From: Pedobacter chinensis
Lineage (GTDB): Bacteria; Bacteroidota; Bacteroidia; Sphingobacteriales; Sphingobacteriaceae
Direction: 5' to 3'
Length of the DNA stretch: 64,000 bases
NCBI RefSeq assembly: GCF_003339865.1
Contig: NZ_QPKV01000002.1
Location: 248,001 to 312,000 of the forward strand
Part shown: positions 1 through 64,000 of the stretch, one piece after another
How positions within the stretch are numbered: position 1 is the stretch's first letter
How the letters are laid out: every line of letters starts with the position of its first letter
Notes under the pieces: generated by a model
Database searches by the model: none
The model's input: the letters and a program-made list of their open reading frames with translations, nothing else
Told to the model about the DNA's origin: nothing
Made by a program: the position numbers and the translations under genes

Positions 1-870
1 TCCATGGCAAGTAAGAACATTCCAGTTTCAGTAAAAGTATTTTTATCCGCATTGGCCGTAGCAGATGATCTCGGAGCTGTGCTTGTAATAGCCTTTTTTT
101 ATACAGCTGAAATAAATTTCATATCTCTCGCCGTTGGTGGCGGTTTCCTTTTGATTTTAATCGCAGGTAATTTAATAGGCATAAGAAGCAGTCTGTTTTA
201 TCTAATTATAGGCATCGGTGTTTGGATAGGATTTCTGCTTTCCGGTGTACATGCAACAATAGCCGGAGTGTTAGTAGCTTTTACTATTCCTGCGGTGACT
301 AAAATAAATGAACAAATTTATTCAGATAATCTTAGGAAGCTCTCCTATGATTTTGAGACGGACATACCGGAAAAAGGAAGTCTTATCACACCTAAGCAAA
401 ATAAAACCATACAAAACGTAAAGCGTTTAAGCATGGCTGCTGAGACACCCTTACAAACAATTGAACACGCCCTGCATCCATGGGTCGCTTTTGGTATCAT
501 GCCATTATTTGCTTTAGCTAATGCTGGTATCGTTATCGGATCAGATTTCTTTTCTTCTATCATAAATCCGGTATCAATTGGTGTGGCAGCAGGATTGATA
601 ATAGGAAAATTTGCAGGGATTCTTCTTTTTTGCTGGATTATGGTTAAACTCAAATTGGCCAGCCTTCCAGAGCAAGCCAATTGGAAGCACATCGCCGGGG
701 TTGCACTGCTTGCGGGTATAGGCTTTACGATGTCGTTATTTGTAAGTGGACTGGCTTTCAAAAACCCGGTTTTCATCGATCAGGCCAAGTATGGAATTTT
801 AATCGCTTCAGTTCTTGCTGGGCTACTTGGCACTGTTGTACTCAAACGCATCGGAAAATCCGGTAGTTGA
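1..870 (+). CDS. nhaA: Na+/H+ antiporter NhaA, 5'-truncated by window edge
   Basis: Inner-membrane antiporter that exchanges cytoplasmic Na+ for external H+. The visible 288 residues contain the family's Asp-Asp pair in ADDLGAV near the start, the SGVHATIAGV segment, and the C-terminal GIGFTMSLFVSGLAF helix, with many hydrophobic helices between. The family is usually about 390-440 residues, and the codon before the first visible Met is in frame, so the true start lies left of the window. A loop of about 50 polar residues in the middle separates the two helix bundles. The identification is secure. It may be host DNA next to the accessory region that follows. Confidence 0.93.
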   Translation, partial: SMASKNIPVSVKVFLSALAVADDLGAVLVIAFFYTAEINFISLAVGGGFLLILIAGNLIGIRSSLFYLIIGIGVWIGFLLSGVHATIAGVLVAFTIPAVTKINEQIYSDNLRKLSYDFETDIPEKGSLITPKQNKTIQNVKRLSMAAETPLQTIEHALHPWVAFGIMPLFALANAGIVIGSDFFSSIINPVSIGVAAGLIIGKFAGILLFCWIMVKLKLASLPEQANWKHIAGVALLAGIGFTMSLFVSGLAFKNPVFIDQAKYGILIASVLAGLLGTVVLKRIGKSGS

Positions 871-894
871 CAAATTTGACATACATCTTTGGTT

Positions 895-1020
895 TCTTTG
901 CAGCCCTGTCTTTAAGGAGGAGAACCCGAGTGCTACTTTCCGTAAATGCCCAGAGCGAGAACTGCGGGCTGGCCGTGGGAGAAGGGGTTTCGCAGGCCGC
1001 ACCGTGCGTGGGGAATATAA
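895..1020. other. GC-rich stretch of unknown role
   Basis: This stretch is visibly richer in G and C than the AT-rich DNA around it and contains an AGGAGGAGAA run resembling a strong Shine-Dalgarno, unusual in this phylum. Short ORFs cross it in two frames, but none has a convincing start or recognisable domain. It could be a non-coding RNA or a remnant of mobile DNA. I do not assign a function. Confidence 0.25.
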
Positions 1021-1055
1021 ATTTAGGGTCTTTTTTAGAAAATCTATTATAAGTA

Positions 1056-1084
1056 GAAAGCCATTGCGGTTTGCAATGGCTTTC
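1056..1084. terminator. 12-bp hairpin between convergent genes
   Basis: Perfect inverted repeat, GAAAGCCATTGC (1056-1067) against GCAATGGCTTTC (1073-1084), with a 5-nt loop. It lies downstream of nhaA and just past the stop of the leftward XRE gene, a fitting place for a shared terminator. There is no strong T run on either side, so termination is inferred from position and stem only. Confidence 0.5.
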
Positions 1085-1111
1085 CTGGAATAAAATATCC
1101 TCGTCTAATTC

Positions 1112-1537
1112 TTATTTATTCTCCTGTGCTTTCAATAAACGCTCGTAGAGTGCTTCTTTTTCTGCATGAAGTTTTTTAAGTTCATCTACCGTTTCCATTA
1201 ATTTATCTAATGGATTGAATGTTGGATAATAATTAAAAGGCGCATTAGCCGTTGCATTATCTTTAAAATCTGAGAAATTATTAGATATAATATTTACAGC
1301 TCTTTCCTCGTCAAAATTCCTGATTGCCTCCTCCGGTACCTTCAATATCTTGGCAATTTCAGCTAAAAGTTCATCTTCAATTTTTTCTTTGGATTCCAGA
1401 ACTGAAATCTTTTTCTGGCTCCATTCCTCACCCAAAGAAGCGGCAAGGCCTTCCTGTTTAATCCCCATCATTTCACGAAAACGCTTGACGTTTCTGCCTT
1501 CATGCACTTTATTTGGACGATCAGTTGTAGTACTCAT
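1112..1537 (-). CDS. XRE-family helix-turn-helix regulator
   Basis: A 141-residue DNA-binding protein. Residues about 14-70 form a Cro/C1-type HTH (VKRFREMMGIKQEGLAASLG ... KKISVLESKEKI). The C-terminal third (LDKLMETVDELKKLHAEKEALYERL) looks like a short coiled coil, probably for dimerisation. It reads leftward, 66 bp downstream of the toxin gene, and may be separate from that toxin-antitoxin pair. Proteins of this layout are common on Bacteroidota mobile elements. Its target is unknown. Confidence 0.75.
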   Translation of the reverse strand: MSTTTDRPNKVHEGRNVKRFREMMGIKQEGLAASLGEEWSQKKISVLESKEKIEDELLAEIAKILKVPEEAIRNFDEERAVNIISNNFSDFKDNATANAPFNYYPTFNPLDKLMETVDELKKLHAEKEALYERLLKAQENK

Positions 1538-1603
1538 ATATTGGTAATTTGAATCAAATGTAATAAATCTTCTGTTGTGTGGTAAAATAAATTAGTTGTC
1601 GCT

Positions 1604-1933
1604 TTATTCGGGAACCTGTTTTAACAGCTCGGCCAGTTCCGCATCTGTTAAATTAGACTTTTCAGATTTATCGTAAATGGTTAGCAAATAAACAGCGTCA
1701 TCTTCAATAACCAAATTTGCGATCACTCTGGCACCGCCGGATTTGCCCTTTCCTTTTGAGGCAATGGCTAACCTGATTTTATAACACTTGTTGCCTATCG
1801 CTGTGCCCTGTTCAGGATTATTCTCTAAAAAATCAATAAGATCAATATATTCCTTTTTTAAAGAGGGGTATTTCTTTACCAACCTTTTTAGCTGCTTATC
1901 AAAGGGGCGTAAGGTATAGACATTATAGCTCAT
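1604..1933 (-). CDS. RelE/ParE-type toxin
   Basis: A 109-residue protein with the RelE/ParE layout: an N-terminal TLRPFDKQLKRLVKKYPSLKKEY helix pair, a basic centre (CYKIRLAIASKGKGKSGGARVI) and the closing VYLLTIYDKSEKSNLT strand-helix. Family members are mRNA interferases or gyrase poisons; the sequence does not tell which. Its start codon overlaps the end of the upstream small gene by 11 bp, the usual antitoxin-toxin coupling. HigB-like function is an alternative. The family call is good, the molecular target unknown. Confidence 0.8.
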   Translation of the reverse strand: MSYNVYTLRPFDKQLKRLVKKYPSLKKEYIDLIDFLENNPEQGTAIGNKCYKIRLAIASKGKGKSGGARVIANLVIEDDAVYLLTIYDKSEKSNLTDAELAELLKQVPE

Positions 1934-2129
1934 TGATCAAATCCCTTGCAGGACGGGCTTTAAGTTTACCCTGACGTACCAATTTAAGGTCTTCAACCGC
2001 TTCTTTAATCTCGTCAACTAAAACAGCATTTTCATCGGAAAGTGGCCTTGCCTTAACAAAAGACAGGCTACTCAATAGCTCCATTACAAAAGCGGCCTTA
2101 CTGTCCTTAATATCTAATATTACTTTCAT
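1923..2129 (-). CDS. Antitoxin partner of RelE/ParE-like toxin
   Basis: A small 68-residue protein starting MKVILDIKDSKAAFVMELLSSLSFV and ending RPARDLINEL. An in-frame extension to 2192 is open, but the ATG at 2129 is preferred because a perfect operator-like palindrome (2135-2158) sits immediately upstream and the extension reads as non-protein sequence. The N-terminal strand followed by helices and a charged tail fits an antitoxin that binds DNA and covers the toxin, but I recognise no named antitoxin family. The 11-bp overlap with the toxin gene supports the pairing. Confidence 0.7.
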   Translation of the reverse strand: MKVILDIKDSKAAFVMELLSSLSFVKARPLSDENAVLVDEIKEAVEDLKLVRQGKLKARPARDLINEL

Positions 2130-2134
2130 GATCC

Positions 2135-2158
2135 GTGTATTAAAGGGGGTTAATACAC
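2135..2158. promoter_or_regulatory. Candidate operator of the toxin-antitoxin operon
   Basis: Perfect inverted repeat GTGTATTAA (2135-2143) / TTAATACAC (2150-2158) around a 6-base spacer, ending 5 bases before the antitoxin ATG. Type II antitoxins usually repress their own operon by binding such palindromes. As RNA it would also form a hairpin at the translation start. The role is inferred. Confidence 0.55.
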
Positions 2159-2322
2159 AAAGATAACTATATCTTTTCAAACATAAAAGCAAACCATCTG
2201 GATTGAGTTTCCGTCTGAAATAGCGTTTAAAATATGCCCCAAATCGTCTAAAAAATGGACTGGAAAATTAATATAGACTTTGCAGGTTTTGGTTCTTTGG
2301 CTTGAACTAATTAAAGCCTAAC

Positions 2323-3816
2323 ATGAAACAAGAACCAACCGTTAGCGAAGAAACCTCTTTCCGCTATTTAAAAGAAAAAGATATAAATAATCCGCATTTT
2401 CAAATCGTATGCTTTTTCTGCGACGAAAACCATATTGAATCTTTCCGCTTTGGAATGATCGACCTGATTAAAACAGCCTGTTCCGACCAGCACTTCGGCA
2501 AAAGGGAAAGCTATTATTATAATCAACAGCAGTTTGTCAAGCTACTGGAACTGGCTTACATCCTAAAGGACAGCAAGGAAGATCTAAAACTAAATGCCGA
2601 TCACCCGCTTTACCGATTTTCAGACCACCCTTTTGAATTGTATACGGAACTGAAAAACAAGCCGTTTCCGGCGCTGCACTTTCGGACGTTATCTGGAACT
2701 GAATTAAATGATGTGCGTATATTTTTAGAAGAGTTGTTCAACTTCAAGAGTTTAGACGATTGGAGAGCAATTTTAGATTCTCTTTTGTATTGTACAAAAG
2801 GTGACGTGAAACTAGATGACATCTATGATGAAAAAGTCTATGAAACGGTATTGATCAGGGAATATATAGAGAAAACGATAGAGGCTATGGGGCTGGTCTG
2901 TGAAACTAAATCTCTGCCTTACATTAAACTGCATCACGCCGGGGATTTCAAATTTGAAGATGAGGAAGAAGAGGCCGCTCTAATGGTCAACCCTATCCCG
3001 CTGATGAGATTTACCGAAAAGAACTTCCCGGCAGTTATCAACTTTATTGCAGATGTTATCGAGCCGGAAAAGATTTACTGCTTAAACCATCGAAGTGACC
3101 CGGATGGTAAAGACCATGCTGATCTGATCCTGGTCATCCCTGAAAAATATCCGCAGACATTCGAGGAAATAGAGACTATCGTAAAATTCGCGTTCCTCAA
3201 ACACCTTCATTTGAGCTGTACCTTATTTAAAAGCTCTTTTTTTCATAAGATGGTCAGTGAAGGACATATTTATTTTTCCATGGCCTGTAATGCTGAAAGC
3301 CTGGTATACGATGACGGTAGCAAGCCTTTGCCAGCATTGCGACTGGATAGCAGGACTGAAAAAATAGAAAAGACCAGACAAGACTTTTCTACCGGGCTTA
3401 CCAAAGCCAAAACCTTTTATACTGCTGCCCAGACCTACCGAAATGAGAACGTGATATTATCGGCCTTCATGCTGCACCAAGCCGCCGAACTATCTCTAAG
3501 GGCGTTAAACAGGTCGCTAACCACGCAAGACAAAACGACCCATAGCATAAAAGCATTGCTTAAATTCACCTTACGCCTCACCACGGAATTATCCTTACTG
3601 ATGGATAACGGCAGTGCTGAAGACGAACGCCTGTTGACCATATTTGAAGGTGCTTACCTGGGCTACAGGTATCATGAGAAATACACTATCGAACGTGCCG
3701 ACCTGGATATTCTTTTTGACCGGGTCAAAGAACTGCACGCCATTGAGGAAGAAACTTTTGCAAACTGGATGGACAATTATGAACGCCTGATAAATACTGC
3801 TCAAGATGAACAATAA
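2323..3816 (+). CDS. MNT/HEPN-like two-domain protein
   Basis: A 497-residue cytoplasmic protein. The C-terminal part (about 345-485) looks like a HEPN domain: KAKTFYTAAQTYRNENVILSAFMLHQAAELSLRAL is the typical first helix pair, and YLGYRYHEKYTIERADL the last conserved block. Residues about 235-330 (EPEKIYCLNHRSDPDGKDHADLILVIPEKY) resemble a degenerate MNT nucleotidyltransferase core, in which only the second acidic strand is kept and the Gly-Ser loop is lost. The N-terminal third is unrecognised. The gene overlaps the following SNF2 helicase gene by 11 bp, so they are probably co-translated. HEPN proteins are often RNases in toxin or defence systems; this role is inferred here. Confidence 0.6.
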   Translation: MKQEPTVSEETSFRYLKEKDINNPHFQIVCFFCDENHIESFRFGMIDLIKTACSDQHFGKRESYYYNQQQFVKLLELAYILKDSKEDLKLNADHPLYRFSDHPFELYTELKNKPFPALHFRTLSGTELNDVRIFLEELFNFKSLDDWRAILDSLLYCTKGDVKLDDIYDEKVYETVLIREYIEKTIEAMGLVCETKSLPYIKLHHAGDFKFEDEEEEAALMVNPIPLMRFTEKNFPAVINFIADVIEPEKIYCLNHRSDPDGKDHADLILVIPEKYPQTFEEIETIVKFAFLKHLHLSCTLFKSSFFHKMVSEGHIYFSMACNAESLVYDDGSKPLPALRLDSRTEKIEKTRQDFSTGLTKAKTFYTAAQTYRNENVILSAFMLHQAAELSLRALNRSLTTQDKTTHSIKALLKFTLRLTTELSLLMDNGSAEDERLLTIFEGAYLGYRYHEKYTIERADLDILFDRVKELHAIEEETFANWMDNYERLINTAQDEQ

Positions 3817-6800
3817 AAACCCAGAAAACACACCAAAAAGGAAAGCATCAACCCCTTACAAATTACTGCTGGATGAGGTAACACATTTACCACACCCGGC
3901 TGATCTGATCACCGTAGAAGAACCGGAAGCGGGAAACTACCCGTACTGTAGCTATGAAATTACACGGTTTAAAGGCCGTACATTGACCATTCGTTCAGGA
4001 TGGCGGGATTATCATCAGCAGGAAATCATCATGATCAAAGATTATATCCTGGTGTCCTGTAACTGCGGAACTGAAGTCACACGGCTTTGCTGGCACGTTA
4101 CCAAATTATTCACCAAGATGATTGAAAGAAGGGATTTTGGTTTTTTTGAGCGTTTTAAAAAATATCCCTATAACGATACCGCTTTCTTTGAAAAGTATCT
4201 GACGCTGAAACCGCATTACCAATATAGTGTTACGGCTGTACCTAAACCAGAATACGGCCATATCTATAACTACGAAAGTGCTATAGAGCCCAGACGCTTT
4301 ATACAGTACCCTTCGTTTTTCCCATTGCCAGTAAAAACAAATGAAGAAGATTCCGGTCTGGTGGCTTATGTCATTGCGACGCACTCTGGTTTTAATGTCC
4401 CTTTTCTGATCCCTTGCCAGGCACTAAGGAATGCGGACGGTACGGCTATAAAATCCTTCGCCAACTTTTATGATCCTGCAACTGCACCGGAGCGCTTGGA
4501 TTCAGCAGGTAAATTACTACATTCCTACAGCCGTGATTTTGATCAGCTCTTAAATTTTGAAACGGTACACAAGCAATACAAATATGCTTCCGATGAAGAA
4601 AGAACAGCCTTGCGGCATACCGCTTTTAACTATTGGAAAAGAATAGTGCCAGTGTTGAAAGCGCGAGGTCAACTGTTTTACCACACCTTTTATAATAAGC
4701 TGGCCTACAAAGGGAGCCTCCCAAAAAACACGATGAGACCGATTGCGCTATCGGATGAACGGGTATCATTCCGGTTTACCTTTTCCCAACATACGGGGCA
4801 TTACAGGCTTAAAATTAATGTACAATTAAACGGAACCGATTTTGAAATTGGCGAGGTATTGCCTGCCGGAGATCCATTTTTCTTTTCACTGGAACAGGTA
4901 TCCGGTTTGTTTTACCAATTTTTTAGCATGGAAGAAGGCCAGGCCATCGGCGAACTGGTTAAAGCCGGAGGAACTTTTACCGTTCTTGAAAATGACCTTG
5001 AAGAGTTTAACCAACTCATTTTATTAAAACTGGCATTGAATTATCCGGTAACGTTCGAGCTGACAAAACGAACAGCGCCGCAGGTGCTTACTTCAAAATC
5101 AAAACGCATCAGGACGCTGGATCAAGGTGAATATGTTGCTTTTATCCCGGAGATATTATACGAGGGAGGATTAGACATTCCTGTTCAGTCCGGTGGCATG
5201 GAATTGCTACAAATTAAAAATGGCCAAGTGAAAGTCTTGCAACGTAACAATGCGGCGGAATCCGCTTTTAAAGCTTTTTTTATGGAGTTGCACCCTGCAT
5301 TCAGGCAACAGGAAGCATTGCCCTATTTTTACCTGTCCAAAGATACCCTTAGAACTGAACTCTGGTTTGCCCGGACGATCTATAACCTCTATGATCCAGA
5401 TGTTACTTTTACTGGTCTGGAAAACCTCACGGGAATTGATTTCCATATACAACTACCGGATATAGCTGTAAACGTGCAGGAAGAAAAAGGCTGGTTTGAT
5501 ATTGGAGTATCTGTGACTTTTGGCGAAGTTGAACTAAGCCCGGAAGAAATCCAGAAAGCCCTTAAAAAGCGATCCACTACCTTAACGCTTTCCAATGGAA
5601 AGACTGCGCATTTACCCGATGATTTTTTTACAAAGCTAAGTACCGTTTTCCGAAGTGGTACACTGACCGATAAAGGTGTAAAACTTGCCGGGCAACACTA
5701 TACTTTGATAGACCAGCTTTATAACAAAGCCGAAAGGCCTGATCTGGCGAAAATGGTTGCTGCAAGGGAAAAGCTATTCAGTGAGCAGGAAAAAATACCG
5801 CTTGTACCCATTCCCGGCAATCTAAATGCGGTACTGCGGCCATACCAGTTAATAGGTTATAGCTGGTTGTGCCACCTGCATTCCTTAAGGTGGGGCGGTC
5901 TGCTGGCTGATGATATGGGGCTGGGAAAAACATTACAGGTACTTTCCCTGCTTCAATATATTAAAAATAAAGGGCTGGCTGATGCTCCGCATCTACTGTT
6001 AGCCCCAACGTCTTTGCTATATAACTGGCAGGAAGAAGCGGCAAAATTTTGTCCGCAATTAAATGTGCTGGTATTTCATGGAACCGTGCGGGAAAAGGAT
6101 GTATCTGAATTAAAGAAGTATGATCTTATTATAACTTCCTATGGTACAGCTGCCGTCGATATTACATTTTTACTCACAATCAGCTTTGATTATGTGATCT
6201 TGGATGAAGCGCAAGCAATTAAGAACCCATTTTCACAAAAGTTTAAAATGGTAATGCTCTTAGAGGCTCAAAATCGACTTGCACTAACCGGAACACCTGT
6301 AGAAAATAGCTCTTCCGATCTGTATGCACTCATGAATTTTGTGAACCCCGGATTTTTCGGTAGCCTAAGAATGTTTAAGGACAACCTTGCAGCAAAGGGA
6401 GACAATGAGGATAACGAGCGGGCTGGAACATTGCTAAAAATGACAAAGCCTTTTATTTTAAGGCGTACTAAAAAACAGGTAGCTACTGATCTGCCACCTA
6501 AAACAGAGATGACGATATGGTGCGAAATGGAACCTGCCCAGCGAAAAATTTATGACAGGTACCGTAAACAGTTTAAAGCTTATCTGAACGATAAAATTAA
6601 CACTATTGGACTTGAAAATTCTAAGCTGTACGTATTGAAAGGCTTAATGACACTTAGGCAAATTTGTAACTCTCCTGTGTTAATCAAAGATGCACCTGAT
6701 TTTAATGGACATTCTTGTAAGATCATGGAACTTATGGAGCACATTATAGAGAAAACAACAGGCCATAAGCTGCTGATTTTTTCAGCTTTTACCGGAATGT

Positions 6801-7222
6801 TAGGCTTAATCAGATCGGGACTGGAACAGCAGGGCATAGATTATTCCTATCTGGACGGAAAAACGAAATTGAATAAAAGAAAAGATGCGGTAACCAACTT
6901 TCAGGAAAATGAAGCTTGCAGGGTATTTCTGATTAGCCTAAAAGCAGGCGGAACAGGATTAAACCTGACCGCTGCCGATTATGTCTATCTGGTAGACCCT
7001 TGGTGGAACCCCGCTGTAGAAAATCAGGCAATCGATCGCTGTTATCGTATTGGGCAGGATAAACACGTCATGGCCTACCGTATGATCTGTAAAGACACTT
7101 TAGAAGAAAAGATTTTGGAGATACAGGATAAGAAAAGAAAACTTGCTGGTGAACTGATCCCGACCGATGAAGGGATATTAAAATCCCTAGGAAAAGATGA
7201 CCTGCTCAAATTATTTGGATAG
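3806..7222 (+). CDS. SWIM zinc-finger SNF2-family helicase
   Basis: A 1138-residue ATPase. A SWIM zinc finger (CNCGTEVTRLCWH) lies near residues 86-98. A long, mostly unassigned region follows to about 680. The SNF2/RapA motor occupies the C-terminal 450 residues: Walker A DDMGLGKT near 702, DEAQ near 800, LTGTPVENS, LISLKAGGTGLNLT and QAIDRCYRIGQ near 1073. Such enzymes translocate on double-stranded DNA and remodel bound protein. The start overlaps the MNT/HEPN-like gene, suggesting a two-gene operon. SNF2 enzymes occur in bacterial defence loci (for example DISARM DrmD), but this one may equally be a RapA-like housekeeping paralogue. Confidence 0.85.
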   Translation: MNNKNPENTPKRKASTPYKLLLDEVTHLPHPADLITVEEPEAGNYPYCSYEITRFKGRTLTIRSGWRDYHQQEIIMIKDYILVSCNCGTEVTRLCWHVTKLFTKMIERRDFGFFERFKKYPYNDTAFFEKYLTLKPHYQYSVTAVPKPEYGHIYNYESAIEPRRFIQYPSFFPLPVKTNEEDSGLVAYVIATHSGFNVPFLIPCQALRNADGTAIKSFANFYDPATAPERLDSAGKLLHSYSRDFDQLLNFETVHKQYKYASDEERTALRHTAFNYWKRIVPVLKARGQLFYHTFYNKLAYKGSLPKNTMRPIALSDERVSFRFTFSQHTGHYRLKINVQLNGTDFEIGEVLPAGDPFFFSLEQVSGLFYQFFSMEEGQAIGELVKAGGTFTVLENDLEEFNQLILLKLALNYPVTFELTKRTAPQVLTSKSKRIRTLDQGEYVAFIPEILYEGGLDIPVQSGGMELLQIKNGQVKVLQRNNAAESAFKAFFMELHPAFRQQEALPYFYLSKDTLRTELWFARTIYNLYDPDVTFTGLENLTGIDFHIQLPDIAVNVQEEKGWFDIGVSVTFGEVELSPEEIQKALKKRSTTLTLSNGKTAHLPDDFFTKLSTVFRSGTLTDKGVKLAGQHYTLIDQLYNKAERPDLAKMVAAREKLFSEQEKIPLVPIPGNLNAVLRPYQLIGYSWLCHLHSLRWGGLLADDMGLGKTLQVLSLLQYIKNKGLADAPHLLLAPTSLLYNWQEEAAKFCPQLNVLVFHGTVREKDVSELKKYDLIITSYGTAAVDITFLLTISFDYVILDEAQAIKNPFSQKFKMVMLLEAQNRLALTGTPVENSSSDLYALMNFVNPGFFGSLRMFKDNLAAKGDNEDNERAGTLLKMTKPFILRRTKKQVATDLPPKTEMTIWCEMEPAQRKIYDRYRKQFKAYLNDKINTIGLENSKLYVLKGLMTLRQICNSPVLIKDAPDFNGHSCKIMELMEHIIEKTTGHKLLIFSAFTGMLGLIRSGLEQQGIDYSYLDGKTKLNKRKDAVTNFQENEACRVFLISLKAGGTGLNLTAADYVYLVDPWWNPAVENQAIDRCYRIGQDKHVMAYRMICKDTLEEKILEIQDKKRKLAGELIPTDEGILKSLGKDDLLKLFG

Positions 7223-7255
7223 TTATACAGTTCTACCATTAAAAAAAACAAAGGG

Positions 7256-7318
7256 TTTGAAATGATCGCCCCCTCTGATTTGCCATTCATTATTTGTTGA
7301 ATGGCAAATTATTTCAAA
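7256..7318. repeat. Nested inverted repeats between convergent genes
   Basis: An inner 12-bp perfect stem (7278-7289 with 7298-7309, 8-nt loop) is enclosed by outer arms TTTGAAAT (7256-7263) and ATTTCAAA (7311-7318). It lies between the stop of the SNF2 gene and the end of the leftward mobilization operon. A two-way terminator is the simplest reading, though no T run follows. Confidence 0.5.
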
Positions 7319-7377
7319 TCATCACCTAGATAGCATTTAGTCGCACCTCATACATTTATCATTTCACATAAACAAAC

Positions 7378-7986
7378 TCAATCTTTCTTTTTCAGCGAAT
7401 GCAGTCGCTTTCTAGCTTGCTTCGCCTCTTCAGCCGTTTGTCTGGCAACTTCTTCCGCATAGGCTTTTTCCAACGCCTCGGCTTCCAGCTTAATGGTATT
7501 CTCTTCCATTGTCTTAGGATTACGGATGTAGGTCGTATCTGCCCAATGCCCCCAAGTGGGAGCTGTCTGCCTGATCGCACGAAACTTGATGTCATTGGCA
7601 CTCATGCGATTATTTTCGTGGTTCAGGTACAGAGCTGTTCCGAAAGATGAGGCTGTGATTAGGAAACAGGCTGCTACACCAATGATGAGGTTTTTTGACC
7701 ATGCCCCGAAATGGTGGTGATGTTCGTTTTTTACGGTAACGACCTTGGGCATGGTACCCACAAGGTCTTTGACCTGATAGATCTGCTGGCTGATTTTCTG
7801 ATCGTCATAACGCTTGTTGGATTTTTCTATCTGGCCAGAGATGTTAGCTAAAGTCTCTTTATACTGTTCTAAAAACGACTTTAAAAATTCTGGCAGTTCG
7901 CTTTCAATGACTTCCATTCGCTTAACTAAGCCCAGAATAAGCTCTTCTGCCATTGTTACTTTTTCTTCTAATTCGTCCTGTTCCAT
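7378..7986 (-). CDS. Mobilization-associated membrane coiled-coil protein
   Basis: A 202-residue protein of no named family that I can place. The first 100 residues are charged and helical (EELILGLVKRMEVIESELPEFLKSFLEQYKETL). A KNEHHHHFGAWSK patch precedes a single membrane segment (LIIGVAACFLITASSFGTALYL, about 105-127). The C-terminal 50 residues form a Lys/Glu/Ala coiled coil ending in KKKD. It is the last gene of the mobC-relaxase string, 33 bp after the relaxase stop. It could tether the relaxosome to the membrane, which is inference from order and topology. Confidence 0.6.
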   Translation of the reverse strand: MEQDELEEKVTMAEELILGLVKRMEVIESELPEFLKSFLEQYKETLANISGQIEKSNKRYDDQKISQQIYQVKDLVGTMPKVVTVKNEHHHHFGAWSKNLIIGVAACFLITASSFGTALYLNHENNRMSANDIKFRAIRQTAPTWGHWADTTYIRNPKTMEENTIKLEAEALEKAYAEEVARQTAEEAKQARKRLHSLKKKD

Positions 7987-8019
7987 AACATTGAATTTTG
8001 TTGGTGAATTTTTGTTTAT

Positions 8020-9003
8020 TTATCTGGTTACTCCTTGGGATTGCTCTGCCTCGTGTTTCTTTCGTTTCCTGCGGGATATTTCTGCGTCTCCGACTGGGTC
8101 TGGTGCCGATGGAACAAACTCCGGGCTAAGCAGGATATTCAACAGGTTTTCAACTACACCAGACGCATTCGGACTATGCCCATGCTCGGCATGAATGCCC
8201 TGCCGGATTGCCTCCCGCAACTGCTGCGCCAATGAGGGCTGATGCGCCTCCCTTGCGGCATGGTAATCCTGTACCTGCTGGTTGCGGTTCAACTGTGCAT
8301 CCATACGGGAAAAGCTTAAACTCCTATCAATGGCGGAACCCTTCATTTTCAGCCCGCCCTTTTCAAAGGAAATGCCCTGCACTTCTTTAGTGCCGCTTTT
8401 AAATTTGTAGGCGATACCAATACCCCGAACGGTCAGCTTCGCTTCCAATTCTTTCCAGTTCGTGGACGTTTTCATAGCGGCCTTGATCGCATCGTAAAGT
8501 TCATACCTGATCTTTTCTTTGCCATTTAAAGCCTGCCTGTTGACTTGCTCTTTGCCCTTGCCCCAATGGTAACCGTATTTTAAGGTAAGCTCCCTACAGG
8601 CTTTGATATTGCGTGCGTAATTATTCTTATCGGTGATCGTCGCCCCCTTGTTATCGACCCGGTTATAAACCACGTGTAGATGAGGGTGTAATTTGTCATG
8701 GTGACGTACCACTACATACTGCGTATTCCGGATACCCATTTTTTGCATATACTCTTTGGCATGTTTCAGCATGATCTCATCTGTCAGTTTCGGAAGGTCT
8801 TCGTTGCTCCAACTTAAGACCAGATGCCCGACCGCCTTGCCCAGCTCCGGCCTCATTTTGCGTTGCAGGTTAAAATCATTGGTTAGCGTGGTTGCGTTCT
8901 GCATCCTTACACCCTCGGCAACAAGGATCTTCGCTTCGGGCTTATCTACGATATAGCGGACACAGCCCCCGAAACTTCTTCCTGTGATCGGTTTACCGAT
9001 CAT
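8020..9003 (-). CDS. Relaxase/mobilization nuclease (MobA-type, HUH)
   Basis: A 327-residue DNA-nicking enzyme that starts conjugal transfer at oriT. The N-terminus carries GRSFGGCVRYIVDKPEAK, where Tyr17 is a possible catalytic tyrosine. The metal-binding motif III is clear: HHDKLHPHLHVVYNR at residues 101-115. The C-terminal third (GIAYKFKSGTKEVQGISFEKGG) is conserved among Bacteroidota relaxases of Pfam Relaxase type. It is a little short but looks intact. The gene overlaps the end of mobC by 11 bp. With no tra genes in view, the element is probably mobilized by a helper or by genes outside the window. Confidence 0.9.
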   Translation of the reverse strand: MIGKPITGRSFGGCVRYIVDKPEAKILVAEGVRMQNATTLTNDFNLQRKMRPELGKAVGHLVLSWSNEDLPKLTDEIMLKHAKEYMQKMGIRNTQYVVVRHHDKLHPHLHVVYNRVDNKGATITDKNNYARNIKACRELTLKYGYHWGKGKEQVNRQALNGKEKIRYELYDAIKAAMKTSTNWKELEAKLTVRGIGIAYKFKSGTKEVQGISFEKGGLKMKGSAIDRSLSFSRMDAQLNRNQQVQDYHAAREAHQPSLAQQLREAIRQGIHAEHGHSPNASGVVENLLNILLSPEFVPSAPDPVGDAEISRRKRKKHEAEQSQGVTR

Positions 9004-9445
9004 GGCTGTTGAGTTTGGTTAACAGTTCTTCTATTTGCCTGACCAGTGCCTGGCATTTTAAAGCCAGCGTAGGCAACCCTTCCACATGGGCAAGATGGGT
9101 CAACTGGTTGAGGTTATTTGCCATCCCTGATAGCATCCTGAACCATCCGCTTTCCTCTGGGGTAAAGCGGGGAAAAACCCTTGCACTCTTTGCCGCCCTG
9201 CGGAACCATTCACTGGGTTTCAGCCCCGCATTTTTTGCCCGTTGCCCGATCAGTTGTTTTTCCGTTGGGGTTAACCGGATCATGAGCAGGTCACTACGGC
9301 TAATCGCTTTTTTGGGTCTGCCGGGTACCCTTTTTTTCTTTATTTCACTACCAGTTGTCGCTGTTTTCATGCGCTGTGTTCCTTTCCAAATCTGTAGTAG
9401 ATCCTTTCTTTTTTTAACCGACCAACGGGAGCGAGTCCGGGGCAT
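8993..9445 (-). CDS. mobC: MobC relaxosome accessory protein
   Basis: A 150-residue DNA-binding protein that helps the relaxase open oriT. The basic N-terminus is followed by a ribbon-helix-helix region (LLMIRLTPTEKQLIGQRAKNAGLKPSEWFRRAA) and the typical MobC tail SGMANNLNQLTHLAHVEG with NQL. It is translated leftward and its end overlaps the relaxase start by 11 bp. The DNA just upstream (9446-9661) is full of inverted repeats and is a good oriT candidate. Confidence 0.85.
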   Translation of the reverse strand: MPRTRSRWSVKKRKDLLQIWKGTQRMKTATTGSEIKKKRVPGRPKKAISRSDLLMIRLTPTEKQLIGQRAKNAGLKPSEWFRRAAKSARVFPRFTPEESGWFRMLSGMANNLNQLTHLAHVEGLPTLALKCQALVRQIEELLTKLNSHDR

Positions 9446-9504
9446 CCCTTTAGGGTGAATCCGGGTTTTTGTATAGCAAAAACATTAACTCGCTCCTTAC
9501 AAAG

Positions 9505-9661
9505 CGCATAAGTTTGACGTGCTAAAAGCTTCGGCAAACCTATGCGGTTTCCATGCCCGGAAAGCTCCTTTAAGGAGCGTCAGGCTTCAAAACTTCGCCG
9601 GGATTTCCGGGCACCTTTTTCTGGTCTACTGCCCACATCAACTGGGCGGCCAGTAGACCAG
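9505..9661. other. Candidate oriT with several inverted repeats
   Basis: Upstream of mobC lie three structures. (1) CGCATAAGTTTG (9505-9516) against CAAACCTATGCG (9535-9546), 11 of 12 positions complementary. (2) TGCCCGGAAA (9554-9563) against TTTCCGGGCA (9604-9613), which encloses the palindrome GCTCCTTTAAGGAGC (9564-9578). (3) CTGGTCTACTG (9621-9631) against CAGTAGACCAG (9651-9661). An imperfect repeat beside mobC is typical of MobA/MobC oriT sites. The nick site cannot be placed by eye. Repeat 3 overlaps the end of the winged-helix gene and may instead be its terminator. Confidence 0.5.
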
Positions 9662-9943
9662 GCTTCCCCTGATCGGATTATAAGATGGCTGGTATCTGAT
9701 GTACCCAAATGCATCCAGTTCTCTGATGCATTTGTGATATGTGGCAATCGATGCGATCCTGCTATAGGCCATCAGTTTTTTGCGGGTAACTGCAAAAGGG
9801 CTGATAAATCCCCCATGCTGCCAGCAGACAAAAAGTGCGGCGAATAGGCTGACATGGGTAGCCAGTATCCGGCTGTCTGCACCCATGCGCCTGACCAGTT
9901 TGCCGTAGTCCGCCACCTTGTAATGGGTTCCTGTTTCTGTCAT
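9638..9943 (-). CDS. Winged-helix-like protein of mobile elements
   Basis: A 101-residue protein with the pattern of a replication/transcription winged helix: FISPFAVTRKKLMAYSRIASIATYHKCIRELDAFGYIRYQPSYNP, a recognition helix followed by a wing. The end, GSLVYWPPS, is compact. Its start overlaps the stop of the upstream excisionase-like gene by 4 bp, so they form one operon reading toward mobC. Similar proteins sit beside mobilization genes in Bacteroidota elements. The exact role, replication or control of transfer, is not visible. Confidence 0.6.
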   Translation of the reverse strand: MTETGTHYKVADYGKLVRRMGADSRILATHVSLFAALFVCWQHGGFISPFAVTRKKLMAYSRIASIATYHKCIRELDAFGYIRYQPSYNPIRGSLVYWPPS

Positions 9944-10200
9944 TGGTTACCTCCCTCTAATAGCCTGTTGATGTCTTCCAGTTTGTAATACATCATGCCT
10001 CCAATCTTTGTAAATCGTAGCGTACCGTTAATGCGCAGGTTTTGCAGGGTTCCAGGTGAGATGTTCAGCAGCTTGCGCACTTCGGCACTTTTCAGCCATT
10101 GCTGAGCTTTTTCCTGTGGTTTAACAATATCTTTAATGTCGTTCAGCAGTTCATTCTTAAACTGCTTTAAATCGTCTTTCGTGATAATTTCCAGTTGCAT
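9940..10200 (-). CDS. Excisionase-like helix-turn-helix protein
   Basis: An 86-residue protein with a MerR-like/HTH_17 domain in its second half (WLKSAEVRKLLNISPGTLQNLRINGTLRFTKIGGMMYYKLEDINRLL). This is the fold of Xis excision factors and of small element regulators. The first 40 residues are a charged helix. It is the first gene of the leftward mobilization operon, 4-bp overlapped with the next. A cluster of hairpins lies upstream at 10281-10496. No integrase is present here to pair with it. Confidence 0.75.
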   Translation of the reverse strand: MQLEIITKDDLKQFKNELLNDIKDIVKPQEKAQQWLKSAEVRKLLNISPGTLQNLRINGTLRFTKIGGMMYYKLEDINRLLEGGNQ

Positions 10201-10280
10201 TCTTATTTCTCCTTTAATTGATGATTAGTATACTCTTTAGTGTATATTATAGCTGAGTAACGGTATAACTATGGGGTTGT

Positions 10281-10496
10281 TAGGCTGGATATACAGCTAA
10301 TGAGTTAGCTGTATATCCAGCTTAGCGCTTAGGAACTATCAAGCCTAAGCAATGATCCGCCAAGTTGAACCGCACTGATTGCATCATGTATGCAATGGGA
10401 AGGGAATTTTTTGTTCGTGATTTCCATAACCTTTGTTTTGGAACAAAAGAATGCTATGGAACTAACTTTAATTTACCACGAAGTCTGGGTGGTAAA
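10281..10496. repeat. Cluster of five hairpins in a 404-bp non-coding gap
   Basis: The gap 10201-10604 holds no gene. It contains a 17-bp perfect stem (10284-10300 with 10305-10321, loop TGAG), GCTTAGG/CCTAAGC (10327-10333 with 10344-10350), ATTGCAT/ATGCAAT (10378-10384 with 10390-10396), TTCCATA/TATGGAA (10422-10428 with 10455-10461) and TTTACCAC/GTGGTAAA (10472-10479 with 10489-10496). Such density suggests a structured RNA, a replication or single-strand origin, or a set of protein-binding sites. Confidence 0.5.
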
Positions 10497-10604
10497 ATGA
10501 TTGATTTGGATGTCTTTGCCTTAGTTAATTAAACAGCTCAATACCAATTGATTAAAAAACTATTTCTTTGGTGGATTTCGGCAAACCACAAAACTCTTAT
10601 CTAT

Positions 10605-11375
10605 TTATTTTGATCGGGAGATCGTGTAAAGTTGATGTTTTTTCGGTATCTCGTGTTCCCTTTTTCTAGGGTCTTTAGGGTCAATACCCCGTAAATAGTA
10701 CCTTAATCTTTCTATTTTGATTTCCTTGGTCTGACCTGTATTTTGATTATCAACCTCCCTAAAGTATTTACTGATCATCTTTGCCCAAGTATTTTGTGCA
10801 GGAGTAATTAAGAAAGCTCCATCGTCTGTGGCTTTCAGCATTTGCATTTTTATGCATAAATCTAGTAAAGCCAATGCTTGCCCGTCTCTGATTAAAATGT
10901 AACCATCAAATTGCCGGTATTCTGCTAAGTCTGCTGTTAACTGGGTGTTCTTTTGATTTAAGGCATGGATTTCTAATTCCTGCGCTGCTACAACTGCTTC
11001 TGTAGATTTATGTAAATTCCACTGGTCATGTGAGATCAATACTTCGGTGAATTTTTTAAGCTTTCGGATTTCACGCTCATTTCGGATATGGTCTTTGTCA
11101 TAAATATCTTTTAGCAGTAGTACTTTAAGTTGACGATCTATCAAATCCCATAGATGCCTAAAAAAAGTTTCTTCGTTGCCGTTGGGATGTTGTTCCAAAT
11201 AGTAATTAAGATGCCGTTGGTAAAATTTTTCAATGCGCTCTTCTCTGACATCAAAAATTCTTATAAACAAATGCCTTAAAAAATTTTTACGGCTCCAAGA
11301 TATGGGGTTTCCAATGTCCAAGGTGTCAGTACTAAAATCAAAACGGTCACGGAGTTTAAAATAGCTAATACTCAT
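10605..11375 (-). CDS. Hypothetical protein, weakly RteC-like C-terminus
   Basis: A 256-residue soluble protein that I cannot assign firmly. The N-terminal 110 residues are rich in aromatic and basic residues (FYQRHLNYYLEQHPNGNEETFFRHLWDLID). A coiled-coil stretch follows (AVVAAQELEIHALNQKNTQLTADLAEYRQF). The end, WAKMISKYFREVDNQNTGQTKEIKIERLRYYLRGIDPKD, recalls the C-terminal block of RteC, a regulator of Bacteroidota conjugative elements. That resemblance is from motif order only. It lies alone between the hairpin cluster and the divergent arsenic operon. Confidence 0.4.
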   Translation of the reverse strand: MSISYFKLRDRFDFSTDTLDIGNPISWSRKNFLRHLFIRIFDVREERIEKFYQRHLNYYLEQHPNGNEETFFRHLWDLIDRQLKVLLLKDIYDKDHIRNEREIRKLKKFTEVLISHDQWNLHKSTEAVVAAQELEIHALNQKNTQLTADLAEYRQFDGYILIRDGQALALLDLCIKMQMLKATDDGAFLITPAQNTWAKMISKYFREVDNQNTGQTKEIKIERLRYYLRGIDPKDPRKREHEIPKKHQLYTISRSK

Positions 11376-11532
11376 AAGCAGCTGATTGAAAGTGTTTTTT
11401 CAAATTTACACATTCTAACGCTTATGTAAATAGCACTTAACCGGATCAGGAACATTGTCCAATCAAATTCATTTTTGAAGAAGAAGAACTTTTTTTATAT
11501 AAAAAATTTGGAATATGTCAAGATTCATCGTA

Positions 11533-11544
11533 ATATTGCAATAT
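11533..11544. promoter_or_regulatory. Probable ArsR operator 1
   Basis: A perfect 12-bp palindrome, ATATTGCAATAT, ending 6 bases before the preferred arsR start at 11551. A similar ATCGT...AA.ATTGCAATA block precedes the next gene. ArsR/SmtB repressors bind short dyads near their own promoters. Its position inside the longer possible ORF argues against the upstream start at 11515. Confidence 0.55.
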
Positions 11545-11550
11545 AAAATT

Positions 11551-11880
11551 ATGGGACTTACAAAAACAGAAATATTTACAGATGAGCAGAACCAGCTTGC
11601 AACTTTATTGAAGGCTATGGCTCATCCTGCACGTATCGCTATTCTTCAAAGAATACTGATTTCTAATACATGCATTTGTGGTGATCTCGTTGGTGAACTT
11701 GGATTAGCTCAGGCTACGATATCACAACATTTAAAAGAGCTGAAGAATGCAGGGATTATACAGGGCACAATAGAAGGTGTTAGCGTTTGTTATTGTATCA
11801 ATCCAAAAACATGGAAATTATTGGAAACACAATTAGGTGCGTTTCTTGGGGAATATAAAGGAGAAACAGCTTGCTGTTAA
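11551..11880 (+). CDS. arsR: ArsR-family arsenite-responsive repressor
   Basis: A 109-residue winged-helix repressor. KAMAHPARIAILQRIL is the typical first helix block. CIC at residues 41-43 (TCICGDLVGELGLAQATISQHL) matches the ELCVCDL-type arsenite site in the DNA-binding helix. The protein ends in a vicinal Cys pair (C108-C109). The Met at 11551 is chosen over the one at 11515 because a likely operator palindrome would otherwise be coding. It heads a rightward string of arsenic genes that it probably controls. Confidence 0.9.
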   Translation: MGLTKTEIFTDEQNQLATLLKAMAHPARIAILQRILISNTCICGDLVGELGLAQATISQHLKELKNAGIIQGTIEGVSVCYCINPKTWKLLETQLGAFLGEYKGETACC

Positions 11881-11907
11881 CCTTTTTTTATTCAAATCAA
11901 TCGTTAA

Positions 11908-11915
11908 ATTGCAAT
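11908..11915. promoter_or_regulatory. Probable ArsR operator 2
   Basis: ATTGCAAT, the core of the first operator, recurs 20 bp before the DUF6428 start within a matching ATCGTTAA.ATTGCAATA context. It suggests a second ArsR-controlled promoter or an internal control point. The role is inferred from similarity of the two sites only. Confidence 0.4.
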
Positions 11916-11935
11916 AATACTTTAAATATATAATT

Positions 11936-12403
11936 ATGAAACTATCGGAAATAAAAGAAATCCTTGCTACGGCTGAAGGTGTAAATTTTAAACTTGAAAA
12001 TGGCAGTTCAGTACCTGAACATTTCCATGTAACAGAAGTAGGAATGATCACAAAGGACTTTATTGATTGTGGTGGTACCGTACGCCATGAAAAAGTGGCT
12101 AATTTCCAATTATGGGATGCTAATGATTATGACCACAGGTTGAAAGCAGGAAAACTGCTAAATATCATTTCACTTTCAGAAAAGGTATTGGGAATGGAAG
12201 ATTCAGAGATTGAGGTGGAATATCAGGCAGAGACCATTGGTAAATATGACTTGGGTTATGATGGAGAAAACTTTCTTTTGACCGCTAAGAAAACTGCATG
12301 TCTTGCAATGGACAAATGTGGTGTCCCAGCTGAAAAACAAAAAGTTGAAATGGTAAATCTGGCTTCTGGTGCAGCTTGTACCCCAGGTGGTGGCTGCTGC
12401 TAA
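11936..12403 (+). CDS. DUF6428 protein of the arsenic operon
   Basis: A 155-residue soluble protein of the DUF6428 type, which I associate with arsenic operons of Bacteroidota. It begins MKLSEIKEILATAEGVNFKL and contains PEHFHVTEVG and FQLWDANDYDHRLKAGKLL. Two cysteines occur in KKTACLAMDKCG, and the tail ACTPGGGCC adds three more (C148, C154, C155). This tail could bind arsenite, which is inference; no reaction is established to my knowledge. It lies between arsR and the acetyltransferase gene, 55 bp after arsR and preceded by an operator-like site. Confidence 0.75.
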   Translation: MKLSEIKEILATAEGVNFKLENGSSVPEHFHVTEVGMITKDFIDCGGTVRHEKVANFQLWDANDYDHRLKAGKLLNIISLSEKVLGMEDSEIEVEYQAETIGKYDLGYDGENFLLTAKKTACLAMDKCGVPAEKQKVEMVNLASGAACTPGGGCC

Positions 12404-12413
12404 TACCTTTAAT

Positions 12414-12905
12414 ATGAAGATTATTGAAATGATGCCTGTTCATTGGGAAGATATTAGGTTAATCTATCTGCAAGGAATAGCGACAAAACAAGCGACTTTT
12501 CAAACAGATGCACCGTCATGGGAAGAATGGGATAAAACCCATCTTCCCGGTTTTAGATACCTGGCAATTGTCAATAACATTATTGCAGGATGGGCAGCAT
12601 TAACTCCTGTTTCCGGAAGGTGTGTTTATGCCGGGGTAACAGAAGTCAGCGTATACATTCATGAGAGCTTTCGGGGTCAGGGTGTAGGTAAATCATTGCT
12701 TCAAAAATTGATAACCGAAACAGAAAAAGAAAACATTTGGACGCTTCAGGCTGGAATATTTCCAGAGAACCTACCAAGTATAGCGCTGCATGAAAAACTT
12801 GGATTTCGGCAGGTCGGCTACCGGGAAAGAATTGGAAAAATGGATGGAGTGTGGAGAGATACAGTATTATTAGAACGAAGAAGTAAAATAACAGGTCAAG
12901 ATTAA
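12414..12905 (+). CDS. arsN1: ArsN1-like GNAT N-acetyltransferase
   Basis: A 163-residue acetyl-CoA-dependent acetyltransferase of the phosphinothricin-acetyltransferase group. The GNAT core is clear: EVSVYIHESFRGQGVGKSLLQKLI holds the CoA-binding R-G-Q-G-V-G loop, and NLPSIALHEKLGFRQVGYRERIG the closing motif. ArsN1 enzymes acetylate the amino group of arsinothricin-like or phosphinothricin-like compounds. The start at 12414 is chosen because earlier in-frame codons overlap the DUF6428 gene. Its place between arsenic genes favours ArsN1 over a general acetyltransferase. Confidence 0.75.
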   Translation: MKIIEMMPVHWEDIRLIYLQGIATKQATFQTDAPSWEEWDKTHLPGFRYLAIVNNIIAGWAALTPVSGRCVYAGVTEVSVYIHESFRGQGVGKSLLQKLITETEKENIWTLQAGIFPENLPSIALHEKLGFRQVGYRERIGKMDGVWRDTVLLERRSKITGQD

Positions 12906-12917
12906 ATTTAAGTATAA

Positions 12918-13352
12918 ATGAAAAAAGTATTGGTGCTATGTACTGGCAATAGTTGCCGCAGTCAAATTGCAGAAGGCTATTTGAGACACTTCGCAGACGG
13001 TAATGCGCAAATTTACAGTGCTGGAATTGAAACGCATGGGGTTAATCCCAGAGCAATTAAAGTAATGCATGAAAGAGGGATTGACATTTCATCCCATACG
13101 TCGAACAACATCAACGAATACATGGATATTGATTTCGATTTTGTAATTACCGTTTGTGACAACGCTAAAGAAAGCTGTCCATACTTTCCGACTAAAGCTA
13201 AAAAATTTCACTATAACTTCCCTGATCCGGCAAAGGCAACTGGCACTGAAGACGAAATAATGGGGCGCTTTAAAATGGTCAGCGAAATGATTAAATCGTA
13301 TTGCTTTGATTTTGTTCAGGAAAACTTAAAAGACGAGGTGATTACCTCATAA
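12918..13352 (+). CDS. arsC: Arsenate reductase, low-MW phosphatase type
   Basis: A 144-residue cytoplasmic enzyme that reduces arsenate to arsenite using thiols. The P-loop CTGNSCR (C8 to R14) is the CX5R signature of low-molecular-weight tyrosine phosphatases. The redox pair C80 and C87 (TVCDNAKESCPYFP) matches the three-cysteine relay of thioredoxin-coupled ArsC as in Staphylococcus and Bacillus. The tail NFPDPAKATG carries the general-acid Asp. It lies 12 bp after the acetyltransferase and 12 bp before acr3, supplying arsenite to that pump. Confidence 0.93.
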   Translation: MKKVLVLCTGNSCRSQIAEGYLRHFADGNAQIYSAGIETHGVNPRAIKVMHERGIDISSHTSNNINEYMDIDFDFVITVCDNAKESCPYFPTKAKKFHYNFPDPAKATGTEDEIMGRFKMVSEMIKSYCFDFVQENLKDEVITS

Positions 13353-13364
13353 ACATTATAAGAT

Positions 13365-14444
13365 ATGTCAGCAACAAATTGCGCACCCGCAAGTGAAAGA
13401 AAAAAGCTAAGCTTTTTAGACCGTTACCTTACCTTGTGGATTTTCCTAGCCATGGCTATCGGTGTATCTATAGGCTTTTTTATTCCATCATCTTCAGGTT
13501 TCATTAACTCCTTTTCCAGCGGTACAACAAATATTCCATTGGCAATTGGATTAATCTTAATGATGTACCCGCCATTGGCAAAAGTTAAGTATGAGCAGAT
13601 GGGCAAAGTCTTTAAAGATACTAAGGTGTTGAGTGTATCTTTAATACTGAACTGGGTAATTGGCCCGATATTGATGTTCCTCCTTGCCATTACCTTTTTA
13701 CGTGACTATCCAGAATATATGGTTGGTCTGATCCTGATCGGACTGGCTAGATGTATTGCTATGGTTGTTGTTTGGAATGAACTTGCTGAAGGAAACCGTG
13801 AATATGCAGCCGGATTAATTGCGCTGAACAGTATATTTCAAGTATTGCTATATAGTGTGTTTGCCTATATTTTCATTACGGTGCTTCCGCCATATTTTGG
13901 TCTGCAAGGTCTTGATGTGAATATCACGATCTCTGAAATAGCAAAAAGTGTAGGTATTTATTTGGGTATTCCTTTCGCTATGGGCGTGATCAGCAGATAC
14001 GCACTCATTGCACTTAAAGGCGAAGAATGGTTTCAAAACAAGTTTATCCCACTTATTTCGCCAATCACTTTGATTGCACTGCTCTTTACTATTGTAGTGA
14101 TGTTCAGTCTGAAAGGTGAACTGATTGTTCAAATTCCTATGGACGTGGTAAGGATCGCCATTCCGCTTGTGATTTACTTCTCCATCATGTTTGTGGTTAG
14201 CTTTTTTGCAGGACGATATTTTGGAGCTGATTATTCTAAGAGTACGTCAATTGCTTTTACTGCTACAGGAAATAACTTTGAACTGGCCATAGCCGTTGCC
14301 ATTGGTGTATTTGGCATCAATTCGGGGCAAGCATTTGCCGGGGTTATCGGCCCTCTGGTTGAAGTACCTGCTTTAATTGCTTTGGTAAATCTTGCTTTCT
14401 GGTTCAGGAAAAAATATTTTAAAACAGCAAATGCTAGCCTGTAA
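13365..14444 (+). CDS. acr3: ACR3-family arsenite efflux permease
   Basis: A 359-residue inner-membrane transporter with ten likely helices that expels arsenite. The family cysteine lies in [20 protein letters not shown] (C130), followed by the downstream [37 protein letters not shown] region typical of ACR3. The N-terminal [22 protein letters not shown] is the usual cytoplasmic start. It follows arsC by 12 bp and precedes the ArsO gene by 21 bp. Length and motifs are complete. Confidence 0.93.
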
Positions 14445-14465
14445 CCTTAAACTAAACCCACAGGA

Positions 14466-15530
14466 ATGACTTCATATGACATCATTATCATCGGGGGTGG
14501 ACAAAGTGCACTAGCTTGTGCTTACTTTTTACAGCGTAGCGGCTTAAATTATATGATATTGGACGATCAACCCATGAGCGGTGGGGCTTGGTTACATGCA
14601 TGGGATTCTCTAACGTTATTTTCTCCTGCTGAATATAGCTCCTTACCTGGATGGATGATGCCGAAGTCTGAAAGTAAATTCCCGTTAAAGGACGAGGTAA
14701 TAGCTTATTTAAAAGCCTATGAAGAACATTACAAGATTAAAATACAAAGGCCTGTTCTTGTAAAGGATGTCAATAAAACAAGTGATGGTTTTGAATTAGA
14801 AACCAATGAGGGTCTATATCATTGTAAAGTTTTAATCTCGGCAACTGGAACCTGGAAGAAGCCTTTCATACCCAAGATAACAGGTGCTGAACTATTCACT
14901 GGAAAGCAATTACACTCCGCTCATTATAAAAATTCAGATGATTTTAAGGGTAAAAAGGTATTGGTGGTAGGTAGCGGAAATTCCGGTGCCCAGGTTTTGG
15001 CCGAAGTGTCTAACGTGGCAACAGTAGTCTGGGCGGTGCAGAGTAAACCTGAATATTTACCGGATGAAGTAGATGGCAGGGTGCTTTTCAATGTAGCCTC
15101 TGCAAAATACCATGCCATGCAGTCTGGAAAGGAATTCGATGCTACTCAATACAGTTTAGGTAAAATAGTGATGGTGCCCCCGGTTGTCGAGGCCAGGGAG
15201 CGGAATGCACTACTATTCAACCTGAGTTTTAAGGCCATCACTGAAAAGGGAGTAATATGGCCTGATGGTACCGAAGAGATGTTTGATGTGATCATCTGGT
15301 GTACGGGATTTAAATATGCAACTGATCATCTAAAATCATTAAACATTGTTGATGAAAACGGGAAAATTGAAACTATAGAAACTAAATCAACAGCTTTTTC
15401 AGGATTATTCCTCGTCGGCTATGGAAACTGGACAGGCTTTGCCTCAGCTACTTTGATTGGTGTTGGCCGTTCAGCAAAACAGACCGTTAAAATGGCTGAA
15501 GAATATTTAAATCTCAACATCGAAGATTAA
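14466..15530 (+). CDS. arsO: ArsO-family flavin monooxygenase
   Basis: A 354-residue flavoprotein. The FAD Rossmann motif IIGGGQSALACAY lies at residues 8-20 and the NADPH motif VVGSGNSGAQV near 167-177. SGGAWLHAWDSLTLFSPAEYSSLPGW is characteristic of ArsO-like proteins from arsenic operons. Their substrate is not firmly known to me; an oxidation linked to arsenic compounds is likely. It follows acr3 by 21 bp and precedes the alkaline phosphatase gene by 18 bp. No truncation is seen. Confidence 0.85.
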   Translation: MTSYDIIIIGGGQSALACAYFLQRSGLNYMILDDQPMSGGAWLHAWDSLTLFSPAEYSSLPGWMMPKSESKFPLKDEVIAYLKAYEEHYKIKIQRPVLVKDVNKTSDGFELETNEGLYHCKVLISATGTWKKPFIPKITGAELFTGKQLHSAHYKNSDDFKGKKVLVVGSGNSGAQVLAEVSNVATVVWAVQSKPEYLPDEVDGRVLFNVASAKYHAMQSGKEFDATQYSLGKIVMVPPVVEARERNALLFNLSFKAITEKGVIWPDGTEEMFDVIIWCTGFKYATDHLKSLNIVDENGKIETIETKSTAFSGLFLVGYGNWTGFASATLIGVGRSAKQTVKMAEEYLNLNIED

Positions 15531-15548
15531 ACCTAATTAAAAACTTAT

Positions 15549-17174
15549 ATGAGAAAATATTTATTACCCTTTTTATTGATTCCCGGATTTGCAGGATCAT
15601 TAAACGCACAGCAAATAGAAAAACCAAAACTTGTCGTGATGATGGTCGTAGATCAAATGCGTTCAGATTATGTCAGCAGATATTGGAGCAAATTTGGGGA
15701 AGGTGGGTTTAAACGGATTGTAAAGGGCGGTTACAACAATAAAAATGCAAATTATAATTATTTCCCAACTTATACCGCTGCCGGGCATGCCAGCATATCA
15801 ACAGGTTCAGTACCATCAATAAATGGAATTGTAGGAAATGATTGGTATGACAAAAATAAAAGTAGGTCAGTATATTGTACGGAAGATGAGAACGTGGAGA
15901 CAGTAGGTTCCGAATCAATCGCAGGGCTGCAATCAGCTACTAATTTAATGGCTACAACGGTTGGTGACGAATTGCGTTTGGCAACCAATTTCCGTTCAAA
16001 GGTAATAGGGATTGCATTAAAAGACAGGGCGGCTATACTAACGGCTGGACATAATGCATCTGGAGTATATTGGTTTGATGAATCAAATGGAAGCTTTATC
16101 TCTAGTACATATTATACCAAAAATTTACCCGCTTGGTTAGTACAGTTCAATGATAAAAAGCTAACCGAAAAATATCTTTCTGAAAAATGGGAAACTACCT
16201 TGCCAATTGTTGAATATGCGAATTTTGCCACAGCCGATAATGTTCCCTATGAGGGTAAATTCAACGGAGAGCAGTCCCCTGTATTTCCACATGATATTCC
16301 TGCAATTCGAAAAAAGGAAAATTTAGGCCTGATTAGAAGTACACCCAATGGTAATCGGTTAACATTCGATTTAGCAAAAGCGGCAATTGAAGGTGAAGCG
16401 CTCGGTACTCATGAAACAAGCGATCTGCTTAATGTTAGTTTTTCTTCACCAGATTATATTGGGCACCAGTTTGGCCCACGTTCTATAGAAGTAGCAGATA
16501 TGTACATCAAGTTTGATAACGAGCTACAGCATTTTTTTGAATACCTAGATAAAAAAGTAGGTAAGGACAATTATGTAATCTGTATTACAGCCGATCATGG
16601 GGCAGCAGACAATCCAAATTTTCTTAAAGACCATAAATTTCCTGGGGGCTATTCCAGTGCTAAAATAAAAGACAGTCTCAACATTTTCCTTAAAAGCCAG
16701 TTTGGTGTATCCCCCGTTGCTGTTTATAAGAATCAGCAGTTTTACCTTGATCAGGTGACACTAACCAAAAATAAACTCAATTCAGAAGAGGTAGTTACTG
16801 CAATGAAGACTTACTTGATGAAACAACCATACGTACTTGCTGCATATAGTAAAGAGCAGATTATGGTTTCAGGAAACCCGTCAGGGATGCTCCCATTGCT
16901 TCAGAATGGGTTTTACTTTCAGCGGTGTGGAGATGTTACGGTAGTGTTTAACAACGGTTATCTGGGAGGTCCATCCGGCACTGGAACCACGCATGGATCG
17001 ACCTATAGATATGACACGAATGTGCCACTCCTTTGGTACGGCAAAGTAATCAAAAATGAAACTGATTTTTTAGAGGTAAAGGTTAGTGATATTGCCCCGA
17101 CACTTTCGGCTATCCTGGACATACAAGCACCTTCCGGTAACGTTGGGACAGTCATTAAAAATATATTTAAATAA
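15549..17174 (+). CDS. PafA-like alkaline phosphatase, exported
   Basis: A 541-residue secreted phosphomonoesterase, with signal peptide MRKYLLPFLLIPGFAGSLNAQ. It matches PafA of flavobacteria in length and motifs. The metal site begins at VVDQMRSDY (D35). The nucleophile Thr76 is in YFPTYTAAGH, Asn97 in GNDWYDK, and the K158/R160 pair in IGIALKDR. Further metal ligands are seen in ITADHGAADNP and GTTHGSTY. Family enzymes hydrolyse phosphate monoesters in the periplasm and are not repressed by phosphate. It sits 18 bp behind arsO in the arsenic gene string, so it is probably co-transcribed. Confidence 0.9.
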   Translation: MRKYLLPFLLIPGFAGSLNAQQIEKPKLVVMMVVDQMRSDYVSRYWSKFGEGGFKRIVKGGYNNKNANYNYFPTYTAAGHASISTGSVPSINGIVGNDWYDKNKSRSVYCTEDENVETVGSESIAGLQSATNLMATTVGDELRLATNFRSKVIGIALKDRAAILTAGHNASGVYWFDESNGSFISSTYYTKNLPAWLVQFNDKKLTEKYLSEKWETTLPIVEYANFATADNVPYEGKFNGEQSPVFPHDIPAIRKKENLGLIRSTPNGNRLTFDLAKAAIEGEALGTHETSDLLNVSFSSPDYIGHQFGPRSIEVADMYIKFDNELQHFFEYLDKKVGKDNYVICITADHGAADNPNFLKDHKFPGGYSSAKIKDSLNIFLKSQFGVSPVAVYKNQQFYLDQVTLTKNKLNSEEVVTAMKTYLMKQPYVLAAYSKEQIMVSGNPSGMLPLLQNGFYFQRCGDVTVVFNNGYLGGPSGTGTTHGSTYRYDTNVPLLWYGKVIKNETDFLEVKVSDIAPTLSAILDIQAPSGNVGTVIKNIFK

Positions 17175-17191
17175 CAGCAAACTATAACAAA

Positions 17192-17962
17192 ATGAAAATT
17201 GCATTATTCTCTGACATCCACGCAAATCTACCCGCGCTGGAGGCCTTTTTTAAAGATGTGGAAACACGAAACACAGATGCCATTTATTGCCTGGGCGATT
17301 TAGTAGGCTATAACATCTGGCCGAATGAAGTGATTGATGAGATCCGCAGACGGGGAATTCCGACCATTGCGGGAAATTATGACTGGGGTATCGGCAGATC
17401 AAGCGACGATTGCGGATGCGCTTATAAAACAGATGAAGAAAAAGAAATGGGCAAGGTATCTATATCTTATACGAATGAAATTGTAAAGGATGAACAACGT
17501 GCTTATTTGAGAACGCTTCCAGCGCATATCAGACTGGAATATCAGCTGAATCATGACAAACGGAATGTACTTTTTGTTCATGGAAGTCCACGTAAAGTAA
17601 ATGAATACCTGTTTGAAGACCGCGACGAGAGAAGTATGCTCCGCATTATGGAACAGGCAGAGGCCGACATTATGTGTTTCGGTCACACCCATCAACCTTA
17701 CCATCGTATTCTAAATTCGGGTACAGATGGAAATAACCATTTCCGTCATGCCATCAATATTGGATCGGTAGGTAAACCAAAGGATAAAGACCCACGTGGA
17801 GGTTATGTAATCCTCACGATCAATCCTGACAGTACAGTAACCGATAAGGATAGCATTAAAGTGGAGTTCATTCGCTTTGAGTACGATATCGAAAAGGCGG
17901 CAAAAGCTGTTGAAGACAGCCCTTTGCCCAATGGATATGCAGATATGTTACGTAAGGGATAA
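17192..17962 (+). CDS. Metallophosphoesterase, copy 1 of tandem pair
   Basis: A 256-residue cytoplasmic calcineurin-like phosphoesterase of the YfcE/MJ0936 group. Motifs: FSDIHANLPALE (DxH), CLGDLVGY (GDxV), AGNYDWG in place of the usual GNHD, VHGSPR, and CFGHTHQPY (GHTH). It is paralogous to the next gene. Compared with that copy it has an extra segment with two cysteines (SSDDCGCAYKTDEE) after GNYD. It follows the alkaline phosphatase by 17 bp. Substrate unknown; a role in phosphate or arsenate chemistry is suggested only by context. Confidence 0.85.
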   Translation: MKIALFSDIHANLPALEAFFKDVETRNTDAIYCLGDLVGYNIWPNEVIDEIRRRGIPTIAGNYDWGIGRSSDDCGCAYKTDEEKEMGKVSISYTNEIVKDEQRAYLRTLPAHIRLEYQLNHDKRNVLFVHGSPRKVNEYLFEDRDERSMLRIMEQAEADIMCFGHTHQPYHRILNSGTDGNNHFRHAINIGSVGKPKDKDPRGGYVILTINPDSTVTDKDSIKVEFIRFEYDIEKAAKAVEDSPLPNGYADMLRKG

Positions 17963-17965
17963 AGT

Positions 17966-18703
17966 ATGAAGATCGCACTATTTTCAGATATACATGCCAA
18001 TCTTCCAGCCTTTGAAGCAATGCTACAGGATATGGACAACCAAAAGCCAGATGCTGTTTATTGTCTCGGTGATCTTGTTGGTTATCATATATGGCCAAAT
18101 GAAGTGATTGCTGAAATACGCAAGCGTGGAATTGCTACATTAAAAGGCAACCATGATGAGAAGGTTGAAAAATTAACTACAACGCCTGAAAACCTTAAAG
18201 AACCAGGAAAGAAATATGCTTATCACCTGATTGAAGAGTCCGGTCGGGAATATTTAAGAACGCTTCCAGCGCATATAAAGTTAGAATATAAACAGAATGA
18301 TGATCAATTTAATCTTGTGTTTGCTCATGGCAGTACACGTAGTATTGATGAGTATATATTGATTGATACGGAGGAAAATTATGTCTTGGACATGATGCAG
18401 GAAGCGAATGCCGATGTGCTTTTTGTTGGTCACTCACACAAGCCTTATCACAGGGTCGTAAGCACTCCTGGCGGGAAATTTAAACATGTTGTTAATCTAG
18501 GTTCTGTTGGTAAACCAAAAGATGGTGATCAAAGAGCTTGTTATGTGATGTTAACGCTTAACAGGAATAGCTCAATCTTAGATAAAGATAGCATCCATGT
18601 TGAATTCAGAAGAGTCGAATATGACGTAGAAAAAGCGGCAAAAGCCATCGAAACTAGTTTATTGCCAAGAGAATTTGCAGAAGCACTAAGACTGGCAAAA
18701 TAA
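17966..18703 (+). CDS. Metallophosphoesterase, copy 2 of tandem pair
   Basis: A 245-residue calcineurin-like phosphoesterase starting just 3 bp after copy 1. The order of motifs is the same: FSDIHANLPAFE, CLGDLVGYHIWPNE, KGNHDEKV, FAHGSTR and VGHSHKPY. Here the metal motif is the standard GNHD and the last motif GHSH. Long identical stretches with copy 1 (GDLVGY-IWPNEVI, YLRTLPAHI-LEY, VNLGSVGKPKD versus INIGSVGKPKD) show a duplication. It ends the rightward arsenic-phosphatase string, and the chromate transporter gene converges on it 23 bp later. Confidence 0.85.
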   Translation: MKIALFSDIHANLPAFEAMLQDMDNQKPDAVYCLGDLVGYHIWPNEVIAEIRKRGIATLKGNHDEKVEKLTTTPENLKEPGKKYAYHLIEESGREYLRTLPAHIKLEYKQNDDQFNLVFAHGSTRSIDEYILIDTEENYVLDMMQEANADVLFVGHSHKPYHRVVSTPGGKFKHVVNLGSVGKPKDGDQRACYVMLTLNRNSSILDKDSIHVEFRRVEYDVEKAAKAIETSLLPREFAEALRLAK

Positions 18704-18726
18704 GATCAATAAACACGTGTCCGGCT

Positions 18727-19863
18727 TTATATAGGAAATGTAACCCATAAAAGATAACCCAAAATAGAGCCTCCAGCAATAATAAATGCACTGTTTATTT
18801 TTTTGAACCATGAGGTAACAGCAAAACTTGCAATTGCTATTACAGTTGTTCTCCAGTCGGTTATCGATGTTTGGCCCATTTCTATGCAAATGGCCAAAAT
18901 GACTGCGATAGAAACAACATTTACTGAATCTAAAAATGCGGACATCACTTTTGATTTCCTCAGTTTAGGGAGTAAAGGGTTTAAAAAGAAAACAAATAGA
19001 AACGAAGGGAGGAATATGCCAATCGTTGCTGCGATGGCTCCAGGCAGACCACCAATCTGCCAGCCAATAAAAGTTGCAGAAGAGAAAACAGGCCCTGGTG
19101 TTAACTGGCCTACTGCGATAGCATCGACCAATTCCTGCTTGCTTAGTAGTCCAGTTTTTACTAATTCGGTATCCAGAAAGGCAAATAATACATAACCACT
19201 TCCATACAGTATTGCACCTATTTTAAGAAAAATCGCAAAAAGTCTCCAATCAAATTTATCGGTCCACGTCATTCCGATCTGTAATAAAGCAACAGGGGCG
19301 AAGCTATTTAACGATTGTCGGGTTGACTTTGCCATATATATTAAGGCACCTATTAAACCTCCCCCAAACAGAATATATATTTCATTAAATCCATATATCG
19401 CCAATCCCGCCGCAATAATTCCAATAACGCCCAATTCGACAGTTTTTAGCGCTTTTTTTCCTAACGAGATCATCGTTGAAACAATGATAGATATGACTGC
19501 TGGTTTGATGCCGTAAATAAAGGGGGTTACCTGGGGCAGTTTGCCATATTGCTGGTGAGCCCAGGCAAATACAGCTGTAATCATTACTGCCGGAAATATA
19601 AAGCACAGACCGGCAACCAAAAGCCCTCTCCATCCAGCTCTTTCATGACCAATATGCATGGTCATTTCCGTTGAATTAGGACCGGGTATTAAATTGGTTG
19701 CGCTAACCATGTCAAGGAAATATTCAGAAGAAAACCATTTTCGTTTTCTCACTACTTCGTCTTCCATCATAGCAATGTGAACCGCAGGGCCACCGAAACC
19801 TATGCAGCCTAATTTAAAAAATAGTTTTGCCAGGTCTTTTAAAGGCTTTTGTTCTGGTTCCAT
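18727..19863 (-). CDS. chrA: Chromate transporter ChrA
   Basis: A 378-residue inner-membrane protein of the two-domain (long) CHR family. Each half carries the typical loop: FFKLGCIGFGGPAVHIAMMEDEVV with NLIPGPNSTEMTMHIG in the first, and the matching GAILYGSGYVLFAF with GQLTPGPVFSSATFIG in the second. Family members export chromate, though some act on sulfate-like anions. Its start overlaps the end of the upstream doxX gene by 25 bp, so the two form a leftward operon. It adds a second metal-oxyanion resistance next to the arsenic genes. Confidence 0.9.
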   Translation of the reverse strand: MEPEQKPLKDLAKLFFKLGCIGFGGPAVHIAMMEDEVVRKRKWFSSEYFLDMVSATNLIPGPNSTEMTMHIGHERAGWRGLLVAGLCFIFPAVMITAVFAWAHQQYGKLPQVTPFIYGIKPAVISIIVSTMISLGKKALKTVELGVIGIIAAGLAIYGFNEIYILFGGGLIGALIYMAKSTRQSLNSFAPVALLQIGMTWTDKFDWRLFAIFLKIGAILYGSGYVLFAFLDTELVKTGLLSKQELVDAIAVGQLTPGPVFSSATFIGWQIGGLPGAIAATIGIFLPSFLFVFFLNPLLPKLRKSKVMSAFLDSVNVVSIAVILAICIEMGQTSITDWRTTVIAIASFAVTSWFKKINSAFIIAGGSILGYLLWVTFPI

Positions 19864-20276
19864 AAGCTTTTATCCAGTGACCATCTTCCCCCACCCTTTA
19901 TATTTAAAAAGATGCTACCCAATAACATCGCCCAATCTGTCCGGCTGTCATGGAGCATAGACCAAAAGCCATTGTCTATGTATAACTGCATTTTGGTTGT
20001 AGCCATTGCAACTAGCATGATAATGAGTAATGGAATAGCCGAAAGTCTTGTAAACAGACCTATTAATATTAATATGCCGCAGGTAATTTCAAAGATTCCA
20101 ACAAATGGACCCAAAAAATCGGGGTTGGGTAAGCCTATTTTAGCAAAGCGGCCTGCCCCTAATTTCTCAGGAAATAAGAACTTCTGAATCCCCTCAGATA
20201 AGAAAACAGCACCTATCATTAGCCGGATGATGATGGTCGAACCTGCATTGTCAGTTTTTAAAGTCTTTTGAAACAT
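19839..20276 (-). CDS. DoxX-family membrane protein
   Basis: A 145-residue protein with four hydrophobic helices, matching DoxX: RLMIGAVFLSEGIQKFLFPEKLGAGRFAKIGLPNPDFLGPFVGIFEITCGILILIGL. Members act near respiratory or thiol redox chains, but most are of unknown function. The gene precedes chrA and overlaps it by 25 bp. It could support redox balance during chromate stress, which is inference. Confidence 0.85.
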   Translation of the reverse strand: MFQKTLKTDNAGSTIIIRLMIGAVFLSEGIQKFLFPEKLGAGRFAKIGLPNPDFLGPFVGIFEITCGILILIGLFTRLSAIPLLIIMLVAMATTKMQLYIDNGFWSMLHDSRTDWAMLLGSIFLNIKGGGRWSLDKSLWNQNKSL

Positions 20277-20336
20277 GGTTTTCAGAGTATGGTTAAATAG
20301 CCGCTAAGTTAAGGCCATAGAAATAAATTATTCTGG

Positions 20337-20344
20337 TATATTTG
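20337..20344 (+). promoter_or_regulatory. -7 promoter box for araC-type gene
   Basis: TATATTTG matches the Bacteroidota -7 consensus TAnnTTTG, 45 bp before the AraC-type regulator start. No clear -33 TTG is seen at the usual distance. Confidence 0.45.
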
Positions 20345-20389
20345 AAAATAGGATGGTATCAAGATTGTCATTCCTCTTAATATAATTAA

Positions 20390-21214
20390 ATGAATCACTC
20401 CATAGCTGTTAAAGACAAATTAAGTTCTAACAGAATCATCAAGATAGCACCGTTTAAAAAGGAAGTAAGGGTGACTACACCCCATAAACATAACAGCTAT
20501 TTTGAAATCATTTATCTCTCCAAAGGGGGAGGGTTTCATTCTATTGATTCACAAAGGTATAAGATTGTTCCGCCAATAATTTTTTTTGTAAGAAAGGAAC
20601 AAATTCATTACTGGGAATTAGATGCTGAGCCTGATGGTTATGTGGTGATCATAAAAAGGAAGTTTGTGGAAGTTAGTTTAGATAAAGAAATCAAAACCCT
20701 TTTGTATAAACTCAGTAAGACCGAAATGCTTCATCTTAAAGAAACGGAGACCATCACTGCTATACTTCAATTATTGGCAAAGGAAAGTTTAAATGAAAAT
20801 GCGATCGCTAGTCCAATAGTTGAAGGGCTTTTGAAAGCTTTATTGGCGAAGCTCCTGGTAGAAGGCAGTTCTTTTGTAGGGGCTAATGTTCCCGAAGCGA
20901 ATCTTTATCATTCTTTTCGGGAATTGTTAAGTCAGGAAAATCGGTTAAAGAATAGTGTTTCCTATTATGCCACGGAACTGAACACCTCACCGCAGAACCT
21001 TAATGCGGTATGCCGGAGGGCCGCAAATTTGTCTGCTGCTGATGTACTATCTGAATTTATCATCAGTGAAGCAAAGAGGCTCCTGATATATACGGACAAA
21101 ACTATTTCGGAAATTAGCTTCCTACTTAGCTTTAATGACTCATCTCACTTTGTTAAATACTTTAAGCGTTTCACCAATCGTACCCCAAAAACATTTCGAA
21201 TAGAACAGGAATGA
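20390..21214 (+). CDS. AraC-family transcriptional regulator
   Basis: A 274-residue activator. The N-terminal half is a cupin-like sensor (TPHKHNSYFEIIYLSKGGGFHSIDSQRYKI). The C-terminal about 100 residues hold the double HTH: NSVSYYATELNTSPQNLNAVCRRAANLSAADVL and ISEISFLLSFNDSSHFVKYFKRFTNRTPKTFR. It stands 81 bp before the TolC-RND-adaptor operon on the same strand and most likely regulates it. The inducer is unknown. Confidence 0.88.
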   Translation: MNHSIAVKDKLSSNRIIKIAPFKKEVRVTTPHKHNSYFEIIYLSKGGGFHSIDSQRYKIVPPIIFFVRKEQIHYWELDAEPDGYVVIIKRKFVEVSLDKEIKTLLYKLSKTEMLHLKETETITAILQLLAKESLNENAIASPIVEGLLKALLAKLLVEGSSFVGANVPEANLYHSFRELLSQENRLKNSVSYYATELNTSPQNLNAVCRRAANLSAADVLSEFIISEAKRLLIYTDKTISEISFLLSFNDSSHFVKYFKRFTNRTPKTFRIEQE

Positions 21215-21295
21215 TACCGTAGTATTTTCAAATGTACCATGTAAACAACTTGGTATAGTGCATTTTTGGTTAAGAATTTAACCATACAAATTTCG

Positions 21296-22693
21296 ATGAA
21301 TACAAAAGTTTTAAGAATACCACGGAGCCTTGATTTCTTGTTCCTGGTGTTTTTATTTATCCTGGTTTCCATAAATGGAAATGCCCAGCAACGACTATCC
21401 CTTAAAGATTTGCCATCCTTGGTAAAAAACAATTTACCCCAGTTAAATTCAGCTAAAGCAAACGCGGAAGCGGAAAAGTTGTTGATCGATTATGAAAAGC
21501 GCGGCCTGATGCCAGACCTAAATATCGGTTATCAGGCAAATGTCGCGACTTTCAATAATATCACAGGAATGAGCTATCCGGGCCTGATGATGCCGATAAG
21601 TGGCCCGCCATCTCAAAATAATGATTTGAATTTTGTACCCGGATCGGCGGCTACTGCTCTTCTGACCTGGAAGCCAATCTCATTTGGACAACGCAAATCG
21701 GCTATCGATAGAGCCACAGCCCAATTTAAGCTTGCCAATGCTGATTATAACGAACAGGCCTTCAGATACCAATTTGCAGCTATCCATACTTATCTGGAAG
21801 CAGTTTTCTTTAAGCAGGTGATTTCAAATAACCGCGCTAGCATTAAAAGATATTCGAGCAGTTTAGAACAGGCCTTGGTGTTAGCTAAAACAGGATTAAG
21901 ACCTGGCGTAGATACCATCCAGATGCAAAGCTCGCTTGCTCAAGCCGAAATAGAGCTGCTACAAAGTGAAAATGCCTTTAAACAAAAATTGATAGTGCTC
22001 GCTAGCCTCATTGGAAGTGCTGAAAGAAGTGGGAATTTAATACTAACAGATACTACTTTTAAAAATATTAGTGTATCTGCTGATACCTCATCAGGTAATG
22101 TAAAACATCCCTATTTTATTACCGCTGTTGCCCAGAAGGAACTTACAGAAGCTAAATTGGACGAATTAAAGAAGACCTGGAGACCCAAGCTAGAGTTTTG
22201 GGGCAATGTATATGGCCGCGGTTCCGGAATAAATGCATCAGGGACGATCAATAAAACTGATGGGTTTAATTTGAGCAGGAGTAACATTGGTGCCGGAGTA
22301 CAGATCAGTTTCCCTGTCTTCCAGTTTTATCAGTTGAATGCTAAGAAAAAGCAATATGGACAGTTGGTACAGGCGGATGAGTTCAAGCTTAAGCAATTGC
22401 AATTAGATCTGAACAAACAGACGGATATTGCCTGGCAACAATACAAGTCTAACATTGCTATTTTAAATAAGCAAGTTGTCCGCTTAAAGAGCGCTACAGA
22501 TGCCTTCAACAGCTTAAAGCTTAGTTATGAAAGTGGATTGATTGATTTTGCGCGCTTAGCCCAGTCACAGTACGAACTCCAGCAGGCCGAAATAAACAGC
22601 GCAGCTGCATTATTGGTTATTCAGCGTTCTTTGCTGGATATCAGCATAGCCAAGGGAGATTTAGACCTATTTTTTCAACAGATTCAACAATAG
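21296..22693 (+). CDS. TolC-family outer-membrane efflux protein
   Basis: A 465-residue outer-membrane channel subunit. After a signal peptide ending near SINGNAQ, two long coiled-coil repeats follow (LNSAKANAEAEKLLIDYEKRGLMPDL and AFNSLKLSYESGLIDFARLAQSQYELQQAEINSAAALL), typical of OEP domains. The ATG at 21296 is preferred over the in-frame codon at 21266 because it begins right at the signal peptide. The stop codon abuts the RND permease start. It is the first gene of the efflux operon. Confidence 0.85.
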   Translation: MNTKVLRIPRSLDFLFLVFLFILVSINGNAQQRLSLKDLPSLVKNNLPQLNSAKANAEAEKLLIDYEKRGLMPDLNIGYQANVATFNNITGMSYPGLMMPISGPPSQNNDLNFVPGSAATALLTWKPISFGQRKSAIDRATAQFKLANADYNEQAFRYQFAAIHTYLEAVFFKQVISNNRASIKRYSSSLEQALVLAKTGLRPGVDTIQMQSSLAQAEIELLQSENAFKQKLIVLASLIGSAERSGNLILTDTTFKNISVSADTSSGNVKHPYFITAVAQKELTEAKLDELKKTWRPKLEFWGNVYGRGSGINASGTINKTDGFNLSRSNIGAGVQISFPVFQFYQLNAKKKQYGQLVQADEFKLKQLQLDLNKQTDIAWQQYKSNIAILNKQVVRLKSATDAFNSLKLSYESGLIDFARLAQSQYELQQAEINSAAALLVIQRSLLDISIAKGDLDLFFQQIQQ

Positions 22694-25600
22694 ATGAAAC
22701 TCATTATATCAGCGCTTAGGCATCCCATAACGGTTCTTGTAGCAGTTATCGCAATTGCCTTTTTTTCTTTTATTTCCATTCGTAATAGTAAGATTGACAT
22801 CTTTCCGAAATTAGGATTGCCAACTGTTTATGTTGCGCAACCGTATGGTGGTTTGTCTCCTGAACAAATGGAAGGTTTTGTTACTTCATATTATGAATAC
22901 CATTTTCTTTACATCACTGGGGTTAAATATGTAGATTCAAAGTCCATTCAAGGGGCTGCACTTATAAAAATTGAGTTTAACGAAGGAACAGATATGGCTC
23001 AGGCTATGGCTGAAGTTGTGGGATATGTAAACCGATCACGAGCATTCATGCCTCCCGGCACCGTGCCGCCTTTCATAACCCGGTTCGATGCTGGAAGTGT
23101 GCCTGTTGGTCAATTAGTATTTAGCTCAACTACCAAGTCATTAGGTGAAATCTCAGATCTGGCTTTATTCCGGGTAAGGCCGATGTTTTCTACATTGCCA
23201 GGAGTTTCTGCGCCGCCACCTTTTGGCGGGAATAACAAAACCGTGATTGTAAACGTAGACCCGGATAAGATTCGTAACTACCAATTGACACCAGAACAGG
23301 TGATGCAGTCTTTAGCCACCTCAAATACCATATCTCCCGCAGGCAATGTGCGCATAGGTGACAGCACTTACCTGACGCCCCAAAATAGTGTGATTGAAAA
23401 TTTACAGGATCTGGAAAATACGCCTTTACAAAAAGGTAGCGGGGCTTCTGTTTATGTTAAAGATATCGCAACGGTAAGTATTGGGTCTGATGTGACCACC
23501 AGTTATGCTTTAGTTAACGGAAAAAGATCAGTTTACATACCTGTTACTAAAAGGGCAGATGCCTCAACCTGGGATGTTGTTAAACTTGTAAAAGCTTCTT
23601 TACCTGATATGCAGGCAGCTATTCCTGATGATATTAAGGTTTCCTATGAGTTTGATCAGTCGGATTATGTAGTGAATGCTTTGGAAAATTTGCTTTTTGA
23701 AGGTGGACTTGGTGCTATTTTAACAGGACTCATGGTCTTGCTTTTTCTAGGAGATAAGAGAGCTGCATTAATCGTGGTATTAACTATTCCTCTGGCTTTA
23801 TTGTGTTCAGCTACAGTATTGTACCTTATGGGACAAACAATCAATATCATGTCCTTGGGAGGATTGGCGCTATCTGTAGGGATATTGGTTGATGAGGCCA
23901 CGGTAACCATTGAGAACATTCACCGTCATTTAGAAATGGGGAAAAGCAAGGCCCGGGCAGTTGCGGATGCCTCCAAAGAAATTGCCACACCAAAATTATT
24001 GATATTATTAAGTATTCTTGCCGTATTTGTTCCGGCGCTATTCATGAATGGTGTGCCAAAAGCGATGTTTGTTCCCTTATCCCTCGCGGTTGCGTTCGCT
24101 ATGATTGCTTCTTTCATCTTATCTCAAACTTTTGTGCCAGTAATGGCTAACTGGATGATGAAAGATCATATCAAACAAACTTCATCTGGCAAGTTTTATG
24201 AAAAATTCAAAGGATGGTACGAGCGTAATATTGTCCGCGTTTCAAGAAAAACAGCCCGTGTTACCTTAGTATTTGTTACGTTATCCTTAGGCACGGTAGT
24301 ATTGTTTTTTATGTTAATAGGTACCGAATTATTTCCTGTTGTAGATTCCGGCCAAACACAGGTAAGGCTTAGATTACCAGTTGGCACCAGGTTAGAGCGT
24401 ACTGAAGATGCAACCAGAAAACTACTTGCGTTGACGGCAAGAATTGCTGGCAAAGAGAATATTGAAATAACCTCGGCATTTGTTGGAACCCAGCCTTCGA
24501 GTTTCCCAGTAAACTACATTTACCTTTGGACTGGTGGGCCACATGAAAGTGTCACCAAAATAAAATTGAATAAAGGATCAATTGGTATTGAAGAATTTAA
24601 AGAAAAACTGAGGGCTGAAGTAAAAAAGGAATTGCCTAAAGCGGTGATCTCTTTTGAACCGGGGGATATTGCCAGCCAGGTCTTAAATATGGGAACTACC
24701 AATCCTATTGAAATTGCAGTAGTTAATAAAAACTTAGACCAGGGCAAGGCAACAGCAAAAAAAATGGTTGCAGCACTTTCAGCATTGCCCTATATGCGTG
24801 ATGTTCAAATTGCAACACCACTGGATTATCCTGCAATAAAAATAGATGTAAACCGGATCAAAGCGGGGCAGCTTAATTTAACCTCTGAGCAAATTACCCG
24901 CTCGGTCGTTGCGGCAACATCGAGCACAAGGTTTATGTCGCCGGGCTATTGGCTTGATAAATCAACAGGCACAGCTTACATCGTTCAAGTTCAGTATCCG
25001 GAATACAAAATGAACTCTACTTCTCAAATTGAAATGATCCCGGTTGGCGGAGGAAATGGGAAAACCCATCTTTTGAATGAAGTGGCATCATGGAAAAAAA
25101 TTGCGATGCCAGGCGAATACGATCGTTTGAACCAGCAAAGGTATATCACAGTTACAGCGAACGTATACAATAAAGATTTGGGTGCTGCCTTCAAACAAAC
25201 GGAAGAGATAGCCAGCAAGTTAAGAGCCGGTCTTCCAAAGGGAGCTAAAATTTTAGTGAGAGGTCAGCCTGAATTGTTAAACCAAACCCTTAATGGTCTT
25301 GAATTTGGATTACTCGTTGCCATTGTTGTTGTATTTTTATTAATGGCGATATTCTTTCAATCTTTCCGGGTTGGATTTGTAATGCTTTCTGTTATTCCTG
25401 CTGTGATATCAGGCTCGTTGCTGTTGCTGTTAATTACGGGGCAGTCTATGAACATCCAATCGTATATGGGAACTATAATGGCAGTCGGTGTCGCCATTGC
25501 AAATGCTGTTTTGTTTGTAACCAATGCAGAAGTGTTGAGGAAAGACGGTGATAATGAAAATTCACATTTGCATTCAGCCAAAAGCCGTTTACGACCTATA

Positions 25601-25825
25601 ATCATGACGACATTAGCAATGATTGCGGGTATGATTCCAATGGCTATAGGAGATGGTATGATCGCTCCTCTTGGGATCGCAGTTATAGGAGGATTAATCA
25701 CTTCTACAATTTGTGTTTTATTCTTTTTGCCTTCAGTATATCAAACTACTGTCGGCTATAAAAAATACAATCATTTCTCGCTGGACCCGGATGATCCCAA
25801 TAGTAAATTCTCAAAAAATAGTTAA
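22694..25825 (+). CDS. RND-family efflux permease
   Basis: A 1043-residue inner-membrane proton-driven pump. It has the two-fold RND layout: first helix LRHPITVLVAVIAIAFFSF, large periplasmic loops, and the membrane block LGGLALSVGILVDEATVTIENIHRHLEMG with the conserved acidic pair. The second half carries GTIMAVGVAIANAVLFVTNAEVL and IAGMIPMAIGDG. The group looks closer to HAE-type drug or organic exporters than to metal CusA, but substrate is not decidable here. The start directly abuts the TolC gene stop. Confidence 0.9.
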   Translation: MKLIISALRHPITVLVAVIAIAFFSFISIRNSKIDIFPKLGLPTVYVAQPYGGLSPEQMEGFVTSYYEYHFLYITGVKYVDSKSIQGAALIKIEFNEGTDMAQAMAEVVGYVNRSRAFMPPGTVPPFITRFDAGSVPVGQLVFSSTTKSLGEISDLALFRVRPMFSTLPGVSAPPPFGGNNKTVIVNVDPDKIRNYQLTPEQVMQSLATSNTISPAGNVRIGDSTYLTPQNSVIENLQDLENTPLQKGSGASVYVKDIATVSIGSDVTTSYALVNGKRSVYIPVTKRADASTWDVVKLVKASLPDMQAAIPDDIKVSYEFDQSDYVVNALENLLFEGGLGAILTGLMVLLFLGDKRAALIVVLTIPLALLCSATVLYLMGQTINIMSLGGLALSVGILVDEATVTIENIHRHLEMGKSKARAVADASKEIATPKLLILLSILAVFVPALFMNGVPKAMFVPLSLAVAFAMIASFILSQTFVPVMANWMMKDHIKQTSSGKFYEKFKGWYERNIVRVSRKTARVTLVFVTLSLGTVVLFFMLIGTELFPVVDSGQTQVRLRLPVGTRLERTEDATRKLLALTARIAGKENIEITSAFVGTQPSSFPVNYIYLWTGGPHESVTKIKLNKGSIGIEEFKEKLRAEVKKELPKAVISFEPGDIASQVLNMGTTNPIEIAVVNKNLDQGKATAKKMVAALSALPYMRDVQIATPLDYPAIKIDVNRIKAGQLNLTSEQITRSVVAATSSTRFMSPGYWLDKSTGTAYIVQVQYPEYKMNSTSQIEMIPVGGGNGKTHLLNEVASWKKIAMPGEYDRLNQQRYITVTANVYNKDLGAAFKQTEEIASKLRAGLPKGAKILVRGQPELLNQTLNGLEFGLLVAIVVVFLLMAIFFQSFRVGFVMLSVIPAVISGSLLLLLITGQSMNIQSYMGTIMAVGVAIANAVLFVTNAEVLRKDGDNENSHLHSAKSRLRPIIMTTLAMIAGMIPMAIGDGMIAPLGIAVIGGLITSTICVLFFLPSVYQTTVGYKKYNHFSLDPDDPNSKFSKNS

Positions 25826-25842
25826 ACTTTACTTATAAAGAA

Positions 25843-26934
25843 ATGACAAAGCTAATATTCAAATTATCAATAGTTGTACTGTGCTTTTCAGCATGTACAG
25901 AAAAGAAATCCTCACAAAATGCAGCAACAACTGAACTGACAGATACAGTGCCTGTATTTATCCTGTCAAGTTCGGAGGTGAATAAGTCCATTGAACTTCC
26001 TGCGGAATTACTACCTTATGAAACGGCAAACCTTACGCCAAAAGTTGAAGGGTATATTAAAGAAATCAAGGCGGATATAGGAGATAAGGTTCGCAAAGGT
26101 CAGGTGCTGGCGGTAATTGATGCTCCAGAGGTAAGAACCAAATCTGCCGAATATAAATCTGCGCTATCCTCAGCACAGTCCAGGTATCAGTCCAGTAAGG
26201 ATGTTTATGAGAGATTATTCAGAGCATCGCAAGCAAAAACTTCCGGCATTGTTGCCCCGGTAGATCTGGAGAAAAGCAGGAACCAGAAGCTGACAGATAG
26301 TGCTGCTTATCAAAGTGCAAAAAGTCTTGCTCAGTCTTATAAAGAAGTGGCTGGTTACCTAGTTATCACAGCTCCTTTTAATGGAATGGTCACTTCCAGA
26401 AATGCAGATAGAGGCGCTTTGGTGGGACAAACTTCTCCAATATTTACCATCCAGAATACAAGTACTTTAAGGTTAAGAGTTGCAGTGCCTGAAACATATA
26501 TTTCGGCAGAGACGACAGGTAAGGATGTTGATTTTAGGGTTGAAAGTAATCCCAATAAGCGCTTTTCCGCTCAGTTGGCACGAAAAGCGGGTGCCATTGA
26601 TCCTCAAAATCGTACGGAGACATGGGAATACAAATTCAATAATCCAAATAACGAGTTAAAAGCAGGAAGTTTTGCGTATGTGAAACTTAAGCTTCAGCGA
26701 AATTCCGCTTCATTTGTAATTGCTCCGACTTCTATTACTACCAATCAGGAGCGTAAATTTGTAATTGCGGTTAAGAATGGGAAGGCCGAATGGATCGATG
26801 TGCGTCAGGGAATGAGTACAGAAAAAGGACTTGAAGTTTTTGGGGATCTAAATGTAGGAGATACACTAATTGTTAGAGCAACAGATGAAAGGAAACCAGG
26901 AGCTACCGCTTATTGGAATGTGGGTAATAATTAG
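25843..26934 (+). CDS. RND periplasmic adaptor lipoprotein
   Basis: A 363-residue membrane-fusion protein linking the pump to TolC. The lipobox (VVLCFSACTEK) predicts an inner-membrane lipoprotein. The lipoyl half-motifs (VEGYIKEIKADIGDKVRKGQVLAVIDAPE and APFNGMVTSRNADRGALVGQ) flank a coiled coil, and a beta-barrel domain follows (LRLRVAVPETYISAETTGKDVDFRVE). It is last in the operon, whereas the adaptor usually comes first. It starts 17 bp after the permease stop. Confidence 0.9.
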   Translation: MTKLIFKLSIVVLCFSACTEKKSSQNAATTELTDTVPVFILSSSEVNKSIELPAELLPYETANLTPKVEGYIKEIKADIGDKVRKGQVLAVIDAPEVRTKSAEYKSALSSAQSRYQSSKDVYERLFRASQAKTSGIVAPVDLEKSRNQKLTDSAAYQSAKSLAQSYKEVAGYLVITAPFNGMVTSRNADRGALVGQTSPIFTIQNTSTLRLRVAVPETYISAETTGKDVDFRVESNPNKRFSAQLARKAGAIDPQNRTETWEYKFNNPNNELKAGSFAYVKLKLQRNSASFVIAPTSITTNQERKFVIAVKNGKAEWIDVRQGMSTEKGLEVFGDLNVGDTLIVRATDERKPGATAYWNVGNN

Positions 26935-27192
26935 TAAGCTTTTCAGTCGATTTCATGAGGTGTAATTTTAAGCTCAATATGTAAAATCCCGCTACTAGCT
27001 GCTACAAAACGTGCATAGGTACTTGTTAATATTATTCTTTTTTACTATTTTTAACTTATAGGATTTGCAACCATTATTAATTAAAAAAAAGGTGCGTTAT
27101 TCGGGGAGTTCGAATTTCAAAGCCACTCTAAGATATTGCAAACGTTGATTTTTACACTAGGTGTAAATCCCAGCGGGATCACGAAAATTCAA

Positions 27193-27229
27193 AAACCATC
27201 TTTATTTAATTTAAAGGTGGTTTTTTGTT
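27193..27229 (+). terminator. Rho-independent terminator
   Basis: Stem AAACCATCTTTA (27193-27204) with TAAAGGTGGTTT (27212-27223), one G-U pair in RNA, followed by a T-rich run (TTTGTTTTT). It is the first strong stop after the RND operon. The intervening 26935-27190 holds no gene that I can support. Confidence 0.7.
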
Positions 27230-27358
27230 TTTGCAGTATTTCGTAATCGTGCTTATAATTGAATAAAAACTCTTTTTGTGTTAATCTTTACCGGACGATT
27301 GAAATTGCTTTCCGTTGGATAAATTTTATAAATATTCATTAAAGAGATTAGTAAGGCC

Positions 27359-27393
27359 AGGCCAACAACATACAATTTGCTTATTGTTGGCCT
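27359..27393. terminator. 10-bp hairpin, possible terminator
   Basis: AGGCCAACAA (27359-27368) pairs with TTGTTGGCCT (27384-27393) across a 15-nt loop. It lies just past the stop of the leftward lipoprotein pseudogene at 27437. A terminator role is plausible but no T run follows. Confidence 0.4.
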
Positions 27394-27436
27394 TCGCCTA
27401 TTCAACAAAACATTATTAATTGTCTATTTGTTGAGA

Positions 27437-27968
27437 TTACTTTCGGTCTGCAACAATTTCAATATCCTCAACTACGTGATTTTGAAAAAAAGATCTAACC
27501 GCGGGTGTCCATGATACTTTATTTTTAATCACAAACGCATCGACTTCTTCAGCTTCCAATGGCTTTTTAAAAAAAAATATTGAGCAAAACAGGTGTTTTT
27601 TTGAGTTCAAGTTTGCGATGAATGCTCAAATCATTTTCAAGTTTAAGTCTAATACCCCTAACCTCTTTTTCGTATGGAGGGTAAGAAGACATGGTGCCGT
27701 AACTCAGCACAGGCAATTCGAGCATGTCTAAAAGCCTATCCAGCGGCTTATTTTTGTAAGCTTCCTTCCTGTCGACAAAATTTTTAACCAGATAGCCCAA
27801 TGAGTCATTTTTAAAGTTCTCCCATTTGCCATAGGGTGTTATGTTTCGCTGTAAACTATCTGAAACTACCGTATCTGTATGGCGTAATTCCGAATTGTTT
27901 TGTTATTCCTTTGGTGCGTTATTACACCCAACAAAAAGTAGTGCTAACAATAATATATTAATTTTCAT
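27437..27968 (-). pseudogene. Lipoprotein pseudogene: in-frame stop plus frameshift
   Basis: Reading leftward from ATG 27968 gives a lipoprotein start (MKINILLLALLFVGCNNAPKE), then a TAA near codon 22. The same frame continues open through SELRHTDTVVSDSLQRNI, TPYGKWENFKNDSLGYLVK and RLLDMLELPVLSYGTMSSYPP to LLNIFF. There, a run of nine T bases shifts the frame. Removing one T continues it as KKPLEAEEVDAFVIKNKVSWTP to a stop at 27437. The family is unknown. Two lesions suggest decay, though the homopolymer one could be a sequencing error. A 40-codon ORF lies just upstream. Confidence 0.6.
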
Positions 27969-27974
27969 CTTTTA

Positions 27975-28097
27975 TTAATCTGGACAGTCTGAAATTTGAT
28001 ATTTTAAAACGCCGTTTTCTGTATTGGTACTTACGCCAACACTGCTGAAACTAAATACGTAGTCGATTTCCTGAAAATATATATCAAAATGTTCCAT
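27975..28097 (-). CDS. Possible 40-residue small protein
   Basis: A short ORF (MEHFDIYFQEIDYVFSF, ending SDCPD) ends 6 bp before the lipoprotein pseudogene start on the same strand. The composition is protein-like and there is an in-frame stop upstream. It has no recognisable domain, so it may be a real small gene or a remnant. The rest of the gap up to 28423 shows nothing I can support. Confidence 0.3.
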   Translation of the reverse strand: MEHFDIYFQEIDYVFSFSSVGVSTNTENGVLKYQISDCPD

Positions 28098-28423
28098 CTT
28101 TAGTATAAATTAAAAAACAGTTAGTTTATTGATTCCTACACAAATCTGTGCTGTGGTTAGCCGAACAGGCAGAAATTTCAGTATAAAGCTAATATATTAT
28201 GATTTAAGTGCCATTATTTTCTCTCAATCTTTAATAAACCATAGCTTACCGATATCTGTAAAAACGAATAAATGGTTATTGGCAACGTTTTTAGATATCT
28301 ATATCATCAGGTTCACACTTTTCAAAACCATCTTATCGAATGTAGTTTCTTTAATTATTTAAACAGTTTGTCATATCTAGAAACAAAAATACTATTCCTT
28401 GTATCAAAGTATCAAAAAGATTA

Positions 28424-28669
28424 TTGCTCAATGAATCTGCAAGCAATCTTAAAAAAATGAGGGCTATTGCTTCTGATTGGGCTCGATATGATGGTAATTA
28501 TGACCACATCCAATCTAACAGAACATTTACCCGTAACCTTGAAGATCTCGGTATTGAGCATGAAGCAGAAGAATACCGTGGTACGCCCTGGAATAAAACC
28601 TGGACAGATGATGGACGATTTTATACCCGTGTTCTGCCCTTTCTGAACCGATATTTAGTGTTTGAATAA
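28424..28669 (+). pseudogene. Truncated C-terminal fragment of an alpha/beta-hydrolase
   Basis: The 81 residues KKMRAIASDWARYDGNYDHIQSNRTF and LEDLGIEHEAEEYRGTPWNKTW followed by RFYTRVLPFLNRYLVFE look like the end of an esterase of the FrmB/esterase-D type, including the usual last strand before the closing helix. The nucleophile and N-terminal 200 residues are missing, and no matching frame is seen upstream. It is therefore a remnant, not a working gene. Confidence 0.6.
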
Positions 28670-28700
28670 TTCCATTCATATTAACCCAATCTGTTTCTAT

Positions 28701-29294
28701 TTAAGTTCCAACATTGCCTGTTTTGACTTCTCCTGCTCGTTTATAATTAGCAACGATAACCCCGCCTGGTGTGACAATGCTCTCTGTTAATGTAAATGCT
28801 GCCGGAATCGGACCGTTATCAAACAACTTTTTTCCTTTGCCAAGCGTTAACGGATGAATTTTGAGGCGTAGTTCATCTACCAGATCATTCTTAAATAGCA
28901 ATTGAATAAGTTTACCACTGCCCCAAACGTGAATATCAGAACCTGCTGAATTCTTGATTTTTTTGATATCTGCAACACTTTTGATGAATACAGAATTTTT
29001 CCAATCTGATTTTTTCATGGTCTTTGAAAAGACATATTTTGTCCCTTCATTAATACCTGGCCAAAAATCAGCATGTTCAGGCCAATAGTCGGCCCAAATC
29101 TCAAATGTTTTTCTACCCAAAAGATAATCTGCAGGAGTCAACTCTTTTTCCAGCACCTTGTCGTAAACTTCGTCTTCGTAAGGCGCTGTCCAACCACCAT
29201 ATTTGAAACCGCCTGATGTATCCTCTTCAGGTCCACCTGGTGCCTGTATTACTCCATCTAATGTGATCATTGATAAGACGATTATTTTTCTCAT
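28701..29294 (-). CDS. RibD C-terminal/dihydrofolate-reductase-like protein
   Basis: A 197-residue protein of the DHFR-like RibD C-terminal family: MRKIIVLSMITLDGVIQAPGG, LLGRKTFEIWADYWPEH, IHVWGSGKLIQLLFKNDLVDELRLKIHPLTLGKGKKLF. Such proteins bind NADPH, but most stand-alone members have no proven substrate. The start at 29294 is chosen because family proteins begin at MRKIIV; the open 23 residues before it look non-coding. It lies alone in a decayed region. Confidence 0.8.
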   Translation of the reverse strand: MRKIIVLSMITLDGVIQAPGGPEEDTSGGFKYGGWTAPYEDEVYDKVLEKELTPADYLLGRKTFEIWADYWPEHADFWPGINEGTKYVFSKTMKKSDWKNSVFIKSVADIKKIKNSAGSDIHVWGSGKLIQLLFKNDLVDELRLKIHPLTLGKGKKLFDNGPIPAAFTLTESIVTPGGVIVANYKRAGEVKTGNVGT

Positions 29295-29529
29295 AATAAC
29301 TGGTTTTATTACAATATAAATTTCGTCAACAATAATGTGCCATTTACGGTGCAATTGTGACAATCATGATGGCTAAATGCGAAAACTGTAAATAGAATAA
29401 GTTGTTACTCTAAAAAAGAAAAAAGAGTAAAACCATAAAATTGAATATGGAGTATCAAGGAAATAATTTGGATCATCAGCATACATCTGGTTTAGTATTC
29501 TGTAGATGAGCTTACTACACTTTAAGCAA

Positions 29530-29564
29530 CAAGGCCGCCTCAAATAAATGCTGAAGCGGCCTTG
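29530..29564 (-). terminator. Terminator of the susCD-like operon
   Basis: CAAGGCCGC (29530-29538) pairs with GCGGCCTTG (29556-29564), 20 bp past the SusD-like stop on the leftward strand. The strong GC stem fits a terminator; the T run after it is weak. Confidence 0.55.
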
Positions 29565-29584
29565 TCTCTAATATAACAATATGT

Positions 29585-31018
29585 TTAGTTTACATCAAAC
29601 CATAACCTGGTGGTTAACAGATCTGCTCCCTGACTGGCAACTGCATTTTTGTAACTCTGCCCGTTTAAAGATTGTTCAGTTCCGGGATAAATAAAACGAA
29701 CGGGAATTTGTCCATTCAATACTGTATTTACCGATGCCGTTAATTGAGGATAATCAAGTCTGCGCCTTTCTGTCCAGGCTTCCAACCCTTGCCCAAATAA
29801 AGCAATCCATTTTTGTTCGCCAATTGACTTTTTATAATTCGATGCATTATATTGCACCGAAGCCTGAGTCAGATAAGTTGCTATCTGGGTATCAGAAATG
29901 CCGAACTGTTTCAACGATGCTGTAATTCCCTGTTGATATAAATCAGCTGCATCTTCTGTGGTCAACCCTCTGGCGGCCGCTTCTGCCCGATCAAATAATA
30001 ATTCTGCATAACTAAAAATTACAGCCGGCGATTGGGCCGCCAGAAAATATGTACCTGGTTTGGATGTCTTTGCAAAACCAAGATTACTCGCTTCAGAATT
30101 GGTTAAGCCATTAGGCAAACCCACATATTCTTCTGGTGTAGCAGTTTGCGTTTTACTGGCGTAAACCGGTAAACGTGGGTCATTTAAACTAAATAATTTA
30201 TCTACAATTGTTTTGCTGATTCGATAATCGTCTCTTGTATCAAACTGAGCACTAACCGGATTTTGTTGTGGAGATATTTGATAAATCAGCTGTGCAATTT
30301 CTGTATTATCACTTATATAAAGATCGCCATCGCTTTTAATCTCATCTAAAACCTGTTTTGCCTTAGCAGGTTCTCTGTCAGCAATACGAAGTGCGATTCT
30401 CAACCTTAGCGAATTGGCGAATTTCTTCCATTTGGTAATGTTTCCATTATAAATGTTATCACCTGCAATTGCTTTTCCTGCTGGATCCAATGCAGTTTTT
30501 GCAGCTTTGAGGTCTTCCAACAAACCAAAATAAACATCTTTTTGTTTATCATACGCAGGCGTGATGAATTCGTTCAACTTTCCAGCCTGACTGTACGGAA
30601 TATCACCATAGGCATCGGTAAGCAAAAGGAATGACCATGATCTTAATGTCAAGGCCACGCCTTTATAATTTGGGTTATCAGTATTATTTCCAATTTCAAT
30701 AATCTTGTTAAACCCGGTAATACTTTGCGAATATAAAGTTGACCACAAGGCGGTAAAACTACTATTGGAATAAATGAATCGATCTTCTTCAGTATATTGA
30801 ACCTTTGCCCAATGTTGCGCAAAAAGCAAACTGGAATTCATATTATTAGTTGTGCCCCAATAAGCATCTGTAGTATTTTTAATAGCAGCAGTTAAAAGAT
30901 AATCGGGTTGCGCATTTTCAGTAGCATTGGGATTGATGTTTACTTTATCAAGCTCTTTACCGCAAGATGCCAATAAAAGAGATGATAAAATGAATGTATA
31001 TATGATGTTCTTTTTCAT
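29585..31018 (-). CDS. SusD/RagB-family nutrient-binding lipoprotein
   Basis: A 477-residue outer-membrane lipoprotein with lipobox LLLASCGKE. The SusD-like_2 pattern is visible: NPNATENAQPDYLLTAAIKNT, LRSWSFLLLTDAYGDIPYSQAGK, KWKKFANSLRLRIALRIADREPAKA and EQKWIALFGQGLEAWTERRRLDYP. It forms the surface lid of the TonB-dependent transporter encoded 10 bp upstream. The sequence does not give the ligand, but the SAM riboswitch ahead of the operon suggests a sulfur or methionine-related nutrient rather than a glycan. Confidence 0.9.
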   Translation of the reverse strand: MKKNIIYTFILSSLLLASCGKELDKVNINPNATENAQPDYLLTAAIKNTTDAYWGTTNNMNSSLLFAQHWAKVQYTEEDRFIYSNSSFTALWSTLYSQSITGFNKIIEIGNNTDNPNYKGVALTLRSWSFLLLTDAYGDIPYSQAGKLNEFITPAYDKQKDVYFGLLEDLKAAKTALDPAGKAIAGDNIYNGNITKWKKFANSLRLRIALRIADREPAKAKQVLDEIKSDGDLYISDNTEIAQLIYQISPQQNPVSAQFDTRDDYRISKTIVDKLFSLNDPRLPVYASKTQTATPEEYVGLPNGLTNSEASNLGFAKTSKPGTYFLAAQSPAVIFSYAELLFDRAEAAARGLTTEDAADLYQQGITASLKQFGISDTQIATYLTQASVQYNASNYKKSIGEQKWIALFGQGLEAWTERRRLDYPQLTASVNTVLNGQIPVRFIYPGTEQSLNGQSYKNAVASQGADLLTTRLWFDVN

Positions 31019-31028
31019 GATGGGAAGA

Positions 31029-34000
31029 TTAAAATTTGATGTTCAGATTTATTCCGTAAGTACGTGTTGTCGGGTTTGAAAGACTTTCCAAACCCTGGCC
31101 GTTGCCTGTATTAAAAGCAACTTCCGGATCTATATCAGTAACATTACGGTGAAGAATAGCTAAGTTTCTGCCAACTAAAGCAACCGATACGGCTTGTAAA
31201 CTCAACGGACGAATCCATTTTGCAGGTAAATTGTAGCTCAATTTAATTTCTCGAAGCTTTACATAGGAAGCATCAAAGATATTGGCTTCATCAATTGTAC
31301 GGAAAGATTTATAATACGTTTGCGCCGGAAGGATTTTTTCATTACGTTTTCCGTCAGCAGTTACGCCATCGAAAATCATTCCATCATCATAAACGGTTAC
31401 ACCTGATGGAGCAGTAGCACCATCGGCTAATCTAACCGTTCCATTTGCTTTTACATTTCCTGGGTAATAATAGGAAATACCGCCAAATTCTGCACCTCTT
31501 CCGGGTAATGTAGAAGCCAGCACGCCAGTGTAAGTACCTGTGGCATAAGTTCCATTATAAATTGAACCACCAAAACTGGCATCAATTAATACCCCTAAAC
31601 TAATTCCTTTATAGCTGAATGTATTTGAAATTCCTCCAATCCAATCCGGAGTATATTTACCTAGAACTTTTTTGGTTGGATCAGTTTGTGGCGTTCCTGT
31701 AGCATTTACCACAATATTTCCATTCGCATCTCTTAAAAATGCATTCCCGAAAAGTGTTCCGTATGGCTGGCCAACAGCTGCAATTACCTGAGCAGAATTT
31801 GTAGCAACCACATAATTTTGCAATAAACCTGCCTTATCAAGTTCTATTACCCTGCTCCTGTTCGCGGCATAATTTACATCGATATCCCAGGTAAATTGTT
31901 TTTTAACTGGTGTGATCCCTAACTGTACCTCTATACCTTTATTGTTGATTTTTCCTGCATTAAGCAGTTTCGAGCGAAAACCCGTGCTCTGGCTAACATC
32001 TACACTCAGAATCTGATCGTAACTGTTCGTGTTATATAAACTTACATCAAAACGAAGTCGTTTATTGAACAAAACCGCTTCAGCACCTAATTCTGATGAA
32101 GTAGTTGTTTCGGGTTTTAAATCTGGATTAAGGTCGGTTGTGGAGGCAGTGAGCTGTGGATTACTTCCAAATGGCGCTCCGAAAACATAAGTATTGATTA
32201 AGCGGTATGGATCAGCATCTTTACCTACCTTCGACCAGCCACCACGTATTTTCGCATAATCCAGGATATCGCTCTTAATATCAAAAGCCTCTGTAAGCAC
32301 CAGACTTCCGTTAAAAGATGGATAAAAATATGATCGGTTTTGAGCTGGCAATGTTGATGACCAATCGTTGCGGGCAGTTACGTTAGCAAAAAGATAATTT
32401 CTAAATCCAATTTGCGCTGATGCGTATCCGCTGTAAGATTTAAGCCGGCTATAATTGTTTGATGAAGTTAAGGGATCTCTTGAATTGTTTAATGTATATA
32501 AACCTGCAACGGCTAATCTTGGTGCACTCTGATCGTTTTGTTCGATATAACGCGAACGAATATTACTTCCCAATAACGCCTCCAGGCTGAAATCATCATT
32601 TAATTGTTTGGCATAGCTTAAGGTTGCATCAGTATTATTTTCATTTACCGTAAAAGCACTTTCCGTGTAAGATCCGAATGGCGTACCGTTTGTGCCATAA
32701 GCTATCTTAATTTTACGGCGATCATTATAATAATCTGTTCCCGAACGGAAGTTAAAGTTCAGGCCGTCAATAATATTGTAGTTCAAGCCAATACTTCCTA
32801 TTAATCTGTTTCTGTTTTGCGATACCGTATTTTCATAAGCCACCCAATAAGGATTGCTGTAATAACTATTGTTCCAATTGAAAGTATTTCCATTTTCATC
32901 CAAATAATTTTTCAACTGATTAATATCCACTTGCCTGCCAAACCAGGTAAACTGTAACATGGTACTTGTAGATCTTGAACCACCTGTTCCCGGCAGATTA
33001 TCAGAACCAAGCTTACTATAATTTGCATTGGCTGTAATGCTCAACTTCGGGGTTATGCGTAATGTTGTATTTAGTGTAAAAGAGTTTTTCCCTTGTCCTG
33101 AATTTGGTATTACGCCTACCTGCTTTAAGTTGTTGTAAGAAAAACGGTAATCGAATTTCTCGTTGGCATCCTCTATAGCGATACCATTAGTTAAAGAATA
33201 ACCTGTTTCAAAAAAATCTCTCACATTGTTTGGGTGTGCCACAAACGGAACAGCTACTCCTTTCGAAAAAAACTGAGGAATCAATCTGCCATCCATTCTT
33301 GGCCCCCAGCTTTCATCAACACCATCATTTGTGCCCGCACCTTTTCCGTCAACATAGCTAAACTTTCCTTCTGAACCCTGACCGAACACATCCTGATATT
33401 TTGGCAAGGTTAACAGACTTTCTAAAACAGTATTAGAATTTAAGGTAACGCCTAATCCTTTTTTTGATTTACCCGATTTGGTTTTGATAATGATAACACC
33501 AGCAGCAGCTCTGGAACCATATAAAGCGGCAGCATTTGGGCCTTTTAAAACACTTATTGATTCTATATCATTTGCGTTGATATCAGAAATGGTATTTGCA
33601 TAATCTCTGGCTCCGGCAGAATTGAGTTGTGAATTATCTACAGGAATCCCGTCTACCACAAAAAGTGGTTGATTGTTTCCTGAGATAGAGGTTTCGCCGC
33701 GAATAACCACCCTGGAAGAACCCATATCACCCTGGCTATTGGTAACCCTAACGCCTGCTACTTTACCTGCGAGCGCATTTACCAGATTAGTTTCCTTTGC
33801 CTCGGCCAAACTTTCGCCTTTCAGCTCCTGAACGGCATATCCCAGCGATTTCTTTTGTCTGGAAATCCCCAACGCGGTTACCACAACTTCATCAAGTGCA
33901 TTATCGCCATCATTTAAAGTTATAGTCAACGTTTTAGAGTTTTCCGTTACTTCAATTTCTTTGGTTGAAAACCCGATGTAAGAAAAAACCAATATACTTT

Positions 34001-34202
34001 TCCCTGATATTGAAATGGTAAATAAACCATCATTGTTAGTGGTAACAGCTTGTTTTGTGCCCTTAACAAATACGGAAACACCGGGTAATGTTTCACCTGA
34101 AGGGCCCTTAACGGTACCCGATATGGTTATATTTTGGGCACGAACGAATTGTGAAAGCAGGAGCAAAAAGAATATTGCCGGTAGCTTAATTTTCTTGAAC
34201 AT
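31029..34202 (-). CDS. SusC/RagA-family TonB-dependent transporter
   Basis: A 1057-residue outer-membrane barrel that imports a nutrient using TonB energy. After the signal peptide (ending FVRAQ) come a carboxypeptidase-like domain (ITISGTVKGPSGETLPGVSVFVKGT), the TonB box region (DEVVVTALGISRQKKSLGYAVQEL), the plug (NALAGKVAGVRVTNSQGDMGSSRVVIRG, LFVVDGIPVDN, SISVLKGPNAAALYGSRAAAGVIIIKTK) and a barrel ending in TYGINLNIKF. It is complete. It is preceded by a SAM-I riboswitch and a short leader ORF, an uncommon control for this family. Confidence 0.93.
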   Translation of the reverse strand: MFKKIKLPAIFFLLLLSQFVRAQNITISGTVKGPSGETLPGVSVFVKGTKQAVTTNNDGLFTISISGKSILVFSYIGFSTKEIEVTENSKTLTITLNDGDNALDEVVVTALGISRQKKSLGYAVQELKGESLAEAKETNLVNALAGKVAGVRVTNSQGDMGSSRVVIRGETSISGNNQPLFVVDGIPVDNSQLNSAGARDYANTISDINANDIESISVLKGPNAAALYGSRAAAGVIIIKTKSGKSKKGLGVTLNSNTVLESLLTLPKYQDVFGQGSEGKFSYVDGKGAGTNDGVDESWGPRMDGRLIPQFFSKGVAVPFVAHPNNVRDFFETGYSLTNGIAIEDANEKFDYRFSYNNLKQVGVIPNSGQGKNSFTLNTTLRITPKLSITANANYSKLGSDNLPGTGGSRSTSTMLQFTWFGRQVDINQLKNYLDENGNTFNWNNSYYSNPYWVAYENTVSQNRNRLIGSIGLNYNIIDGLNFNFRSGTDYYNDRRKIKIAYGTNGTPFGSYTESAFTVNENNTDATLSYAKQLNDDFSLEALLGSNIRSRYIEQNDQSAPRLAVAGLYTLNNSRDPLTSSNNYSRLKSYSGYASAQIGFRNYLFANVTARNDWSSTLPAQNRSYFYPSFNGSLVLTEAFDIKSDILDYAKIRGGWSKVGKDADPYRLINTYVFGAPFGSNPQLTASTTDLNPDLKPETTTSSELGAEAVLFNKRLRFDVSLYNTNSYDQILSVDVSQSTGFRSKLLNAGKINNKGIEVQLGITPVKKQFTWDIDVNYAANRSRVIELDKAGLLQNYVVATNSAQVIAAVGQPYGTLFGNAFLRDANGNIVVNATGTPQTDPTKKVLGKYTPDWIGGISNTFSYKGISLGVLIDASFGGSIYNGTYATGTYTGVLASTLPGRGAEFGGISYYYPGNVKANGTVRLADGATAPSGVTVYDDGMIFDGVTADGKRNEKILPAQTYYKSFRTIDEANIFDASYVKLREIKLSYNLPAKWIRPLSLQAVSVALVGRNLAILHRNVTDIDPEVAFNTGNGQGLESLSNPTTRTYGINLNIKF

Positions 34203-34348
34203 AATTGGGATTGAATTAATGATTAGTTAAAGCGCATGTAAAAAATCAGGGCAAAGCAATTCCACTTCGCTTTTTTAGCGATTTTTTTATTTGCATGAAT
34301 AATTAATTTATTTTGGAATGAAAGCTTTGGTATTGGTTGTTATTTACA

Positions 34349-34435
34349 TCAACAAATACCAGGGCACATTCGAAAGTTTAAACAGGTTTTTGAAATACCT
34401 AATTGAATTGATTTTTGCTCGTTAGTTTTTTTCAT
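34349..34435 (-). CDS. Candidate 28-residue cysteine-containing leader peptide
   Basis: This small ORF begins MKKTNEQKSIQLGISKT and ends CLNFRMCPGIC, with cysteines at 18, 24 and 28. It lies between the riboswitch terminator (34491) and the SusC start (34202) on the same strand. The Cys near and at the end could make ribosome stalling sensitive to cysteine supply, and this would be a second sulfur-linked control. This is inference from position and content; the ORF could be fortuitous in AT-rich leader DNA. Confidence 0.35.
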   Translation of the reverse strand: MKKTNEQKSIQLGISKTCLNFRMCPGIC

Positions 34436-34490
34436 CAGAATTTAATTTTAGCTGTAAATCAATACTTATCAATCAAGTGCAAGTGGCTTA

Positions 34491-34522
34491 TAAAAAAAGC
34501 ACTCCCGTAAATCAGGAGTGCT
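34491..34522 (-). terminator. Riboswitch expression-platform terminator
   Basis: On the minus strand a stem AGCACTCC/GGAGTGCT is followed by seven T bases (the A run at 34492-34498 on the plus strand). It follows the SAM-I aptamer by a few bases, the classic OFF-switch layout: SAM bound means transcription stops. Confidence 0.8.
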
Positions 34523-34530
34523 CTCATATA

Positions 34531-34662
34531 TTATCATTAATAATTTTGCATTCAACTGACTTAACTACCCCAAATATTTTGGGATGGAATTAGCACCATA
34601 CCCTATTTAAGGCTGGTTGCTAAGGTTTCATAGGGCCATTCCCTCCACCTTTCTTGATAAGT
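34531..34662 (-). ncRNA. SAM-I (S-box) riboswitch upstream of susCD-like genes
   Basis: On the minus strand the S-box core is clear: TTATCAAGAAAGGTGGAGGG at 34660 downward, then TGGCCC, ATGAAACCTTAGCAACC, and GGTGCTAATTCCATCC. The P1 helix is TTATCA (34660-34655) pairing with TGATAA (34536-34531). It binds S-adenosylmethionine and normally shuts off methionine or sulfur genes. Here the downstream genes are a SusC/SusD pair, so the transporter should be made when SAM is low. Confidence 0.9.
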
Positions 34663-34680
34663 ATTTTAAAATAACTGGCG

Positions 34681-34688
34681 CAAAGATA
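34681..34688 (-). promoter_or_regulatory. -7 promoter box of the riboswitch-susCD transcript
   Basis: On the minus strand TATCTTTG matches TAnnTTTG exactly and lies about 20 bp upstream of the riboswitch 5' end, so transcription would begin near 34674. Confidence 0.6.
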
Positions 34689-34708
34689 GTATAAAAATCA
34701 AATAGTCT

Positions 34709-34728
34709 ATAAAATCTATAGATTTTAT
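34709..34728. promoter_or_regulatory. Perfect 20-bp palindrome between divergent promoters
   Basis: ATAAAATCTA joined to TAGATTTTAT without a spacer. It lies about 35-54 bp upstream of the inferred susC transcript start and about 33 bp before the -7 box of the divergent thioredoxin gene. This is an ideal place for a dimeric regulator acting on both promoters. Confidence 0.5.
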
Positions 34729-34760
34729 TTAAAAAATTTTTACTTAGCCAATTTGATGCT

Positions 34761-34768
34761 TACCTTTG
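34761..34768 (+). promoter_or_regulatory. -7 promoter box of the TlpA-like gene
   Basis: TACCTTTG matches TAnnTTTG and sits 31 bp before the chosen ATG at 34799. It overlaps the longer open frame that starts at 34766, which argues that the longer start is not used. Confidence 0.55.
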
Positions 34769-34798
34769 CTGGTATCATCCAATAGATTAGATCATCCC

Positions 34799-36064
34799 AT
34801 GAATATAAAATCTTTATTGTTTCTGTTATTTGCGAGTGTGTTATCACAAAATCTGCAGGCACAAACACAAAAAAAACAGCCAGCGCAGTATGCAAATCTG
34901 AAGAGTACATTTGTTCCAAATGGTACCTGGCGGGGCACTTTCAAAATTAAACCTGATGTAGAAGTTCCCTTTAACTTTGAAATCAACGCAAAAAATACAG
35001 GGAAAGCTCATCTCACTTTTTTAAATGCAGAAGAACGTTTTGATGGTGGTATTGTCAATCAAACCACCGATTCAATTTTTATTAAATTGGATCAATTTGA
35101 TAACGAACTTGCTTTTAAAATTGAAGGAGATTCTTTAGTTGGTGTACTAAGAAAGCAAGATCAATCAGGTAAGCCGTTAACAGTTGTTGCAAGCAGAGGA
35201 ACCAATTATCGTTTTAAAACAACTGGTAAAGCCCCAACTGCAGATTTTTCAGGCACGTATGACGTAGCTTTTAAATCGCCAAATGGAAAAGATGAAAATG
35301 CAGTTGGACTTTTCAAACAAAATGGCAATAAAATAACCGGAACATTTTTAAGAGTTACAGGAGATTCACGCTATCTGGAAGGAATTATTGAAGGTAATGA
35401 TTTCTATCTCTCCAGTTTTATTGGCTCTTCCCCATCCTATTATAAAGGAACTTTCTCAACAGATGGAACCATAAAAGGAGAAGCGGTAAGTGCAAGAGGA
35501 AATATAGAATTTAGTGGAAATCAAAATCAAAATGCGGCTTTGCCTGATGCCTATAAGCTTACGTTTTTAAAGGAAGGCTATAAAACCTTAGATTTTTCAT
35601 TTCCTGATGTTAATGGTAAAAAAATATCATTAAGTGATGAAAAGTTTAAGAATAAGGTGGTAATATTAACAATTACCGGAACCTGGTGCCCGAATTGTGT
35701 AGATGAAGCATCTTTTATAGCGCCCTGGTACAAAGAAAATCGCAATCGTGGTGTTGAAGTCATTGCAATTCACTATGAAAGGCAACTCGATTCAGCTTAT
35801 GTAAAAAAGGCATTGACCAGATTCAGGGAAAAATTTGACATTCAATATGATCAGGTAATTGCCGGTAAACCAGATAAACAATTGGTTGCCGAATCTCTAC
35901 CAGCTTTAAATAATTTCCTGTCCTTTCCAACCACAATTATCATTAACAAAAAAGGTGAGGTAGCCCAAATCCATACGGGTTATAGCGGCCCTGCAACAGG
36001 AAAATATTATACCGACTTTGTTAAAGAGTTTAATGCTGAAATTAATAGCTTACTGGAGCAATAA
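34799..36064 (+). CDS. TlpA-like thioredoxin-fold protein, exported
   Basis: A 421-residue protein with signal peptide MNIKSLLFLLFASVLSQNLQAQ. Residues to about 240 form a beta-rich domain (NGTWRGTFKIKPDVEVPFNFEI, FSGTYDVAFKSPNGKDEN). The C-terminal 160 residues are a TlpA/AhpC-TSA thioredoxin fold with the CxxC site in GTWCPNCVDE and the cis-Pro region FLSFPTTIIINKKGEV. It is probably a periplasmic thiol-disulfide reductase. It is divergent from the susCD-like operon and shares its upstream region, so sulfur-linked control is possible. Confidence 0.88.
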   Translation: MNIKSLLFLLFASVLSQNLQAQTQKKQPAQYANLKSTFVPNGTWRGTFKIKPDVEVPFNFEINAKNTGKAHLTFLNAEERFDGGIVNQTTDSIFIKLDQFDNELAFKIEGDSLVGVLRKQDQSGKPLTVVASRGTNYRFKTTGKAPTADFSGTYDVAFKSPNGKDENAVGLFKQNGNKITGTFLRVTGDSRYLEGIIEGNDFYLSSFIGSSPSYYKGTFSTDGTIKGEAVSARGNIEFSGNQNQNAALPDAYKLTFLKEGYKTLDFSFPDVNGKKISLSDEKFKNKVVILTITGTWCPNCVDEASFIAPWYKENRNRGVEVIAIHYERQLDSAYVKKALTRFREKFDIQYDQVIAGKPDKQLVAESLPALNNFLSFPTTIIINKKGEVAQIHTGYSGPATGKYYTDFVKEFNAEINSLLEQ

Positions 36065-36177
36065 TTTGTTGTACGACACTTGCTATTTGGATTTATCGGT
36101 CAAGAAGTCTCTGGAATTTAGCTAATCGGAACGTTTCTAAACTGCAATCTGTTCATTCAAGTTAGATCAGTTTGACT

Positions 36178-36185
36178 TAATTTTG
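36178..36185 (+). promoter_or_regulatory. -7 promoter box of the CDGSH gene
   Basis: TAATTTTG fits TAnnTTTG, 18 bp before the CDGSH gene start; the leader would be very short. Confidence 0.4.
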
Positions 36186-36202
36186 CAGCACACTAACAAA
36201 AC

Positions 36203-36430
36203 ATGATGTCTAAAACAAAACTAACAATCAACAATAACGGATCGGTAAAAATTGAGGGTGAATTTGAAATTGTGGATAAAAACGGAAACATTTATGGTTT
36301 ACAAGGTAGAGATGTACTATCTATTTGCCGTTGTGGCCTTTCAAACAACAAACCATTTTGCGATGGAGCACATAAAGGGCATTTCGAACATGAAGCCATT
36401 GCTTTCGATTTACCTCCTAAAAAAGTGTAA
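36203..36430 (+). CDS. CDGSH iron-sulfur protein
   Basis: A 75-residue single-domain protein with the full 2Fe-2S site CRCGLSNNKPFCDGAH (three Cys and one His). The first half (LTINNNGSVKIEGEFEIVDKNGNIYGLQGRDVLSICRCG) is typical of small bacterial members of the family. Likely an electron-transfer or cluster-carrying protein in the cytoplasm. Two adjacent Met codons (36203, 36206) are possible starts. It stands alone, with its own promoter-like box and terminator. Confidence 0.9.
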   Translation: MMSKTKLTINNNGSVKIEGEFEIVDKNGNIYGLQGRDVLSICRCGLSNNKPFCDGAHKGHFEHEAIAFDLPPKKV

Positions 36431-36446
36431 AAACATTTACCCTTCT

Positions 36447-36480
36447 AAAAGCCTTACAGAAATGTGAGGCTTTTGTTTTT
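36447..36480 (+). terminator. Rho-independent terminator after the CDGSH gene
   Basis: AAAAGCCTTAC (36447-36457) pairs with GTGAGGCTTTT (36464-36474), one G-U pair, followed by GTTTTTT. Classic stem plus T run, 17 bp after the stop codon. Confidence 0.8.
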
Positions 36481-36585
36481 TATAAAAGTCTTGTATAAAG
36501 CACTTAATCAAGTTTCTTGTAACAAAGTATCTTTAAATTTTTTATTTCAAATAAATAAACGTTAATTAGACGATTATTTAGGATT

Positions 36586-38286
36586 ATGAGCACAGCAAAC
36601 TATGTAATTGGCGTGGATTACGGGACGGATTCTGTTCGGTCTGTTTTAGTAGATACCGCTAACGGAAAAGAAATCTCCTCTTCTGTATTTCTTTATCCCC
36701 GATGGCAAAAAGGTTTATATTGCAAGCCGTCTATCAATCAATTCAGACAACATCCATTAGATTATATTGAAGGTTTAACCCATACCATTAAAGATTGTTT
36801 AGCGAAAGCCGGAGGATCAGAAATTGCGTATTTGGTTAAAGGAATTTCTGTCGATACAACAGGATCGAGTCCGGTTGCTGTTGATGCCACTGGAACTCCC
36901 CTCGCCCTTACCCCGGGTTTTGAAGAAAATCCAAATGCCATGTTTGTGCTTTGGAAAGATCATACAGCTGTTAAAGAGGCGGCCGAAATTAACGAACACG
37001 CCACCAAATTTTCGTTAAATTATTTAAAATATGTGGGTGGAATTTACTCATCAGAATGGTTTTGGTCTAAATTACTTCGCATTCTGCGAGTAGATTCTGC
37101 TGTTAAAAACAACGCTCAATCGTGGGTTGAACATTGTGATTGGATTCCATTTTTACTTTGTGGTGGAACTGATGTTTCCACCATGAAACGCAGCCGCTGT
37201 GCTGCCGGTCATAAGGCTTTATGGGCGGAAGAATTTAATGGCTTACCTCCTGAAGATTTTTTTAGCAGTCTGGATCCGCTTTTAGCTGGATCTAGAGATC
37301 GGTTATTTGTTGACACCTACACTTCTGATATTTCAGCAGGAACATTGAGCGAAGAATGGGCTCATCAGTTGGGATTAACCACTGATGTAGTGGTTGGTGT
37401 TGGTGCTTTCGATGCGCATATGGGCGCTGTTGGCGGGCAGATTGAACCTTACTATTTGAGTAAGGTAATGGGCACCAGCACCTGTGATATTTTGGTCGCT
37501 CCGAATCAGGATTTGCATGGTAAACTGATTAGTGGGATTTGCGGTCAGGTTAATGGCTCTGTTATTCCGGGCATGGCGGGTTTAGAGGCAGGACAATCGG
37601 CTTTTGGCGATGTTTACGCCTGGTTTAAAAACTTAATCTGCTGGCCATTAAACCATTTACTCACTGAATCTGACTTGATTGATAAAGAAACAGTAATTGC
37701 ATTGAAAGATGAATTAGAAAGTAAAATCATTGCTAACCTGAGTACACAAGCCGAAGCTTTAGAAGATGATGATTATGCTGAATTAGCAATAGATTGGCTA
37801 AACGGAAGAAGAACACCCGACGCCAACCAGGAACTTAAAGGCGCTATCACTGGCCTGGGCTTAGGAACTGATGCACCAAGATTCTTTCGTGCTTTGGCTG
37901 CAGCAACTTGTTTTGGCGCAAAAGCCATTGTAGATCGGTTTAAAGAACAAGGTGTTCCGGTTAAGGGAATTATTGGTATTGGAGGCGTAGCGAAGAAATC
38001 ATCATACATTATGCAAATGATGGCCGATGTTTTGGAAATGCCAATCAGAATTCACCGTTTTGAACATACTTGTGCGCTTGGTGCAGCAATGTTTGCAGCT
38101 GTTGCTGCTGGTATTTATCCAAGTATTGAAGCTGCAATGGCTGCAATGGGAACTGGCTTTGAGAAAGAATACAAGCCCAATATTAAAAAGCAAAAAATGT
38201 ATAGAATGCATTATCAGCAATATTTGGGTTTAGGCCGGTATTTAGAGAAATACAACAAGAAAGATGTAAAACCTTATTTATCATGA
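36586..38286 (+). CDS. araB: Ribulokinase
   Basis: A 566-residue FGGY-family kinase that phosphorylates L-ribulose. N-terminal VIGVDYGTDSVRSVLVDTANG is the ATPase/sugar-kinase signature. KGISVDTTGSSPVAVD, NAMFVLWKDHTA and the C-terminal KGIIGIGGVAKKSSYIMQMMADVLEMPI match ribulokinase. It starts the araB-araD-araA set for L-arabinose use. Its stop overlaps the araD start by 4 bp. No AraR regulator or arabinose transporter is next to it. The upstream TATCTTTA (36528-36535) nearly fits a -7 box. Confidence 0.95.
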   Translation: MSTANYVIGVDYGTDSVRSVLVDTANGKEISSSVFLYPRWQKGLYCKPSINQFRQHPLDYIEGLTHTIKDCLAKAGGSEIAYLVKGISVDTTGSSPVAVDATGTPLALTPGFEENPNAMFVLWKDHTAVKEAAEINEHATKFSLNYLKYVGGIYSSEWFWSKLLRILRVDSAVKNNAQSWVEHCDWIPFLLCGGTDVSTMKRSRCAAGHKALWAEEFNGLPPEDFFSSLDPLLAGSRDRLFVDTYTSDISAGTLSEEWAHQLGLTTDVVVGVGAFDAHMGAVGGQIEPYYLSKVMGTSTCDILVAPNQDLHGKLISGICGQVNGSVIPGMAGLEAGQSAFGDVYAWFKNLICWPLNHLLTESDLIDKETVIALKDELESKIIANLSTQAEALEDDDYAELAIDWLNGRRTPDANQELKGAITGLGLGTDAPRFFRALAAATCFGAKAIVDRFKEQGVPVKGIIGIGGVAKKSSYIMQMMADVLEMPIRIHRFEHTCALGAAMFAAVAAGIYPSIEAAMAAMGTGFEKEYKPNIKKQKMYRMHYQQYLGLGRYLEKYNKKDVKPYLS

Positions 38287-38984
38287 GCAACTATCAGGAT
38301 ATAAAAGAACAAGCTTACCTTGCCAACATGCAACTGCCCAGGTTAGGTTTAGTACTTTTCACATTTGGGAATGTAAGTGCGGCCGATCGTTCTAAAGGTG
38401 TTTTTGCCATTAAACCGAGCGGTGTTCCTTATGAAGATTTATCTGCGGAGAAAATGGTTATTGTTGATTTCGACGGCAATACCGTTGAGGGAGATTTACG
38501 TCCGTCTTCTGATACCAAAACACATGCTGTTTTATATAAACATTGGGAAGATACAGGCGGAATTGTACATACGCATTCTACCTATGGCACAGCCTGGGCA
38601 CAGGCGCAAAAGCCCATTCCAATTTATGGAACCACACATGCCGATCATTTAACTGTTGATATTCCTTGTGCACCACCAATGGATGACACCATGATTAAAG
38701 GAAACTATGAATACGAAACCGGTTTTCAAATTATGAATCATTTTGAAAGCTTAGGCTTAAGCCATAAAGAGGTGGAAATGATTTTAGTGGGCAACCACGC
38801 TCCTTTTACCTGGGGAAAAACTGCCGAGAAAGCCGTTTACAACAGTGCCGTATTGGAGGCCGTGGCACAAATGGCATTGTTAACGCAGCAGATTAATCCA
38901 CAAGCACCGAAATTAAAAGATTCGTTGATTGAAAAGCATTATGAGCGCAAACATGGTGCCGGAGCGTATTACGGACAAAAATGA
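38283..38984 (+). CDS. araD: L-ribulose-5-phosphate 4-epimerase
   Basis: A 233-residue class II aldolase-fold zinc enzyme that makes D-xylulose 5-phosphate. The family motifs are present: LVLFTFGNVSAADRSKGVFAIKPSGVPYEDL, SDTKTHAVLYKHW, GIVHTHSTYGTAWAQA and TTHADHL, with the metal His residues, and NHAPFTWGKTAEKAVYNS. It overlaps araB by 4 bp. araA follows 355 bp later, across a gap that holds a REP-like inverted repeat. Confidence 0.95.
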   Translation: MSNYQDIKEQAYLANMQLPRLGLVLFTFGNVSAADRSKGVFAIKPSGVPYEDLSAEKMVIVDFDGNTVEGDLRPSSDTKTHAVLYKHWEDTGGIVHTHSTYGTAWAQAQKPIPIYGTTHADHLTVDIPCAPPMDDTMIKGNYEYETGFQIMNHFESLGLSHKEVEMILVGNHAPFTWGKTAEKAVYNSAVLEAVAQMALLTQQINPQAPKLKDSLIEKHYERKHGAGAYYGQK

Positions 38985-39027
38985 GTCAGGAGTCTTTAAT
39001 CCTGTGCACAGACAATTCACCTTTGTC

Positions 39028-39082
39028 ATGCTGAGGCACGAAGCACCCTAACCTATGAAACAGACGCTCCGTACCTCAGCAT
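39028..39082. repeat. REP-like inverted repeat between araD and araA
   Basis: ATGCTGAGG (39028-39036) pairs with CCTCAGCAT (39074-39082). The GTCATGCTGA start is shared with the tandem repeats downstream of araA, so it belongs to the same kind of intergenic repeat. Nothing else was found in the 355-bp gap. Confidence 0.5.
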
Positions 39083-39339
39083 AACAGCATATTCCCGGGT
39101 TGCGAAAGGCACAAAATACATCGCTCCTGTCGGGTTTAACAGAAAGGTTTACCTGAGTTAAATAAACCTGATTGGAGTGAGCATGCCATTTTTCATGGCC
39201 GGAATAAAACGGAAAGCAGGGCTACCATAACCAATGAAAAACAGGAACCTGCTTTTCAAAACAGTTAAATGATAAAATACTAGCTGAATGTTATTTCAGT
39301 TAACCGATTAAACAATTAAGCGATTTAACAACATAAATA

Positions 39340-40830
39340 ATGATTGATTTAAAAAAATTACAAGTTTGGTTTGTTACCGGAACACAGCATTTGTACGGTG
39401 AAGAAACCCTAAAACAAGTGGCAGAGCACGCTCGACAAGTGGCAGATGCATTAAACCAAAACAAGAGCATCTCCGTTTCGGTAATATACAAGCCCATAGT
39501 AAAAACTACTGAAGAAATTTTTGAAACCTTACAACAAGCCAATATTGATGAGAATTGCATTGGTGTAATGACCTGGATGCATACTTTTTCACCTGCAAAA
39601 ATGTGGGTCAGAGGTTTAAATGTGTTACAAAAACCTTTGTTACATTTACATACTCAATTTAATCGTGACATTCCATGGAGTACGATTGATATGGATTTCA
39701 TGAACCTGAACCAAAGTGCACACGGCGATCGTGAATTTGGTTTCATGGTTTCCCGTATGCGTAAAGATCGCAAGGTGGTAGTTGGCCACTGGCAAGATGA
39801 AGAAGTGGCAAAACAAATTGATACCTGGTGTAGAGCTGCTGCCGGATGGCACGACTGGCAAGGTGCTAAATTCGCCCGTTTCGGTGATAACATGCGCTTT
39901 GTTGCTGTAACAGATGGTGATAAGGTGGAGGCTGAAATGAAATTTGGTTTCTCTGTAAACACTTATGGAATAGGCGATTTAGTAGCTGTAATTAATGAAA
40001 TAGATGACGAATCGATTTCGAAATTATTGAAGGAATACGAAGAAACTTATGAGATGGATGATGATTTAAAAGCTGGCGGGGCCAGACATTCATCGGTTTA
40101 TGAGGCTGCTAAAATTGAACTGGGCTTAAGAAAATTTTTAGAAGATGGCGATTTTAAGGGTTTCTCTGATACTTTTGAAGATCTGCATGGAATGATCCAA
40201 TTACCGGGAATTGCAGCACAGCGTTTAATGGCCGATGGATATGGTTTCGCTGGAGAAGGTGACTGGAAAACCGCTGCATTGGTTCGTGCATGTAAGGTAA
40301 TGGGCGCCGGTTTAGCAGGTGGCAATGCTTTTATGGAAGATTATACTTACCATTTTGATCCTGCAAACGCCATGGTTTTAGGCTCGCACATGCTTGAGGT
40401 TGATGCAAGTCTGGCAGCTGGTAAAGCAAGCCTGGAAGTTCATCCCTTAGGCATTGGCGGTAAGGCAGATCCTGCCCGTTTGGTGTTTAATGTTGGTGGT
40501 GGCGATGCTTTAAATGCATCTTTAATTGATATGGGCAATCGCTTCCGTTTGTTAGTGAATGAAGTAAAAGCTGTTGAAGTTGAAAATGATTTACCAAATT
40601 TACCTGTTGCCCGTGTACTTTGGAAACCACTTCCCGATATGAAAACAGGTTGTGCAGCATGGATTTATGCTGGCGGTGCGCATCATACAGCTTACAGTCA
40701 GAATTTGACCACCGAACATTTATTAGATTTTGCAAATATTGCTGGTTTAGAGTATGTGAATATTGGTGCAGATACCAAAATCAATCAGTTCAGAAATGAA
40801 TTGCATTGGAATGAGGTTTTTTATAAATAA
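39340..40830 (+). CDS. araA: L-arabinose isomerase
   Basis: A 496-residue enzyme converting L-arabinose to L-ribulose, the entry step of the pathway. It starts [24 protein letters not shown] and contains [45 protein letters not shown] and [24 protein letters not shown], with the catalytic Glu/His metal ligands of the family. Length is typical. It lies last in the araBDA set. Confidence 0.96.
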
Positions 40831-40880
40831 TTACACGATGCTTTAAGCAGATAATTTCAGTATCCTTCTTGCTATATGTT

Positions 40881-41680
40881 CATGCCATGAAGGTCCTGAA
40901 ATAATTTACTTCGTAGCGTTCCGCTTCGGTACGGTCAGTATGACGATCGTTTATGTTTGGCGTTTTTTATGCGTTATGCCTGACCACCACGTCATGCTGA
41001 ATTTATTTCAGCATCTTTACTGCTTTGCGTTCATGCCGCGAAGGTCCTGAAATAATTTACTTCGTAGCTTTCCGCTTCGTGCTACAGGTCAGGATGACGA
41101 TCGTTTATGTTTGCGTTTTTTATGCGTTATGCCTGACCACCACGTCATGCTGAATTTATTTCAGCATCTTTACTGCTTTGCGTTCATGCCATGAAGGTCC
41201 TGAAATGATTTACTTCGTAGCTTTCCGCTTCGTGCTACAGGTCAGGATGACGATCGTTCATGTTTGGTGTTTTTTATGCGTTATGCCTGACCACCACATC
41301 ATGCTGAATTTATTTCAGCATCTTTACTGCTTTGCGTTCATGCCGTGAAGGTTCTGAAATAATTTACTTCGTAGCTTTCCGCTTCGGTAGTACAGGGGCA
41401 GGATGACGATCGTTCATGTTTTGGTGTTTTTATGCGTTATGCCTGACCACCACGTCATGCTGAATTTATTTCAGCATCTTTACTGCTTTGCGTTCATGCC
41501 ATGAAGGTCCTGAAATAATTTACTTCGTAGCATTCCGCTTCGGTACGGTCAGTATGACGATCGTTCATGTTTGGCGTTTTTTATGTGTTATGCCTGACCA
41601 CCACGTCATGCTGAATTTATTTCAGCATCTTTACTGCTTTGCGTTCATGCCGTTAAAGTACTGAAACAAGTTCAGTATGA
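40881..41680. repeat. Five tandem copies of a ~153-bp repeat
   Basis: Units start at CATGCC at 40881, 41032, 41185, 41339 and 41495, with a partial sixth from 41647; unit lengths are 151-156 bp. Each contains ACTTCGTAG, a TATGACGATCGTT or GATGACGATCGTT segment and the hairpin ATGCTGAA-TTTA-TTTCAGCAT. Copies differ by a few bases and small indels. No gene lies within. They fill most of the gap between araA and 41763. Confidence 0.9.
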
Positions 41681-41712
41681 TGGCCGTTGGCATTATTTCA
41701 TATCCCTAAACG

Positions 41713-41745
41713 CAAAAAGGGTTCCGAAAAACGGAACCCTTTTTG
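41713..41745. terminator. Strong bidirectional terminator
   Basis: CAAAAAGGGTTCCG (41713-41726) pairs with CGGAACCCTTTTTG (41732-41745), a 14-bp stem with a 5-nt loop. It is 19 bp past the stop of the leftward histone-like gene. Confidence 0.8.
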
Positions 41746-41763
41746 TTTCTTACTCGCGAAATA

Positions 41764-41943
41764 TTATTTTCCAGAGTTTTTCTTTTCAGTTACTTCTGCA
41801 CGGATTTCTTGTGCTAAAACTTTAAGATCTTGCATTGCTTTACGCACACGAGTACCAGCAGCTGCATTGCCAGCATTATAAAATTTTTCTACATCTGCTT
41901 CAATCGCAGCAACAGCAGCTTTAACTTTTGAGAATTTTTCCAT
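41764..41943 (-). CDS. Histone H1-like (Hc1) small basic protein
   Basis: A 59-residue Lys/Ala-rich protein (MEKFSKVKAAVAAIEADVEK, then FYNAGNAAAGTRVRKAMQDL and KVLAQEIRAEVTEKKNSGK). It matches the short histone H1/Hc1-like proteins of Bacteroidota in length and composition. It probably binds DNA without sequence preference. ATG at 41943 is the only sensible start and a strong terminator follows. Confidence 0.8.
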   Translation of the reverse strand: MEKFSKVKAAVAAIEADVEKFYNAGNAAAGTRVRKAMQDLKVLAQEIRAEVTEKKNSGK

Positions 41944-42126
41944 CGCTAATTGATGTTTTTAAGGTTTAAAAAATTTATTTTTTTCAATAATACATATTTA
42001 CCTTGAATTAACAACAGAAAGCAAATATTAATTTGGAAGAAGTTTTGCACATTTTCACAATCAAAAAAATGCCCTGGCAGTATTATAGAAGTATTTTTTA
42101 AATTTTACAGCTCAAAATCAACCATC

Positions 42127-42711
42127 TCAGCTTAACTGTTTAGACAGCTTGATTAAGTTATTAAAGGTTTCATTTGCACTTTTTATGCAACGCTCATAAT
42201 CGGCTTCTACAACACTTTCATTTAATACAGAAACAAAAGTTTTCCATTTAGTGCTTAACTCTTCTCCGTATACACCGTAATAATTTAAACCTTCTTTATG
42301 CGCTCCAAAGTTTGGATTTGCCAAAATATGCTTCTTAATCACGTTTCCGCCGAGTGTAGCGCCCTCAAGTACATATAACGCCCCTAAAACCTCAGCATTA
42401 TTTTTTTCCGGAATAAACAATTCAAAATCCAAACCTGGTAAGGTTAAACTATCAATTTTCCAATAATTTAAATCTTTTTCAAGAGCGGATAATTTTAGTC
42501 TGTTCTTCATGTCCAATTTATCGGCCAAATCAGCATCGAGCATATTTGCTAATTTATTCTCTAATTTTTGATGAATGATATAATTGATTGTTAAAAGCTT
42601 TTTGTAATCATCAATGCTTAATGAATTGTTCATAATTTCATTAACAAACATTAGTGATTCTAATGTTGCATGGCATTCTGCCGTTTGAGTTCTCAATAAA
42701 TTGGCAATCAT
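42127..42711 (-). CDS. Heme oxygenase, biliverdin-producing
   Basis: A 194-residue all-helical enzyme that opens heme to biliverdin. The proximal heme ligand is His14 in AECHATLE, and the distal helix glycine motif appears as YVLEGATLGGNVIKKHI. It sits downstream of the phytochrome gene with one response-regulator gene between, the common bphO-bphP arrangement. It should therefore supply the biliverdin chromophore. Use of heme for iron is a possible side role. Confidence 0.85.
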   Translation of the reverse strand: MIANLLRTQTAECHATLESLMFVNEIMNNSLSIDDYKKLLTINYIIHQKLENKLANMLDADLADKLDMKNRLKLSALEKDLNYWKIDSLTLPGLDFELFIPEKNNAEVLGALYVLEGATLGGNVIKKHILANPNFGAHKEGLNYYGVYGEELSTKWKTFVSVLNESVVEADYERCIKSANETFNNLIKLSKQLS

Positions 42712-42794
42712 AATTAGGATTTATCTAAATTTAAAAGGTTATAAAAAGAAAAGATTCGAATAATGAATCCGAATCTTTTAATGCGTTAATCAGC

Positions 42795-43214
42795 TTAATT
42801 TAATCTTAAATGCTGGTTAAACCAAAAATCGTGAACAGAGTGTACACATTTCACAAGATTATCATAACCATCGGGTTTGGTTAAGTAAGCATTGGCTCCA
42901 AATTCTATTGATGCCTTAACATCGTCAGGATTATCAGAAGTTGAAAATAAAATAACCGGAATGGTTTTCAAATAAGGAATGTCTTTTATAAATTTCAATA
43001 GATCCAATCCTGATAAACCGGGTAAATTTAAATCTAATAAAATCAGCTTAGGCTTGGTTTTACTATCAGCAAATCCCTGTAATTTAGCCAATGCTTCCTT
43101 ACCATCTTCAACTATGGCTAAATCCAATGTGTTTTTTACCTCCTGCACAGCACTTTGCATAAAAAATGCATAATCTGTATCATCTTCTACATAAAATATA
43201 TCTGGCGTTTTCAT
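42795..43214 (-). CDS. CheY-like response regulator of the phytochrome
   Basis: A 139-residue single receiver domain of the Rcp1 type. The acidic pair is YVEDDTD, the phosphoacceptor is in LILLDLNLPGLSGLDLL, Thr/Ser in ILFSTSDNPDDV, and Lys in YLTKPDGYDNL. No output domain is present, so it acts through protein contacts. It starts 2 bp after the bacteriophytochrome stop and is most likely its phosphotransfer partner. Confidence 0.9.
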   Translation of the reverse strand: MKTPDIFYVEDDTDYAFFMQSAVQEVKNTLDLAIVEDGKEALAKLQGFADSKTKPKLILLDLNLPGLSGLDLLKFIKDIPYLKTIPVILFSTSDNPDDVKASIEFGANAYLTKPDGYDNLVKCVHSVHDFWFNQHLRLN

Positions 43215-43216
43215 TC

Positions 43217-45430
43217 TTATCTGTTTTTAAAAGCTACGTAAAAAGTAGAACCTGCATTTAATTTACTTTCAAACCAAACACGTCCGTTATGTCTTTCAAC
43301 AATACGTTTTACAATAGCCAACCCCACTCCTGTTCCCTCTATGTCTTTAACATTGTCCATTCGCTTAAATAGCTCAAAAACCCTGTCGTAATAACGGTTA
43401 TCAATTCCCATACCATTATCCTTCACGGTATAAATCGTTTCTCCACTATCTACATACGCAGTAACTTCTATCTTTGGTTTATCAACCATTGATGAGTATT
43501 TTACTGCATTGCTGATTAAGTTTGTAAATACTTGAGCAATCATCGTTTTATCACCTTTTAAATCTGGTAATTGCCCTAAAATAAGTTCGGCCCCATCTGC
43601 TTTATAAGCTGCCCATACTTCTGTTCCAATCTCATTTAACAAAGATTGCATATTTACTGTTTCAAAATTTATTTCAGAGCGCCCCACTCTTGCTAAGTTC
43701 AGGATTTCCTTTATCAGAAAATTCATTTTATCAGCACCAGTCAAAATCCGGTCCAGCATCTTCTTTCCATGATCGTCAATGCTTTTATTTTTCAGCATTA
43801 ATTCTGCGTAAGTTTTTATTGAGGTAAGCGGAGTTCTTAAATCATGTGAAATGGTGTAGCTGAAAGTATCCAGTTCTTCATATGCAGCCTGTAACTTTTC
43901 ATTAAGCAACCGAATTTCATTTGCTTTTTTATTAATATAGGTAACAATGATTTCCCGAAGGCGTAAAACAGAAGTAATTTCTTCCGAAAGCCATTTTTCT
44001 GAAGTATTATTTACCACTTTCGACCATATTTCGAAAGATTTCCGAGGCGATAAACTTGCCATTTCATTCTCTCCCGGAGAAGCCGGCTTGTCAGGATTTC
44101 CTGCCCAATTTACAGTTGTAATCTGCTCAGGTTTAAACCAAATGATAATTTCATCGGGGTCTTTGCTTACCGAACAAGCTAATATACCCGAAGCAATACT
44201 TTTATATTCTTTTGCCGGATGGAATATTTCTGATAACCGATGTGTATAATATATTGATTCATCACTGTTGGTTTTGATCCAGTTTGCAAGTTCAAAAATA
44301 GCCCCATCATCCGGAACACGGCCAATTGTTTTTAAAACATTCTCATAAATGATGGCAACGCCCGTTCCTTTGGTCACATCCAAAAGCGTTTTACTATGTG
44401 ATGTTAAGGCATCAACCAAATATTTGTCTTTATTCAAATGCTCTAAAAGAACAGCAGCAGTATCTTTAAACTGTTCAATAACTTCTGAATCTTCTTCTGT
44501 CTGGCGATATTCCAATGCCGATGAAAGAATTTCGCCTATCAGCTTAGCGCCTTCTCTTGCTTTATAATCAATAAATTTCGGACTATAATTATGACATGCG
44601 ATTAAGCCCCATAATTCTCCATTAACAATTAAAGAAATACTGAAACTGGAGCAAACCCCCATATTCTTTAAATATTGGATATGAATTGGAGAAACGGCTC
44701 TCAAACTGCCATTGGTTAAATCAAGCGGAGCATTTTCCTTAAATGTTATAATCGGAGAATCATCTGTATTAACATTGGCAATTAGTCTGGTTAAATTCAG
44801 TTTATATAATTCCCTGGCTTGCTTTGGAATATCTGATGCAGGATAATGCAAACCGAAAAACGGCTCCAAGTCATCATCCTTCTCTTCTGCCACAACTTCG
44901 CCATGACCATCATCCTGAAATTTGTAAATCATGATGCGATCATAATTGATCAGTTTTTTAACCTCAATAGCAGCGCCCTTAAGTAAAGCCAAAACCGACT
45001 TACCCTGCAACATTGAAGAGGCCGACCTGCCTATTAAACTCTGAATATCATATTGTAAAGTAAGTGGCTCAAATTCCAGGAGCCAATCTGTTACTGATGG
45101 ATTAATGATGATATAAAATGGATTGCCATTGATTTCAACAGGATATGGACTAATTGCATCGAAACTTTTTCTAATAATGCCAAGCTTCAACAAGTCTTCT
45201 ATATTAAAATTAAGTTCCTGTTGTTTTACGTAATCAGAGAGTATTGAAATTGGCTTTTCTAATAAATCCTGTGCAGGTACCTCAAGAAAATCTCCTGTGT
45301 TCTTACTTAAATAAGTAATGGTAAAATCGGTTTTATCAATTGCAATTAAGAAACCATGCGATTGAACTTTACCTGGAATATGGATGGGTTCTTTATCACA
45401 ATTGGTTAAATCGACAGAAAATTTATTCAT
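43217..45430 (-). CDS. Bacteriophytochrome histidine kinase
   Basis: A 737-residue red/far-red light sensor kinase. C11 in TNCDKEPIHIPG is the biliverdin-binding Cys before the PAS domain. The GAF domain carries HYPASDIPKQARELY (197-202 is PASDIP, D200). The PHY tongue has PRKSFEIW. The histidine kinase follows: phospho-His near 528 in ISHDLRTPLTS, then an ATPase with NLISNAVKYS, DNGMGID and GTGVGLAIVKRI. The C-terminus is a plain kinase. The chromophore can be supplied by the nearby heme oxygenase. Confidence 0.95.
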   Translation of the reverse strand: MNKFSVDLTNCDKEPIHIPGKVQSHGFLIAIDKTDFTITYLSKNTGDFLEVPAQDLLEKPISILSDYVKQQELNFNIEDLLKLGIIRKSFDAISPYPVEINGNPFYIIINPSVTDWLLEFEPLTLQYDIQSLIGRSASSMLQGKSVLALLKGAAIEVKKLINYDRIMIYKFQDDGHGEVVAEEKDDDLEPFFGLHYPASDIPKQARELYKLNLTRLIANVNTDDSPIITFKENAPLDLTNGSLRAVSPIHIQYLKNMGVCSSFSISLIVNGELWGLIACHNYSPKFIDYKAREGAKLIGEILSSALEYRQTEEDSEVIEQFKDTAAVLLEHLNKDKYLVDALTSHSKTLLDVTKGTGVAIIYENVLKTIGRVPDDGAIFELANWIKTNSDESIYYTHRLSEIFHPAKEYKSIASGILACSVSKDPDEIIIWFKPEQITTVNWAGNPDKPASPGENEMASLSPRKSFEIWSKVVNNTSEKWLSEEITSVLRLREIIVTYINKKANEIRLLNEKLQAAYEELDTFSYTISHDLRTPLTSIKTYAELMLKNKSIDDHGKKMLDRILTGADKMNFLIKEILNLARVGRSEINFETVNMQSLLNEIGTEVWAAYKADGAELILGQLPDLKGDKTMIAQVFTNLISNAVKYSSMVDKPKIEVTAYVDSGETIYTVKDNGMGIDNRYYDRVFELFKRMDNVKDIEGTGVGLAIVKRIVERHNGRVWFESKLNAGSTFYVAFKNR

Positions 45431-45542
45431 AATAGGATTAGATCTTACAAAAATATCAGATTTTTCGAATTAACAAATATTGCGCCTACTTTTAGAATGA
45501 CTATAATTTGATATATTCGGTTTAAGGATTTATTTTTTATTT

Positions 45543-45550
45543 TATATTTG
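45543..45550 (+). promoter_or_regulatory. -7 promoter box of the divergent response regulator
   Basis: TATATTTG fits TAnnTTTG, 28 bp before the TTG start at 45578. It supports transcription starting near 45557. Confidence 0.5.
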
Positions 45551-45577
45551 TTCAAATTTTAAATAATCATCCAAATC

Positions 45578-45946
45578 TTGGCAAAGAAAAACATTTTGGT
45601 TATAGAAGATAACCATGCAATTTTAGATGTTATCACTCTTATTTTAGAAAGCGAGGCTTTTAATGTAGCTGGTTTAAACAAAGGGGCTGATTTTATCGAT
45701 CATGTACAAGAATTCAATCCTGATGTCATTATAATGGACATTATGTTGCCAGATATTGATGGCAGGGTACTTTTAAAGGAATTAAAAGAAACTCCGTCAA
45801 CCAGTCATATTCCTGTTTTAATGATCTCAGCCCGCTACAATTCTACCAATTACACTTTGGATGGAATTTCAGCAGATGATTTTATGGCCAAACCTTTTAA
45901 CATTGATGAATTGATGGATAAAATTTATGCATTGTTAAAAAAGTAA
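45578..45946 (+). CDS. Response regulator, TTG start
   Basis: A 122-residue receiver domain: ILVIEDNHAILDVI, phospho-Asp in VIIMDIMLPDIDGR, Ser in LMISARYNSTN, Lys in MAKPFNIDEL. There is no output domain. No ATG fits the start: an in-frame stop lies 15 bp upstream of TTG 45578, so TTG is the likely start codon. It diverges from the phytochrome gene and may receive phosphate from it or from another kinase. Confidence 0.85.
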   Translation: MAKKNILVIEDNHAILDVITLILESEAFNVAGLNKGADFIDHVQEFNPDVIIMDIMLPDIDGRVLLKELKETPSTSHIPVLMISARYNSTNYTLDGISADDFMAKPFNIDELMDKIYALLKK

Positions 45947-45951
45947 CATTT

Positions 45952-46758
45952 TTAATCGGTCATACCTGGCAACTTCACTCCTCCCAGTTTTAGCTTTTTC
46001 ATTAATTCTTGTTGAAATGATAATTTAGTATCTGTAAAACCATGTGCATTTACCCAAATATTCATTGCAACTTTATATCCACTATCTTCTAAAGCAGACA
46101 CTCCAATTCTACGTTTGGGAGTTTTCAGGCATTCTTTAAAATCATCTACCGTTTGATTAAAAACAGACACGATCTGATCATATTCAATCCCATAACTGAA
46201 TTTAATTTCAATGTCCAATCGCCTTACTCCTTCCCGACTAATATTTATAATAACCTCATTAGATAATTTACTATTTGGAATAACAACTGTTCGGTTATCA
46301 AAAGTTTTAACTATGGTATAAAATATCTGGATTGACATTACTGTACCTTCCTGGCTTTGCGCAATAATATTATCGCCTACCACAAAAGGTTTTAACAACA
46401 GAATAAGTACCCCACTGGCAAAATTCTGAAGTGTGCCTGAAAGTGCTAAACCTGCCGCCACCCCTATACCGCCAATTAAAACAGTTAGAAATGTTAGCTG
46501 AATGCCAATGATCTGCATTACGGTTAACACCAATAATATCCTTAGCGTAATAATAATCAGACTGGTAAGAAACGGGGCAAGAGATGGATTCACAGATTTC
46601 CTGGCCATGGCAGCACGAGACCATCTGCTAAATAATTTAATTAGCCACAGGCCTAGAAATAACAAGGCAAACCCTAAAAGAACCGAAGGACCTTTTTCTA
46701 TAATCCAATCGTATGCTTTATCATAAAAACGATTTATATTTCCGGCATCTAAACTCAT
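45952..46758 (-). CDS. Small-conductance mechanosensitive channel (MscS)
   Basis: A 268-residue inner-membrane channel that opens on osmotic downshift. Three hydrophobic helices are followed by the pore-lining helix and MscS beta domain (GGIGVAAGLALSGTLQNFASGVLILLLKPFVVGDNI, VVIPNSKLSNEVIINIS). The Gly/Ala-rich third helix is well conserved. It lies at a convergent position to the response regulator. Confidence 0.92.
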   Translation of the reverse strand: MSLDAGNINRFYDKAYDWIIEKGPSVLLGFALLFLGLWLIKLFSRWSRAAMARKSVNPSLAPFLTSLIIITLRILLVLTVMQIIGIQLTFLTVLIGGIGVAAGLALSGTLQNFASGVLILLLKPFVVGDNIIAQSQEGTVMSIQIFYTIVKTFDNRTVVIPNSKLSNEVIINISREGVRRLDIEIKFSYGIEYDQIVSVFNQTVDDFKECLKTPKRRIGVSALEDSGYKVAMNIWVNAHGFTDTKLSFQQELMKKLKLGGVKLPGMTD

Positions 46759-46775
46759 AAAATAAATTAATTTTA

Positions 46776-46928
46776 CTAAGGCTTTTTATGTTTTACGGGA
46801 GCATCTTTCGTTACATTTACTTTTTTAGCATCTTTTGCTGATGTTACTTTTTCATCAGCTCCTTTGGCCTTTTCATCTTTCGGCGCTGTAGCTTTGCTAT
46901 GTTCTGCCGATGTTTTTGAATTTTTCAT
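46776..46928 (-). CDS. 50-residue Lys-rich small protein
   Basis: A very hydrophilic peptide (MKNSKTSAEHSKATAPKDEK to APVKHKKP), with alternating Lys, Ala, Asp and Glu and no hydrophobic core. It has a clear ATG, an intact reading frame and the same direction as the SpoIIAA-like gene 17 bp upstream. It is likely disordered and might bind nucleic acid or respond to stress. I do not recognise a family. Confidence 0.55.
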   Translation of the reverse strand: MKNSKTSAEHSKATAPKDEKAKGADEKVTSAKDAKKVNVTKDAPVKHKKP

Positions 46929-46945
46929 AATCAATTTTTAATATT

Positions 46946-47314
46946 TTAATCTTCAGCAATCAACCACCTTTTTGCTTCCTCTATCTCATCGGGTTTAAAG
47001 CCTTTAGAAGATCCCGGAGTTACTACTGTAAAAACATCAGTAAACCATTCAACTCCCTTTTCATGACTTACAACTGCTATTTTTTTCCATTTTGTGAAAT
47101 TTTGAAGTCCTGCTTTGGCATCCTGAACCCATGCACCTGTAGTAAAGTTTTTTACATCTGTTTCTAAAACGAGTAAATATCTTATTTCATTAAAACGATC
47201 TGCCGTGCGCTTTAAACCCGGAAGTAAAACATTCTTCAAATCATCACTGGTAACTTCGCCAGTTGCCCTAACTCCAAAAACCTGATCCGGTAATCCTGTT
47301 ATTTCTGTTAACAT
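46946..47314 (-). CDS. SpoIIAA-like protein
   Basis: A 122-residue STAS-like domain of the SpoIIAA-like family: VFGVRATGEVTSDDLKNVLLPGLKRTADRFNEIRYLLVLETDVKNFTTGAWVQDAKAG and KKIAVVSHEKGVEWFTDVF. Family members may bind lipids or nucleotides, but their roles are mostly unknown. It precedes the Lys-rich small gene on the same strand. Confidence 0.8.
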   Translation of the reverse strand: MLTEITGLPDQVFGVRATGEVTSDDLKNVLLPGLKRTADRFNEIRYLLVLETDVKNFTTGAWVQDAKAGLQNFTKWKKIAVVSHEKGVEWFTDVFTVVTPGSSKGFKPDEIEEAKRWLIAED

Positions 47315-47461
47315 ATGTATATAGTTTTTTGATAGAACAACCTAATTACTAAAGATGTTTGTATATTAATTAAATTCTAAAAAGTTGTAAGTGTCAAAAA
47401 ACTCTTATCTATTTGATAATGTTATAGAAAACAACAGTTATAAAAACAAAAAAACCAACCA

Positions 47462-48580
47462 ATGAAAAACAATTTATTAAAACTCTCTGCTTTATTTTGT
47501 ACAGTAGGGATAACTATTTCTGCTTGTACAAGCGGAGATAGAACAACAAATACAACAGATTCAGTAATGGCCGACTCATCAGTTGTAGTCGCATTAAAGC
47601 CAGCAGGCCCTGCGCCAGAATGGGGGAAAACCATTAAAACAGAGATGCAAACGGTTATTGAAAAATTAACCAGTTATGGCGATAAGCCAATAGAAACCCT
47701 TAATCCAACCGATGCCCGCAAAAATCATACACCCACTGATGCTGTAATGGATTTAGTTAAGGAAAACAACATTACCATACCGCAACCTCAGGTAGATACC
47801 ACAGGAAGAGATATTGATGTAAGCGGTGGAAAAATCCATTTGAGAATATATACCCCAAAGGCAGGTAACGGACCATTTCCATTAATTGTTTATTATCATG
47901 GTGGTGGATTTGTGATTGCAAACCTGGATGTTTACAATGCATCGGCCCAGGGTTTAGCGGAGCAAGTTGGAGCAGTTGTAATATCAGTAGCGTATAGATT
48001 AGCACCGGAGCATAAATTTCCCACCGCGCATAACGATGCTTTTACGGCTTATGAGTGGGTGGTAAAAAATGCAGCAAGTTTAAAAGGAGATCCGGCTAAA
48101 ATTGCCGTTGTGGGTGAAAGTGCAGGTGGAAATCTGGCAGCTAATGTTTCTATTACGGCAAGAGACAAAAAAATCATGATTCCGGTACATGAAGTTTTGG
48201 TTTATCCAATTACGCAAGCCAACATGAATACCGAATCTTATAAACTTTACGCGCAGGCAAAACCACTTAATAAAGCAATGATGGGTTGGTTTACTGAAAA
48301 GTATTTAACCACCATGATCGAGTCACAAAATCCAAAAATATCGTTGGTAAATGCAAATCTGAAAGGCTTGCCTCCTACTACAATCATTACTGCTGAAATA
48401 GATCCTTTACATGATGACGGAACCATGTTCGCCAATAAGCTTTCTGATGCAGGTGTTAAAGTGAACAGTAGAAATTATGAGGGCGTAACGCACGAATTTT
48501 TTGGAATGGCCCTTGTTGTTCCGGAAGCTAAGGCTGCGCAGGCATATGCTGCAGCACAATTAAAAGAGGCTTTCAAATAG
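47462..48580 (+). CDS. Alpha/beta-hydrolase esterase lipoprotein
   Basis: A 372-residue HSL-type esterase. A lipobox ends GITISACTS. The oxyanion motif YYHGGGFVIAN lies near residue 145, and the nucleophile Ser in VVGESAGGNLAAN near 220. Asp and His follow in EIDPLHDDG and GVTHEFFGM. It hydrolyses esters of small acyl groups. It should be anchored at the cell envelope. It stands alone. Confidence 0.9.
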   Translation: MKNNLLKLSALFCTVGITISACTSGDRTTNTTDSVMADSSVVVALKPAGPAPEWGKTIKTEMQTVIEKLTSYGDKPIETLNPTDARKNHTPTDAVMDLVKENNITIPQPQVDTTGRDIDVSGGKIHLRIYTPKAGNGPFPLIVYYHGGGFVIANLDVYNASAQGLAEQVGAVVISVAYRLAPEHKFPTAHNDAFTAYEWVVKNAASLKGDPAKIAVVGESAGGNLAANVSITARDKKIMIPVHEVLVYPITQANMNTESYKLYAQAKPLNKAMMGWFTEKYLTTMIESQNPKISLVNANLKGLPPTTIITAEIDPLHDDGTMFANKLSDAGVKVNSRNYEGVTHEFFGMALVVPEAKAAQAYAAAQLKEAFK

Positions 48581-48678
48581 ATGAGGTTCAGTTTGGAGCC
48601 AGCATAAAACTGCTCCAAACTAAACTTATTTGGTTCCCGAAGATTCAAAATAGATTTCCAGAATCCCGATAAATTAAA

Positions 48679-49449
48679 TTAAGCCCCTTTTTTTGACCCA
48701 AGGCTTTGCATTAATTGATCATATAAATCGTCGCTTGTGGCTTTTTGAGGTTTCATTTTCTTAACTGTAGCACGTTTTCCCTTTGCTTTCGCTTTAATTA
48801 TTTTCAAAAGTTCGTTGCTGTAATCATCTTTAAATGCACTTAAATCAAATTTGGAGCTATATTGTTTAATTAATGCCAACCCAACATCCATTTCCTTTTT
48901 TGTAATCGTGATATCAGTAACTTTAGTAATTTCTGATAAACTTCTAATCTCCTGTTCAAATCTGATTTTAGTAATAACAATTACATTTTCCTTTGGATGG
49001 ATCACACAAAGATTCTCTGTATTTCTTAATACAAAACGGGCAACACCTGCTTTTCCTGATTTTTCCAGCGCTTTCAATAATAAAGCATAAGCTTTTCGTC
49101 CCTGCTTTTCGGGCTCAGTATAGTATGAAGTTTCATAGTAAACAGGGTTGATTTCTTTAATATCCACGAAGTTCTCCAGCTCAATAATTTTAGTTTTCTC
49201 CGGAGATGCCTCTTCAAAATCATGTTTATCAAGTATAATGTATTTATCCTTTAAGAAATATCCTTTTACAATTTTATCAAAAGGAACTTCTTTATGGGTT
49301 TTCTCATTAACCCGCATGAAACGGATTTTTTCGTGATCTCGTTCATCAAGCATATCCAGATCAAGATGACTGGCCTGTACGCCAGAAAATAATTTTACAG
49401 GAATATTAACCAAACCAAATCCAATTGAACCTTTCCAAATCGATCTCAT
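48679..49449 (-). CDS. ku: Ku protein for non-homologous end joining
   Basis: A 256-residue Ku core domain: MRSIWKGSIGFGLVNIPVKLFSG, LDERDHEKIRFMRVN and AYALLLKALEKSGKAGVARFVLR match bacterial Ku. It binds DNA ends as a ring dimer. The C-terminal basic tail (KAKAKGKRATVKKMK) may recruit DNA or ligase. The usual partner LigD is not in this window. It stands alone. Confidence 0.93.
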   Translation of the reverse strand: MRSIWKGSIGFGLVNIPVKLFSGVQASHLDLDMLDERDHEKIRFMRVNEKTHKEVPFDKIVKGYFLKDKYIILDKHDFEEASPEKTKIIELENFVDIKEINPVYYETSYYTEPEKQGRKAYALLLKALEKSGKAGVARFVLRNTENLCVIHPKENVIVITKIRFEQEIRSLSEITKVTDITITKKEMDVGLALIKQYSSKFDLSAFKDDYSNELLKIIKAKAKGKRATVKKMKPQKATSDDLYDQLMQSLGSKKGA

Positions 49450-49587
49450 AGCGATGAAAATTAAAATTTTATAGTTAACAAGGGCTTAATTCATATTGTT
49501 TTGTCATAATATGCAGAAATCTATTCAAAACAAAACCATTTAGCCTTCATAATGTTATTATAAGTACATTAATTTATCGAAGTACTT

Positions 49588-51858
49588 ATGAAAATTGCAT
49601 ATATTTCCACTTATCCCCCACGCGAATGCGGGTTAGCTACATTCAATCAGAATTTAGTTAACGCTTTAAGCTTAAATCCATCATATAATGCGCAAAAAAG
49701 TTTTGTAGTAGCTTTAAACGAATCAGATAATCTTGATGAACACGCGTATCCGAAAGAGGTAAAGTTTGTTATTCGCCAACAAAATCAACAGGATTATTTA
49801 GAAGCTGCAGATTTCATCAATAAAAGTGATATTGATACCTGTATTATCGAGCATGAGTTTGGAATTTTCGGTGGCGACAGTGGCGTTTTTTTACTTTCTT
49901 TTATCAATCGCCTTAAAAAGCCTTTCATTACCATTTTGCATACGGTTTTAAAAGAACCAAATTTTATGCAACAAACCATCATTAAAGAGATTGCTTTAAA
50001 ATCATCAAAAATTGTGGTAATGAGTAAAAAGGCAATATTATTTTTAACCACTATTTATCAAATACCAAAATCATCTATTAAATTAATTGAGCACGGTGTT
50101 CCTGATCTCGAACCGATATTAAATAACGAGGTTTCAGAAAGTGCATTGTTTAAAAACAGGAAAGTGCTTTTTACTTTTGGGCTGATCAGCAGAAACAAAG
50201 GAATGGAAACGGTAATAAAAGCACTTCCCGCAATTGTTGCTCAACATCCTGATGTATTATATGTCATTCTTGGAAATACGCATCCTGGTGTAGTAAAGCA
50301 TAACGGCGAGGAATATCGTGATAGCTTAAAAACATTAGCTAAAAATTTGGGCGTAGAAAATAACATTGCTTTTGTTAACAAATTCGTTTCGGAAGAAGAG
50401 TTGCACCAGTATTTAACTGCTTGTTATTTATACATTACACCATATCTTAATGAGGCCCAGATTACGAGTGGAACCTTATCTTACGCCATTGGTGCCGGTG
50501 CAGCGGTAGTTTCAACACCCTATTGGCATGCACAAGAATTATTGGCAGAAAACCGTGGAAAGTTGTTTGATTTTAAAAATGATGAGCAGCTTGCAACCAT
50601 TGTTAATGAACTATTAAATGATGAAAGCAAGCATCAAAAATTAAAACAAAATGCTTATCAATACGGATTGAAGTTGAGATGGCCTGCAATTGGGAATGTT
50701 TATTTAAATGTTTTAAGAGAAGCAGTTACCGCTGGTAAAAAACCTGAAAGAACCATTCCACCGATTATTGATGTTGAACGCATGCCTGCATTAAATTTAA
50801 GCCATATCTCTTTGTTAACTGACGATACCGGAATTATTCAGCATGCTCGTTTTGGCATTCCGAACCTTAAAGAAGGTTACTGTATTGATGATAATGCAAG
50901 GGCTTTGATTATGGCTTTAATGGCTTATGAACAAGATAAAAATCAACAGGCATTAAAACTCATTCCTGTATATTTGAGCTTCATTCAATATATGCAACGT
51001 GAAGATGGAAACTTCAGGAATTTTTTAAGTTTTAACAGAAATTATTTAGATGAAGTCGGTTCAGAAGATTCCTTCGGAAGAACCATCTGGTCACTCGGAT
51101 ACCTTATTTGCGTTGCGCCAAACAACTCTTACCGGGAGTTTGGAAGAGAATTGTTTTCACATTCCATCTCACATTTTAAGGATTTAAAATATTTAAGAGG
51201 CATTGCGAATACCATTATCGGTGTTTCGTATTATTTATGTGCTCATCCTGGCGATAAACTTTTAATTAACGAAGTAAATGCCCTGGCTAAATCTTTAATT
51301 CAATCATATCATGCCAATAAAGATGGCAACTGGCACTGGTTTGAAGATATTTTGACCTATGATAACGCCATATTACCATTAGCATTGTTGCATCATCACG
51401 AGGTAACAGGAAATATGGAATCGTACAATATTGCAATGGAAAGTATTCAGTTTCTAAACAGCTTCTCATTTGAAAACGGATACTTAAATCCGGTTGGTAA
51501 TGCTGGCTGGATGAAGAAACATGGTAAGAATCCAATTTATGATCAGCAAGCACTCGAAACGATGGCTATGGTTTTACTTTATGCCAAAACTTTTGAAATC
51601 ACCAAAGATGAAAAGTATTTAAATCTAATGCATATTAGTTATGAATGGTTTTTAGGCAAAAACAGTCTGCATATTCCTTTGTATGATTTTGAAACTCATG
51701 GTTGCGCCGATGGATTACAATTCGGCAGTGTGAATAGAAATCAGGGAGCAGAAAGTACGTTGGCTTATTTTGTATCACATCTGGCTGTGCTAAAAGCAGC
51801 TGAAGCCGAATACCAAACATTATCTTCTCCCTTAGTGGAACAAGATAAATGTGCCTGA
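49588..51858 (+). CDS. GT4 glycosyltransferase with C-terminal (alpha/alpha) domain
   Basis: A 756-residue fusion. Residues 1-390 are a GT4 glycosyltransferase with MKIAYISTYPPRECGLATFN, EHEFGIFGG and LFTFGLISRNKGMETVIKALP. Residues about 400-740 are a helical repeat domain, probably an alpha/alpha barrel (IDDNARALIMALMAYEQD, YMQREDGNFRNFLSFNRNYLDEVGSEDSFGRTIWSLGYLI, PIYDQQALETMAMVLLYAKTFE). The sugar and acceptor are unknown. It converges with a GH130 gene, a pairing that suggests mannoside chemistry; this is inference. Confidence 0.75.
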   Translation: MKIAYISTYPPRECGLATFNQNLVNALSLNPSYNAQKSFVVALNESDNLDEHAYPKEVKFVIRQQNQQDYLEAADFINKSDIDTCIIEHEFGIFGGDSGVFLLSFINRLKKPFITILHTVLKEPNFMQQTIIKEIALKSSKIVVMSKKAILFLTTIYQIPKSSIKLIEHGVPDLEPILNNEVSESALFKNRKVLFTFGLISRNKGMETVIKALPAIVAQHPDVLYVILGNTHPGVVKHNGEEYRDSLKTLAKNLGVENNIAFVNKFVSEEELHQYLTACYLYITPYLNEAQITSGTLSYAIGAGAAVVSTPYWHAQELLAENRGKLFDFKNDEQLATIVNELLNDESKHQKLKQNAYQYGLKLRWPAIGNVYLNVLREAVTAGKKPERTIPPIIDVERMPALNLSHISLLTDDTGIIQHARFGIPNLKEGYCIDDNARALIMALMAYEQDKNQQALKLIPVYLSFIQYMQREDGNFRNFLSFNRNYLDEVGSEDSFGRTIWSLGYLICVAPNNSYREFGRELFSHSISHFKDLKYLRGIANTIIGVSYYLCAHPGDKLLINEVNALAKSLIQSYHANKDGNWHWFEDILTYDNAILPLALLHHHEVTGNMESYNIAMESIQFLNSFSFENGYLNPVGNAGWMKKHGKNPIYDQQALETMAMVLLYAKTFEITKDEKYLNLMHISYEWFLGKNSLHIPLYDFETHGCADGLQFGSVNRNQGAESTLAYFVSHLAVLKAAEAEYQTLSSPLVEQDKCA

Positions 51859-51902
51859 AATATAGCAGCCAATAAGTTCCTGGCTAAATCTTTATGATTA
51901 GG

Positions 51903-51946
51903 GTTGACAACTTTCTTTCTGATACATTAGAAAAAAAGTTGTCAAC
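51903..51946 (+). terminator. Hairpin terminator after the GT4 gene
   Basis: GTTGACAACTTT (51903-51914) pairs with AAAGTTGTCAAC (51935-51946), 45 bp after the stop codon. The 12-bp stem has a 20-nt loop. The following TCTCTGAAAAAAATATTTT is only partly T-rich. Confidence 0.5.
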
Positions 51947-52066
51947 TCTCTGAAAAAAATATTTTGTATTAATGTGTAGTTAAGCAATAAGACTGTCAAT
52001 TTCGTGGCTCCCACCCTATGTCCTTATTGCAATTCCCCCTCTTTTAGAGGGGTGCCCGCAGGGCGG

Positions 52067-52587
52067 GGTGTCTTTTGTCCTGGCCGGACGGGCTTTTTTC
52101 TTTTGACAGCAAAAGAAACAAAACTGTCGGCTTAAAATTTTTCTGTTAAAGTTAGTAATAAGGCCTTGACAATGCTTTCCGAAAAATTTGTCAGGCCGAT
52201 TTAAGAGGAACGAAGAAACAGTACTTTGGCTTAGCTGAACGGAAATTCAATATTGAAATGAATAACGGTATTTCATAAATAACGTCAATGGCAGGCACGA
52301 AGAATCCTTTAGCTACACAGGGTATGGCGAGGTGTCTTTTGCCTGGCCAGACGGGCTTTTTTCTTTTGACAGCAAAAGAAACAAAACTGTCGGCTTAAAA
52401 TTTTTCTGTTAAAGTTAGTAATAAGGCCTTGCCAATGCTTTCCGAAAATTTGTCAGGCCGATTTAAGAGGAACGAAGAAACAGTACTTTGGCTTAGCTGA
52501 GCGGAAATTCAATATTGAAATGAACAACGGAATAACGGTGTTTCATAAATAACGTCAATGGCAGGCACGAAGAATCCTTTAGCTACA
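52067..52587. repeat. Duplicated ~255-bp non-coding repeat
   Basis: Copy 1 (52067-52317) and copy 2 (52331-52587) are nearly identical: both run GGTGTCTTTTG...GACGGGCTTTTTTC through TTAGTAATAAGGCCTTG to GAATCCTTTAGCTACA. They differ by a few bases and small indels. A CCCCTCTTTTAGAGGGG hairpin with a GC-rich tail (about 52036-52068) precedes copy 1. Between the GT4 and GH130 genes (51859-52799) no gene is supported. Confidence 0.85.
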
Positions 52588-52799
52588 GGTATTGGTTTAT
52601 AATGAATTGCTTTTTGTTTTCCATTGCATTAGATTTATTCATTAATAAGTTATCTTCAATTGTATTCATGCTTGCACGCGGGTCTTCTACTATGCTCAAA
52701 CTGACAGCGGTTAGGCAATAAGGGCTTCCAAATGAAGTTAGGATAAAAAAGAAGAACTTTTGGATAACCCCTATTTTGTTTATTAATCACTAACAAGAT

Positions 52800-54272
52800 T
52801 TATTCATCATTATTTTCCAATAACTTGTTTAATAACAGTTCGAGATTAACCGTGGCAAATGAAGAACTATAATCGGATAACCCATAAGGTATGATTAATT
52901 CTCCATTGCTGATAATCGATCCGCAAGAATAAACCACGTTTGGAACATAACCTTCCCTTTCATCGTTATTTGGGATGATTAACGGTTCTTTCAGGTGTCC
53001 TATTTCCTTACTTGGATCTTCCAAATCCAATAATACTACACCAATACAATATCTTCGCATAGGCCCAACACCGTGTGTAATAACCAACCATCCTTTTTCA
53101 GTTTCAATCGGAGAACCACAGTTTCCAATCTGCACTAATTCCCAGCAATATCTTGGTTGTTTCAACAGTATTGGATTTTCCCAAACATTTACTTTATCAG
53201 AAAACATTAAGTAATTGTTCCATCCATCAATTCTGCTCATCATCACATATTTTCCATTTATTTTTCTTGGAAACAGCGCTAAATTTTTGTTTTGTGCACC
53301 ATCACCATAAAGCGGAATTACTTTAAACTCATAAAAATCTGCTGTTTGTACCAGTTTAGGTATGATCAGAGACCCATCAAAAGCCGTATATGTAGCATAG
53401 TAAAGAATCTTTCCATCATCTTTTATAAACTTAACAAATCTGGCATCTTCAATTCCTTTACGTTCAAATTCAGATATGGGAAAAATTACACGATCTGAAA
53501 TGTCGGTATCTTTTGAAAAGGTAATGGTATGATAGGTATCAGAAAGCCAAAGCACTTTATCATATTCGATCAATCGGGTAGGATCTTCTTTATGCAGGCT
53601 TTTGGAATCTTTGATGATGTTGCTCAAACTCGTGTATTCAAACTTTTCATCAAGCTTGGCTTCTATTTCTTCCAAAACAGATGGATCTATTTGTGCATAT
53701 GCCGCTTTTTTAAAAAATAATTTCTTTACATAAATGGCATTTTTAACAATTTCTGCTTCATCTACATAGTTCCCAACAGGTAAAACCTGAATATTATTAT
53801 TCTTATCAATTAGTGCTCTGCGAAACACAATTGATGAAATATGCCCTTCCCCTACGGCTCTGAAACTAATGATCACTCTTTTCTCTCCTTCAACAAGATC
53901 AGTTTGATCAGGATCATCTACAATGCTGGGATTAAAAAAAGCAGCAGACTCTATGGAGTATTCATGTGTGAAATAAGCACCAATCAGCAATCTGGTATAT
54001 TGATCCAGATCTTCCATATCTGTTCCCAGGGCTAAAAATTGTTTTTTTAATTTTTTGCAATGACGGTTTAAAATCTTTGTAATGTTGCGGTGGCGTTTGG
54101 AGTACTCTTGTAATATGGGAGATATTAAAGAAAAAATTTTTTCATCAGAAAATTCTAAAACCTTTCTAATTACTTCTAATGCTCTCTCTTCTCCGTTAAA
54201 AAAAAACCGGGCTATAACTCGTTTGGTATCTGGGTTAACCTTAACAGGCTTTCGTTCTATATATAATCTCAT
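52800..54272 (-). CDS. GH130-family beta-mannoside phosphorylase/hydrolase-like protein
   Basis: A 490-residue protein with a GH130 five-bladed propeller. Residues 1-130 are an added helical domain (IRKVLEFSDEKIFSLISPILQEYSKRHRNI). The catalytic Asp is likely in RKGIEDARFVKF near residue 276, followed by ATYTAFDGSLIIPKL and KYVMMSRIDGWNNYLMFSD. GH130 members phosphorolyse or hydrolyse beta-mannosides. It faces a GT4 gene across a repeat region. Confidence 0.8.
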   Translation of the reverse strand: MRLYIERKPVKVNPDTKRVIARFFFNGEERALEVIRKVLEFSDEKIFSLISPILQEYSKRHRNITKILNRHCKKLKKQFLALGTDMEDLDQYTRLLIGAYFTHEYSIESAAFFNPSIVDDPDQTDLVEGEKRVIISFRAVGEGHISSIVFRRALIDKNNNIQVLPVGNYVDEAEIVKNAIYVKKLFFKKAAYAQIDPSVLEEIEAKLDEKFEYTSLSNIIKDSKSLHKEDPTRLIEYDKVLWLSDTYHTITFSKDTDISDRVIFPISEFERKGIEDARFVKFIKDDGKILYYATYTAFDGSLIIPKLVQTADFYEFKVIPLYGDGAQNKNLALFPRKINGKYVMMSRIDGWNNYLMFSDKVNVWENPILLKQPRYCWELVQIGNCGSPIETEKGWLVITHGVGPMRRYCIGVVLLDLEDPSKEIGHLKEPLIIPNNDEREGYVPNVVYSCGSIISNGELIIPYGLSDYSSSFATVNLELLLNKLLENNDE

Positions 54273-54422
54273 TCTTAAGATGTTTTGGTAGCTAATTTAA
54301 TCTTTCAGTCTTATAATTTGCAAGTAGTATAGTAACTAATTTACGAGTTAATTGTTTCTGTTTTTATCGTTTTGATGAGAATATTTACCTTAGCATAAAC
54401 ATCTGTTCAAACGAGATCATCC

Positions 54423-55586
54423 ATGCAAAGCAAGTCGCCAGAAAATATTATTCCTGATCATGAAAAATTACGTTTACAAAAACTTTTTTACTACGAGATT
54501 TTAAATTCACCAGCAGAAAATACTTTCGATAATATTAGCAGTTTAGCCAGTGAAATTTTTGAGGTACCTCATGCCGGAATTTGTTTTATAGAAGAAGAAA
54601 ATATTTTTATAAAATCCCAAATTGGTGCTGCAGTTGAAACCAAAAGAAAAAATAGCCCGGTTTCATTAGCCATTTTAGGTAATGATGTTCAGGTAATCAG
54701 TAATAAAGAGTTTAGTTCGGACAATGAAAAAATAAAATTTTTCGCGGTTGCACCCATTCAATCTCCCGATGGATTTAACATTGGAGCTATTTATGTTTTT
54801 GATACAGTTTTTAAAACACCATCAAACAATCAGATAAAAATGCTGGCCCGTTTAGCTGAAATGGTTATTGATAAACTAGAAACCAGAATTGCCATTAGAA
54901 AATCGTTAAGTGCTCAGGATGATCGGTTACATGTTCTTATTCATGATTTAAAAAACCCGATGACTACGATTTCTCTGCAATCGGAGTTAATTGGAAGAAT
55001 ATCAAATATTGATGAAAAAGCAGTTTTAATAGCTTCTAAAATAAATGTCCAATCTAAAAAGATTGTTGATAGCTTAAACGAGATTTTAATTTCAGCCAGA
55101 AAGGAAAGCGGCTCTTTTAAACCACAAAAAGTAAAGGTTGATTTAAAAGAAATTTTAGAAATTGTTACGAAAAACCTCGCTTTAACTGCAAATCAAAAAA
55201 AGCAATCATTTGTGATTGATATTGATAGCGCATTGGAAATTTTTGGCGATACCGATAAACTTAAAGTATTGTTTTTCCAGCTACTCCATAATGCAATTAA
55301 GTTTTCTGATGAAAGTACAGCGATTATGATTAGTCATCAAACTGAAGAAAACCTTATTACCATTGCAATAAAAGATCAGGGAGTAGGTTTGTCAGCCGAA
55401 GATTTAGAAAAATTATTCATCAAATTTGCCCGTTTAAGCGCCATACCAACACATAAAGAAAACTCGAATGGATTGGGGTTAACCATGGCTAAAATGTTTG
55501 TTGATATGCACAAGGGCAAACTTTGGGCAGAGAGCGAGGGTAAAAATAAAGGCACAACTTTTTTTGTGCAATTACCTGTTAAATAA
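54423..55586 (+). CDS. GAF-domain sensor histidine kinase
   Basis: A 387-residue soluble kinase. Residues about 25-160 form a GAF domain (FDNISSLASEIFEVPHAGICFIEEENIFIKSQIG). The dimerisation helix holds the phospho-His near 174 in VLIHDLKNPMTTISLQ. The ATPase motifs are FFQLLHNAIKFSD, IAIKDQGVGL and SNGLGLTMAKMFVDMHKG. No membrane segment is seen. It stands alone after a partly matching promoter box, TACCTTAG, at 54386-54393. Confidence 0.9.
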   Translation: MQSKSPENIIPDHEKLRLQKLFYYEILNSPAENTFDNISSLASEIFEVPHAGICFIEEENIFIKSQIGAAVETKRKNSPVSLAILGNDVQVISNKEFSSDNEKIKFFAVAPIQSPDGFNIGAIYVFDTVFKTPSNNQIKMLARLAEMVIDKLETRIAIRKSLSAQDDRLHVLIHDLKNPMTTISLQSELIGRISNIDEKAVLIASKINVQSKKIVDSLNEILISARKESGSFKPQKVKVDLKEILEIVTKNLALTANQKKQSFVIDIDSALEIFGDTDKLKVLFFQLLHNAIKFSDESTAIMISHQTEENLITIAIKDQGVGLSAEDLEKLFIKFARLSAIPTHKENSNGLGLTMAKMFVDMHKGKLWAESEGKNKGTTFFVQLPVK

Positions 55587-55625
55587 ATAGTTTTCAATTT
55601 TCACATGATCAGTTAAAGAAATCAA

Positions 55626-56714
55626 TTAATCCAACAACTCCACTAATTCCATTTCCTCTAATAAAATCCGTTCAGGGGTTCCGGTTTTAAGGAATGACCA
55701 TTTAACAAGCCGGATAAAGCCGTTTTCAATTTCAATGCCGGTAATGTCGCCATCGCTAAAACAACAGCAGCCAGTGTTAAAATAACCAGGCTTATAGGGT
55801 TTAAATTCTGGCGCCATATCTCCTTCCTTAACCCGCTGTTTTAGTTCGGCATTCAAAAAATCTATTTCCTGCTGGTTACCGGCAGTTGTAGCGCGCTTGA
55901 GTTTAACATAAATTCGTTCTAAATGCGTGAGGGAAGCAAATACAGGCTGGTGGGTATGTCCGGTAATTAGCACCGTATTTGTTTGTTCAGCTTGCCAGTT
56001 GTACATCATTCGATTATGGTCGGTTTTCAGTTGGTTATCATAGGCAGGCGTATTCGGATTTATTTGTAAATAAGCTTGTAATGGCGCCCATATTGTACTT
56101 ATAAACCATTTACTGAACCAGTTTCCATCGCTCTGCAAATCTCCCTGATGGCCATGGGTAAGAAATATATCCAGTGTTTTTCCTGAAAGTTGAATTTTTA
56201 ATAAGGCACCTTCATATATTGAGATTTTTTTACCGTAAATTCTATTTAAAGTAAAACCAGCTAAGGGATCATTATCCCAATACAAATCATGGTTTCCGAA
56301 TATTTTGGTAAAGGAATTTTTTTCTATAAATGCTTTTTCGATATCAAAAGTGGCTTGATTATGTTTGATAACCGATTCCATTAAATTCTCCCAAAGTTCT
56401 TCGCTATCTCCAAGATTGATGTAATGAAAATTTTCATCATTGTAATGTAGCAGTGCTTTCAGGTAGTTCTGTTCTGATAAAGAAAAATCATCAGCATAAT
56501 CTCTGGCACCCTTGTGCTGATCAGAAAAAATAATGAACTTATCTGCGGTAGTGATCTTAAAAACCAAACCCCGTTTGCCTGGATTTTTTAAAATCTTTTT
56601 ATAAAGCGTGGTCAATGCATCATGAATACGTTTCTGGTTAGGGCGAGAGCCAAACTTATTCGATAATCCAATTATCCAATTGCCTAATAAACGTTGTAAC
56701 AGTTTCCGCATCAA
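55626..56714 (-). CDS. Metallophosphoesterase
   Basis: A 362-residue calcineurin-like phosphoesterase. Motifs: KFIIFSDQHKGARDYADDF (DxH), HYINLGDSEELWENLM (GDxxE), IFGNHDLYWDN (GNHD), LTHGHQGDLQSDG and VLITGHTHQPVFA (GHTH). It has an N-terminal helical extension, and in FNTGCCCFSDGDITG three Cys in a row near the end. The substrate is unknown. It is unrelated in detail to the tandem pair at 17-18.7 kb. Confidence 0.85.
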   Translation of the reverse strand: MMRKLLQRLLGNWIIGLSNKFGSRPNQKRIHDALTTLYKKILKNPGKRGLVFKITTADKFIIFSDQHKGARDYADDFSLSEQNYLKALLHYNDENFHYINLGDSEELWENLMESVIKHNQATFDIEKAFIEKNSFTKIFGNHDLYWDNDPLAGFTLNRIYGKKISIYEGALLKIQLSGKTLDIFLTHGHQGDLQSDGNWFSKWFISTIWAPLQAYLQINPNTPAYDNQLKTDHNRMMYNWQAEQTNTVLITGHTHQPVFASLTHLERIYVKLKRATTAGNQQEIDFLNAELKQRVKEGDMAPEFKPYKPGYFNTGCCCFSDGDITGIEIENGFIRLVKWSFLKTGTPERILLEEMELVELLD

Positions 56715-56975
56715 AAAATGTTGATCATGTATTCAATCAAACTTAACAAAATATAATAGTAAACGTTTTAAAACCCTGGCATAATTCCATATTAACGGAG
56801 CATGAATTCAATTACATTTGTTGTGTTGTAATTGCTATATTTTTTTTTGAAAATGTGTTTTTTGGTTGAAGAAAAAATTTTCTATCTTCTATTTGCAAAG
56901 TAACATTTACTTTAGATTCCTTTCAAATGATCAGAATGTTTTTATTTTCGAGAAAACTAACCAAATAAAACAAAA

Positions 56976-58133
56976 ATGATAAACATTCAACTTCAAAATT
57001 TACTAAAACCTTTTAGTTTATCAGTATTAATCCTTTTTGGCATTTCTAAAATCAATTTTGCTCAGAACCAAACTAAAGAACTTCAACTCAATAATATTCA
57101 AAAAATTTCTCGCTTAACTGGTACGCCACTTAAAGGTGAACAGCTTCCAAGCCCAAACAATACTGCTGAACAGTACGATGTTGGTGGTACCGATCTTGGA
57201 ATTTTTTGGCAAATGGAAGGTTCAAAAGTTGGAATTTTCTTTGGTGATACCCACGGAAGGGAATTTATTGCTGAAAAAGATGGTAAAGGTGGAGGTAATG
57301 GAGCAAATTGGCGATCAAACGTTTTAGCTTTTTCGAGTGATGACTACTTAGAGGATGGAATAAAAATCGATTCAATGGCTTTAGATGATCAAGGCAGTGC
57401 TCGCGAAATTTGTGCAGGTGGCAAAACCAATCCTCAAAAATATAACACCTCTATCCCCACAGCAGCCATTAGAGTTAAAAACATAGATTATGTTCATTAC
57501 ATGAATATTTATGATTGGGCAGGTGGAAATGGCCGATGGTTAACCAATTTTTCTTCTATATACACCTCTGCAGACAATGGAAAAACCTGGACGAGAAGAA
57601 ATGAAATAACTTTTAAAGGCGACAGTAAATTTTCTCAGGTTTGTTATGCAAAAAAGGATGGCTATGTATTGATGATAGGCAGCCTGTCAGGCAGAGGCGG
57701 ACCTGGTTATTTAGCTCGTATCAAGGAAAAAAACATGCTAAACCTTAATCAGTATGAATATTGGAATAGCAACTTAAAAAAATGGATTAAAGGTGATGAA
57801 AGCAAAGCGACAATTATAATACCTGGACCAATTGGTGAGGCATCGCTACTTTATCATGAAAAATATAAAAGATGGATAATTGCTTATAGCTATGATTCGG
57901 CTTACGATCCAAATGTAAAGGATAAATTTCATGCAATCGTTTATCGTGATGCAAAAAACATTAACGGAACCTGGAGTGATTTAAAAATATTGGCCAGCGA
58001 AAAAGAATTTAAAGGCTTGTATTGCCCTTATATTTATCCATTAAAAAATAAGAGTGATAAATTATATTTTACCATGTCGCAGTGGGAACCTTACAATGTT
58101 TATTTAATGACTGCCGATATTAGCACAAAATGA
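56976..58133 (+). CDS. DUF4185 secreted protein
   Basis: A 385-residue exported protein with a signal peptide (LLKPFSLSVLILFGISKINFA). The DUF4185 pattern is clear: RLTGTPLKGEQLPSPNNTAEQYDVGGTDLGIFWQMEG and VGIFFGDTHGRE, then TSADNGKTWTRRNE and PYIYPLKNKSDKLYFTMSQWEPYNVYLM. It resembles a five-bladed beta-propeller as in sialidase- or GH43-like proteins. No catalytic residue can be assigned. Its role is unknown. Confidence 0.8.
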   Translation: MINIQLQNLLKPFSLSVLILFGISKINFAQNQTKELQLNNIQKISRLTGTPLKGEQLPSPNNTAEQYDVGGTDLGIFWQMEGSKVGIFFGDTHGREFIAEKDGKGGGNGANWRSNVLAFSSDDYLEDGIKIDSMALDDQGSAREICAGGKTNPQKYNTSIPTAAIRVKNIDYVHYMNIYDWAGGNGRWLTNFSSIYTSADNGKTWTRRNEITFKGDSKFSQVCYAKKDGYVLMIGSLSGRGGPGYLARIKEKNMLNLNQYEYWNSNLKKWIKGDESKATIIIPGPIGEASLLYHEKYKRWIIAYSYDSAYDPNVKDKFHAIVYRDAKNINGTWSDLKILASEKEFKGLYCPYIYPLKNKSDKLYFTMSQWEPYNVYLMTADISTK

Positions 58134-58134
58134 A

Positions 58135-58368
58135 TTAAGCATCTTCTCCATTCCAAATATCATCATCAGCATGTTTTACTTCATCATGGCTCGATGATGA
58201 TGTTTTAAATTCTTCATGATGATAATTTCTTTCCGGGTTTTCGGGTAAACCACTATCATGTTCCGGAATGGCTTTTCGCAAATGTTCAGGCTTTTTTACC
58301 TCTGGTAAATCATCGTGAATAACAGCAGGTTTTAATATTTTCTTATCGGGATTTGATTTATTTTCCAT
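58135..58368 (-). CDS. Small hydrophilic hypothetical protein
   Basis: A 77-residue highly polar peptide (MENKSNPDKKILKPAVIHDD, EHDSGLPENPERNYHHEEFK, HADDDIWNGEDA) with acidic and His residues and no hydrophobic core. It converges with the DUF4185 gene with only 1 bp between the stops. Probably a disordered protein. No family recognised. Confidence 0.55.
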   Translation of the reverse strand: MENKSNPDKKILKPAVIHDDLPEVKKPEHLRKAIPEHDSGLPENPERNYHHEEFKTSSSSHDEVKHADDDIWNGEDA

Positions 58369-58532
58369 AATATCAATCGCTCAAATTTCAAGCCATACCT
58401 AATATTTTAAATAAATGAAGGCATGTTTTTTGAAATTGGTGACTATTGATTGTAGCGCATTTTTGCTTTTAACATTTAACAAGATGCGATGCGACATATA
58501 ATTGTCGGCTCCAAGCGGCAAAGAAATTCAAT

Positions 58533-58585
58533 ATTGAGAAATTAAGAGCATTAAGCAAAGCGTTTAATTTCCTTAATTTCTCAAT
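58533..58585. repeat. 14-bp hairpin downstream of the uxuA operon
   Basis: ATTGAGAAATTAAG (58533-58546) pairs with CTTAATTTCTCAAT (58572-58585). It lies 38 bp past the mannonate dehydratase stop on the leftward strand and may end that transcript. It lacks a clear T run. The rest of this 254-bp gap shows nothing else. Confidence 0.5.
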
Positions 58586-58622
58586 GGCAAAATAAAGGCG
58601 GCAGCCTGATTTTGCTATAAAA

Positions 58623-59798
58623 CTAATAGTTTCCGGTAACACCGATTTCTAAACCTCTTAATTCAGCCAGGCCTCTTAATCGACCAATTGCAGAATAACC
58701 AGGATTTGTTTGTTTGGCCAAATCATCAAGCATTTGATGTCCGTGATCAGGGCGGAAAGGGATGGATTTATCACGTTTTGCATTTTCTTCAGATAGCGCT
58801 TTCATAATTTCGTACATATTAACGTCTCCGCCTAAATGATCTGCCTCATAAAAACTGCCATCTTCATCTTTGGTTACATTACGTAAATGCGCAAAATAAA
58901 CACGTTCTTTAACTGTATTGAAAATCTCTAAAGCATCGTTTTTCATTCCGGCACCTAAAGATCCTGTACAAAAGCAAACTCCATTGAATGCCTGATCAAC
59001 TTCACTTATGATGTATTTGAAATCTGCTAAAGTACTGGCTATTCGTGGCAAACCTAAAATAGGATAAGGTGGATCATCAGGATGAATGGTCATTTTAATG
59101 CCTTCTTCCGTGCAAACATTGGCAATTGATGAGAGAAAATATTTCAGATTCTCTTTTAAACCTTCTGTACCGATGGCTGCATATTCACTAATGCTTGCCC
59201 TTAGTGTTTCCAGCTCAATTTCTTTTTCATTCGGAATGCCCATTAAAACATTGATGCGCAAATCATCCAGTTCTTTATCATTAAGCGTTGAGTACTTTTC
59301 ATTTGCCCTTTGAAGAATTGATGCTGAATAATCTGCCTCAGCATTTTCTCTTTTCAAAATATGCAGATCAAAAATTGCCAGATCGATCCAGTTGAAGTAC
59401 AAAGCTTTTGAGCCGTCTGCCATTTCCAAATCGAGTTGTGTACGTGTCCAGTCTAAAACCGGCATAAAGTTGTAACAAACGATCTTGATTCCACATTTAG
59501 AAAGATTTTTTAATGAATTTCTGTAGTTTTCCAAATATTTTTCAGCATCTGCTCTGCGGGTTTTAATGGCTTCGTGCACAGGTACACTCTCTACAACCGA
59601 CCAGGTTAAGCCTGCGGCTTCGATAATCTCTTTTCTTTCTTCAATATCAGCCAATGGCCAAATCTCGCCATGGGGAATGTGATGTAAAGCCGTTACAATA
59701 CCAGTTGCCCCGGCTTGTTTAACATCTTGTAAGCTTACCGGGTCGTTTGGGCCGTACCAACGCCAGGTTTGTTCTAATTTTTTATATTTCGTTTCCAT
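58623..59798 (-). CDS. uxuA: Mannonate dehydratase
   Basis: A 391-residue TIM-barrel enzyme that dehydrates D-mannonate to 2-keto-3-deoxygluconate in glucuronate breakdown. Family motifs: MKWRWYGPND-like start (LEQTWRWYGPNDPVSLQDVKQAGATG), VSLQ and VTALHHIPHGEIW, IHPDDPPYPILGLPRI, FCTGSLGAG and AHLRNV. It is the last gene of the SDR-uxuA pair, 3 bp after the SDR stop. Confidence 0.95.
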   Translation of the reverse strand: METKYKKLEQTWRWYGPNDPVSLQDVKQAGATGIVTALHHIPHGEIWPLADIEERKEIIEAAGLTWSVVESVPVHEAIKTRRADAEKYLENYRNSLKNLSKCGIKIVCYNFMPVLDWTRTQLDLEMADGSKALYFNWIDLAIFDLHILKRENAEADYSASILQRANEKYSTLNDKELDDLRINVLMGIPNEKEIELETLRASISEYAAIGTEGLKENLKYFLSSIANVCTEEGIKMTIHPDDPPYPILGLPRIASTLADFKYIISEVDQAFNGVCFCTGSLGAGMKNDALEIFNTVKERVYFAHLRNVTKDEDGSFYEADHLGGDVNMYEIMKALSEENAKRDKSIPFRPDHGHQMLDDLAKQTNPGYSAIGRLRGLAELRGLEIGVTGNY

Positions 59799-59801
59799 AA
59801 A

Positions 59802-60626
59802 TTATACTCCAGAATACGCACAAAATCCACCATCAACTTTAATGTTTTCGCCATTTACAAATTTAGAGGCATCGCTTAATAAATAAATTAAAGCCCCAAT
59901 TAATTCCTCAGGATTTCCAAATCTTTTAAATGGAGTTTTTGAAATGATGGCCTCTCCTCTTGAGGTTAAGGAGCCATCATCATTGGTTAAAAGCGCTCTG
60001 TTTTGATTGGTAATAAAAAAGCCAGGAACAATAGCATTCATTCTGATTTTATCCTGATAACGGTTGGCCAACTCAACTGCCATCCATTTCGTATAACTAT
60101 CAATAGAAGCCTTGGCAAGTGAATATCCTAAAACCCTGGTAAGTGCCTGTGTAGCGGATACTGATGAAATATTCACGATACTGCCGCCATGTTTTGCAAT
60201 CTCTTTGCCAAAAATTTGAGTGGGGATGATTGTTCCAAATAAATTCAAGTCGAAAGCCTGTTTTAGGGCAGAAACATTCAGATCGAAAATATCACTGGTG
60301 GGTTGAATAACAGCATCGGCCACATTGCCACCTGCAGCATTTACCAATGCATCTATACGGCCATATTCGGCAATTATCTGTGTATTTGCATCAATCAAAT
60401 TTTGTTCGCTAAGTACATCAGCAATAATATAAATGGCTTTACAACCAGCATTACGTGCTTCTTCTACTCTATTTTTCGCTACATCTTCATTTCTGCCGAT
60501 GACTACAATTGTTGCCTTCGCGGCACACAATCCATTAATAAAAGCCTCTCCTAAAACACCTGTTGCTCCGGTAACAACAACAACCTTGTTTTTTAAAGAA
60601 AAAAGGCTTTCGACTTCTTTTACCAT
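59802..60626 (-). CDS. SDR oxidoreductase, likely D-fructuronate/mannonate reductase
   Basis: A 274-residue NAD(P)-dependent short-chain dehydrogenase. The cofactor loop is TGATGVLG, and the catalytic Ser-Tyr-Lys are in NISSVSA and GYSLAKAS. Gene order places it with uxuA, 3 bp apart, so it most likely reduces fructuronate to mannonate as an SDR-type UxuB/UxuD. It lacks the size of classical UxuB (about 480 residues), so the symbol is left open. Confidence 0.8.
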   Translation of the reverse strand: MVKEVESLFSLKNKVVVVTGATGVLGEAFINGLCAAKATIVVIGRNEDVAKNRVEEARNAGCKAIYIIADVLSEQNLIDANTQIIAEYGRIDALVNAAGGNVADAVIQPTSDIFDLNVSALKQAFDLNLFGTIIPTQIFGKEIAKHGGSIVNISSVSATQALTRVLGYSLAKASIDSYTKWMAVELANRYQDKIRMNAIVPGFFITNQNRALLTNDDGSLTSRGEAIISKTPFKRFGNPEELIGALIYLLSDASKFVNGENIKVDGGFCAYSGV

Positions 60627-60647
60627 TTTATTTTGTTTTTTATTTGG

Positions 60648-62129
60648 TTACTCTACCACTAATGTGGCTATGGAGTGAGGCAAGCTTGTTGTTGTGGCTG
60701 CATTACCCTTAATCCATAAACTATATTTTAATTTTTCGTCTGATTGATTCATGACAACGACTACCAACTTTCCATCAGCATTTAAGAAAGCTGTAGATTG
60801 CAATTTATCGCGGCTTGATGCAGCGCCTACTCTTTTTGCACCCGGGCGAATGAATTTAGAAAAATGGCCCATGTAATAATATGCATTGGTATAAATCAGT
60901 TTATCATTTTTGGTGTCGGCATGCACAGGTGCAAAACAGAAATTCCCCACATGATTTGGTCCACCGTTTTCATCTAAAAGAATGTTCCAGTCTGTCCAGG
61001 CAGCGGTTCCTGCATTAAAATCATTAATCATTGAGTAACCATAACGCTCGCCTAAAGTCCAGTCATCTAATTTTTTCACGTCATATTTTTCTTTACAACC
61101 TTCTGTAAAAATCAGAGCTTTATCAGGATAAGCTTCATGCGTTTGGCGAACATTTCCAAATTGCATATCACTTCCAGTCCATGTTTCATACCAGTGGAAA
61201 CCAATGCCCCAAACATATTTTGCTGCATCTTTATCGTTTAAAATGGTGCTTGCTCTTTGAAAAATCTGATCGCGATTATGATCCCAGGCAATTAATTTTT
61301 TAGCTGCCAAACCTGACCGATGTAAAGTTGGACCTAAAAAATTCTTGATAAAATCACGTTCTTCTTCAGCCGTATAAATACATGATTCCCACTTCTGCTT
61401 AGCCATTGGTTCATTTTGAACAGATAAACCCCATACCGGAATTCCCATTGATTCATAAGTTTTAATGAACTTAACATAATGATTGGCCCAACTTTGGCGA
61501 TAAGCTGGCAATAAATGGCCGCCCTGCAATAAACTATTATTATCTTTCATCCATGCTGGTGGTGACCAGGGACTTACATATAATGGCAATTTGCCTCCTG
61601 CTGCAGCAATAGCTTGTTTAATTAATGGAATTTTAAACTGCTCATCGTGCGCGACACTAAAAGTTTTTAAATCTTTATCATTATCCTGAACATAAGTATA
61701 ACTTCCGCTCGAAAAATCGCAACTGGCAATATTGGTACGCGCTAAAGTATAACCTATGCCCTCTCTGCTATAATAAGCTTTCAATAATTCCTGTTGATTT
61801 TTTTTCGAAAGCTTAGCAAAAGTTTCAGCAGAGGCATCTGTTAATGCACCACCAATGCCCACTAAAGTTTGATATTTAACTGTCGGATCTACAAAAATAC
61901 AAGGCTCTGTTTCAAATGGTTGTTTATTCTCTACAAAACTTAAGGTTTCAGTTTTACTGATGCGATAATCAGATTTTTCAGCAGTTGTGTAAACCGTTAC
62001 TTTTTTGTTGCCAACCGCATACGTTTGAACAGTTTTTGCGACTGCTTTAACGGCTTTTTTGTTCTGTGCGGCTGCAGTAAATGCAGTTGCCAAAACCAAT
62101 AGGATGCTCAGATTTTGTTTCATTATCAT
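60648..62129 (-). CDS. GH30 glycoside hydrolase, exported
   Basis: A 493-residue secreted enzyme with signal peptide ending FTAAAQ. GH30 motifs: GIGGALTDASAETFAKLS, GIGYTLARTNIASCDFSSGSYTY, LYVSPWSPPAWMKDN, acid/base Glu in GLSVQNEPMA (near 238) and nucleophile Glu in IFTEGCKE (near 342). The C-terminal beta domain follows (VMNQSDEKLKYSL). Subfamilies act on beta-1,6-glucan, beta-glucosides or xylan; which applies here is unclear. Two starts (62129 and 62123) are possible. Confidence 0.9.
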   Translation of the reverse strand: MIMKQNLSILLVLATAFTAAAQNKKAVKAVAKTVQTYAVGNKKVTVYTTAEKSDYRISKTETLSFVENKQPFETEPCIFVDPTVKYQTLVGIGGALTDASAETFAKLSKKNQQELLKAYYSREGIGYTLARTNIASCDFSSGSYTYVQDNDKDLKTFSVAHDEQFKIPLIKQAIAAAGGKLPLYVSPWSPPAWMKDNNSLLQGGHLLPAYRQSWANHYVKFIKTYESMGIPVWGLSVQNEPMAKQKWESCIYTAEEERDFIKNFLGPTLHRSGLAAKKLIAWDHNRDQIFQRASTILNDKDAAKYVWGIGFHWYETWTGSDMQFGNVRQTHEAYPDKALIFTEGCKEKYDVKKLDDWTLGERYGYSMINDFNAGTAAWTDWNILLDENGGPNHVGNFCFAPVHADTKNDKLIYTNAYYYMGHFSKFIRPGAKRVGAASSRDKLQSTAFLNADGKLVVVVMNQSDEKLKYSLWIKGNAATTTSLPHSIATLVVE

Positions 62130-62316
62130 TATTTATTTACGTTTAACGCCTTACAAACGACGCATTTATTTTATTTCACGATCCGAATTTCCGAATAAAT
62201 CATCCATTTAAGTCACAAAATCATAAATATTACATATCATTTTTTATCTCTCGTTTTTACTATTCCTCATAACGTTTTATCTCTTAGGAAAATAACTCAT
62301 ATCATGCGTTACCTAA

Positions 62317-63435
62317 TTATTTTAAGCTTTTGTTAATCTGATCAAGCAGATACCCTTTCAAATCAGAATCGTATTCCCAAAACATTACTCCTCCCATTTT
62401 ATTTTTATTCACATACTTGCACTTTTCCGTTACAGATACCTCATCGTCATAAGTCATGTATTCGCGGGTTACAGAATTAAAAATATAAGAAGCTTTTGCA
62501 TCTTTATCATGGTATCTGGTAAATCCCTTTTGATTGATTAAACTATCTTTAATAAAGGTATAACCCTTTCCATACTTAGTACTTAGAACCGAATCACCTA
62601 AACCTTTTGTTGAGTTTGGTTTTAATGTAAACGAACGACTGTAAAAAGCAATTCCCATGACCAGCTTATGGGCCGGAACTCCGGCCGTTAGAAACTCTCT
62701 GAAGGTTTTATCAGCATAATTTTCAGCAGGGCGTATTTTCGAGTTGTAAAGATTCGTGTGATGACCGGCAAAATCTCTGTTATAAAAATCATATGTCATG
62801 AGGTTTACAAAATCAAGATATTGTTGTGCTTTATCCATTTCAGTGTGATTGATAAAGTTGGTAAAACCACCCACTGCAATAGTTAAAAGCTTTTTGGTTT
62901 GTTGTATCTTTTCTAAGCTATCGAGTTCAAGCCGAACTTCTTTTAACATTAAAGTAAAGTTCTGCTTATCTTCAGGTCTGTACACATTACCTTCTTCGCC
63001 AGGAATTGCAGGGTATTCCCAATCAATATCCACCCCATCCAGATTATATTTTTCAATGATTTTCACCGCGCTTTCGGCAAAAGCTTTCCTTGACGTATCT
63101 GAAAGTGCAGCATCAGAAAAATTTTCACTCCAGGCCCATCCGCCAATGGAAATTAAGATTTTAAGATTTGGATTTTTAAGTTTAAGCTTATTTAAATTTT
63201 GCAGATTTAAAGTATCTGTTGCCTCTTTACTTAACAAAGCACGGTTGTTTTTCACATTAACAAAAGCATAATTAATATGTGTTAATTTTTCAGCCTGAAT
63301 TTTATTTATATCCACTAAGCCTCTATAACCACCCACATAACCGATCACAACTTTTGTTTTAGGCTTCCGTTCTGATCGCATGGCGTTTAGTGTAATTACA
63401 CTAAACAGCGCAAGAATAAACAGCTTAATTTTCAT
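62317..63435 (-). CDS. GH18 chitinase-like hydrolase, exported
   Basis: A 372-residue enzyme. The catalytic DGVDIDWEYP (DxxDxDxE) lies near residues 138-147. Other GH18 marks: VIGYVGGYRG, KLTHINYAFVN, ISIGGWAWSENFSDAA, VNLMTYDFYN and GVMFWEYDSD. A signal peptide precedes it (FILALFSVITLNA). It degrades chitin or related GlcNAc polymers. No binding module is attached. It ends 187 bp downstream of the GH30 start on the same strand. Confidence 0.93.
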   Translation of the reverse strand: MKIKLFILALFSVITLNAMRSERKPKTKVVIGYVGGYRGLVDINKIQAEKLTHINYAFVNVKNNRALLSKEATDTLNLQNLNKLKLKNPNLKILISIGGWAWSENFSDAALSDTSRKAFAESAVKIIEKYNLDGVDIDWEYPAIPGEEGNVYRPEDKQNFTLMLKEVRLELDSLEKIQQTKKLLTIAVGGFTNFINHTEMDKAQQYLDFVNLMTYDFYNRDFAGHHTNLYNSKIRPAENYADKTFREFLTAGVPAHKLVMGIAFYSRSFTLKPNSTKGLGDSVLSTKYGKGYTFIKDSLINQKGFTRYHDKDAKASYIFNSVTREYMTYDDEVSVTEKCKYVNKNKMGGVMFWEYDSDLKGYLLDQINKSLK

Positions 63436-63529
63436 CTGTATAAATTATTAATTGTGTTGTTTATTGTTTTAAAAGGTATTAATGAACTCACAGGCTCGGT
63501 TTGTTTTTAATTGTGAGAAGCTATTAGAT

Positions 63530-64000
63530 TTATTTACTTCTTAAAAGCGCTTCCAAATAATAGTAATCTGCATAGTTTATAGGCACATCTATTTCAGATT
63601 TTGCAGGGCGATGGCCGGTGCTGTGTTCTAAAATAAAACCATAATTATCTCCTGTTTTACTCGTGTATTTTGTACTTAATGAATATAAGATTTTATCAGC
63701 TGCTGCTTTATATTTCTTTCCATTTTTACCATATCCGGCAAGTTCATACAAAGCAGATGCCGTGATTGCTGCCGCTGATGCATCTCTTGAAGTATTTGGG
63801 ATTTGTGGATCATTATAATCCCAATATGGAATGCCATCTTCAGGAGTGATTTTATTGTTTAATATAAAACCAGCAATTCCTTCTGCCTGAGCTAAATAAG
63901 TTTTATTTTTTGTTTCACGATAACACATCGTGTAACCATATAACGCCCATGCCTGACCACGTGCCCAGGCCGATTCATTTGCATAACCCTGTGCGGTTAC
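63530..64000 (-). CDS. GH88 unsaturated glucuronyl hydrolase, partial
   Basis: The C-terminal part of a GH88 enzyme; the frame continues open through the right window edge. The family block YANESAWARGQAWALYGYTMCYRE is visible at the edge, followed by GIPYWDYNDPQIPNTSRDASAAAITASALYELAGYGK. These enzymes remove unsaturated uronic acids from oligosaccharides made by lyases, feeding the uxuA pathway. The N-terminal part and signal peptide are off the window. It reads in the same direction as GH18 and GH30. Confidence 0.9.
   Translation of the reverse strand, partial: VTAQGYANESAWARGQAWALYGYTMCYRETKNKTYLAQAEGIAGFILNNKITPEDGIPYWDYNDPQIPNTSRDASAAAITASALYELAGYGKNGKKYKAAADKILYSLSTKYTSKTGDNYGFILEHSTGHRPAKSEIDVPINYADYYYLEALLRSK

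Follow-up and report, generated by a model that had tools for sequence, protein, structure and literature searches.

The susC and susD genes in this 64,000-nucleotide stretch of DNA (the window) lie behind a leader with two candidate sulfur sensors. We consider it somewhat better than an even chance that the pair is on only when SAM is low, through antitermination, and Cys-tRNA is also low, through stalling on a leader peptide, and that it imports a sulfur source likely to contain cysteine, such as cystine or Cys-peptides. This proposal follows from the order of the elements: because a SAM-I riboswitch and then a Cys-ended ORF precede susCD, the importer is likely made only if SAM and cysteine are both short. 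The first-pass annotation had described an S-box aptamer and terminator ahead of a TonB-dependent SusC/SusD pair, and matches to RF00162, TIGR04056 and PF12771, together with the terminator, bear this out; its coordinates were correct, with the aptamer end placed to within one base. The second element, the leader ORF between terminator and susC, is absent from that account.

34681..34688, (-): promoter-like box TATCTTTG of the Bacteroidetes TAnnTTTG type, predicted by reading the sequence and kept among 13 near leaders
34558..34663, (-): SAM-I (S-box) riboswitch aptamer, RF00162 match
34508..34563, (-): predicted antiterminator, formed by 34563-34556 with 34515-34508 and incompatible with both P1 and the terminator
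34492..34526, (-): SAM-switch intrinsic terminator, a hairpin (34526-34496) with a U-run (34498-34492), kept in 13 near leaders
34349..34435, (-): leader ORF MKKTNEQKSIQLGISKTCLNFRMCPGIC, 28 codons and a stop, with homologous ORFs in relatives
34328..34361, (-): hairpin with its 5' arm over the leader ORF's last codons and stop
34250..34280, (-): small hairpin followed by GGAATTGCTTTGCC, kept in near leaders
31029..34202, (-): susC, SusC/RagA-type TonB-dependent transporter, 1057 aa, TIGR04056
29585..31018, (-): susD, SusD-like lipoprotein, 477 aa, lipobox-like LLASC, PF12771
29525..29569, (-): strong hairpin 3' of susD, no T-run, -27.5 kcal/mol, z -7.06
34766..36064, (+): TlpA-like redoxin (TWCPNC motif), encoded divergently and with a functional link to susCD

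Transcription would begin a few bases 3' of the promoter-like box, whose consensus is given in the available portion of PMC9723704. SusC scores 641 bits against TIGR04056 (cut-off 368) and SusD 376 bits against PF12771 (cut-off 27); with the adjacent lipoprotein and only 10 bases separating the ORFs, this is a genuine SusC/SusD pair. The hairpin 3' of susD is the probable transcript end, and the terminator scan called none at that position.

The SAM-I switch and its retention

The aptamer matches RF00162 over its full length (34663-34558, (-); model positions 1-108 of 108) at 92.6 bits, E 6.9e-21, with a gathering cut-off of 44.4 bits, and is the sole match above gathering score in the 64 kb. 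A SAM-II candidate (RF00521) at 34305-34254 reached 16.9 bits (E 0.19, cut-off 36) and was taken as chance; other weak Rfam matches were likewise dismissed. The 3' strand of P1 shares 5 nt with the predicted antiterminator strand, 34563-34556, which would form 8 bp with its partner. As folded from the sequence, antiterminator and terminator are mutually exclusive, the arrangement of a SAM-I expression platform. In computed folds without SAM the terminator (-53.1) is favoured at equilibrium over the antiterminator (-42.7), so antitermination must be set co-transcriptionally. In its aptamer score and its P1/antiterminator/terminator geometry the element resembles other terminating SAM-I riboswitches (RF00162); unlike any case returned by our literature search, it stands on a SusC/SusD pair with a second, ORF-bearing leader element behind it.

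SAM-I heads susCD with the same gene order in 21 of 36 same-genus genomes. Of 80 named relatives, 66 have it upstream of susCD in the same orientation, as counted by a model search that includes switches upstream of an intervening gene; the 80 loci are themselves related (39 Pedobacter, 24 Mucilaginibacter). Anatomy and retention across genera support the view that a SAM-I OFF switch controls susCD, as the first-pass annotation held. Where that view needs amending is in taking SAM as the signal: SAM is probably not the only one, because a Cys leader ORF separates the terminator from susC, and because such an ORF, with at least two Cys in its last eight residues, is kept by 10 of the 14 named relatives that lack a same-strand SAM-I.

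Elsewhere in the genus SAM-I is found on methionine operons, on a sulfhydrylase-metX operon and on metH. One copy heads a metN methionine transporter operon (L124), another an operon in which an MbnH-like di-haem enzyme is encoded together with a TonB-dependent receptor, and another group of SAM-I susCD loci carries an M28 peptidase.

Cys-ended leader ORFs in the window and its relatives

The leader ORF reads directly from the sequence, between the SAM terminator and susC. Its peptide ends in CPGIC, with two Cys in the last eight residues that do not form a run, giving the short ORF with Cys codons near the stop expected of a Cys-codon attenuator. In relatives the ends are often richer in Cys (..MRCCC*, ..CCCCCC*, ..RMCC*). 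At least two Cys occupy the last eight residues in 56 of 80 named loci (8.3 expected from shuffles) and at least three in 40 (0.8 expected); a single Cys is present there in 20, and four loci have no Cys tail. Among the best 30 of 56 SusC matches in the genome, a control set that leaves out the focal susC, leader ORFs with at least one, two or three Cys in the last eight residues number 7, 3 and 0, which rules out a general trait of SusC leaders.

Within the genus, Cys falls in the last six residues of 19 of 21 susCD leaders, where shuffles give an expectation of 5.3, and of 35 of 36 sulfhydrylase-metX leaders, which also have SAM-I (8.4 expected). None of 32 metH leaders has it, despite SAM-I (2.4 expected). 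Across 61 genomes of a different genus in the class, each of the eight exact MKKRMCC strings directly precedes a SusC relative; the reversed pattern has no match in the same genomes. The ORF filter, set at 12 codons or more, misses leaders of 7-8 codons in another genus that were spotted by eye. The genome can reduce sulfate, and by the filter applied there its sulfate cluster has no Cys leader; both points weigh against the proposed gate. The leader ORF is absent from L050 and L060 and shortened in L046. Cys codons in the leader ORFs of the named loci are mixed (TGT:TGC, 127:94), a point in favour of the gate. An in-frame substitution test was weak: the synonymous:nonsynonymous ratio was 68:150, and the two other frames gave 50:154 and 42:169. 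A whole-genome pattern of three TGY triplets ahead of a stop matched at least 376 places and was uninformative.

A proposed two-input gate

In the first step of the proposed mechanism, SAM would stabilise P1, the terminator would form and transcription would end about 290 nt before susC. The aptamer, the terminator and a possible antiterminator come from the sequence itself; we infer the response to SAM from the riboswitch family. In transcripts past this gate, a ribosome stalled at the Cys codons would block the hairpin over the ORF end, whereas with ample Cys-tRNA it would depart and the hairpin would form. Here the ORF and the overlapping hairpin are read from the sequence; we infer translation, stalling and the sensing of cysteine. 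In a third step, SusCD would import a sulfur nutrient whose disulfide TlpA-like redoxins would reduce.

No U-run follows the window's hairpin, as it would in an attenuator terminator, so that by sequence the second step has no intrinsic terminator here; in part of the genus a T-run makes the equivalent hairpin terminator-like. Because the window has none, its off-step may depend on Rho or operate at the level of translation. In 25 of 27 related leaders the hairpin begins 8-13 nt past a CGAATG anchor, the arms themselves differing in sequence, and TTTT occurs within the next 10 nt in 12 of these 27, the window not among them. Of 75 loci, 26 have terminator-like sites past the leader ORF, compared with 9.5 in shuffles; some of these sites fall within the Cys codons themselves. 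Fold z-scores at the ORF end were modest (mean -0.97; below -2 in 15 of 74). MFE stems touch the Cys codons in 73 of 74 cases, a figure that has no base rate and is not counted as evidence.

The T-box of the Clostridium acetobutylicum ubiG-mccBA operon is Cys-specific. Control of that operon by an S-box and a T-box (excerpt of PMC9943018; Andre 2008 as cited there) likewise places a SAM-sensing RNA and a further RNA element together on a sulfur operon; unlike its antisense S-box and T-box, a single sense leader holds both elements here, and the second is an ORF. Cysteine leader peptides of Actinobacteria (portion of PMC1262725; Canestrari 2020 as cited in an excerpt of PMC9094748) and the uORFC-8-2 motif upstream of cysS, with Cys codons in a stem ahead of a terminator (excerpt of PMC8632094), are similar in being short ORFs with Cys codons near the end, before sulfur or cysteine genes. 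Compared with these sources as excerpted, the present leader differs in belonging to Bacteroidota, in being placed in series with a SAM riboswitch ahead of outer-membrane importer genes, and, in the window, in having Cys codons that are not a run and a hairpin with no U-run. Our search of the open-licence literature returned no SAM riboswitch in tandem with a leader peptide and none with SusD, while searches on the SusC name were weak; in the part of PMC7160235 available, SAM riboswitches are merely named among the RNAs found.

A wider reading, to which we give slightly less than an even chance, is that Bacteroidota have a sulfur gate in which a SAM riboswitch acts in series with a Cys-codon leader on genes of sulfur intake (the sulfhydrylase operon, susCD) and not on metH, which performs methyl addition only, with susCD as a cyst(e)ine-type importer. 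If so, a riboswitch for a metabolite would work in series with a leader peptide read by the ribosome, Cys leader peptides would extend to another phylum, and SAM-I followed by a Cys-ended leader ORF would be a sequence signature for finding sulfur importers. SusCD pairs serve Bacteroidota as major nutrient gates, many have no assigned cargo, and we know of none assigned to cyst(e)ine-type sulfur. RNA control alone would point to the nutrient class here, since a single importer would be under two independent sulfur read-outs.

Cargo and competing explanations

The first-pass annotation proposed uptake of methionine, a methionine peptide or another sulfur compound. A sulfur cargo is favoured indirectly, by company: SAM-I on methionine operons, and linked redoxins and cysteine-desulfurase-like enzymes. 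Methionine itself is less favoured, since the Cys leader ORF, retained in most loci where a same-strand SAM-I is missing, points more to cysteine-type sulfur. The cargo remains our guess from this genomic company. We think it unlikely that SAM-I alone controls susCD, with an incidental leader ORF and methionine or methionine peptides as cargo. Aptamer and terminator are the strongest elements of the leader, the metN operon offers a methionine transporter under SAM-I, and the two loci lacking the ORF have SAM-I on susCD; against this, Cys-ended ORFs far exceed both shuffles and other SusC leaders, and they persist in the loci without a same-strand SAM-I. It is quite improbable that the peptide is instead a nascent-chain metal or redox sensor and not a Cys-tRNA read-out. 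The model would be CruR, a Cys-containing uORF that controls a downstream TonB-dependent transporter through its cysteines (excerpt of PMC9426467); RMC/MRC recurs across many leader peptides, and the MbnH-like operon would fit. As described there, CruR is a DUF2946 protein with CXXC and RAPP, a copper signal and Rho dependence, whereas the window peptide has neither CXXC nor RAPP, Cys number and spacing differ widely among relatives, and a like leader sits on the sulfhydrylase operon.

Both switches might also work as proposed on a peptide or other sulfur nutrient that lacks cysteine, which we regard as somewhat unlikely. By sequence, BT_2264 (5fq6; 547 bits, the next 260) is the nearest SusC with a solved structure, reportedly a peptide-bound complex, and the susCD group with the M28 peptidase points the same way. 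Weighing against it, a peptidase adjoins susCD in few loci at most among annotated neighbour clusters, and the genes that recur nearby are those for redoxins and cysteine-desulfurase-like enzymes. TlpA-like redoxins are linked to susCD in 39 of 81 loci, and in 16 named loci SAM-I and susC are separated by a small redoxin.

Layout and folding of the susCD leader

The aptamer, a leader ORF and the susCD pair lie in one orientation, in the following order (window coordinates):

34688-34681, minus strand: promoter-like box TATCTTTG, a sequence motif
34663-34558, minus strand: SAM-I aptamer (covariance-model match, 92.6 bits)
34526-34492, minus strand: SAM-switch terminator
34435-34349, minus strand: leader ORF of 28 codons
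34361-34328, minus strand: hairpin over the leader-ORF end
34280-34250, minus strand: conserved element some 50 nt upstream of the susC start codon region, a small hairpin with varying arms and then conserved GGAATTGYTTTGCC
34202-31029, minus strand: susC
31018-29585, minus strand: susD
29363-28701: next gene, with a RibD_C domain

The RibD_C-domain gene is probably separate from the susCD unit. Fold computation gave a strong hairpin 3' of susD, at which a terminator scan listed none. A divergent TlpA-like redoxin gene shares the intergenic space upstream of susC; beside it (36586-40830) lie apparently unrelated genes for ribulokinase, ribulose-phosphate 4-epimerase and L-arabinose isomerase.

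Fold analysis of the window's leader showed that the P1 3' strand and adjoining bases can pair with the upper terminator region in an 8 bp helix, and that this antiterminator helix and P1 have 5 bases in common. This arrangement of P1, antiterminator and terminator is the S-box OFF geometry, and SAM binding by the aptamer is predicted from its family membership. Because the terminator is the unconstrained minimum fold (-53.1 kcal/mol; terminator plus P1, -51.1; antiterminator-constrained, -42.7), antitermination would need to be set during transcription. Inspection by eye of more distant Pedobacter susCD leaders found no clear U-run 3' of the aptamer.

Genes behind SAM-I elements

We sorted all 119 SAM-I elements of 36 same-genus genomes by first downstream gene, assigning gene families from representatives. 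An O-acetylhomoserine sulfhydrylase cluster followed 33 elements and metX of the same operon 3, a metH cluster followed 32, and focal-type susCD followed 21 (SusC identity 61-92%). Cysteine-desulfurase-like genes came first behind 9, TlpA-like genes behind 6 and DUF4833 genes behind 5. Family assignment also places metH at locus L034, L081 appears to be a truncated metH ahead of metF, and SAM-I loci L069 and L048 are cut by contig ends. In L124, leader ORF MAVPAKSFSCCLYVCCCPAR lies between SAM-I and the methionine transporter gene metN (1/119).

An M28 peptidase gene and then a different susCD followed 4 of the 119 (L072, L064, L082 and L086, with an M28/PA/TFR-dimer peptidase gene; in L064 a redoxin precedes it), and yet another susCD, with a BT_3987-like gene, followed one (L067). 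Since SAM-I also heads these only distantly similar pairs, SAM control of SusCD appears to have more than one origin in the genus. Lower-scoring SAM-I elements (about 54-56 bits) precede TlpA-like genes at L145-L149 and L059, followed, where the contig reaches, by YceI, an MbnH-like di-haem enzyme and a TonB-dependent receptor; in some genomes the TlpA-side element is divergent from a second SAM-I preceding a DUF4833 gene.

A second set comprised 80 named SusC relatives, the best 80 of 482 (39 Pedobacter, 24 Mucilaginibacter, 17 others). A same-strand SAM-I lay upstream in 66, using a model built from 27 same-genus aptamers and with some of the 80 coming from the same genomes; L275 has an opposite-strand SAM-I. 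Sixteen named loci (15 Mucilaginibacter and Hufsiella) have the order SAM-I, small redoxin, leader ORF, susC, susD, and in L242 a cysteine-desulfurase-like gene takes the redoxin position. Of 81 loci, 39 have a linked TlpA-like redoxin, which is divergent or opposite-strand in 32 and same-strand in 7; small redoxins are linked in 17 of the loci and cysteine-desulfurase-like genes in 5.

Cysteine codons at the leader-ORF end

Cysteine fell within the last 6 residues in 19 of 21 same-genus susCD leaders, versus 5.3 expected from dinucleotide shuffles, and in 35 of 36 sulfhydrylase-metX leaders (32/33 and 3/3; 8.4 expected), which typically end CMCCCIQ. By contrast, none of the 32 metH loci of this set had a Cys-ended leader ORF (2.4 expected), and same-genus leaders of the cysteine-desulfurase-like, TlpA-like, DUF4833 and M28 SAM-I classes had none. 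The window genome's own sulfhydrylase-metX leader (L033:8700-9200) has SAM-I, a 7 nt gap and a leader ORF with the end TCMCCCIQ; behind these comes CTTCC...GGAAGG(C/T)CC...GGG(A)TACGC, a conserved structure matching no Rfam family.

Among the 80 named loci, at least one, two and three Cys occurred in the last 8 residues of 76, 56 and 40 (shuffles: 44.7, 8.3 and 0.8); the corresponding counts were 7, 3 and 0 for 30 further susC genes in the window's genome. Ends include MQSMRCCC, NHSCCCCCC, IARCCCCC and RMCKGICCCMRL, the window's being RMCPGIC, with mixed codons in the named leaders (TGT:TGC, 127:94). At least two Cys are kept in 10 of 14 named loci lacking same-strand SAM-I, where L216 and L275 are covered over 307 and 674 upstream bases.

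In another family of the class, MKKRMCC(R) precedes a homologous susC. Across 61 genomes of one genus there, the MKKRMCC pattern matched 8 times, in a different genome each time, and the reversed pattern never; each of the 8 is immediately 5' of a SusC relative (identity over the aligned part 55-58% in seven, 37% in one). Cys-rich leaders also occurred in 2 of 21 SAM-I loci from other families of the class (..STCCCCCC and ..CCMCICCPCC), both preceding a sulfhydrylase that shares 72-79% identity with the one in the window's genome.

A proposed two-input gate and its likely cargo

We propose that at high SAM transcription would end before the leader ORF, whereas at low SAM a ribosome would read it; shortage of Cys-tRNA would then hold that ribosome on the hairpin 5' arm and allow susCD expression. 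The arm contains the ORF's last codons. In 25 of 27 Pedobacter-type leaders the best local hairpin begins 8-13 nt past the CGAATG anchor, within a search range of 4-29 nt without shuffle control. Arm sequences vary (GGTATTTG-type, GCCTGTAAATAT/GTGTTTTCAGGC, CCTGTTAAAAT/ATTTTAACAGG), as expected from compensatory change. Within 10 bases 3' of the hairpin, TTTT occurs in 12 of 27 and TTTTT in 7. Terminator-like sites lie in the stretch from the ORF end to susC at 26 of 75 loci, versus 9.5 in shuffles, and some fall inside Cys codons.

Several observations count against this gate. The window hairpin has no TTTT in the next 10 bases, and the two-gate reading is slightly less likely because the window's leader lacks both this U-run and a Cys run. 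The leader ORF is absent from SAM-I loci L050 and L060 and shortened in L046; among the 80 named loci, L236, L250, L265 and L268 lack a Cys tail, and a single Cys is present in 20. The leader ORF gave a weak substitution test (68:150 in frame; 50:154 and 42:169 in the other two frames). Folding at its end gave modest z-scores (mean -0.97; below -2 in 15 of 74).

The sulfhydrylase operon fixes sulfide, whereas metH adds only a methyl group. SAM-I accompanies a Cys leader on the sulfhydrylase operon and on focal susCD but stands alone on metH, and it is mainly this contrast that suggests a cysteine-sensing leader and a sulfur source as cargo. Gene company (TlpA-like redoxin, small redoxin, cysteine-desulfurase-like) agrees with such a cargo. 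The closest solved SusC is BT_2264 (5fq6), a structure we take to be a peptide-bound complex. As the window's genome has its own sulfite-reductase and PAPS-reductase-type genes, the susCD system would be a scavenger. In the sulfate-assimilation cluster holding genes of these types (L329, C12:910000-926000), a search found no Cys-rich leader; by eye, the start of a small upstream gene resembles an Rrf2-type regulator.

The open-licence literature searched yielded no case of a SAM riboswitch combined with a leader peptide or SusD. Cys-codon leaders are described in Actinobacteria (PMC1262725), in mycobacteria (PMC9094748) and ahead of cysS (PMC8632094), and an S-box together with a T-box in C. 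acetobutylicum (PMC9943018). Other papers describe sORFs resembling leader peptides in B. thetaiotaomicron (PMC7366714), attenuation ahead of amino-acid operons and a TonB-dependent transporter behind a cobalamin riboswitch in Flavobacterium psychrophilum (PMC9723704), and CruR, an upstream ORF giving copper-responsive control of a TonB-dependent transporter (PMC9426467).
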